Assembly (NCBI GenBank): GCA_030747395.1
Contig: JASLKT010000002.1
Span: forward strand, 1 to 39,078
DNA: 39,078 nucleotides
From: Candidatus Thalassarchaeaceae archaeon
GTDB taxonomy: Archaea > Thermoplasmatota > Poseidoniia > Poseidoniales > Thalassarchaeaceae
Reading direction: 5' to 3'
This document shows, piece after piece, positions 1-39,078 of this stretch; position 1 is the first letter of the stretch; every line of letters begins with the position of its first letter. The position numbers and the translations under genes were made by a program. The notes below the pieces were generated by a model. That model was not told the DNA's origin. It ran no database searches and saw only the letters and a program-made list of their open reading frames with translations.

Positions 1-185
1 GCATCATCATCCGGCTCATCAAATTGTTCTGGGTTGATGGCCCCGCCTTCGATTACATCCTGACCTGCGATGGCAGGTTCATCCTGACTATTTTCGATAT
101 TTCGCGAACGCATTTTCCAAATATATACGAGCAAGCCAATGGTCAAGCCAATCATAGCGTATGTGCCAATCTCAGTGGTTTCCAT
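1..185 (-). CDS. Small N-terminal-TM membrane protein, truncated by window edge
   Basis: Reverse strand ATG at 185 reads METTEIGTYAMIGLTIGLLVYIWKMRSRNIENSQDEPAIAGQDVIEGGAINPEQFDEPDDDA... open to the window start; one hydrophobic helix followed by an acidic tail; co-directional with tiaS just upstream. Confidence 0.6.
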   Translation of the reverse strand, partial: METTEIGTYAMIGLTIGLLVYIWKMRSRNIENSQDEPAIAGQDVIEGGAINPEQFDEPDDD

Positions 186-202
186 GAGCCGTGGAGGGCA
201 TC

Positions 203-1405
203 TCAGACTTCAGACTTGCCCACCCTTGACAGTGGTTTTGACAAATGTCGACGATGAGCGGGTGGTGGCTCTGTCCATTCACTGTCGATTATTTCTGAGC
301 ACCATAAGTCTGCGTGTGTAGAACTGCATTTTGGGCACCTTAGGGGTTGATTTTTTCCTTGAGACTTGAATCTATGTCCACAATTACAATTCGGACGTCG
401 TCTGTTTCTTTCGCCTCTTAACAAGCGAAGTCGTTCAAGATGGATTGAACCATCAAGATTGGTCAAACCATACCATTCAATGCGATCACCGGCAATGATA
501 TTCTGTGCAAGTTTGTTGAGTTCACTACCTTGGGAAAATGAGATTAAAGTTCGACCTACATCGATTTCCACGTGCCCACCTTGCATGATCCGAATGCACT
601 GGACGGTACCAATCTCAGATTCTACTAGATGGTCGTCCGTTGCCTGATTGCTTCGATGGACTCGATAATCAATCGAATATTCAGCCCCATTTTCTTGAAG
701 ATATTCGTGCGCTTGCAAAACACCTTGTTCTGATTCACCCCGAATCCCATACAATACTGGGCAGGGTGTTCGTGGTGAAATGAGGCTGTGATTCGCATTC
801 GGATCACGGTTCATGAATGTAGTTGGGAATAATTTGGCCATCTTTTCAACGAGGGCGATTGGGACTTTTCTGTGACCTGTATTGTCTCTCCATGCCGTAC
901 ATTCCCAAGTGAAATCGCTCCCACCTTGCCAAGCAATGGCGGCGCTTGCACCAATCAAGCCACCGAGTCCGGCGGATGTTGACCACACTCTGTGAGGGTG
1001 TGGTTCCAATTCTGAGATTCGCAAATCAAGTTCAACGAAATTTCGAACTGTGTTCCAATATATTGATTCTGGCAAACTTCCCTTGGTCATCAGCAAAACT
1101 GGTTGTGCTGAATGATTCTCATTTCCAGGTTGAAAATCTACAAATCTGGTAGCGAACCACTCATCCAAGCATGATTCTAATGCTACTGAATCGGCTCCAG
1201 TAATTGAAGCTGATAAGGCTGCATTTCCCCGTGTTCTTCTGGGGGCGAATGGCCATAACCTCACTAAACGTGGATCTACAATGCCAAATCCACTTGCTGA
1301 CAGGTGATTGAGCAAGTCATTGAAATCGTGGGTAGTGCAACCGGATTCTCTTTCATCCGTATCGTCAAGACCGATCCAATATGTCGGGGAGTCCCCGACG
1401 ATCAT
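203..1405 (-). CDS. tiaS: tRNA(Ile2) 2-agmatinylcytidine synthetase (TiaS)
   Basis: 400 aa; N-terminal WIGLDDTDERESGCTTHDF, internal GIRGE segment, OB-like region, C-terminal zinc ribbon CNCGHRF...LRCPKCSS, as in archaeal TiaS. Confidence 0.88.
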   Translation of the reverse strand: MIVGDSPTYWIGLDDTDERESGCTTHDFNDLLNHLSASGFGIVDPRLVRLWPFAPRRTRGNAALSASITGADSVALESCLDEWFATRFVDFQPGNENHSAQPVLLMTKGSLPESIYWNTVRNFVELDLRISELEPHPHRVWSTSAGLGGLIGASAAIAWQGGSDFTWECTAWRDNTGHRKVPIALVEKMAKLFPTTFMNRDPNANHSLISPRTPCPVLYGIRGESEQGVLQAHEYLQENGAEYSIDYRVHRSNQATDDHLVESEIGTVQCIRIMQGGHVEIDVGRTLISFSQGSELNKLAQNIIAGDRIEWYGLTNLDGSIHLERLRLLRGERNRRRPNCNCGHRFKSQGKNQPLRCPKCSSTHADLWCSEIIDSEWTEPPPAHRRHLSKPLSRVGKSEV

Positions 1406-2031
1406 ATTTCCAGGGCATCACCCTCGTCGTTATCGTCCAATAATCTTTCAATGATACCTGCAATGCCTACACGTGCGTCAACTCTGAATCCTCGCACGCC
1501 ATGCTGGAGAGCCGCACCCATATCGGCATCACGATCACCTGCCATGAATGACCTGCCCTCGTCAATTTTTGTAGACAAATATGAGGAATCCGTTGTCACT
1601 TCAAGCGGGATCGAACTTAGTAATTGACGTCCAACTTGCAACATACCAGGTCCGGGTTTTCTTACTGGGCTGTGATCCCAAGGAGCGTAAGGAGAATATA
1701 GCACTAAATCGACATGCGCATTACTATTTTCACGAAGGAGGCCATCGAGGACTTCCTGATTCATTTCTGCCAATTCCTCGTGTGAGAACATACCTCTATT
1801 GACGGGTGATTGATTGGTGACCACGACGATTCTGTATCCTGCTTCTCGTAGTGCCGCAACTGCATGGCCTGCACCGTCCAGCAAAACGACCTCGTCCACA
1901 TTTTTTACGTAATCTTCCCGTCCAACATTGAGAACGCCATCTCTGTCCAAATATGCGATAGACCCGTCCCAGCCTTCGAGGGAATCTACAGGGGCGTCAA
2001 TATCGGCAAGATGCCTTCTAGGGAGGTCCAT
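1402..2031 (-). CDS. HAD-family phosphatase, GmhB-like (D,D-heptose 1,7-bisphosphate phosphatase / histidinol-phosphatase-like)
   Basis: AYLDRDGVLNVGREDYVKNVDEVVLLDGA...VVVTNQSPVNRG...RKPGPGML...MAGDRDADMGAA: HAD motifs with GmhB-type spacing. Stop overlaps tiaS start. Confidence 0.8.
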   Translation of the reverse strand: MDLPRRHLADIDAPVDSLEGWDGSIAYLDRDGVLNVGREDYVKNVDEVVLLDGAGHAVAALREAGYRIVVVTNQSPVNRGMFSHEELAEMNQEVLDGLLRENSNAHVDLVLYSPYAPWDHSPVRKPGPGMLQVGRQLLSSIPLEVTTDSSYLSTKIDEGRSFMAGDRDADMGAALQHGVRGFRVDARVGIAGIIERLLDDNDEGDALEI

Positions 2032-2040
2032 ATTAACACC

Positions 2041-2631
2041 TCATGAATGACTTGGCAAGCCTCTACTGGCCTTTACTGCCTCTTTGACGATATGATTTAT
2101 GATGAGTTGAAGATCTTCAATTCTCTCCATCGATGTTGTGTCACATACAATACAAATATGAGCCATTTCAGCAAGTGCACCACCTTTTCCGGATTTGTAA
2201 TTCCCAGTAATTCCAACAGTTCGCGCTCCATTTTCAGTTGCATAAGCAATCCCATTCAGCACGTTTGAAGAATTACCACTACCTGAGTAGCCTACGACCA
2301 AATCGCCGGGTGCTAGCCATGTCTGCAATTGGCCAACGAAAATATTCGCGTATGATGTGTCGTTAGCCCAGGCAGTCAATGCTGCAATATTGTCTGTGTG
2401 TGCTAGAGTTGGCAAACCCAACTCTTTGCTCCAGTCGCCAGCACTGTGGCTTGGTGTCGCCGCCGAGCCGCCGTTACCAATGAAGTGAACTTTGCCTCCG
2501 TTATCCATTACTTGGAGCATTTCGGTGTATAGTAGCCCCACGGATTCTCGTGATAGAGAGTTGAGTGCTCTTGATAGGTCGGCAATATATCCGTCCATGA
2601 ACTCGTCGAAATCGAAGGTGTCACCGGACAT
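2041..2631 (-). CDS. SIS-domain phosphosugar isomerase, GmhA-like (sedoheptulose-7-phosphate isomerase)
   Basis: FIGNGGSAATPSHSAGDWSKEL and GYSGSGNSSNVLNGI motifs; adjacent to GmhB-like HAD. ORF track starts at a GTG (2643); the ATG at 2631 (MSGDTFDFDEF) is preferred. Confidence 0.82.
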   Translation of the reverse strand: MSGDTFDFDEFMDGYIADLSRALNSLSRESVGLLYTEMLQVMDNGGKVHFIGNGGSAATPSHSAGDWSKELGLPTLAHTDNIAALTAWANDTSYANIFVGQLQTWLAPGDLVVGYSGSGNSSNVLNGIAYATENGARTVGITGNYKSGKGGALAEMAHICIVCDTTSMERIEDLQLIINHIVKEAVKASRGLPSHS

Positions 2632-2659
2632 GCGACTCAACACTGCGTCGTAGCGAGCC

Positions 2660-2664
2660 TATAT
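2660..2664. promoter_or_regulatory. Candidate shared TATA-like element between divergent gmhA-like and archaeosortase genes
   Basis: CTATATG centred near 2662, about 29 nt from ATG 2691 (+) and about 31 nt from ATG 2631 (-); compatible with leaderless archaeal promoters in both directions. Confidence 0.35.
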
Positions 2665-2690
2665 GTGACTTGCCGACCTGTGAAGCCAGC

Positions 2691-3671
2691 ATGGAGGACA
2701 TTATTGCAAATGGTGTCACTTCATTAGGGGCTGTTTTTGGACTCGATTTAGGTCAAACAAACCTAGTCATCGTAACCCTTGGTTTGATTTGTGTTGGATC
2801 GGCATTTCACTTCAACAACACAATTGCTAAGTGGTTTTCACCAGTGGGCTGGGTCTGCGTTGGAATATATTTCTACTTAGGCGCAGAACACTATTTCGAC
2901 ATCTCTGATCCAGTTCTAATTTTCATGTCAATCGCAGCACTTCCCGTCTGCATCGCTTATGGCGGGTGGGAGGCTGTTTTACTTCGAGAAGGACGTTCCG
3001 TTGAGGCTGTTGATTGGTTACGTGGTGCTGTATTCTGGTCCGCAATGCCATATCTCGCCATCCAGCATGTACCCATGCTCAATGCTGGTATTGTTTGGTT
3101 CACTGCGTGGAATACTTCGTTATTTTTGCAGTGGACTGGTGCGGGTGATATACAACTTGGCCAAATGATGGTGGACCTCGGTACTACATCCGAATCTTGG
3201 TCGAGTTGGAATGGCAACAAATGGTTGCTAACCGATACACTTGGAGAAGGCGGATTTTACGTCCCAATGATCCATGCTGATGGAACCGAAGTGAATATCG
3301 GATTTGTCTTGGGTTGTAGTGCTCTTCAATCAATGATTGTCTTTGTTGGTGCAATTGTTGCTGTACGTGAATCGCCTTGGAAACGTAGAGCGCGAGCTTT
3401 ATTGATTACAATTCCACTCATCCACATTCTCAATGTATTTCGCAATGCAGGAATTATTTGGATGCACGTCCAATACAACCAAAATTGGAGCCTAAATGGC
3501 CTAAATATCTTTGATTTTGGTCATGCATATGCCGCAAAGTTTCTCAGTTTGGGTGCCATGTTTTTGATGGCTTTAGTGCTGTTCGATTTATTGCCGAAAT
3601 TACATTCACATGTGATTGCTATACTCGACCCGTTATTCCGGATTTTCAGAATAAAATTGGTCACAAATTAG
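2691..3671 (+). CDS. artA: Archaeosortase (exosortase/archaeosortase family, ArtA-like)
   Basis: Multi-TM protein with the candidate catalytic triad in order: Cys in VLGCSALQSM, Arg in HILNVFRNAGI, His in FDFGHAYAAKFLSL. ATG at 2691 (MEDIIANG) preferred to TTG at 2670. Confidence 0.82.
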   Translation: MEDIIANGVTSLGAVFGLDLGQTNLVIVTLGLICVGSAFHFNNTIAKWFSPVGWVCVGIYFYLGAEHYFDISDPVLIFMSIAALPVCIAYGGWEAVLLREGRSVEAVDWLRGAVFWSAMPYLAIQHVPMLNAGIVWFTAWNTSLFLQWTGAGDIQLGQMMVDLGTTSESWSSWNGNKWLLTDTLGEGGFYVPMIHADGTEVNIGFVLGCSALQSMIVFVGAIVAVRESPWKRRARALLITIPLIHILNVFRNAGIIWMHVQYNQNWSLNGLNIFDFGHAYAAKFLSLGAMFLMALVLFDLLPKLHSHVIAILDPLFRIFRIKLVTN

Positions 3672-6600
3672 CGTGATTTCAATCGTTCCAGAACCTTACC
3701 CTTGAGCGGCATATTATGCTCCCAAGCGAATTCTTTCATCACGCGAAGTGCTTCTTTTTCCCGCTCTGAATCACCCACGAAATCGGTGACATCAATGACA
3801 TCATTACGCGTGTTGGCTTTGAACGCTGCAATCGGTTCTTCGTTCCAAAATACCATGTAGGCGCTACCATACCCAAATCGTTCTCTTAGCAACGATTGGA
3901 AATAGGGCAAGAGTGGATCAGACGGTGGAAGAACGAAATCGCGCATTGGCGGGAGATTGTCGGCCTCTTCTAACAATTCTTGGCGGCCCCAGCAAACCTC
4001 GTGTAAATCATCGACAAGGAATCCTTTGATGAGGTGCCCTTCCTCCTCAAATTCATGCAGAACACTGGATATCATCTCAGGTTTGAATGGGCTCCCTGCC
4101 AATTTTTCGAATTGTTTCAGAGTGATAACAGGATATTCGGTTACCATTTCTCGTAAGTATTCTCTCTTGACCTCCCAAGATTCTTTTCCATCTAGGCGTT
4201 TTACAGTTTTGAATCCGCCTCTGTAGTCCTGAACAAGATGGCCTGAACGAATAAGTGGCTGTGCTAATTTCCTAAATTCTGCACGCTTCATTGCATATCG
4301 ATCCATGAATGTTTTTGCATCGGAATGACCAGAGAAGAACTCTAGAACATCCAGCAAATCTTCATCTGCATCTATTCCTCGTATTTTCAGGAGGCGCTGG
4401 AAATGCTTGTATGGGGCCCAAACTTGGTGATTTCGTAAATTGGTGCCTTGATGTAATTGCTGACTAGCGGCCATCGATTTCAAGTCGACACGGAACATTT
4501 CACATCTTCCTCTGAGGGCGAAATCATCTCGGATTTCTGAGATATGCTCTAAAGCTAGTGTTTCATTCTCAAGTCGAGTGTCTTGATGGAGATGGTGGTG
4601 ATGGAATAGTGCCCGAAGTGTGAGTGATCTCGGGCGTGGGTCAACAACACCGCCCCGAATGTACCGTAGATTATCACCCATTGAACGGAATCCTAATGTC
4701 GCAACAATGGCTTGTATATTTTCATCGCAATCATGGATTGGCTCCCCGTTGAATGCATGCAGAACTGAAACATCAACCAGCGTATCCTTGTAGTTGTCAA
4801 GTAATGTTTCAAATATTTCAGCAAACTCATCTAGATATGCATGTGGGATATGAATATCCTTGATTTCGAGATAGTCATTGACCTTGAACATCAAGATTCG
4901 TCCGACTGGGTCGACGCCTTTGAATACAGGATAATACCATCCTTGTTTGAGTACGTAACGAACTTCCTGAATGAACCTAGAGCAGAATGGGTCGGACTGG
5001 GACAAAATACGAAGTTGCCGGTCTTCACGACGTGGCCGTTGGAGTGAATCTGAGTCGGCTGGAACACAGAAAAAGTCGGTGGGATCTGGTTGAAGTGCTG
5101 TTACTCTGACAATCTTTCCAGCATCTTCTAAATCCCGAAGCACTTCAGCTAGAAATTCAACTGGATGGCTAACAAACAACCGCAATGAGTGCAACTTGAT
5201 TGGACCGATTCTCTTAACCAATTCTTCCAGTGCTTGAGGGAATGGCATCGGCTCATAGACATCATGTACCCGGTGGAAGAGGGACAGCGAACGCTTCCGA
5301 TTGATTAATTCCTCAAACTGCTTGACGTACACCATCTGTCGCTCCATATTCGACAATGAATTTCTTGCATCTCTCTGCACATGCTTATGTTCATCTCCAC
5401 GTGGCAAATCGCCAACGATTTCTGCACGTTCAACATTTACACCAGGAGGGATATTTTTCAACAACTCTTCATCCATTTCAGAAAACCACGGTTCAGGCCT
5501 CAGACCTAGAAGCATGGGGATCATTGCTTTGGTTGTATATCCGACTCGTGAATGCAACAATCTCCCCATGATGATATCTGAATCATGTTTCATGTCTTTC
5601 CAATCGGCGAATCGGAAGTTTTCAATGCGGTCAAGCAATTCTTGCATCTTGGCAAACATAACATGCCCTTCTTCAAGGGCTGTCAATGCATCAGGATATT
5701 GTTTGAATGATTTTGATAGAAGCAAATTTTGCAACTCTCGATATTCAATGATATTATCCTCACCACCAGTGATAATATGTTCATCGACACGCAAAATGAA
5801 TTCACCTTCCTCGGTTTGCTTGTAGAAACCGATTGACACGATATTTCGAACTTCAAGTTCATGCAATAATGACTCGATTTGTGCTTCTGGGAAAGGTAGT
5901 CGACTCGAAAGTTCGACGAGTGTTTTTGGCCCCTCAGTGCCAAGCATATCGACAATCTTGATTCGCAGTGCTTCGTGAGGATCCATTAATTTTGCAGACT
6001 CCCAAGATATCGGATTTGTTCCATCAAATTGAGATACGGATTCATAATGTAGTCCACCAGTATACAATTCGCGCAAATCCAGCATGTCATCCTCACCCTT
6101 AGATGCGAGAATACCCAACGTGCCATGGACTTCTGCCATACGGATTGAGAACCACTTATCATCCACTTCGATTGTGCCCGTACCGCGGATTTTCGTGATT
6201 GCTCCTGTTTCGGCCAATTCGGTCACCCAGCCATTCAGGGTATCGTGATTTATGTTGGTCAACTTATCCTGATAGAGTGGATTGTTTAGATCTGGATGTA
6301 AGCCTCCTCCTTTTTCCATAAGGCGCAGTAATCCGTCTGCATCTTCAGGGATTTTGGCCTTGTTCTGGAAATACAGGTTGAGTGCTTCATCATCCAAATC
6401 TGTAGCGCGCGAACGCCCACCGAGCAAGCGGCGCAGAATCTCAGGATCGATATCTTTGACGAGATACGCTCTGGTGCGCATGCTCAATAAATCCTCAAAT
6501 GCTGCCATGTACAGATTCATGCCGAGAGCGCTTGGTAAAGTGACTCTTGAATGTACGATTCTGACACCTTCATCGTCCATTCTGTTGACAAAATTCTCTA

Positions 6601-9004
6601 ATTCTTCCATGTCCAAGTCAGTGTGGAAAATTTCATTCTGAGCCTCACGGATTAGCAAACTATCCGCATGTTGGCGATGTTCACGGAAAACCTTCTCAGA
6701 TTTTTGCTGGAACTGCTTCGGACTCACTTCTTCTGCACCAATACGCCGAGGGACGATGAGTGATCGACCAGATACTTCTCTGAATCTCTTTGCAAAGAGT
6801 TGGCTATCTAGGAGATACCGTTGCAATACCGCGTCACGCTGATTGTTCTTGAACATCGGATAGATTTCCTTGGTGTCAATTTCTTGTCCGGTTTTGAAGA
6901 GGAATGAATTCTCATCAAATGACATTTCGACGACATGGACATTATTGAGGTCGCACAAACCTGCCATGAAATATCCCATGGCCATATTGAATGCTCGACC
7001 CCTACATGTGGTGATGATGTATGTTGGAACGGGTGAATTCATAATTTGCTCGATGAGGATTTTGTCGGGACTAGGTACCTGAATTGAATCAATGGTGTGT
7101 TCCTCCAAAAATCGGGCTAAAGATTCTGTGACTGGCTGAGATAAACCGTAGGCGCCAGAGAGCAGTAAACGAGGGTCCCTCCCCCTGCGAATTGTAGTGA
7201 CTGTGGCATTCAGTAATTTGAGGACGGCCTGTGAAAGTTCGCGCGTACGACTCATCGCTTCGCCAGACCATGAGGGGACTGTTGGACGATAACCCGTCAC
7301 AGGAGTGACGCTAACCCTGCTCGCTTGAATTCGATGTACACGATAAGTAGAACCACCTAGTAAAAATACATCTCCAGGGCGGATATTTTGCACGAATGAT
7401 GAGGACAATTGACCAATCATCGAACCATCGGCACTGAACACAAGGTAGTTGTTATCTGGAGCGATTGTACCGATATTTGTGTAGTAAATCATCTGGGCGT
7501 AACCACGTTTCCCGATGATATTTTTCTCCCAATCTACCCATACTCTTCGTTCATCCTCCAGTAGATCAAGCACCTCGATATAATCATCATAGGAAAGGCT
7601 TCGATACGGATAGGCTGAGGTAATGATGGAATATGCCTCATCCATGTCAATTTCACCACAAATTGTCAACCCAATGATGAATTGGGCTAGTACGTCGAGG
7701 CAATTTTTGGGGAATCGTAGAAGATCCATTTCACCCGCCATAATCGCACCTTGCAGAGCAACCAGTTCTAGCAGGTCGTGGGATGAAGTGGGTAAGAATC
7801 GAGCGCGAGGTATGCCTCCAACGTGGTGGCCTGCACGGCCAATTCGTTGCAGAGCTGTGGCAATCGAACCTGGGGACCCCAATTGAATGACCATGTCCAC
7901 CGATCCGATGTCAATTCCCATCTCAAGGGAAGATGATGAAACGCAACATCGCAGTTCACCACGCTTGAGTTTACGTTCAACTTCAAGTCTAATTTGCTTG
8001 TCCATCGAACCGTGGTGACCTTCGACTCCAGCTAGGCCCAGCACGCGTAATTTTTGAGTAATAATCTCAGTCATTTGCCGAGTATTTGCGAAGACGAGAG
8101 TTGTTCGATGTGCCTCGACAAGATCTTTGATAATGTCAACATTGTGATCAAGTAATTGTTTGACGGGAACCTCACTGAATTTAGGGTGTGGAAGGATGAT
8201 GTCTAAATCCAATTCTCGGACTTCGCTCACTTTAGCAATGTGTACACAAGATGATTCTTCATCATCGAATACCGGGATTGGTGCACCCGTGTCTGCGTCG
8301 CGATCTCCAGCCTTCACTGGAACAAGGAAATGAGCCACCTCTTCTAGTGGTTCCATTGTTGCCGAAATTCCCAGCCTTTGGACAGGGTTGGCGATTAGTG
8401 TGTCGAGTAGTGCCATGGTCAGAGCCAAATGAGTGCCACGCTTTGTGGGGACCAAAGAGTGCATCTCGTCAATAAGTAACCACTGTAAATCGTTCATCAA
8501 AGGTCTGAATTTTTTTGAAGCGAGGGCCAGACCTAATGATTCGGGGGTTGTTATCAGAATATGTGGGGGCTTTCTAAGCATTTTTTGGCGCTCTGATTGG
8601 GGTGTGTCACCTGTTCTCAGTCCAACTTTGATTTCCTGAGCTCTACCTGGAAGATATCGCTCTTTGATTTCGGTCAATGGACCGATTAAATTTCGCTGAA
8701 TATCGTTCGCAAGTGCTTTGATTGGTGAAATGTAGACGCAGTAAACCTGTTTCTCAAGATTACCGTCAATCGCTAGGCGCACAAGTTTGTCGATGATTGT
8801 CAAAAATGCAGTGAGTGTTTTTCCCGAACCTGTGGGCGAACATAACAATAGATGCTCGCCGGCAAGAATAGAGGGTATTGCCATTTTTTGAGGTTCAGTG
8901 AAATCAGGAAATTTATCCTTAAACCAATCTCGAACGGGTTGGGATAATTTCGAAAGTAAAACCTCGGTATCCTCTAAGGAATCTAGGTATACTGTATCTG
9001 CCAA
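3668..9004 (-). CDS. lhr: Lhr-type superfamily 2 DNA helicase with very long C-terminal extension
   Basis: 1778 aa; Walker A SPTGSGKT, DEMH box, SAT, QRIGRAGHH, Lhr-core-like region, then ~800 aa with winged-helix-like segments. TTG start preceded by AGGAGG (rc of cctcct at 9013-9018). Confidence 0.9.
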   Translation of the reverse strand: MADTVYLDSLEDTEVLLSKLSQPVRDWFKDKFPDFTEPQKMAIPSILAGEHLLLCSPTGSGKTLTAFLTIIDKLVRLAIDGNLEKQVYCVYISPIKALANDIQRNLIGPLTEIKERYLPGRAQEIKVGLRTGDTPQSERQKMLRKPPHILITTPESLGLALASKKFRPLMNDLQWLLIDEMHSLVPTKRGTHLALTMALLDTLIANPVQRLGISATMEPLEEVAHFLVPVKAGDRDADTGAPIPVFDDEESSCVHIAKVSEVRELDLDIILPHPKFSEVPVKQLLDHNVDIIKDLVEAHRTTLVFANTRQMTEIITQKLRVLGLAGVEGHHGSMDKQIRLEVERKLKRGELRCCVSSSSLEMGIDIGSVDMVIQLGSPGSIATALQRIGRAGHHVGGIPRARFLPTSSHDLLELVALQGAIMAGEMDLLRFPKNCLDVLAQFIIGLTICGEIDMDEAYSIITSAYPYRSLSYDDYIEVLDLLEDERRVWVDWEKNIIGKRGYAQMIYYTNIGTIAPDNNYLVFSADGSMIGQLSSSFVQNIRPGDVFLLGGSTYRVHRIQASRVSVTPVTGYRPTVPSWSGEAMSRTRELSQAVLKLLNATVTTIRRGRDPRLLLSGAYGLSQPVTESLARFLEEHTIDSIQVPSPDKILIEQIMNSPVPTYIITTCRGRAFNMAMGYFMAGLCDLNNVHVVEMSFDENSFLFKTGQEIDTKEIYPMFKNNQRDAVLQRYLLDSQLFAKRFREVSGRSLIVPRRIGAEEVSPKQFQQKSEKVFREHRQHADSLLIREAQNEIFHTDLDMEELENFVNRMDDEGVRIVHSRVTLPSALGMNLYMAAFEDLLSMRTRAYLVKDIDPEILRRLLGGRSRATDLDDEALNLYFQNKAKIPEDADGLLRLMEKGGGLHPDLNNPLYQDKLTNINHDTLNGWVTELAETGAITKIRGTGTIEVDDKWFSIRMAEVHGTLGILASKGEDDMLDLRELYTGGLHYESVSQFDGTNPISWESAKLMDPHEALRIKIVDMLGTEGPKTLVELSSRLPFPEAQIESLLHELEVRNIVSIGFYKQTEEGEFILRVDEHIITGGEDNIIEYRELQNLLLSKSFKQYPDALTALEEGHVMFAKMQELLDRIENFRFADWKDMKHDSDIIMGRLLHSRVGYTTKAMIPMLLGLRPEPWFSEMDEELLKNIPPGVNVERAEIVGDLPRGDEHKHVQRDARNSLSNMERQMVYVKQFEELINRKRSLSLFHRVHDVYEPMPFPQALEELVKRIGPIKLHSLRLFVSHPVEFLAEVLRDLEDAGKIVRVTALQPDPTDFFCVPADSDSLQRPRREDRQLRILSQSDPFCSRFIQEVRYVLKQGWYYPVFKGVDPVGRILMFKVNDYLEIKDIHIPHAYLDEFAEIFETLLDNYKDTLVDVSVLHAFNGEPIHDCDENIQAIVATLGFRSMGDNLRYIRGGVVDPRPRSLTLRALFHHHHLHQDTRLENETLALEHISEIRDDFALRGRCEMFRVDLKSMAASQQLHQGTNLRNHQVWAPYKHFQRLLKIRGIDADEDLLDVLEFFSGHSDAKTFMDRYAMKRAEFRKLAQPLIRSGHLVQDYRGGFKTVKRLDGKESWEVKREYLREMVTEYPVITLKQFEKLAGSPFKPEMISSVLHEFEEEGHLIKGFLVDDLHEVCWGRQELLEEADNLPPMRDFVLPPSDPLLPYFQSLLRERFGYGSAYMVFWNEEPIAAFKANTRNDVIDVTDFVGDSEREKEALRVMKEFAWEHNMPLKGKVLERLKSR

Positions 9005-9050
9005 GATAATATCCTCCTATTACTCGTTGGTTAGCGTGGCGAAGCGGTAT

Positions 9051-9067
9051 ATCAACGATTCGTTGAT
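9051..9067. other. Intergenic hairpin ATCAACG-ATT-CGTTGAT (7-bp stem, 3-nt loop)
   Basis: Perfect inverted repeat read directly in the lhr/glyS divergent intergenic region. Confidence 0.7.
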
Positions 9068-9183
9068 TCGATAAGAATTGGCTGTGAAACACCCTATCGT
9101 GGAACAAGTGGATTCTGAAACTCTGCTCCAATATCGAATTTATTCCGATTGCTTGATGTGGCTAACTCGCCCGCGACTGCATA

Positions 9184-10902
9184 ATGGACGGCTCACATGC
9201 ACGACTCGAACGTCTTACGAGCATGCTCAGGAGACGTGGTGTCATCTTACCAGCCTTTGAGATTCATGGTGGCGTTGCAGGTCTTTTCGACTTTGGTCCC
9301 ATCGGTGGCCGGTTGCGTCGACGATTGAAAAATTCTTGGCTTGAACATTGGATGTCACAGGGTGACATTGTCGAAATTGATAGCCCAACCATCACACCGG
9401 AATCTGTACTCATTGCCAGTGGACATGTGGGTGAATTCAATGATCACATGTCAGAATGTATTTCATGCGAAAGGGCGTATCGTAGTGATCATCTCGTAGA
9501 CGGGAAACATCCCAACCCTGACATTTTGACTGCTGATGAATTGGATGCTATCATTGCTGAAAGTAGTATTCACTGTCCTTCTTGCGGTGCTACCGATTGG
9601 AAACCTGCTCGTCCTATGAATCTGATGTTCAGTACCAGAATTGGGGCAATGAAGGGTGGGCGTACCGCCTATATGCGGCCCGAAACTGCACAGGGGATGT
9701 TCATGCTATTCCCCGCACTATACAGGCACTTCCGCAACAGATTGCCCTTCGGTGCTGTCCAATCTGGGAAGGGTTATCGAAACGAGATTAGTCCACGTCA
9801 AGGAATGATACGATTGCGAGAATTCAATATGGCTGAACTCGAATATTTCATTGATCCTGAAGTTAAGCCGCAACATGATTTTTCAAAATGGAGCGCCATT
9901 GAATTCAGTCTAGTCCCGGATCCTGAATTGGGTCAACCTCTCAAAATGGGGCCAGAACAAGCAGCAACTGAGAATATCATACGTCACCCTACCGTTGCAT
10001 GGTTCATGGCACGTACATGGGATTTCCTCGTAGGTGTTGGGATTGACCCATCAAAAATTCGCTTCAGGCAGCACGAAGGAACTGAGATGGCTCACTACGC
10101 AACAGATTGCTGGGATGCTGAAATTCAGGGTTCATATGGCTGGGTTGAATGTGTCGGAATCGCCCACAGGGGTTGTTACGACCTCGCTGCACATGAGACT
10201 GCAACAGGGGACAAGAATCTCCGGGCATGGCGGCCCTATGATGAGCCGATGATTGTCGATAAGACAATCTTGGCCGGAAAAGGTTCCGTGATTGGACCTG
10301 TATTCAGAGATAAGGCTGGGCTCGTGAATACTGCACTGGAGGAACTGGAGGTGTTAACTTCAGAATTCCCATTCAAACTCTCCCTCGTTGATGGAACTAG
10401 CGTAACGATTGAAGAGGATATGATTGAAGAAAAACGAATCCAATCGACTGAGCATGGCGAATGGTTTCTGCCACACGTGGTCGAACCGGCCTTTGGTATC
10501 GACCGCATATTGTGGCACGTTTTGGATCATGCATTTGATGAATCAGAAAAAGGTGGTGAACCCTATACTGTTTTGAGGTTGAATCCATCGATTGCCGCTA
10601 TTGATGTTGCCATCTTACCCCTTATGGAAAAAGATGGGTTGGATGATTTGGCAAATAATATCCACCAAACAATTTGCGCCACAAAAAATCTCGCTTCGTA
10701 CTATGATGGTTCTGGATCCATAGGCCGCCGATATGCACGGGCTGATGAAGTCGGCGTTCCCTGGGCAATCACCATCGACCATGAATCACTTCAGAACGGC
10801 TCTGTGACTATTCGTCGTCGTGATGATGGGAAACAGATGCGGATTCAGCCTGATGACCTCGTTGCTGCTCTTGCATCGGATACAATCTCTGCCCTATTCT
10901 AA
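9184..10902 (+). CDS. glyS: Glycyl-tRNA synthetase (alpha2, archaeal/eukaryal type)
   Basis: Class II motifs YMRPETAQGMFMLFPALYRHFRNRLPFGAVQSGKGYRNEISPRQGMIRLREFNMAELEYF; CISC/CPSC zinc pairs; GIDRILWHVLDHAF. Confidence 0.96.
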   Translation: MDGSHARLERLTSMLRRRGVILPAFEIHGGVAGLFDFGPIGGRLRRRLKNSWLEHWMSQGDIVEIDSPTITPESVLIASGHVGEFNDHMSECISCERAYRSDHLVDGKHPNPDILTADELDAIIAESSIHCPSCGATDWKPARPMNLMFSTRIGAMKGGRTAYMRPETAQGMFMLFPALYRHFRNRLPFGAVQSGKGYRNEISPRQGMIRLREFNMAELEYFIDPEVKPQHDFSKWSAIEFSLVPDPELGQPLKMGPEQAATENIIRHPTVAWFMARTWDFLVGVGIDPSKIRFRQHEGTEMAHYATDCWDAEIQGSYGWVECVGIAHRGCYDLAAHETATGDKNLRAWRPYDEPMIVDKTILAGKGSVIGPVFRDKAGLVNTALEELEVLTSEFPFKLSLVDGTSVTIEEDMIEEKRIQSTEHGEWFLPHVVEPAFGIDRILWHVLDHAFDESEKGGEPYTVLRLNPSIAAIDVAILPLMEKDGLDDLANNIHQTICATKNLASYYDGSGSIGRRYARADEVGVPWAITIDHESLQNGSVTIRRRDDGKQMRIQPDDLVAALASDTISALF

Positions 10903-10942
10903 TTCTCAATGTTCAAAGGGCGCCGCTGTTCGTCCTCTGTTA

Positions 10943-12487
10943 ATGGTTGATTCCAATTCCCCCGATGACTGGACTGAGCGTTATCGTCCCACAGCCACTC
11001 GGGAACTTGAGGGGAATGATACGCAAAGGAAGCGGATTCGCAATTGGCTGACTTCTTGGGAACAAGGGGTCCCCAATAAACGAGGGATGCTCCTCTCAGG
11101 TCCCCCTGGAGTGGGTAAAACCAGTCTGGCGACTGCAATAGCCAATGATATGGGTTGGGACGTCATTGAACTGAATGCGAGCGACCAACGTAATGCTGCT
11201 GCCATACGCCGCGCATCTAAGGGCAGTGCGAATCACTTCACATTCAGTATCGATGGAACATTCAATTCAGATGCAAATCAGCGTACCCTCATTTTACTCG
11301 ATGAGGTTGACCACCTTTCTGGCACGTTTCGGAAAGCCAGTGAGGAGCGTATCGAAGCTACGCTAAGTGCCCGCCTACATTCTGGAGGTGTGAAGAAAAC
11401 ACTCAGTGGCGATAGTGGTGGAAAGGCCGAACTCCTGAAACTATTGGAGAACACCAAACAGCCAGTACTCTTGACATGTAATGATCCGATGAGATTGTGG
11501 GGTCGCGGAGGGCAGTGGCGTGCTACCCGTGACCGCTTTTCTAGATTGGCGGAAATAATTGAATTTAAGCGAGTGACTGACAGTGCTTTGCGAAGAATTG
11601 CGAATCGTGTACTGGTTGCCGAAGGGGTAACTGCAGACGCAGTGGCAATTGACCGTCTTGTGGCCTCAAATCCCGGTGATATCAGGGCTATCGTTAGGGA
11701 TTTGCAAGCGATTTGTACCACTTCACCAGAACACATCGATGAGCAAGCGGTCGTGGAACAAATCATCATGGGCCAGAGAGATCAGCAAATTGATCTATTT
11801 CCTGGACTCGAAAAATTATACAGGACACAGAGTTCTAGTGAGGCCGCAAATTTGAGTCTGATTTTGGATAAAACACCAGATGAGTTGGTTGCATGGGTTA
11901 CTTGGAACAATGCCTCTGTGATGCGTCAACCCGAGAGTTGGGCTCGTGCCTCCAAAACCCTCTCTATTGCGGCAAAATCCCTATTTGTTAGGTTTTCAAA
12001 TCTAGCCTACCGTTCAACGTACTGGGGTGGTAATCTTGGATCTCTTGCTGCCAGTGTCGCATCTACAGAGAATCGGCCTGATCGGTTTGCCTTGCAATTC
12101 CCCACATTCCTCAAACGTGGAAACGAATCGTGGAGACGCTCGTCAATTGTCGAGTGCTTGGCGGAAACATGTGGCGCAAGTGAAATGGCAGTACGTGAAG
12201 AATTGTGGCCAGCACTTCGCGCTATTGCAAGTGATAAACTTGAAGGGGATCCTGAAAATTTCGACATCTCTCTTGCATTGGGCCTGTCATCCAGTGACCA
12301 CTTGGCGCTCCATGGGTTGAGGGCCAATCTCAAGACGAGTAAGGCTCTTGCTGAACGCTACGATGAAATTCAAATTGTCAATGCGTCACCCGGTATTCAA
12401 AGTGATTTTACACAAATCGAGGAAGAAATCAATGAAGAAAATCAGTCTCAAGGAGATTCAGCACAGAAATCATTGGATTTCTTCTAA
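10943..12487 (+). CDS. rfcL: Replication factor C large subunit
   Basis: MVDSNSPDDWTERYRPTATRELEGN...GPPGVGKTSLATAIANDMGWDVIELNASDQRN...LLDEVDHLSG; C-terminal QKSLDFF PIP-box-like end. ATG 10943 chosen over the ORF-track GTG at 10820, which would overlap glyS. Confidence 0.93.
   Translation: MVDSNSPDDWTERYRPTATRELEGNDTQRKRIRNWLTSWEQGVPNKRGMLLSGPPGVGKTSLATAIANDMGWDVIELNASDQRNAAAIRRASKGSANHFTFSIDGTFNSDANQRTLILLDEVDHLSGTFRKASEERIEATLSARLHSGGVKKTLSGDSGGKAELLKLLENTKQPVLLTCNDPMRLWGRGGQWRATRDRFSRLAEIIEFKRVTDSALRRIANRVLVAEGVTADAVAIDRLVASNPGDIRAIVRDLQAICTTSPEHIDEQAVVEQIIMGQRDQQIDLFPGLEKLYRTQSSSEAANLSLILDKTPDELVAWVTWNNASVMRQPESWARASKTLSIAAKSLFVRFSNLAYRSTYWGGNLGSLAASVASTENRPDRFALQFPTFLKRGNESWRRSSIVECLAETCGASEMAVREELWPALRAIASDKLEGDPENFDISLALGLSSSDHLALHGLRANLKTSKALAERYDEIQIVNASPGIQSDFTQIEEEINEENQSQGDSAQKSLDFF
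12465..12482. terminator. Possible hairpin terminator at the convergent rfcL/trkH junction
   Basis: AGAAATC-ATTG-GATTTCT (7-bp stem, 4-nt loop) followed on + by T-rich cttctaacctttatttt; lies in the last codons of rfcL. Confidence 0.35.
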
Positions 12488-14052
12488 CCTTTATTTTCAC
12501 TACGCCAAGTTCGAGGGTGGAACAGTACCAATACAGTGAGCAATTCCAATCGCCCAGCCCACATCAGAAGTGATGTGTAAAACAACGAATACCAATTTAA
12601 TCCGGCCCAAGTCGAAGTTGGACCAAATGCTCCCAATGCCGGCCCTGTATTCCCTAGTGAGGCGAAAATTACGGAGAGGATTGTTTCGAGGGAGTGGGTT
12701 GGTTCAAAGAATGCAAGGACTACTGTGCTAATCATTGTCAGGGCTGCCCAAGTGGACAACATACCAATGACAACCCACATTCGCGAATCATCGACGACTT
12801 CGCCGTTCATACGGACACTGACAACCGCCCGAGGCTGAACCATACGGTGGATTTCACGACGGGCGAGGACAAAGGCAAGACGGAGTCGGAGAATTTTCAA
12901 CCCACCACTTGTCGAACCTGCCGACGCTCCAACAACCATCAGGAACAGTAGGACGAACAGAGAGAGAACTGGCCAAGCTGCGAAATCTGCACTGGCATAT
13001 CCGGTTGACGTACCGATTGCCGCTGCTTGGAACGCGCCATGTCGCAAAGCGTCACTCCATTCCCAGCCTGCACTGTAAACGAGATTGAGGGCGAAGATGG
13101 TCCAAGCACCTGCTAGAACCAGCAAATAGACGCGTAACTCTTGATCATTGATGACCTTGGCATATTCCTTTAGGAGGAGAAAATGGAACAGTGTGAAATT
13201 GATGCCTGTGGCGACCATGAAGAATGTGATAATACCCTCAACAAGTGGGCTGTTGAAATCCATGACTCCACCATCAGTCGTGCCAAAACCACCTGAAGAC
13301 ATCGTACCCAAGGAATAATTGATTGCGTTGAACCAACTCAAATCAGCCCACCACAATAAGAGTGCAAACTCAAGAATAGTGAATCCGATGTAGATGCCCC
13401 AAAGGGCCTTTGCTGTTTCCTGAAGTCTGGGGCGAAGTCGACTCAGTGATGGACCTGTTAGTTCTGCACGTGCAATTGACATTCCGCCACCTAGGGCACG
13501 ACTCAACAACAGCATTCCAAGCATGATGATACCCATGCCCCCCAGCCATTGTGTAGAAGACCGCCAAAACAAGAGGCCGTAGGGTTGACTCGCAATGCAG
13601 TCTTCAACTCCTTCACATCTAGGCGATGCATAGGGGTCAATGGTCGTGGCACCACTTGTTGTGAAGCCAGACATGGATTCAAACCAACCACGAATCATCC
13701 CCCCCATGATTTCGTACAATGTACCGCCATCCCCGTCCCAGGTTATCGGACCGTGGAATGTTGGCCCAAACCAGTAAGGTAATGCTCCAACCGCGACGAT
13801 CAGGGGCCAAGAAAGAGCGACGGCAGCAAATGCCTCTCTATCTCGTAACCTTTCAGCAGAATCGCGCCGAGTACCTGCGCGAACCAACAAACCCCCAACA
13901 ACTAGACAGAAAACAATAGATGGTAGAAATGACCACAAAATAATGCCCATATCATCACCCATGATGTACCCAACGGTAGCACTGAGGAGGAGTGGAATTG
14001 ACAAGAGCACGAGGCTCCAGCCAGCAACGAGGCCGATGACATCAAATCGCAT
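12484..14052 (-). CDS. trkH: TrkH/KtrB-type potassium uptake membrane subunit
   Basis: 522 aa multi-TM; P-loop-like segments MSGFTTSGATTIDPY, GTMSSGGFGTTDGG, GTSTGYASADF, SLGNTGPALGAFGP; adjacent to trkA. Confidence 0.93.
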   Translation of the reverse strand: MRFDVIGLVAGWSLVLLSIPLLLSATVGYIMGDDMGIILWSFLPSIVFCLVVGGLLVRAGTRRDSAERLRDREAFAAVALSWPLIVAVGALPYWFGPTFHGPITWDGDGGTLYEIMGGMIRGWFESMSGFTTSGATTIDPYASPRCEGVEDCIASQPYGLLFWRSSTQWLGGMGIIMLGMLLLSRALGGGMSIARAELTGPSLSRLRPRLQETAKALWGIYIGFTILEFALLLWWADLSWFNAINYSLGTMSSGGFGTTDGGVMDFNSPLVEGIITFFMVATGINFTLFHFLLLKEYAKVINDQELRVYLLVLAGAWTIFALNLVYSAGWEWSDALRHGAFQAAAIGTSTGYASADFAAWPVLSLFVLLFLMVVGASAGSTSGGLKILRLRLAFVLARREIHRMVQPRAVVSVRMNGEVVDDSRMWVVIGMLSTWAALTMISTVVLAFFEPTHSLETILSVIFASLGNTGPALGAFGPTSTWAGLNWYSLFYTSLLMWAGRLELLTVLVLFHPRTWRSENKG

Positions 14053-14054
14053 TG

Positions 14055-15479
14055 TTAACGCTCCAAAACCTTCTCGACGGTGGGCACATCATCAGAAGAT
14101 ACGAAGAGAATCAAACGATCCCCGATCTTGACAGTCATCTCGGATTTTGGTCGGAACATAATTCGAGAACCCTCTGAATTTTCACGCTCTACAAATGCGA
14201 TTCGGAAGGACCCCTTTTTCTCGATTTTTTGAATGGTCTGTCCAATTCGACTGTGACCCTCGGAAATTGCTGCGCTCATGGCGACAATTTCCGGAACAGA
14301 TGGCATCAATTGGTAGTGCCCTGGGACGCGGCGATGAACTTGCATTAGAATAGAATCAATGGCGACACGACGCTCTGAAACAGCATATGTGAGTCCAATT
14401 CTTCGCACAACACGGGCAAGGGCTGAGTCGTCAAGAACAAGCCCTGTCCTCTCAACACCGATATCTGCCGCACGCATGGCGATTGCGATATTTTCGTGAT
14501 CATCAGGGAGTGCTGCAATTGCGATGTCGTGCTCAGCCAATTCAATTTCCCTTAGTAAATCAAGGTCGCCCAAGTTACAATGAATGACATCCAATCGCTT
14601 ATGCGCACCGATTGAAGAGCCGACCAACTCGTTGGCTGCCTCGAGGTGTTCATCGAGTACAGTAACCCAGCATCCCTCGCTGAGATACTCAGTGGCCAAT
14701 TGTTTCCCTAGGGCAGTCGCTCCAAAAATTGCAACTCTCGGGGTTTCTGGATAGGGAGGTTCAACGTGCCCTGCCGCCTTGGAAATTCGCTTGAATGTGT
14801 GTTCTCCTATCGTCGCGAAAACGAGGCGGTCTCCAACTTCGACGATGGTGTCGTCATCGGGAACAAAGGCACTTTGACCCTTTCTGCACAGTGTGAATGC
14901 TTTTGGAAGGCCGTCAACCTTTTCCTCTGCTTGACCAAGGGTGTAAGAGGCCAAGTCATTGGCGGTTGGAGTGACCTCTACTTCAACAATCCACGCATCC
15001 CCACCGAGAGGTAGAACATCATTCAAACTAGAGGATTTGAGTCCTGCCGTCAGACGATCGATGGATGCTTGATGTGGGCATATGGCCACATCCACACCGG
15101 CCCATCTCGACAGTCTCCCTTCTTCATCGGCGATTAAGTTGGCATCATGGATACGGGCGATTGTGAGCAATCGGGGTCTGTTGGGAAATTTTTCGATAGG
15201 TAGTTCCTCTTCAAGCAAATCTCTCGCTAGTGCGCAAGAAATCATGTTTCTTTCATCACTGCCCGTGGCAGCAATGTAAACCTGAGCGTCACGAATTCCC
15301 GCTTCCTTCAAAATTTCTCGTCGAGATACATCGCCTAACAAAACGAAGGCGTCAATTGATTGTGCTTCCTTAATTGCTGTGGGATCTGAGTCGATTAAGA
15401 CAACATCCTGACCTTCGTTGTAAAGTGCCCTGGCGACACCTCTGCCGACCTCGCCAGCCCCACCGATGATTATGCGCAT
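14055..15479 (-). CDS. trkA: TrkA: NAD-binding regulatory subunit of Trk K+ uptake, two RCK units
   Basis: MRIIIGGAGEVGRGVARALYNEGQDVVLIDSDP...; second Rossmann unit VAIFGATALGKQLATEYLSEGCWVTVLDE; two TrkA-C-like segments. Confidence 0.93.
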   Translation of the reverse strand: MRIIIGGAGEVGRGVARALYNEGQDVVLIDSDPTAIKEAQSIDAFVLLGDVSRREILKEAGIRDAQVYIAATGSDERNMISCALARDLLEEELPIEKFPNRPRLLTIARIHDANLIADEEGRLSRWAGVDVAICPHQASIDRLTAGLKSSSLNDVLPLGGDAWIVEVEVTPTANDLASYTLGQAEEKVDGLPKAFTLCRKGQSAFVPDDDTIVEVGDRLVFATIGEHTFKRISKAAGHVEPPYPETPRVAIFGATALGKQLATEYLSEGCWVTVLDEHLEAANELVGSSIGAHKRLDVIHCNLGDLDLLREIELAEHDIAIAALPDDHENIAIAMRAADIGVERTGLVLDDSALARVVRRIGLTYAVSERRVAIDSILMQVHRRVPGHYQLMPSVPEIVAMSAAISEGHSRIGQTIQKIEKKGSFRIAFVERENSEGSRIMFRPKSEMTVKIGDRLILFVSSDDVPTVEKVLER

Positions 15480-15527
15480 ATGCAGCTCTCCGGCAACCTT
15501 TCGGCCATTCCACTCCCTCTTAACTCC

Positions 15528-17087
15528 TCACTCGCCAATCCGCACGGGAACACGGAATGTCCCACCTGAAATTTCGGCCTCACCAATGGTTTCCCACGTT
15601 TCTGTCCAGCAATTAACACATCCGATAGATAGTGGTCTATAGAAATCGTATGCCGCATCACCGAGATTGCTGGGTGTCTCAATCCACTCTGTAAGCGTCG
15701 TTGGAGTATGCAACAACCAGCGATTGTTGACGACATCGACTTCACCTTCAATAAAACATGCTTCTAGCATGATCCCATTTTCGTCACACCAATCCGTATC
15801 AAAGGGGAAAATTGCGTTCGCCCAGGCATGGGGCTCCCAACCGCTAAATTGGCCATCAGTCATGGGTCCAAATTCATACCATGCCGGGATGTTACGTGTT
15901 CTCAGCAAACTCATCCATGCGTTAGATTGCTCATCACAGTCACCACGTTCATCGACGATGCAGGCTGGACCGCTTCGAGCGGGTGCGAGGCCTTGACTGT
16001 AGACGATGGAGTCTCTAATTTTGATGAAGGCTGCATGTGAAAATGCGTATGGATTATCTTCATGTTGAGTTGGAAGGCTGCTTGCTATTTCATTCGCCAA
16101 TTCGACAACTACAGAATTTGTTCCATCGATTGCCCAATTCCTGCTTGGTCCGGGATCACGATCGTACCACTGTTGGTGCGCCCCAAATTGATCATACATG
16201 GTGTTCAATCGACCCGTTCTCTGATAATCATCCAGTGTCCCTGAATTGTCATTGTCAATGGAAAAACCGTGACTAGAACGCGGAGCTTCGTCCGGGGCTC
16301 TTTCCCCACCCCACCATGTGAAAGAAGTGCCAATCACATCGTATTGGACCACCAATGTGATGACTTCACCCGGAGGTATGTCTCCTTGCCAAATGACACA
16401 GCGATCGACGCTGCAGCGATTGGAGTTTTGGCCAACTGGTGGCCAATATGCCTCTGATGTAGAATCCAAAATTACAGCATCGTTTTCTGCTAAATATTCT
16501 TCATGTAGGGGTATATTCACATGATTTTGCCCACCATCGGTATGCACAACCATGTTGGTGACTTCTTGCAAGGTCATGACTGGGTTCGAAGAGCCATCGG
16601 CCAATTCATGTCCGAATTCGGAAATTCCGAAATCTGTTCGTAGAGAGGGGATTGGGAGTTCATAACTAAACGTGATCGATTGACCGTGAGGGTTGAACAA
16701 ATTCACGTTTCGCTCGGCTGTGTATGCAGCGTGGACAGGATATTCTCTGGCTGGTCCAAATTCATCTAGGAGTGAATCCAACCACTTTTCCAATTGATTG
16801 GAAATTCGCTCTTGTGCTGGTGTGAAAAGGAAAAGGAATGCAATGGCGACAACGAGAACCATCGTCCGAATATTGTTTCTTTTTTTCTTCTCCCGTCTCT
16901 TTCCACCACGGCGGACATTGAGGCCAGGGGGTGACCCTCTGCGAGCACGTTGAACCAGTTCTCCTCCTGGAATCGGTGCACCAACACGCATCGACATTCC
17001 ACGTGTCCCAAGGACAACTCGGCCACAACTGTGGCAAATACTCGAACCTGCCGGATTTGGGCTCAGGCAGTAAGGACAACGAGCCAT
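15528..17087 (-). CDS. Zinc ribbon - TM - extracytoplasmic transglutaminase-like protein
   Basis: N-terminal CPYCLSPNPAGSSICHSCG zinc ribbon; hydrophobic TMVLVVAIAFLFLFTPA; transglutaminase-like Cys/His/Asp motifs GDCDEQSNAWMSLLR, EPHAWANAIFP, VDVVNNRWLLHTP. Confidence 0.75.
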   Translation of the reverse strand: MARCPYCLSPNPAGSSICHSCGRVVLGTRGMSMRVGAPIPGGELVQRARRGSPPGLNVRRGGKRREKKKRNNIRTMVLVVAIAFLFLFTPAQERISNQLEKWLDSLLDEFGPAREYPVHAAYTAERNVNLFNPHGQSITFSYELPIPSLRTDFGISEFGHELADGSSNPVMTLQEVTNMVVHTDGGQNHVNIPLHEEYLAENDAVILDSTSEAYWPPVGQNSNRCSVDRCVIWQGDIPPGEVITLVVQYDVIGTSFTWWGGERAPDEAPRSSHGFSIDNDNSGTLDDYQRTGRLNTMYDQFGAHQQWYDRDPGPSRNWAIDGTNSVVVELANEIASSLPTQHEDNPYAFSHAAFIKIRDSIVYSQGLAPARSGPACIVDERGDCDEQSNAWMSLLRTRNIPAWYEFGPMTDGQFSGWEPHAWANAIFPFDTDWCDENGIMLEACFIEGEVDVVNNRWLLHTPTTLTEWIETPSNLGDAAYDFYRPLSIGCVNCWTETWETIGEAEISGGTFRVPVRIGE

Positions 17088-17128
17088 ACGGCCCTACTGG
17101 GGTAAGTAGCACCTTCAATGTTCGTGGT

Positions 17129-17145
17129 GCGTCCCTAAGGGACGC
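17129..17145. other. Intergenic hairpin GCGTCCC-TAA-GGGACGC (7-bp stem, 3-nt loop)
   Basis: Perfect inverted repeat directly downstream of the stop of the 17150-17950 gene. Confidence 0.7.
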
Positions 17146-17149
17146 AGCA

Positions 17150-17950
17150 TCATTCGGCCTCTTCTTCGTTTGCGACAGAACGTACACCTGTTGAAACTCC
17201 GGTTCTCTGCAGACGAGTCCATTCTTGTTTCATTCTAGGAGACAGGCCTGAAGGAAGCCAAATTCGATCAGCCGTATTTTGTCCCCAAATTATGGCTGCA
17301 GGGAGAACGAATAAGGCAATTGGATATGCGAGGCCAATAGCGATGGTGATGAGCAGCATAGAATGAAGGAGGGTTGCTTTCAATGCTGGCTTGAAACGCC
17401 TACCTTCAAGCGCATGCCAACCTTGCCAAGAACAGATGATTGCCATGGACCAAGGGACCAAACATGCCAATATCGCACCGAAAATTAGTGAGTAGGGGCT
17501 AAAGCCCGTGGTCACAAATACCAGCTCAGCACTTGTTGTAGAAATGAGGCGGTAAATCAGTAGAACGACCAACATAGAACCAGTTCCCAATCCGAATGTC
17601 CAGCCAGCAGTGGGTTGCCCATTCAACATTCGAACACCTTCCCGTGTCAGTAAGAACATCGTTAGAAGGGAGAGTGTCAAGGACAATAATAACAACGGCC
17701 CCAGAGGAAATGCGACATTTGTCCACAAAGGATCTAACACCAAACTAGAGGCTGCTGATTGGTATATTGCACCGACAAAAAATCCGTACAGCAGCAGTCG
17801 TGTGGCCGTAGGGAGATCATAGAAACCCACCATTTTGGACATGCCGCCACGCCAACCAATCCAAACACCGATGAGGCCGATGGAGGTTGCAACCTGTAGT
17901 TGCCAGAGAGGAATCCCAATCTCTACCACACTCCCGCCTCTCAAGGTCAC
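17150..17950 (-). CDS. Multi-TM membrane protein of unknown function
   Basis: 266 aa with several strongly hydrophobic segments; no family recognised. GTG start; exact start uncertain. Confidence 0.65.
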   Translation of the reverse strand: MTLRGGSVVEIGIPLWQLQVATSIGLIGVWIGWRGGMSKMVGFYDLPTATRLLLYGFFVGAIYQSAASSLVLDPLWTNVAFPLGPLLLLSLTLSLLTMFLLTREGVRMLNGQPTAGWTFGLGTGSMLVVLLIYRLISTTSAELVFVTTGFSPYSLIFGAILACLVPWSMAIICSWQGWHALEGRRFKPALKATLLHSMLLITIAIGLAYPIALFVLPAAIIWGQNTADRIWLPSGLSPRMKQEWTRLQRTGVSTGVRSVANEEEAE

Positions 17951-17964
17951 TTCTTAGGCTTGTC

Positions 17965-17979
17965 CGGCCCTTCGGGCCG
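17965..17979. other. Intergenic hairpin CGGCCC-TTC-GGGCCG (6-bp stem, 3-nt loop)
   Basis: Perfect inverted repeat in the divergent gap before srp54. Confidence 0.7.
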
Positions 17980-18019
17980 TTCCGTGGGGTTCTTACGAGG
18001 AAGGTGAGAGGGCGGGCTG

Positions 18020-19378
18020 ATGGCGCTCGAGGGGTTGAAGGCAGGCATCTTCGGGGCTTTGAGTCGCCTCAAGGGCAAGCGGAAACTCGATGAAGCAGAA
18101 ATGAAGGAGTTGTCTAAAAGTATCAGACGGGCTCTCCTTGAAGCTGATTTCAACGTTCGGCAATCAAAGGAAATTACTGCCCGATTAGAAGAAAGGATGG
18201 TCGAAGAGGAACCGCAACCAGGTGTTACTCTTCAAACACATGCGATGAATATCATCTACACAGAATTGGTCCGGTTGCTCGGCCCACCCAAGGAAATTCG
18301 GCCTCATAATCAAACCATTCTGATGGTTGGTCTTTACGGCCAAGGTAAAACAACTACAACAGCCAAACTTGCTGAATGGTGGCGTCGAAGGCACGGAATT
18401 AAGGTCGCAGTCATCGAAGCCGATGTGCAACGACCGGGCGCATATGCTCAATTACAGCAACTATTGGCTGATTCACCTGTCGAAGTTTATGGGGAACCCG
18501 AAAATTCGAATGCGGAGGAAATTGTCCGCAACGGATTGGCTAAAGTTGGAAATGCTGACGTTGTCATCGTCGATACGGCTGGTAGAGATCGTCTAGATGA
18601 TGAGTTGCAAGCGGAACTAGAGCGCATCCATAAGGTTGCCAATGCAACGGAACGATTCCTAGTCATTGATGCTCAAGTTGGTCAAGCTGCTGGCCCTGTT
18701 GCTGCGGGATTCCACGAACTCGTCGGTGTATCGGGTGTCATCGTTTCCAAGTTGGATGGAACTGCTCGTGGGGGTGGTGCTCTATCGGCTGTTGCCACAA
18801 CGGGTGCTCCTATCGTCTTCATTGGTGAGGGTGAGAAAGTTTCTGATTTGGAGAAATTCGAGTCTGACCGTTTCATCTCTCGCCTGTTGGGAATGGGTGA
18901 TATTCGTGGTCTCATCGACATTGCCCCCGGTGCGCTTGATCAAGAAGAAGCGATGCGTTTGACAGAACGAATGATGTCTGGCAGATTCACATTAAACGAC
19001 ATGTACAAGCAAATGGAAATGATGGCGAAAATTGGAACCATTGACAAAATTGTTTCTCACCTGCCGACCTCATTTTTCGGTGGTCTCGGCACCATGGACC
19101 GCAAACAGAAGGAAGAAATGCAAGGGAACTTAGAACGTTACAGAGTCATCATGGATTCGATGACAGAAGATGAAAAGAATGAGCCTCAGATATTGAAGGC
19201 TGATCGGATTCGCAGAATCGCCCGGGGTTCTGGTGTAAAGGAAAAGAATGTGCGTGAACTTCTCGCCCAATGGAATCGTTCACGTAAAATGATGAAGGGA
19301 ATCAAGGGCAATCGCAAACTGCGACGCCAGATGAAAGGCATGATGGGCGACATGGATGACATGGACATGCCGATGTGA
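18020..19378 (+). CDS. srp54: Signal recognition particle 54 kDa subunit (SRP54/Ffh)
   Basis: GLYGQGKTTTTAKLAEW, DVQRPGAYAQL, DTAGRDRLDDEL, SKLDGTARGGGALS, Met-rich M domain with GSGVKEKNVRELLAQW. Confidence 0.96.
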   Translation: MALEGLKAGIFGALSRLKGKRKLDEAEMKELSKSIRRALLEADFNVRQSKEITARLEERMVEEEPQPGVTLQTHAMNIIYTELVRLLGPPKEIRPHNQTILMVGLYGQGKTTTTAKLAEWWRRRHGIKVAVIEADVQRPGAYAQLQQLLADSPVEVYGEPENSNAEEIVRNGLAKVGNADVVIVDTAGRDRLDDELQAELERIHKVANATERFLVIDAQVGQAAGPVAAGFHELVGVSGVIVSKLDGTARGGGALSAVATTGAPIVFIGEGEKVSDLEKFESDRFISRLLGMGDIRGLIDIAPGALDQEEAMRLTERMMSGRFTLNDMYKQMEMMAKIGTIDKIVSHLPTSFFGGLGTMDRKQKEEMQGNLERYRVIMDSMTEDEKNEPQILKADRIRRIARGSGVKEKNVRELLAQWNRSRKMMKGIKGNRKLRRQMKGMMGDMDDMDMPM

Positions 19379-19382
19379 GAAT

Positions 19383-19979
19383 ATGGGTCGCAGATTTGCT
19401 ATCATTGGTCACCGTGCACCGTCATCGGGCAAAATCAACCTAAACGATTTACCGGGGTCATCTGGAAGAATTGATGTTCTGGCCCGTGCAGTTAACACCG
19501 CTCTATTCCTATCGCATGGGATTCGAGATGATACAGATATCACCATGCATTTGATGGGTGGACCCGGCCCTGCTCGTCGAATTTGGTTCCAGGGTTCAAG
19601 ATTGAGAGGGGTATATCCTGACGAGCGTGCCATTGCAGGGCAAGTGGCCAAGGCGTTGAAGGAACCCGTTCCTGCGATTGGGCAGTTGGTTGAATTACAC
19701 CCTGGGTTGTGGCATTCGGGTGGAGGAATTGAACAAACCATCCTTGAGTGGGAGCGAGATGGTGTCCGTTTATTCACTCTCGATGCAGAGGGTGCCCCCT
19801 TTGACCCAGATATTCACGATGATGATGAAATTGGATTCATACTTTCAGATGATCTACCCTTTAGTGCATCTGAAATGGAATCGTTGGAAGCGATAGAGAA
19901 AGTATCCCTTGGACGCACATGGCTTCAGGGCAATGCCTGCATTTCAATCTTGCATCATGTCTTAGATTCTAATGATTAG
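19383..19979 (+). CDS. trmY: tRNA (pseudouridine(54)-N1)-methyltransferase (TrmY)
   Basis: MGRRFAIIGHRAPSSGKINLNDLPGSSGRIDVLARAVNTALFLSHGIRDDT...; ATG at 19383 chosen over ORF-track start 19356. Confidence 0.88.
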   Translation: MGRRFAIIGHRAPSSGKINLNDLPGSSGRIDVLARAVNTALFLSHGIRDDTDITMHLMGGPGPARRIWFQGSRLRGVYPDERAIAGQVAKALKEPVPAIGQLVELHPGLWHSGGGIEQTILEWERDGVRLFTLDAEGAPFDPDIHDDDEIGFILSDDLPFSASEMESLEAIEKVSLGRTWLQGNACISILHHVLDSND

Positions 19980-20911
19980 CAAAGCCACGAAGGGTAACCA
20001 TCTGCATCTTCAGATAAGGATGCATGGAGTATCGAATCGGGGATGTTCAACGGATGGGTTTGTGGCCATGTGGCCAATGGTGAGATGACAACGTTTCCAG
20101 CCATCAAACTCGAGCAATCTGTTCGTGGAAGGGGTTCATCCTCAATGGATGCTGCTCCAACGATAAATCCAAGGTTATTTTCGCTACGTTTTGTCGCACC
20201 ATGATACCATCTGGCCCCGAGGGGAACAGTTTCAACTAAACCGCTCCACTCATGAGGTGTATTCAGATTGAGGATGATATCCCCACTTCTGAATGCCTCT
20301 CGAAGACGCTCATCCATCGGCATTTCTTCATCCCCCCACGGTTGATGTTTGCTACCACGAGTACGCATGAGGTTTGTGGGCTCCTCATTGGCGACCAGTA
20401 GAGCACGGTCGATGAGTTCAAGAATCGCTTCTGTAGCGATTGAAAAGTCCTCATGCAAGTAAGTCCCTAGACTCAAGGCGATCGCCGGCATACCATACAG
20501 AGCGGCTTCCCTCGCCGCTGAAACAGTGCCAGAATGGATGACATCGATGGAAATGTTGGGGCCAAAATTGATACCAGATATACACAACTGCGGACGAATC
20601 ATCTGAGCCCAAGATTCGAATCCTTGATCGATGGCGACAATTGTGCAGTCACAGGGGCTCCCATCCAAACTAAATATTCTGATGGGGGGGCCATTGGGGT
20701 CAAGATCCAGTGACAATATCAAGTCATTTCGATCAGTAAATCGAAGTTCTTTTTTGAGTGATAAACGCATGGCTGAAGCTGATTGTTGTTGTGCTGGAGC
20801 GAGTATTGCCAACGGGTGACCGCGGGCATGTAGAATCTGAATCAAGCGATGTAAACCTGCTGCATCAATACCATCGTCATTGGTCAGAAATAGTGGTTCT
20901 CGCCAGGCCAT
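19976..20911 (-). CDS. surE: 5'-nucleotidase SurE
   Basis: LFLTNDDGIDAAGLHRL, ILAPAQQQSASAMRLSL, SGINFGPNISIDVIHSGTVSAAREAALYGMPAIALS. Confidence 0.94.
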   Translation of the reverse strand: MAWREPLFLTNDDGIDAAGLHRLIQILHARGHPLAILAPAQQQSASAMRLSLKKELRFTDRNDLILSLDLDPNGPPIRIFSLDGSPCDCTIVAIDQGFESWAQMIRPQLCISGINFGPNISIDVIHSGTVSAAREAALYGMPAIALSLGTYLHEDFSIATEAILELIDRALLVANEEPTNLMRTRGSKHQPWGDEEMPMDERLREAFRSGDIILNLNTPHEWSGLVETVPLGARWYHGATKRSENNLGFIVGAASIEDEPLPRTDCSSLMAGNVVISPLATWPQTHPLNIPDSILHASLSEDADGYPSWLC

Positions 20912-20920
20912 GATTCACCC

Positions 20921-21877
20921 TCAATTATCTGCGGTGTTTACGGGTTCATCAGTTAACCGATGATTGGTTCCGATAATGGCCAAAGCAGTTCCTAGAATCA
21001 TGAAGGGGCCACCGATCCAAGTCCACTGATTGGGTACGTCCTGCACACCTAGACTCCAACCTAGCAGACCTCCAAGAAGAGGTTCTAAGACGACACTGAC
21101 GGAGATGACCAGAGGGGGCAACCACTTGAGGCTTGCATTGATTCCCGTGTGACCCACTAATCCGGGCCCAAGCGCTAGATATGCCACGAGGAAAATCCAT
21201 GCTGCATCGGTCCAGCCAAAGATGGATGATTTCACAACAATTGTATCCATGTTCGCCCCTTCAGAAAATATGGCGTGGATTGTCAAGAATATGGCAGCGA
21301 TGAACGTGACGGGGAAGGCATAGAGGAACAAGGGCATCTGTCGTTCGCCTCTTAAAACACGTCCAGCGGCGAAATATCCAACAATCGCGATGGCGCCCAA
21401 AAATGCGGCTGCGTCCCCAATTAGGGTCACTGGCCCCGAACCCGCATCTTGTACAGCCAATATGGCGCCCATGACTCCGATGATAGCCCCCCATGTTTCC
21501 CAACGATGGGGCTTGATTCGAATGCAAATCATCGCAGTGACGATGATGAGGGGATGGGCGGTAACGAACAACAAACTGTGCGTTAAGGATGTGTGATCGA
21601 GTGACCACACCCAACTACCGAAGTGAATCCACAAGCATACGCCTGAGCCTAGAATAATCCATGCCACGGTCCGATTCCACTCAAATGAAGTGTTTCGAAC
21701 TTGCCAAATGAAAAATGGTAGCAACACAAGTGATGTAGCTTGGAGTCGCCAGGCCGCCTTCAGTAAGGGAGATACTTCAGACATCAGCATGAAAACTGCG
21801 CCGGCACTTGATACGGCCAAGACGGCTGTGCCAAGAATCAACCATGCATGGACCGGTGGTACCCGGGAATGTTCCAA
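20921..21877 (-). CDS. EamA/DMT superfamily transporter
   Basis: 318 aa, ~10 hydrophobic segments, two-repeat DMT pattern (AWRLQATSLVLLPF..., GPGLVGHTGINASLKWLPPLVISVSVVLEPLLGGLLGW). Confidence 0.85.
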   Translation of the reverse strand: MEHSRVPPVHAWLILGTAVLAVSSAGAVFMLMSEVSPLLKAAWRLQATSLVLLPFFIWQVRNTSFEWNRTVAWIILGSGVCLWIHFGSWVWSLDHTSLTHSLLFVTAHPLIIVTAMICIRIKPHRWETWGAIIGVMGAILAVQDAGSGPVTLIGDAAAFLGAIAIVGYFAAGRVLRGERQMPLFLYAFPVTFIAAIFLTIHAIFSEGANMDTIVVKSSIFGWTDAAWIFLVAYLALGPGLVGHTGINASLKWLPPLVISVSVVLEPLLGGLLGWSLGVQDVPNQWTWIGGPFMILGTALAIIGTNHRLTDEPVNTADN

Positions 21878-21886
21878 GTTGACACC

Positions 21887-24196
21887 TCACGACACGCTGG
21901 CCGATTGACCCATGATGCCAGCACGCTTGAACAGCCAATATAGGCCACCGAAGATGAGGACGTTGATGAGTATGAATCCAATCAATCGGGCAATCCAATA
22001 CGCACCGCCAAACATCGAGACCAAACCGGTCTCATCGATGACTGCGAGAATTGCAGACTCGACACCAAAGAATGCTTCCCCTGTCAATGCACCTGCAGCA
22101 ATCATGAATGTTGTCAGAAGAATCAATGCAGACCGACTTTCTGCTTTTGAACTTCCCTCTTGCTCCCGAATTTGTTCGACGACAGGTTCGAGACGATTGG
22201 CCTGCCACCAATCTCGACCGGCGCCACCAATCATCATTGGGAACGTGTATGGCGTGGGCAAATACATTCCCAATCCGAACGCAGTGCCCATGCCCGTCAC
22301 CCATTCAATGAATGCTCCAAGAAGGAATCCAATGAACAAGGTGGTCATGCTGCCCTGTCCTTCTGCCAGCATGACAGTGAAGCCGGCAAAGGCATTCGCT
22401 TGAGGAGCCAATAGTTCGATTTTCCCGTTGGCCAGTAAATCCGATAGGAAAATGGCCATCCCAGCACCCAAAATTGCCCCTGGGACGACACCCATGATGT
22501 TGCCCTTGGAGATGTGATAGGGCCGATTGCCAATGTAGAGGCTGTTCTTGTAGTCGGCAACGACGGTTCCAGACATTGAGATGGCACTACCGAAGACGGT
22601 TGTTCCAACCAATGCGATGAGGATCGCCTCTTCCTTGTTCAGACCGAAGAACTCCCCGAAGTTTAGGAAAAGGCCTAGGAGCATCAACAGGACGATGAAT
22701 GATGTCCCGGACACCGGTTCAATGCCAGTTTCACCCATCACGCGGACCGCAATGGCTCCTAACAGGAAGGTCGTTAGAATCAGTACTAGAGCGAAAACAA
22801 TGGCTGCCTGAACAGGGAATCCACCCATGAAGAAAATCAGAATCATTGCAAAGAATGAGAGTATCATGAACAGAGGGATGTGATGTAGGGGCCACTCATA
22901 CCATCCCTTGCCCTCAATGTACTCCTGGCCCTTCTCACCGCCAAAGGCCTTGGCGATATCGCCAAAGATTGACATGAATGTTGGGGCCATCTTCAACAGA
23001 CCCAAGATGCCACCACCCAGAATGGCGCCGATAGCGAGAGTACGAATGATACTCTTGTATGCCACCCATTGCACTGGCCCGCTCATTTCCTGTAATGGAG
23101 TGTAAACCGGTGCTCCAGACAGGGCATCGATTCCTGTGAATACGGGGACATTGAACATTACAGCCATTGGTATGAGGAAGAACCAGGCCACAAATGAACC
23201 GAGATTGACCAAGAAGGCGGTGCGCATTCGCATGAACCAACCGACAGCAAACAATGTGGGGCTCAGTTCGATTCCAAGAAAAGTGTAGGAGAATGGATTC
23301 GATGAATCGAACCATGTGATACCATTCGACACTGCGTGACCGTCTACCAATTCGCTGGGTTGATGAATCCATCGTTCCGAATATACTGAGGCGAGACCCC
23401 ATTCATCCCCGGATGCAGTCACAGCTATCTTGTCTGCAATGGTCAGGTGCTCTTTCCAAAACAATGGATAATCGATGATGAACATGAATCCCATGGTGAG
23501 AACGGTCCACAGGCCAACGGTCTGCAGACTCTCTTTCGCGGCGTCCGCTGCTCCTGAATTGACATCGGCAGCAATATCGAGCATCTTCAATGTCGCTTCG
23601 AATCCAGGCATGGGCAGGGGATCTTCGACCAGCCAAACCCTTCGGAAGATGATGAAGTACATCACGCCAAGGAAACCAGCGAACATACTCGCGACAATGC
23701 CAATGAATGCCAATTGGAACACGTCAATGCCAGACAGTAAGGGTGCACCATTCACATGATATCCAGTTTGAACTTCGGAAGATAACAAGAAAATCGCGGG
23801 GAAGGTGAAGATAAAACCAGTCGATGCGTGAGTTGCACCAGTCGTTGCGCTGGTTGAGATATTGACCTCAGACGGTGACCATTTCAAGGCCATGCCGAGA
23901 AGATAGGCAACATACCATGCGGCTGAAACAGCCAGGCCGATTTTCAACCCAATGTATGCTGTGACACCACTGAAAACTGAGCCGATGAGGATGCCGATCA
24001 TAATCTTACTAAGTGACCAATGGCTGACCTCAAATGATTCGTTGAGGTTCTTTTCCTCAAAATATTGTTCAAGTAAGCCGGTATTGAGGTTGTTGTACAT
24101 GTCCTCATCAAGCCAGGTAAGGCTACCGGACTCGATTGCCGCTAACCCTTTCGCGGTCACAGGCTGTCGGTATGCAGACTTGCGAACCCCTGACAC
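21887..24196 (-). CDS. Oligopeptide transporter (OPT) family protein
   Basis: 769 aa; GVTAYIGLKIGLAVSAAW, STSATTGATHASTGFIFTFPA, VMGETGIEPVSGTSF, GMGTAFGLGMYLPTPYTFPMMIGG. GTG start. Confidence 0.88.
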   Translation of the reverse strand: MSGVRKSAYRQPVTAKGLAAIESGSLTWLDEDMYNNLNTGLLEQYFEEKNLNESFEVSHWSLSKIMIGILIGSVFSGVTAYIGLKIGLAVSAAWYVAYLLGMALKWSPSEVNISTSATTGATHASTGFIFTFPAIFLLSSEVQTGYHVNGAPLLSGIDVFQLAFIGIVASMFAGFLGVMYFIIFRRVWLVEDPLPMPGFEATLKMLDIAADVNSGAADAAKESLQTVGLWTVLTMGFMFIIDYPLFWKEHLTIADKIAVTASGDEWGLASVYSERWIHQPSELVDGHAVSNGITWFDSSNPFSYTFLGIELSPTLFAVGWFMRMRTAFLVNLGSFVAWFFLIPMAVMFNVPVFTGIDALSGAPVYTPLQEMSGPVQWVAYKSIIRTLAIGAILGGGILGLLKMAPTFMSIFGDIAKAFGGEKGQEYIEGKGWYEWPLHHIPLFMILSFFAMILIFFMGGFPVQAAIVFALVLILTTFLLGAIAVRVMGETGIEPVSGTSFIVLLMLLGLFLNFGEFFGLNKEEAILIALVGTTVFGSAISMSGTVVADYKNSLYIGNRPYHISKGNIMGVVPGAILGAGMAIFLSDLLANGKIELLAPQANAFAGFTVMLAEGQGSMTTLFIGFLLGAFIEWVTGMGTAFGLGMYLPTPYTFPMMIGGAGRDWWQANRLEPVVEQIREQEGSSKAESRSALILLTTFMIAAGALTGEAFFGVESAILAVIDETGLVSMFGGAYWIARLIGFILINVLIFGGLYWLFKRAGIMGQSASVS

Positions 24197-24205
24197 AGCG
24201 ACACC

Positions 24206-24220
24206 CGCTCCTACGGAGCG
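24206..24220. other. Intergenic hairpin CGCTCC-TAC-GGAGCG (6-bp stem, 3-nt loop)
   Basis: Perfect inverted repeat about 10 nt upstream of the OPT start codon. Confidence 0.7.
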
Positions 24221-24270
24221 TTCTGTGGGTGATGCGCAGGGGTCTTAGGTTTGTGGGGAAAACCAAGTGG

Positions 24271-24287
24271 TCAACCCTACGGGTTGA
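24271..24287. other. Hairpin TCAACCC-TAC-GGGTTGA (7-bp stem, 3-nt loop) spanning the GNAT stop codon
   Basis: Perfect inverted repeat; on the - strand CCG TAG (Pro-stop) crosses the apex. Confidence 0.7.
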
Positions 24288-24783
24288 GATTACGAGATAG
24301 AGTGTAAGAAGAAATATCGTATCCAAGGCTTTGGTACAACCCTAATGCGGCATCGTTCAGTGCGTATACCGTCAATCTAACTTGGGTTGCTCCACGCATT
24401 TTGCACTCGTGTTCGCCCTGACGGACCAATGCTGTTGCGATTCCATTGCGTCGTGCATGGGGCTCAACCCAAACATCAGCAATCTCCCAAACCTGAGTCG
24501 GTGCATCGAGGATGAAGCCGTCTGGAGAATATGTGCAAATCCCTGCCAATTCACCCTCTAATCTCGCAATTAACATTCGGCCTTGCCGAATTCTTGACTC
24601 GAGAAATCTCTGAACTCGATCAATGTTCATTTGACTTTTCAATTCTACAACAGAACCTCTGAAATCAAGTCCCTGTTGATCGTGGAGTAGTCTCCACCAA
24701 GCGGATTCAATGGCAGAATAGTCATCGAATACAGCCACTGACACAGTGAGTGGTTCGGAGGTTGTAACCAGAGTATCACCCAT
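24277..24783 (-). CDS. GNAT-family N-acetyltransferase
   Basis: VWEIADVWVEPHARRNGIATALVRQGEHECKMRGATQVRLTVYALNDAALGLYQSLGYD, typical GNAT core. ATG at 24783 preferred to TTG at 24795. Confidence 0.9.
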   Translation of the reverse strand: MGDTLVTTSEPLTVSVAVFDDYSAIESAWWRLLHDQQGLDFRGSVVELKSQMNIDRVQRFLESRIRQGRMLIARLEGELAGICTYSPDGFILDAPTQVWEIADVWVEPHARRNGIATALVRQGEHECKMRGATQVRLTVYALNDAALGLYQSLGYDISSYTLSRNLNP

Positions 24784-24791
24784 CGGTGCAA

Positions 24792-25178
24792 TCAATGATC
24801 ACGGATAATCTTGTAGCGCCCCATGGCTTCCATCCAGAGGATTTCCGAACCACCTTCGAGAGTCATTCCCTCCTCTAGTGGGAGAATCAGAGTCTCGTAG
24901 GTTTTGTTGTCCATGGCATGAACTTCAGCACCATCGATATGGGTGATAATGGCTGATCCTTTTTCGATCAGTGGTACACTAATGGTGTCAGTAACAGGTG
25001 CTACGTGGCTTTTCTTTTGCCCAGTGAAAATATCTTCAAGCTCGATTCGGGCTTTGGCTGCACCGTGTTTTCCAGGCTTGCGTTTCGTCATGCTGAGGAT
25101 TTTGTATGCACTTTCTTCAAGCGCGACATAGCGACCCACTTTGATTGTTCGAACTTCTACACGTGTGGTGCCGGGCAT
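24792..25178 (-). CDS. eif5A: Translation initiation factor aIF5A (hypusine-type)
   Basis: MPGTTRVEVRTIKVGRYVALEESAYKILSMTKRKPGKHGAAKARIELEDIFTGQK; modified-lysine loop PGKHG. ATG at 25178 preferred to TTG at 25187. Confidence 0.93.
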   Translation of the reverse strand: MPGTTRVEVRTIKVGRYVALEESAYKILSMTKRKPGKHGAAKARIELEDIFTGQKKSHVAPVTDTISVPLIEKGSAIITHIDGAEVHAMDNKTYETLILPLEEGMTLEGGSEILWMEAMGRYKIIRDH

Positions 25179-25187
25179 GGGTATCAA

Positions 25188-25202
25188 ACCGATTCCATCG
25201 GT
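25188..25202. other. Hairpin ACCGAT-TCC-ATCGGT (6-bp stem, 3-nt loop) upstream of aif5A
   Basis: Perfect inverted repeat ~10 nt upstream of the preferred ATG (25178). Confidence 0.65.
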
Positions 25203-25282
25203 CCCGACTTATCAGGGTTCGGTAGTTTGAATCAGAATACGTGGACAAGTTAGAATCTTTACACGGATTCAGTTACGTAGAA

Positions 25283-26131
25283 TCAATACTTGTAGAATCC
25301 TTCACCTGATTTACGGCCCAACTTTCCTTCTTCAACCATTTCAATTAGCAATTTCGCTGGTGCATATTTGTCATCACCTAGACCCTGGTGGAGAACATTC
25401 ATGATGTGGAGAACTGTGTCATTTCCGATCAAATCTGCAAGAGCCAACGGACCGATTGGGTGATTCATACCCAGTTTCATGATTCCATCAATCGCATCTG
25501 GCTCAGCCACGCCATCCTGCAGGGTCAGGATGGCTTCATTGATCATCGGGCAAAGAATTCGATTGGAAACAAAACCCGGTGAATCATTGCAGCATAGCGC
25601 AGTTTTTCCCATTTTTTCACTGGCTTCAATAACAGCATTAGTAACGGCTTCTTCGGTGTCAGAGCCGTTAATAATCTCAACCAATTTCATAATGGGAACT
25701 GGATTCATGAAGTGCATACCGATGACTTTGTTTGGCCGTGTTGTTGAAGCTGCGATATCATTGATACTGATGCTGCTCGTATTGCTCGCGAGAATCGCGC
25801 TTGGCTTACAAATTGCATCCAGTTCAGCAAAGGTTGAGAATTTAAGTTCTGGAATTTCAGGGATCGCTTCGACAACAAGATCGGCATCTGCTGCAGAACT
25901 ACGTTCGATCGAAGATGAAATACGCGAAAGTGCAGCGTCTGCATCAATCTGAGTCATGCGCTCTTTAGCAACTAGTTTTGCTAGAGATTTCGAAATTGTC
26001 GCCATCCCATTGTCGACAAAATCCTGTTTGATATCGATCATTGTGACATTGTATCCGGCACATGCGGCGACTTGCGTGATACCATTCCCCATCTGCCCTG
26101 CACCCAGAACAGCAATTCTCTCTATACTCAT
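25283..26131 (-). CDS. 3-hydroxyacyl-CoA (3-hydroxybutyryl-CoA) dehydrogenase
   Basis: IAVLGAGQMGNGITQVAACAGYNVTMIDI, GMHFMNPVPIMKLVEII, NRILCPMINEAI, GEGFYKY. Confidence 0.94.
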   Translation of the reverse strand: MSIERIAVLGAGQMGNGITQVAACAGYNVTMIDIKQDFVDNGMATISKSLAKLVAKERMTQIDADAALSRISSSIERSSAADADLVVEAIPEIPELKFSTFAELDAICKPSAILASNTSSISINDIAASTTRPNKVIGMHFMNPVPIMKLVEIINGSDTEEAVTNAVIEASEKMGKTALCCNDSPGFVSNRILCPMINEAILTLQDGVAEPDAIDGIMKLGMNHPIGPLALADLIGNDTVLHIMNVLHQGLGDDKYAPAKLLIEMVEEGKLGRKSGEGFYKY

Positions 26132-26134
26132 GCT

Positions 26135-26146
26135 TGACTCGAGTCA
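26135..26146. promoter_or_regulatory. 12-bp perfect palindrome TGACTCGAGTCA immediately upstream of the 3-HACD start
   Basis: Read directly; 4 bp from the ATG at 26131 on the - strand. Function unknown. Confidence 0.4.
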
Positions 26147-26159
26147 GACGCAATTGATT

Positions 26160-26172
26160 ACCCCTTCGGGGT
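26160..26172. other. Intergenic hairpin ACCCC-TTC-GGGGT (5-bp stem, 3-nt loop)
   Basis: Perfect inverted repeat ~6 nt downstream of the stop codon of the 1318-aa surface protein. Confidence 0.6.
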
Positions 26173-26177
26173 GTGAC

Positions 26178-29100
26178 TCAACTGTCGTGTTCTAGCCACT
26201 CATCCATCTCTGGTGTTCTGTACCACCATTTGCCTTCATCATACCACCACTCGCACCCATTCTCATCAACCTTGTAATTAGGGTCATCCTCGGGAACGAG
26301 TTCCTCTTCAGGTTCTGCCTCAAGTTCAGTGGCTGGTTCGTCATTTGAGTGAACTATCGAGCGCTTTTTGGACTTCTTTTTGGGCTTCTTGAGAATTAAA
26401 CTCAACCCACCCCCAACGGCAATTAGTAAAATGACCACCGCGGAAATCAAAATCCATACAGTTGCACTCAAACCTTCCTCGGTATCTGGTGCGATATATG
26501 GGGTGTGACCTGTATTATCAGAATCATCACCGTTTGGATGAATGTCTTCTGGACAACCGGGGTTCTCCAAATTTTGCAGAGAGTTGGCATGAAGTGGGCA
26601 ACGATCAGGAGTTCGCGCACCAGGGATTAGTTGGCCGGGCCATGAAAGATTAACACGCATCTCATCGTCACTCCAAAGGCTGTTTGCGTAGTTGTCGTAG
26701 TAGCCATCACCGTCACTGTCCTTCCATTGGGTGTTGATGTTGGGTACAATGTCTTCTACGTTCGCCCAACCATCGCCATCAGAGTCAGTACATCCGCGTA
26801 GATTACCTGTTGATGTTCCCTCTTCATTCGGACAATCATCACCATCGGTACCATCAGGATTGTTACCAAATCCATCTCCGTCAGTGTCGACAGTTTGGGT
26901 TGGATCTTCAGGATATTGATCTACTGAGTCGATTGCGCCATCACCATCGGTATCACGTTCACTTTCTGAGCACCCATATGTTGCGGAAGATGGATTGTTG
27001 TCAACATCCAAGACTTCGGCCTCAGGTGTATTGAGGCACATATCGAGATCGTCGGTGACTCCATCGTAATCAGAATCGCGTTCGGATGGGGCACAACCTA
27101 GACCATCTACAAGTGTGATTTCTTCAGGTGGGGTTTCCTGACAGTTATCACCAAGAATGCCGGACAAACTATCCCCATAGCCATCACCATCCAAATCGGA
27201 ATGTTGACTTGGCTCATTGGGGAATGCATCATCGACATCTGCCCAACCATCACCATCCGTGTCAAGACAACCAATTCTACCACCCATATCTGATGTTCCT
27301 GCCTCGTCAGGGCAAGCATCAGCAAGGAATCCATCTGGGTTGTCTCCAAAACCATCACCATCTCGATCTTTATGCTGAGTAATATCTGACGGGAAGGCGT
27401 CTCCATATTCGGAAACTCTGATTCCATTAATCACATTCCCCCATGAATAATTATCACCGTAGCCATCACCATCGGCGTCGACCCATTGTGAAGGATTTCC
27501 AGGGAACATGTCATTCAAATCCGACCAGCCATCTCCATCTGTATCTGGGCATCCAAATCGATCTTGGTCAGATAAACCGTATTCCAATGGACAGTCGTCC
27601 GCCTGATATCCTTCAGGCTCATCTCCGAAGCCATCGCCATCCGTATCATTCCATTGGGTTGATTCTGAGGGGAATGCGTCGGCTGCGTCTGCCCAACTGT
27701 CCCCATCAGCATCTGGGCAACCCACTGTGGGCTGTGTACTCGTACCAGCAGAATTGGGACAATCGTCTTCCGTGTTGACCAGCCCATCTCCGTCATCATC
27801 ACGCTGGTTTTGAGCGCAACCAGATGCATCTACGGATAGTCCTGGTTCAGTATTCGTGCAATTGTCATCCCCATTCCAAACCCCATCGCCATCATCATCA
27901 GGTAAGAGATGTCGGAGGTCAATACCGATTCTGTCTCCGGCCATCACGCGCGAGAATGGGTCCAATCGAACAAATCCAATTTCATCGAAGTTGTCCTGAC
28001 CTTCTTCACTCAGCATCCATGAAAGGAATGGTCGAAGAATGTCGAGTTTGTCTTCGCGTATGACAAGACGATAATCATCCTGGAATGGCCAAACACCAGA
28101 TGTACTATTTTCAACCGAAGGGTGTATCGCTGGATTTCCAGCGGAAAGGGCATCTGCTGCCCCGTGCGTCCAATTGTCAAACAATGGAATATGATACGTT
28201 GTATTGCTCTGAATGGCAGCTCTCAATTCCGTGATTCCGATTACGTCATCGTTGTTTGAGGCACCATTGATGATTTCCTCACGAGTCTCTATGATATATC
28301 TCGCACGCCCAGATGGCGTATTTTCTCCTTCGAACCAGTCTTCTGGGAAACTACAATGGTCGCAGAACATGAATGCTGAAATCATCTGTGGTATCGAACG
28401 ATTTTCCCATCGATGGTAAATGTGGATTGGTTCATTTGGACAGGATGGATGTAAATCTCTCCATTCTGGTTCCCCATCCCCGTCGTCATTCGGTACAACA
28501 GAACTCCAAACCACTCCGGGATGAATCCCCGATGAGGAGAGTGTGGATTGAGATGCATCTGACAGAATCCATCGCAACTGTCCCATAGAAAGGCCCCCTG
28601 TCATGTTCAAACATTGGTGAGTCGCAGTATTCGGATCGACCATGAGGGAGGCTGGCATTCTTGCCACTGGTACTTCGATGAGTCTTGCACCGGTCGAGTC
28701 GCAATCGCGCATGCCACTGACTGAATAATTCGACAAGGTGGTTGTAAATCTCTCAGCAGCAGTACTGGATGATGCTGCAATCAATGGTGCATCTCCTTTA
28801 GGATTGACATCATTACACAAGAAATTCGTCGTTTGTATCGTCGTGCTGTTGAAGTGCATCGGAATGTAATCAGAGTGAGAATCTGCATATTCAAAGAAGC
28901 GTTCACCCATCAGTTCGCCTGTGACATCGCCACCCAGCCATGCATAAGCATCCGTTGAGAAATATGTGTAAATACGGCCATAATATCTAGCGCCGAAGTA
29001 TATCTTGGTCTCATCTAGCGACCAAGCGACGTCACGGGCACCACGACGTCCGGATGATTGTCCACCGCTACCGCCTGAGAAACTACCAAAACTGGCCTCA

Positions 29101-30134
29101 ACGGTCCAATCTGATGTGCGAACAATCCAAGTTGGATCATTGTCGCTGGTAGCAATGACGAAGTGTGTGCCTGCGTGATTGAAGGCAATCTCATTGACAT
29201 CACCACTGTAGGACATGGTATCCAAAAGAGTCCCATTAGAAGCGTAATAGATGTTGATGTCATTATCTGAACCTCCTGTCACAATCCAATTCCCATCTGG
29301 GCTCCAATCCAATCCAAGCGTGTAACCTGAATGATTGTGCACATTGAAGAATTCAGTCCCATTCGATGTCCAGAAAACGCTGAGTTCTTCACCATGAGTT
29401 GCTGCGACGAAACGCCCATCTGGACTTGTTTTAATGGTGTAAACATCGTCATCAAAATTTACGATATGAGCAATGGTCCAATTTGATGTATGGTAAGTTG
29501 TGACATTCTCATCCTTGCCACCAACATGGAGTAGGCTACCATTCGGGTTGAAGCGGGCTGCGTATGTATCATCATCATGGTTTGCAGAAAGATCAATCAA
29601 ATGTGTGGCTGTCTGAGTTGTCCAATCAATAGTGTATACATTCACTGATGCATTGTTGCTAGCCTCATATGCCGAAACAACGAGCATTGTTCCATTTGGA
29701 GTAAATGACAGGTCACGGGGATTGGATTGAATGGTCAACAGGGTTTTGATTTCATTTCCTGCCGCGTCGAGTAATTTAACGCAGTCACAACCATCAGCAC
29801 CGGCAAGAAGCATCCCGTTGGGTGCTACAGCGAGGGTGCGAGCCATCGAACTGCGGGAACTTGAGGTGGCAACGGTTCTGGCATAATTTGCGCCAACGAA
29901 ATCTGCCACCGTTCCTTGAATGATGTCAGGGGTTCCGTCGCCATCCGTATCAGGGCAACCAAGTTTTGTTGTTGTAGAGTTGCCAGGTGCAAAAGGGCAA
30001 TCGTCCACAGAATCATCGAATCCGTCGTTATCACCGTCTGCAGCAGAGGCTGGAGGATACCAAAACAAAACTGATGAAATCATCAGGAACGTCAAGAAAA
30101 TTGAGAGCCGTCGATTGGGGTTCACAATTCTCAC
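26178..30134 (-). CDS. Secreted/anchored receptor-like protein: signal peptide, beta-propeller-like repeats, PstS-like binding region, TSP3-type Ca repeats, C-terminal TM and aromatic cytosolic tail
   Basis: Signal LSIFLTFLMISSVLFWYPPASAA; WD40-like blade motifs (LDWSPDGNWIVTGGSDNDINIYYASNGTLL); PstS-like segments; about 16 DxDGDG-type motifs, most of them in the C-terminal half; TM WILISAVVILLIAVGGGLSLIL; tail ENGCEWWYDEGKWWYRTPEMDEWLEHDS. Confidence 0.85.
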   Translation of the reverse strand: MRIVNPNRRLSIFLTFLMISSVLFWYPPASAADGDNDGFDDSVDDCPFAPGNSTTTKLGCPDTDGDGTPDIIQGTVADFVGANYARTVATSSSRSSMARTLAVAPNGMLLAGADGCDCVKLLDAAGNEIKTLLTIQSNPRDLSFTPNGTMLVVSAYEASNNASVNVYTIDWTTQTATHLIDLSANHDDDTYAARFNPNGSLLHVGGKDENVTTYHTSNWTIAHIVNFDDDVYTIKTSPDGRFVAATHGEELSVFWTSNGTEFFNVHNHSGYTLGLDWSPDGNWIVTGGSDNDINIYYASNGTLLDTMSYSGDVNEIAFNHAGTHFVIATSDNDPTWIVRTSDWTVEASFGSFSGGSGGQSSGRRGARDVAWSLDETKIYFGARYYGRIYTYFSTDAYAWLGGDVTGELMGERFFEYADSHSDYIPMHFNSTTIQTTNFLCNDVNPKGDAPLIAASSSTAAERFTTTLSNYSVSGMRDCDSTGARLIEVPVARMPASLMVDPNTATHQCLNMTGGLSMGQLRWILSDASQSTLSSSGIHPGVVWSSVVPNDDGDGEPEWRDLHPSCPNEPIHIYHRWENRSIPQMISAFMFCDHCSFPEDWFEGENTPSGRARYIIETREEIINGASNNDDVIGITELRAAIQSNTTYHIPLFDNWTHGAADALSAGNPAIHPSVENSTSGVWPFQDDYRLVIREDKLDILRPFLSWMLSEEGQDNFDEIGFVRLDPFSRVMAGDRIGIDLRHLLPDDDGDGVWNGDDNCTNTEPGLSVDASGCAQNQRDDDGDGLVNTEDDCPNSAGTSTQPTVGCPDADGDSWADAADAFPSESTQWNDTDGDGFGDEPEGYQADDCPLEYGLSDQDRFGCPDTDGDGWSDLNDMFPGNPSQWVDADGDGYGDNYSWGNVINGIRVSEYGDAFPSDITQHKDRDGDGFGDNPDGFLADACPDEAGTSDMGGRIGCLDTDGDGWADVDDAFPNEPSQHSDLDGDGYGDSLSGILGDNCQETPPEEITLVDGLGCAPSERDSDYDGVTDDLDMCLNTPEAEVLDVDNNPSSATYGCSESERDTDGDGAIDSVDQYPEDPTQTVDTDGDGFGNNPDGTDGDDCPNEEGTSTGNLRGCTDSDGDGWANVEDIVPNINTQWKDSDGDGYYDNYANSLWSDDEMRVNLSWPGQLIPGARTPDRCPLHANSLQNLENPGCPEDIHPNGDDSDNTGHTPYIAPDTEEGLSATVWILISAVVILLIAVGGGLSLILKKPKKKSKKRSIVHSNDEPATELEAEPEEELVPEDDPNYKVDENGCEWWYDEGKWWYRTPEMDEWLEHDS

Positions 30135-30138
30135 ACAG

Positions 30139-33100
30139 TCACTCAGTGTTTGATGGTGTCGCTTCCTCGTGCGAGACGACTACGTCGTCTGAAAACATGG
30201 AATCTGCTTCGTGAATTTCTTCTGAATCTGGTGCATCCCACGTGTCGTCATTTACTTCCTTTCGAGAGCGCATGGCTTGCAATACAGCAAGTATGAGGCT
30301 GATGATACCCAATGCGGCTAGATTTTCAAATGAACCAGGGGTCTTCAGTTGTTCACCGGCGGTTGCTTCTGGTGCGTCCAAAATTGTGTTGATTTGCAAT
30401 CGTTGCCGGTTGCCCGCAGCATCTGTCAGTTCAACTGTTGCTGACCATTCACCGGGCCCTTCACCAGCCGTGAATGATTCGGGCTGCATTCCTTCAAAGT
30501 CTGCACCAATACCAGATTCCGAAAATACATCAATATCACCGTTTTGAATGATGATTGACCATACGGCAACATCGTCGCTAAGAATTGACAAATCCACTGA
30601 AACTTGACACTCAGCTAGTTTGGGAACACCCCAAACTGGTGCGGTCGGTTTACGATCACAATGTGTTTGACTCCAAATGAGATTGGCATTCGGGGCTGTT
30701 CTGTCTGTGATAATCAATCGTGTATCTGAGAACATATTTCCGGCCAAATCGGTTTGCTGGGTAATCATTTCCCATTCACCTTCAATGATTGGTAAATTCG
30801 CTTCGATCTCAAATGAACCATCTTCTGAGCATTCTCCGCTACTGATGAGGCCGCTGATGTTTACAATGACTGGTAATCCAAACTCGCAATTGCCTTCTAC
30901 ATTTGCTATAGTTCGATATGTTGAATAGCCATTAATGGGTTCATTGACAGTCAAATCAGGATGTGTTTGATCCAGTGTCACAACCAATTCGTAGACGAAG
31001 GTTTTCTCCAATGCCTCAAGATGGAAGATGAGGTTGTTCACGCCAATTTTCAAATCAATTGGTACACTTACGTGACCATTTTCTACCGCGTAAATAGATC
31101 CATTTTCATCGTCGTTCCACCATTGATAGATTTGGTCTGGACCAAGTGAGATTTGAGCCCAGACTTGAGGTGTGTTGACATGTGTATCATTCCATGCAGC
31201 ATCGAGTATGGGCCAGTAAGTCTGTTCTGGGAGAATTACATCCACACAGCGCTCGGAAAGATTGGGGTCGACAATTCCCTCAATGGAAGTATAATCCCAA
31301 GCATAGATGCAGATTGTGTGATTTCCTGTATGCGCAAGTTCAACAAGTAATTCCTGACTTCCATTTTGGAATTCTCCGGACGACCATACACTTTCATTAT
31401 TCACTTCGACCCACTGGTAACTCAATTCACTGACATTCCAATCAATTTCGAGGTGGTGGTCAAGTAATATCTGATTCTCAGCAGGGGAGGACAGGTTAAT
31501 TTGGGGCGCTGTACGATCAATCAGTATCTCTGCGTTTTGTGATCCTGTATTATTCGCCCAGTCAGTGACAATTAATCTCAATTCATACAAATCATCGGCC
31601 CAATCTGTGAAATTTACAAGGAATAAGTTTTCTTCCATTATTGGGCTGTTTGAATATGGTATTTCATCCCACGGCGGGGAATTGTCAATTTGGCATTGAC
31701 TCTCCATTTCAGTTCCAGTAGAGGAGTAGATACTGAGGCAAATATTTCTCCCATCAAACAATCTAGAAATCGACACCTCAGCGACATTGAAATTGTAAGG
31801 ATCCGTTGATTGAACAGCGACTATGGCATCTCCCCATTCGGGAACCCTGATGGAGTTGAAGGATAACTGAGGAGTTGGGCCGGAATTGTCCGGGGCCCAA
31901 GGGTCATGTACCATTGTCGCATTAGCAGAATTCCAGTTTCCGGCTGGGTCTCTCGCGGTGAATGAAAATTCGTTGAGGTTGTGCCATTGCCAAGTGGATG
32001 TATCCCAGTGTTCGGCGGACGTTGGGTCGAATGCAGAACGGCCCCAAATGGTTGGTTGGAGTAGCAGGCTGAGATTCACCCGACCATCGTCATCGACTGG
32101 CAATTGAGTTCCATTCAACCAAAATGTTGCATCAGGGTCGGTGATTATCCAAGTATCATTCAATTGGGACTGGTTAGTGAACATTCGCCAATTGTTGATG
32201 GCAATGAGTGGGGCGATGTCGTCATGTTCGATACTGAGATGTGTTTGGTCCAATCGATTGGTTAAATCTAGCACTTGGGCTGAATACTCGTGCCATTGAT
32301 TGTCACTGGGCAGACTCCAATTCAACCAAGCAGAACGCAGGGTCAAGTCATTCCAACGGGCGGAAGTGGCGGAGTAATTGGCTGCATTGCCAGTCTGGGG
32401 AATCCATGAGGAGGAGTTGGTCAATTCAAGTCGATCGAAGTCCACACCGGATTCTTTCACCCAAACGTCGACAGTATGCCGACCTACAGATGTGACATTT
32501 AGATAAGCTCGAGTATTGATAAGTTGGTTTGGATATGAATTCACCCACGACCAATCGGTGGTGTATGTGCCTGCCAGATATGGTGCGGTTGATTGAGTCG
32601 AACCGTCAAGCCCGACATGAATCGTATTCGATGATTCACCATGCTGGTGCATTCTAACCCAAATCCAGTAAATTCCAGTTGCATCAAATTCAACTTCCCA
32701 AGAAAGTCTCGAACCGTTCGTGGAAAGGGCTGACTCGAATCCATCTGCGGACGAAGTCATGTATCCACTACCGGAATAGTTCGTTCCTGTACTCGCGAAC
32801 TCCCAATCTGGACTATCGCCAGAGAAAATCCCCATTGCAGATTCAGCTTCCAATGAAATTGTGTTGTTTTCCGTGGAATAATGATCACCCTGACTGTAAT
32901 GTCGATTGGAATTCCAATGCTGCCATAGTTCGAGTGTGTCGTTTCGAGGTGTGCCATCAATTGTTATCGTTTCAAATGATGATGAATTTGGCAGGGTGCC
33001 TGCAATTTGATTATCATAATCGAAACTAAGGCCACTAATATCGAATCCCGTGCCTTGATCGAGGGCGTCCAACGTAATGGGAATTGATTCATTTGTCCTC

Positions 33101-36100
33101 GTACCGTTCGGCAAAGAGAATGAAATCTCGGGAACAGGGTCTATGAGCGTGAAACTATAGGGTAATCGAATCAAACCTCCACTGGTTAGGGTGAGATCAA
33201 CAAAGCCCCCCCAAATACCGGCACTTTGGGGCCGATTCCAAGTAATATTCAGTTCGATTACACTCTCAGGAACCAATCCACCTAATGCGTTTGAACCATT
33301 GGTGTAGTTGTGAGCAATCTCTGAATCGTTCATTGATGTGTACCCTGTAATTGCAAGTTCATTTCCACCAATCTCTGACCAGCGCAACCAGAATGCAGTA
33401 CTGAATGATCGCAGGTCGTAACCGTGGACTACGACCCAGTAAGTATCTGCTTGCCCACCACCATAGGCAATTGATTCGTCACAGTTAAAATTACCAGAAT
33501 TGCCGACCTGTTCGCTACCCCAATCCAGAATCCCATTGCTATTTTTATCCCTGTAGAGATACATGTCTAGGTCAATACCCGATTGATGACAACCAATCTC
33601 AACTTCAATCAATTCATTCGAGCCGGCGGAAAATTCTCGGATGTAGGATGAGGATGTGACATCTTCTGGATCATCTTGGTAAGCGGTTTCACTTGGCAAA
33701 TATTGTGGTATGGTGAATCCATGTGCGTTGATTGAATCGACATCCAAATTAACCGTTGAACCGATACGATGGTGCGAAATCCCATTCATTTGTGTCCAAT
33801 CGGAAAGGGTAGTCGACAATCCAGCATCTAGTGGAGAAATGTAACCAACGGTAATATTCAGCGGATTGTCATTGGTATTGACCCCGTGCATGGCCGAATG
33901 TAACAGCATTTGTTTGGTGCCAGGTGTATCATCTGCAACGATGATTTCTCGACTGCCTCCCCCATTGGTGTAGTGGGCATATTTACCACTACCCTGATGC
34001 TGACCGACCGAACCGGTTTCCATCACGACTGTTCGTGGACCATAGGCGGCCGGGTCATCAAGATAGAAGGGGTGATCAGCTTCACTCATCCAGTGAACAT
34101 CAACATCTGTATAGGCATTGTCTGGCCAGTCAACATCAACGAGGATGGAACCATTTCCAGATAGGGATGTAGGCCAATCCATTGTCAAGAATTTCCAATC
34201 CCCAGACTCTGCCCTCCAACCCCAACGTTGCGCACCCTGTAACCAAGTTTCATCGTAGAGTGTTTGGTTGCTTACATTCCCATCAATATGGGTCGGAGCT
34301 ATCGAAAATGGGCCGCTAAAACCAACATTGGTAATGACTGGCCAAGTCCAGTCTCGGCTTGTGTTATTCGTCGTTGCATGGATTCTCAAACCATGCTGCT
34401 TGAGTCCTCCTCTCGCGCTGACTGGAACATCAATTGTCACATTCACTTGCGTTGAATTACCCGGGGGGATTGTCAGATCGGAGGGTGCTGATATCCACGA
34501 ATCATTTGCGGGTCCGAATGCAGTCCAGTCAAATTCAATATGGAGTGGATCTTTGTTTGGTTCCCTGACAAATTCACGCCATAGAGCGACAATGAGACCG
34601 TCACCTTCCCAATCATGTGGATTTCCCACCCGAACTTCAACCTGCCCAGATTCATACACATGTTCAGTAATCATTGCCAACTCATTTGATTCTGTCCAAT
34701 CTCCATCATCGACATAACTATCATTGTCGAAATCGCTGGTCCAATTTCCATCCCCATCGCTGTCTGTCCAGCGATAGATGCGAAGGTGGAGGCGGTTCTC
34801 AGATTGCAAGTTTTGATTGCCATCAAATCCCTCCCCCTCCATGACGGCTCGCGCGCGTACCAACGTGGCAGACGGAGGGAGTGACAAGTTGGCATCTCCG
34901 GCGATGTGGATTGGAAATGCCCAGTCTGGACGGCTTTGATGACCATCCCATGTCGTGTTATTGCCACTGTCTGTACTGTTCCAAACCATGTGGTGCCCGG
35001 CTACAGGAACGAGTTCTGATGGCGTCAATGTAACGTTCATTGGGACACTACCTGAATTAATCAAGGAAAGCTGCATAGTCTGATTATGACCAGGCAAGAT
35101 GTAGTTGAGATTGCCATCGCGATGGGCACCCTCATTCTGCCCGGTCATCCATGCTGCCGGACTGACCATCAAAGAGCCGTCATCCCCATCGAGGGCAGCG
35201 ACTGCTCGACTGGCATTCATCCAGCCACCACCTTGCACGAGAGGGTCATACCCTCGATCATCCGAAGTTGACATGACCAGGTCCCGGAAACTCTGAGAGT
35301 CTGGCCAAGCGCCCGAATTGTTCAACCATGCTTGGTAGATGATTGCTGCCAAACCTGCTGCTACTGGAGTGGCTAGTGATGTCCCTCCCCAAGTTGTGTA
35401 TGCATTGTTTGCGTTGGTTACTTCATTCAAGGTCTTATCACCAGTTGCAGACCAACCAACCGCAACGATATCGGGGTCGAGGCGGCTGACCGAATTAGGA
35501 CCGCGGTTTGACCATGAGGCAGACTCCCCCCATGTGCTGCCCTTGGAAGAAAATGCACCCACTGAAATGATGCCATGCGCCCCTCCCGGTGATGCAGTTG
35601 TCCCGTAACCGTGCCCACCATTCCCTACAGCGACAAAGTATGTCGTTTCAGGAGAATGTACTCGGGTTAACCAGTCTAGATAGAGAGACCAATAGTCTGC
35701 GCCATCATCGTGTGCTGCTGAATTTCCAAAAGAGAATGAACCAATTTGACCCTGGTCGTGTGATGTGCTCGCATTACCATCGTATCCTTCAGAAATAAAT
35801 CGGAATGAATCCAACCATGAACCGCCAGCATACAGATTTGAGACTGCGATAATATCGGCGCCCGGCGCCATTCCCAGTACCTTTCCATTGCTTACTACAC
35901 CCTGGGCAGAAACTGCAGATGCGCATAGCGTCCCATGGTTACCACCTGCTTCAGAAGCATCATTTAGCATCAGCAAAATCAGATCTCCAGCTCCAGCGAC
36001 ACGATTCTGGTAACCATTTCTAGCCGCATAGATATCGCCGTATGGCACTCCATTTACTCCATCGGAAATCCACCACAAAAGGCCTGCACTTTGATCCCAG

Positions 36101-37086
36101 AGGCCATCTGAATTTGTGTCCCTACCATAGGTTGGATTTTCCTTTGTCACCGGGCTTTCATCACCAAAATCACCATCTCGATCGATGTCCATGTACACAG
36201 TGTCGTATACACCTGAAAATTGAGAGTCAACCACGAGGATGATTACATCACCGCCTGCGCGATCAATCAACTTTGAATCAGAATGTAAACCAAAATGGTA
36301 TACGCCGGAAACAGATGGAGATATACCTGAAATGTCCCACCCTTGAGTATCAAGAATTGAGTCATTATCGGAATCTGAGTCGATATTGGTCGTTTCGACC
36401 CACCACGAATTGTCTGCACTTGGATAGGCCAAACCATCTCGTTGCCATCGAACCAAAGAGATGGGGTCGTGCATAATCCCCCACCCATCATATGGTGAAG
36501 CCGAATCGTCAAGAATTGCTTGTGTGCCATTGAGATCAGGATGTGCAAAATCTACACCTGAGTCGGCAACTGCAACCCTAACACCTGAACCGTTGTAACC
36601 ACGTTCCCACGCATCGGTGGCCCCATGAATTTGACCACTCTTTACAGTATTTGGATCGCCGGGGAGAGCCCCGACTGGCTCGGGCCCCGTACTGTCATCA
36701 AATACAGCGAATACGCCTTCAACACCAGCCAATTTAGGCACGAGATATCCAGGCATTGTGACGCGGCGATGTTCAACGATGCCGCTGGATGGAGGTGCAG
36801 GTAGGAATTCACCTGCCGCTTGCTCAGGTAGTAATTGATTTTCAATTTGCCATTGATGTAAAGAGAATAAGTCACGAGTTAGAATCATGGGTTTTACAGT
36901 TTCCTGTTGTGTCCAGAATTCAACACTCGGAGAGAACGCGGTGGATTGTGGGAAATTGACCTCTGCTGAGGTTTCTACATTTTCTTGGGATGCGCTTTGA
37001 GGGGGTTGAGAAATCTCAATGAGTGGTGAAAAACTGCTCAAAACGAACAGAATCACCAAACTCACAGAGAGTGTTGCGCGGCGCAT
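30139..37086 (-). CDS. Giant secreted subtilisin-family (S8) protease, multidomain, C-terminal TM anchor
   Basis: Signal MRRATLSVSLVILFVLSSFSPL; Asp in VADSGVDFAHPDL, His in GNHGTLCAS, oxyanion Asn in VAVGNGGHG, Ser in GGTSLATPVAAG; C-terminal TM LAALGIISLILAVLQAMRSRK. Start at M24 of the ORF-track translation (37086) preferred from signal-peptide position. Confidence 0.92.
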   Translation of the reverse strand: MRRATLSVSLVILFVLSSFSPLIEISQPPQSASQENVETSAEVNFPQSTAFSPSVEFWTQQETVKPMILTRDLFSLHQWQIENQLLPEQAAGEFLPAPPSSGIVEHRRVTMPGYLVPKLAGVEGVFAVFDDSTGPEPVGALPGDPNTVKSGQIHGATDAWERGYNGSGVRVAVADSGVDFAHPDLNGTQAILDDSASPYDGWGIMHDPISLVRWQRDGLAYPSADNSWWVETTNIDSDSDNDSILDTQGWDISGISPSVSGVYHFGLHSDSKLIDRAGGDVIILVVDSQFSGVYDTVYMDIDRDGDFGDESPVTKENPTYGRDTNSDGLWDQSAGLLWWISDGVNGVPYGDIYAARNGYQNRVAGAGDLILLMLNDASEAGGNHGTLCASAVSAQGVVSNGKVLGMAPGADIIAVSNLYAGGSWLDSFRFISEGYDGNASTSHDQGQIGSFSFGNSAAHDDGADYWSLYLDWLTRVHSPETTYFVAVGNGGHGYGTTASPGGAHGIISVGAFSSKGSTWGESASWSNRGPNSVSRLDPDIVAVGWSATGDKTLNEVTNANNAYTTWGGTSLATPVAAGLAAIIYQAWLNNSGAWPDSQSFRDLVMSTSDDRGYDPLVQGGGWMNASRAVAALDGDDGSLMVSPAAWMTGQNEGAHRDGNLNYILPGHNQTMQLSLINSGSVPMNVTLTPSELVPVAGHHMVWNSTDSGNNTTWDGHQSRPDWAFPIHIAGDANLSLPPSATLVRARAVMEGEGFDGNQNLQSENRLHLRIYRWTDSDGDGNWTSDFDNDSYVDDGDWTESNELAMITEHVYESGQVEVRVGNPHDWEGDGLIVALWREFVREPNKDPLHIEFDWTAFGPANDSWISAPSDLTIPPGNSTQVNVTIDVPVSARGGLKQHGLRIHATTNNTSRDWTWPVITNVGFSGPFSIAPTHIDGNVSNQTLYDETWLQGAQRWGWRAESGDWKFLTMDWPTSLSGNGSILVDVDWPDNAYTDVDVHWMSEADHPFYLDDPAAYGPRTVVMETGSVGQHQGSGKYAHYTNGGGSREIIVADDTPGTKQMLLHSAMHGVNTNDNPLNITVGYISPLDAGLSTTLSDWTQMNGISHHRIGSTVNLDVDSINAHGFTIPQYLPSETAYQDDPEDVTSSSYIREFSAGSNELIEVEIGCHQSGIDLDMYLYRDKNSNGILDWGSEQVGNSGNFNCDESIAYGGGQADTYWVVVHGYDLRSFSTAFWLRWSEIGGNELAITGYTSMNDSEIAHNYTNGSNALGGLVPESVIELNITWNRPQSAGIWGGFVDLTLTSGGLIRLPYSFTLIDPVPEISFSLPNGTRTNESIPITLDALDQGTGFDISGLSFDYDNQIAGTLPNSSSFETITIDGTPRNDTLELWQHWNSNRHYSQGDHYSTENNTISLEAESAMGIFSGDSPDWEFASTGTNYSGSGYMTSSADGFESALSTNGSRLSWEVEFDATGIYWIWVRMHQHGESSNTIHVGLDGSTQSTAPYLAGTYTTDWSWVNSYPNQLINTRAYLNVTSVGRHTVDVWVKESGVDFDRLELTNSSSWIPQTGNAANYSATSARWNDLTLRSAWLNWSLPSDNQWHEYSAQVLDLTNRLDQTHLSIEHDDIAPLIAINNWRMFTNQSQLNDTWIITDPDATFWLNGTQLPVDDDGRVNLSLLLQPTIWGRSAFDPTSAEHWDTSTWQWHNLNEFSFTARDPAGNWNSANATMVHDPWAPDNSGPTPQLSFNSIRVPEWGDAIVAVQSTDPYNFNVAEVSISRLFDGRNICLSIYSSTGTEMESQCQIDNSPPWDEIPYSNSPIMEENLFLVNFTDWADDLYELRLIVTDWANNTGSQNAEILIDRTAPQINLSSPAENQILLDHHLEIDWNVSELSYQWVEVNNESVWSSGEFQNGSQELLVELAHTGNHTICIYAWDYTSIEGIVDPNLSERCVDVILPEQTYWPILDAAWNDTHVNTPQVWAQISLGPDQIYQWWNDDENGSIYAVENGHVSVPIDLKIGVNNLIFHLEALEKTFVYELVVTLDQTHPDLTVNEPINGYSTYRTIANVEGNCEFGLPVIVNISGLISSGECSEDGSFEIEANLPIIEGEWEMITQQTDLAGNMFSDTRLIITDRTAPNANLIWSQTHCDRKPTAPVWGVPKLAECQVSVDLSILSDDVAVWSIIIQNGDIDVFSESGIGADFEGMQPESFTAGEGPGEWSATVELTDAAGNRQRLQINTILDAPEATAGEQLKTPGSFENLAALGIISLILAVLQAMRSRKEVNDDTWDAPDSEEIHEADSMFSDDVVVSHEEATPSNTE

Positions 37087-37095
37087 AGCGCCGCG
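37077..37095. promoter_or_regulatory. GC-only 8-bp hairpin CGCGGCGC-ATA-GCGCCGCG overlapping the S8 protease start codon
   Basis: Perfect inverted repeat; on the - strand ...CGCGGCGC TAT GCGCCGCG..., with the ATG across loop and stem. Confidence 0.6.
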
Positions 37096-37175
37096 ACGTG
37101 GGCCATTGATGCTTGACCTTTCGTGTCCCCGTTCAGCGCACCGTTCAATAATCATCGGCCCCCCCGCGGGGTTGG

Positions 37176-37248
37176 AGTCCCGTTGTGTAGCGGTCCATCA
37201 TCTCTGGTTTTGGTCCAGGGGACGGAGGTTCGAATCCTCCCGGGACTA
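37176..37248 (+). tRNA. tRNA-Gln (anticodon TTG)
   Basis: Acceptor AGTCCCG/CGGGACT, anticodon arm TCTGG-TTTTGGT-CCAGG, T arm GGAGG-TTCGAAT-CCTCC, discriminator A followed by encoded CCA (37249-37251). Confidence 0.93.
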
Positions 37249-37698
37249 CCACTCTTCTGCAGCCTTCTTGAACTCACTAAGATCGAGTCCTTGACCTTCA
37301 TAAATTTCAGCTTGAAGAGCCATGTCCAACTTGTCCAAATATCGAACAAATTGAGATTCGGGCGTGTCTTGAGATTCGTATTCCGCAAAGATTTCACTCG
37401 CATCAATGCCCATTTCATGAATGGCCTTTGATTCCCTGCGATGCTTTTCCTCTGGAGCGATTCCATCATGTGGTGTGATATCACCCACACGAACTTCGGC
37501 AATGTCATGAAGAATGCATAATTCCAAAACCCTCTGCAGGTCCAATTCATCAGGGCAAAGTTGTGTTGCTAGCAGGGCCATCCCCCACGAGTGAGCTGCC
37601 ACTGACTCCGGGTTCGCAACACCGGCGCGAATCCACCCTGCGCGAGTGACATCCTTCAGACCAAGTGCCTCTAAGAGGGCCTCTCTTGAAGCCATCAT
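37246..37698 (-). CDS. HD-domain phosphohydrolase (5'-deoxynucleotidase YfbR/HDDC2-like)
   Basis: ESVAAHSWGMALLATQL...ELCILHDIAEVRVGDITPHDG...EKHRRE...RYLDKLDMALQAEIY: HD motif and C-terminal D. Confidence 0.88.
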   Translation of the reverse strand: MMASREALLEALGLKDVTRAGWIRAGVANPESVAAHSWGMALLATQLCPDELDLQRVLELCILHDIAEVRVGDITPHDGIAPEEKHRRESKAIHEMGIDASEIFAEYESQDTPESQFVRYLDKLDMALQAEIYEGQGLDLSEFKKAAEEW

Positions 37699-38915
37699 TA
37701 TTCCTCGATAGGGTCGGGGTTTTTGGCTAAATCACGGGTAATGTTCTTCTGATGACTTTCAAGTGTCCCACCGCCGATTTCAAGCAACTTTGCATCGCGC
37801 CACAATCGTTCAACCACATATTCTCCGACGTAACCGTAACCACCCATTATCTGGATAGCGCGATCTGCAATATTTTTCGCCGCTGTTGTCGCAAATAATT
37901 TGACACCATCTGAATCGAGTCTCTGCCCACCGGATTCCAAATCCATTACACGGCAAGTTTCGTAGACGTATGCGCGCATTGCCCGATATTCTGCCCATGA
38001 TTCGCCAATGTGTCGCTGCATCTGCCCGAATTCTTGAAGAGGTTTGCCAAATGCTTCTCTTTCACCGGCATATCGCGACATGTCTGCAAGGCAACGTCGA
38101 GAAATTCCGACCGCCTGTGCTGCCAAGGCGACACGTTCGATTTCCAAATTTCTCATCATGTGCTGAATTGAATTCCCAGGATTACCAACCAGATTTCCGC
38201 TGGGAACAATGCAATCTTCGAATACAAGTTCAGCTGTATTTGATGCGCGCATACCAAGTTTGTCCATGATTTTCTGACCGGCTTTGTAGCCAGTCATTCC
38301 ACGTTCGACGATGAATGTAGAGATTTCTGGTCTGCCCCGCGAATCCGTGCCCGTTCTAGCATAGAGCCAAACAATATCAGCAGCAGTACCTGCCTCGTCG
38401 ATTACGCCGTTTGTAATCCACATTTTTCTGCCATTGATGCACCAATCACCATCGTCGCGAAGGGTTGCAGTCGTTGTCATACCAAGAGCATCCGTCCCAT
38501 AATCGGGCTCTGACATAGCCATACAACCTACCAATTCACCCGAACACAGACCCGGCAGGAATCGAGATTTCTGTTCATCAGAACCATTCACGGCTAAATT
38601 GTTGACTGTCAGTTGGGAATGTGCAAGGTAAGCAAGACAAAATCCTGGATCAGAATATGACAACTCTTCATTGACAATGGCAACGGCTGTCGCATCCATC
38701 CCAGCGCCACCGTATTGATCGGGGATTGTGATCCCTAGCAACCCATATTCGCCGAGTTTTCTGAACAAATCTAAGTTGAATCTCTCATCCCTATCATGTT
38801 CAAGTGCTTGTGGTTCAACTTCTTCACGTACGAAGTCACGAACCATTTCGCGAATCATCGCATGCTCCTCTGTTGGATTCGCAATGTCGAATGTGCGCCA
38901 GTCGTCCATGACCAT
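37698..38915 (-). CDS. Acyl-CoA dehydrogenase, isovaleryl-CoA dehydrogenase-like
   Basis: 405 aa; IPDQYGGAGMD, AMSEPDYGTDALGM, WITNG, LGMRASNTAELVFEDC, IMGGYGYVGEYVVERLWRDAKLLEIGGGT; helix NLEIERVALAAQAVGIS carries a Glu in the IVD-like position. Confidence 0.93.
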   Translation of the reverse strand: MVMDDWRTFDIANPTEEHAMIREMVRDFVREEVEPQALEHDRDERFNLDLFRKLGEYGLLGITIPDQYGGAGMDATAVAIVNEELSYSDPGFCLAYLAHSQLTVNNLAVNGSDEQKSRFLPGLCSGELVGCMAMSEPDYGTDALGMTTTATLRDDGDWCINGRKMWITNGVIDEAGTAADIVWLYARTGTDSRGRPEISTFIVERGMTGYKAGQKIMDKLGMRASNTAELVFEDCIVPSGNLVGNPGNSIQHMMRNLEIERVALAAQAVGISRRCLADMSRYAGEREAFGKPLQEFGQMQRHIGESWAEYRAMRAYVYETCRVMDLESGGQRLDSDGVKLFATTAAKNIADRAIQIMGGYGYVGEYVVERLWRDAKLLEIGGGTLESHQKNITRDLAKNPDPIEE

Positions 38916-38968
38916 GCGACAGATGCCTTACACATCAAAATTGCCCGTGTCACAATTTCTGAATTAGA

Positions 38969-39041
38969 TGCTCGTACCGGAATTCGAATCCGGGTCGATG
39001 GATTGAGAGTCCACCATGATGGGCCGCTACACCATACGAGC
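38969..39041 (-). tRNA. tRNA-Glu (anticodon CTC)
   Basis: Reverse strand GCTCGTATGGTGTAGCGGCCCATCATGGTGGACTCTCAATCCATCGACCCGGATTCGAATTCCGGTACGAGCA; loop CTCTCAA gives anticodon CTC; CCA not encoded. Confidence 0.93.
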
Positions 39042-39078
39042 GTATGTCGGGCGATTGATTGCCCGTATATCAACAGAG

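Follow-up and report, generated by a model that had tools for sequence, protein, structure and literature searches.

A PstS-derived domain between a WD40 propeller and a TSP3-type stalk in a predicted surface protein of Marine Group II archaea

Marine Group II (Poseidoniales) archaea are abundant in the ocean. The known systems with which the protein described here can be compared include the PstS proteins and the prokaryotic WD40 propellers. In E. coli PstS the S, G and T of one loop contact the phosphate. In Poseidoniales the phosphate-binding ABC subunit is patchily distributed (PMC6336850) and thrombospondin genes are widespread, the thrombospondin-type proteins being regarded as adhesion factors (PMC6461757). 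In our protein a PstS-derived domain, a propeller and a TSP3-type stalk are found in a single chain, and a literature search for this propeller-PstS-TSP3 fusion found no paper.

Architecture and distribution of the fused protein

The window (the whole stretch of 39,078 nucleotides that was analysed) belongs to a genome of the Poseidoniales family Thalassarchaeaceae; the named records of the relatives that we fetched were Candidatus Thalassarchaeaceae and other Poseidoniales or Euryarchaeota assemblies. The ORF of interest encodes, in this order, a signal peptide, a TSP3 pair, a WD40 propeller, the PstS-derived domain, a TSP3 stalk, a transmembrane helix and a cytoplasmic tail. The features are as follows.

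26178..30134, reverse strand: whole ORF, 1318 aa, GTG start; full-length orthologues (1271-1382 aa) are built alike
30042..30134, reverse strand: signal peptide, residues ~1-31, from sequence inspection; hydrophobic N-terminal stretch in several orthologues
29925..30038, reverse strand: two TSP3-type Asp loops near the N-terminus, residues 33-70, from motif count; Pfam TSP_3 below cut-off
28959..29843, reverse strand: seven-bladed WD40 propeller, residues ~98-392 (Pfam, PDB, AF2, Foldseek)
28644..28958, reverse strand: PstS-derived domain, N-terminal part (~393-497), with strongly diverged equivalents of anion loops 1-3
27939..28643, reverse strand: PstS-derived domain, C-terminal part (~498-732); hhalign 99.9%, E 9e-38
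28395..28412, reverse strand: RWENRS, residues 575-580, at the position of the PstS phosphate loop DSDSGT
28164..28175, reverse strand: NWTH, residues 654-657, strongly conserved; N, T and H common to Poseidoniales PstS (NNDTHG)
26535..27902, reverse strand: TSP3-type stalk, residues ~745-1200, from motif count and profile matches below cut-off
26382..26477, reverse strand: transmembrane helix, residues ~1220-1251, from hydropathy
26181..26381, reverse strand: cytoplasmic tail, ending EWWYDEGKWWYRTPEMDEWLEHDS, a motif common to other surface proteins of the genome
30139..37155, reverse strand: S8 subtilase, 2338 aa, with a C-terminal hydrophobic anchor; upstream neighbour, 4 nt from the ORF

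The signal peptide, WD40 propeller, TSP3 series, transmembrane helix and tail that the first-pass annotation had read in this ORF were all found. The N-terminus is, by inspection, hydrophobic and continues with ...PPASA. The identity of the propeller, with its seven four-stranded WD40 blades, is beyond doubt: Pfam WD40 (PF00400) scored 43.8 bits (cut-off 27), PDB entry 2ymu matched with E 4e-40, over residues 31-280 of the AF2 model the pLDDT was mostly 76-96, with lower values for the last blade, and in Foldseek the model covered the seven-bladed prokaryotic WD40 domain 5yzv with a TM of about 0.90-0.91 of the target. We counted 14 DxDGDG-like TSP3-type motifs across residues 33-1139, N-terminal pair included. 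The corresponding profiles matched below their cut-offs, Pfam TSP_3 with 15.8 and 18.4 bits (cut-off 25; the higher score is that of the N-terminal pair) and NCBIfam MtsC (thrombospondin type 3) with E 1.6e-8. The tail motif DENGCEWWYDxGxWWYRTPEMDEW (window 26181-26384) is common to several surface proteins (G000 C32, C150, C67 and C92), and it follows the transmembrane helix in the three in which such a helix was seen (C32, C150, C67).

A survey of related genomes for the same fusion, as had been proposed, was positive: the whole architecture is kept in 33 of 145, with full-length ORFs of 1271-1382 aa. The fused domains form one clade (support 100/100), which divides into families f1 and f2, and this split fits vertical descent from before the separation of Poseidoniaceae and Thalassarchaeaceae. 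In a phylum sample of 390 genomes a fused copy was not seen in other families. The source genome also encodes a paralogue (C64; L092 9093-11810), which has the signal peptide, TSP3 pair, WD40 propeller and TSP3 stalk of the fused protein but lacks the PstS-derived domain. Its reading frame is cut short by the end of the contig, before any transmembrane helix or tail. Because of this paralogue, insertion of a PstS domain into an existing propeller-TSP3 surface protein is the simplest origin and the probable one, and since the fused clade is divided in the same way as the two families, the insertion would have preceded their split.

Ancestry of the middle domain and fate of the phosphate site

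Searched as a single sequence, the middle domain alone found no Pfam family and nothing meaningful in the PDB, and PF12849 did not match the window protein itself. When the 145 related genomes were searched with the domain, two groups were found, the whole-protein orthologues and PstS-type proteins. The latter were freestanding proteins of ~370 aa (about 30% identity, E down to 2.6e-31) and proteins with two or three copies. These homologues exceeded the PF12849 cut-off and matched TIGR02136 (PstS), 2/3 under its strict cut-off, PstC/PstA were on the same contigs, and in L051 a PstB-like ATPase ORF lay in the same gene run as PstS; they are, for these reasons, real PstS proteins. Aligned by hhalign, the 26 fused domains matched 10 Poseidoniales PstS with 99.9% probability (E 3e-35). 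PF12849 matched one orthologue (G074) at 31.3 bits (cut-off 27); in four others its matches fell short of the cut-off. Against the PDB the fused-domain profile gave weak matches to solute-binding proteins (4kd5, molybdate, E 0.02; 4n13, PstS, E 0.17). From the hhalign match to real PstS and the PF12849 matches in orthologues, the PstS ancestry of residues ~498-732 is therefore established at the level of sequence, which bears out the PstS-like middle region of the first-pass annotation. Residues ~393-497 are co-linear with PstS, and all 19 PstS sequences have counterparts of cysteines 440/478 and glycines 402/474; tested alone against PstS, this N-terminal part did not score significantly above column-shuffled controls (14.6 vs 14.1 for the best shuffle). 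The PstS-like segments listed earlier are present and in PstS order, but the first one, SSSTAAERFTTTL, was misassigned: its counterpart in PstS is the third loop, IGDMSRDW. The SST loop had been placed at SSSTAAERF, a segment that the alignment puts at GDMSR; what aligns with the SST(V) loop is WLGGDVTG at ~399-406.

PstS proteins carrying two or three PBP domains in tandem were also seen in Poseidoniales (L061:6529-9942, L063:779-3973, L062:7112-9655). Those of L061 and L063 adjoin enlarged ORFs for PstC (773-816 aa) and PstA (1195-1284 aa).

The PstS loop DSDSGTYEYF has become RW[E/D]N[R/K][S/T] in 26/26 orthologues (one with Q for the first R), and the S, G and T of the SGT loop, in the well-aligned part, are each kept in 0/26. 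RWENRS is the fourth most conserved of 348 six-residue windows, and R575, W576, N578, R579, R610 and E636 are conserved in the fused set only. At the other anion loops (GSST, GGGSGAG, GDMSR) the aligned residues are mostly changed: the T of GSST is retained in 20/26 and the Arg of GDMSR is absent in 26/26, but the loss of loops 1-3 is read from a weak alignment, since the N-terminal part, taken alone, does not resemble PstS significantly. Where dS was not saturated, dN/dS was about 0.05-0.10, indicating purifying selection. The phosphate site thus looks rebuilt, not decayed. Since the phosphate-gripping loop is gone and a different conserved loop was gained, the ligand of the PstS-derived domain is probably something other than phosphate, and the fused-specific residues conserved at the old ligand loop suggest that a binding site was retained there, possibly one for protein. 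The earlier proposal of a tethered solute-binding protein holds as regards PstS homology, membrane tethering on a TSP3-type stalk and the lack of an ABC partner; its choice of phosphate as the ligand does not, the SGT anion loop having been lost in every orthologue and the residues at the other three loops being mostly changed as well.

Transport genes and gene neighbourhood

No pstC, pstA or pstB was recognised near the ORF, and the ORFs scanned agree with the earlier remark that the window has no pst ABC genes. In the source genome (84% complete) there was no PF12849 match, and PstC, pstA and pstB gave none above cut-off. PstC was above cut-off in 25 of the 145 genomes. Among these relatives the Pst permease and the fused protein almost exclude each other: PstC was above cut-off in 1/33 fused genomes vs 24/112 others (Fisher P 0.008 counted by genome and 0.0055 by genus), and the one exception, G014, is 3% contaminated. 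This pattern is confounded by phylogeny, habitat and incomplete assemblies. A PHO4 Pit-type transporter was above cut-off in 116/145 genomes, many fused genomes among them; none was found in the source genome bin (84% complete). In six genomes (G045:C28, G057:C38, G064:C4, G023:C16, G021:C26, G025:C39) the PstC and PstA matches lay within one open frame of ~625 aa, which suggests a fused permease.

The ORF and the S8 subtilase stay next to each other in genera of Thalassarchaeaceae, as they do in one or two lineages of Poseidoniaceae: the pair occurs in g1, g2 and g4, and also in g17, and at one g15 locus the subtilase is one or two genes distant. The remaining g15 loci have no S8 subtilase upstream. 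In most of the Poseidoniaceae loci seen the two genes are not linked, and the partnership may therefore be restricted to certain lineages or be accidental. The other conserved neighbours, 3HCDH, IF5A and an OPT oligopeptide transporter, may be plain synteny.

Possible function and comparison with known systems

The structural test of the middle domain failed because the alignment lacked depth: with 11 sequences the AF2 model reached a pLDDT of 34.5, and including the propeller did not improve it. In Foldseek this low-confidence model ranked phosphate-binding proteins 1, 2, 4, 6 and 10, the top matches being mostly phosphate-binding or LysR-type (PBP-II-like) domains; none of them was significant (best E 0.36). 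The poor model is the one point in favour of reading the middle region as extra propeller blades or Ig-like beta domains, not a PBP, an alternative that the first-pass annotation had itself raised. We consider it very improbable and have rejected it, as the propeller is modelled as seven blades and is complete by ~392, the sequence that follows aligns to PstS with the profile E-value given above, and the predicted secondary structure of the region contains many helices.

It is also improbable that the protein is a membrane-tethered binding protein for phosphate (or a phosphate ester) feeding an unidentified transporter or sensor, as was initially proposed. Its PstS ancestry would fit such a role, and the near lack of Pst in fused genomes can be read as replacement, but that exclusion is confounded as described, many fused genomes have a PHO4 Pit-type transporter, and the SGT loop is lost in all 26 orthologues, as is, on the weaker alignment, the Arg of GDMSR. 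The idea of a substitute phosphate transporter was rejected. The PBP fold could instead be a ligand-free scaffold in a surface adhesin, lacking a small-molecule pocket and acting only as a rigid spacer or as a module for protein-protein contacts. The view of Poseidoniales thrombospondin-type proteins as adhesion factors (PMC6461757), the multi-domain stalked build and the loss of the anion loops are all in line with this, and we regard it as a possible, somewhat doubtful reading; the fused-specific conservation at the old ligand loop speaks for a retained binding site and hence against it.

We prefer, with a probability of about 0.5, to see the protein as a tethered surface receptor or capture module, derived from PstS, with a rebuilt non-phosphate cleft and a probable subtilase partner. 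It would be exposed on the surface of Marine Group II cells and span the membrane once; its PstS-type domain, set between propeller and stalk, would have lost phosphate binding for transport and would serve, through its rebuilt cleft, for reception or capture. The long, calcium-repeat TSP3 stalk would hold this domain off the membrane, and the propeller would be a protein-docking platform. In Thalassarchaeaceae its probable partner is the membrane-anchored subtilase encoded beside it; the protein might, for example, hold a protein or peptide substrate near the protease. The conserved position of the S8 gene 4 nt upstream and the OPT oligopeptide transporter among the neighbours are in line with this. 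More tentatively, the captured PstS domain, with a proposed new and nearly invariant RWENRS/NWTH/E pocket, may be a non-ABC tethered receptor for another ligand, possibly peptides released by the subtilase, in lineages largely without Pst. Its conservation across both families makes the fused protein a clear candidate surface receptor, and it would represent a case in which a transporter-associated binding protein was turned into a stalked surface module, a conversion that carries a defined motif change.

It is useful to compare the protein with the systems to which its parts are related. The seven-bladed fold is that of prokaryotic WD40 propellers such as the PkwA domain (5yzv) and 2ymu, from which our propeller differs in being probably extracellular and in being joined to other domains. 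The tandem PstS of L061 and L063 resemble the fused protein in that PstS-type domains of Poseidoniales are combined in an unusual way within a multi-domain protein, but their anion motifs are retained, their genes are part of Pst loci, and neither propeller nor stalk was seen in them. With the Poseidoniales PstS proteins (L049-L059; TIGR02136 / PF12849, PBP_like_2) the fused domain has in common a co-linear alignment, the GGLSMGQLRWI helix, the PNDDGDGxxEW loop, paired cysteines, the NxTH motif and the C-terminal GFVxL. Unlike these, the fused protein has no lipoprotein anchor and no pstCAB partner, its domain is set between propeller and stalk, and in place of the SGT phosphate loop of PstS it has RWENRS.
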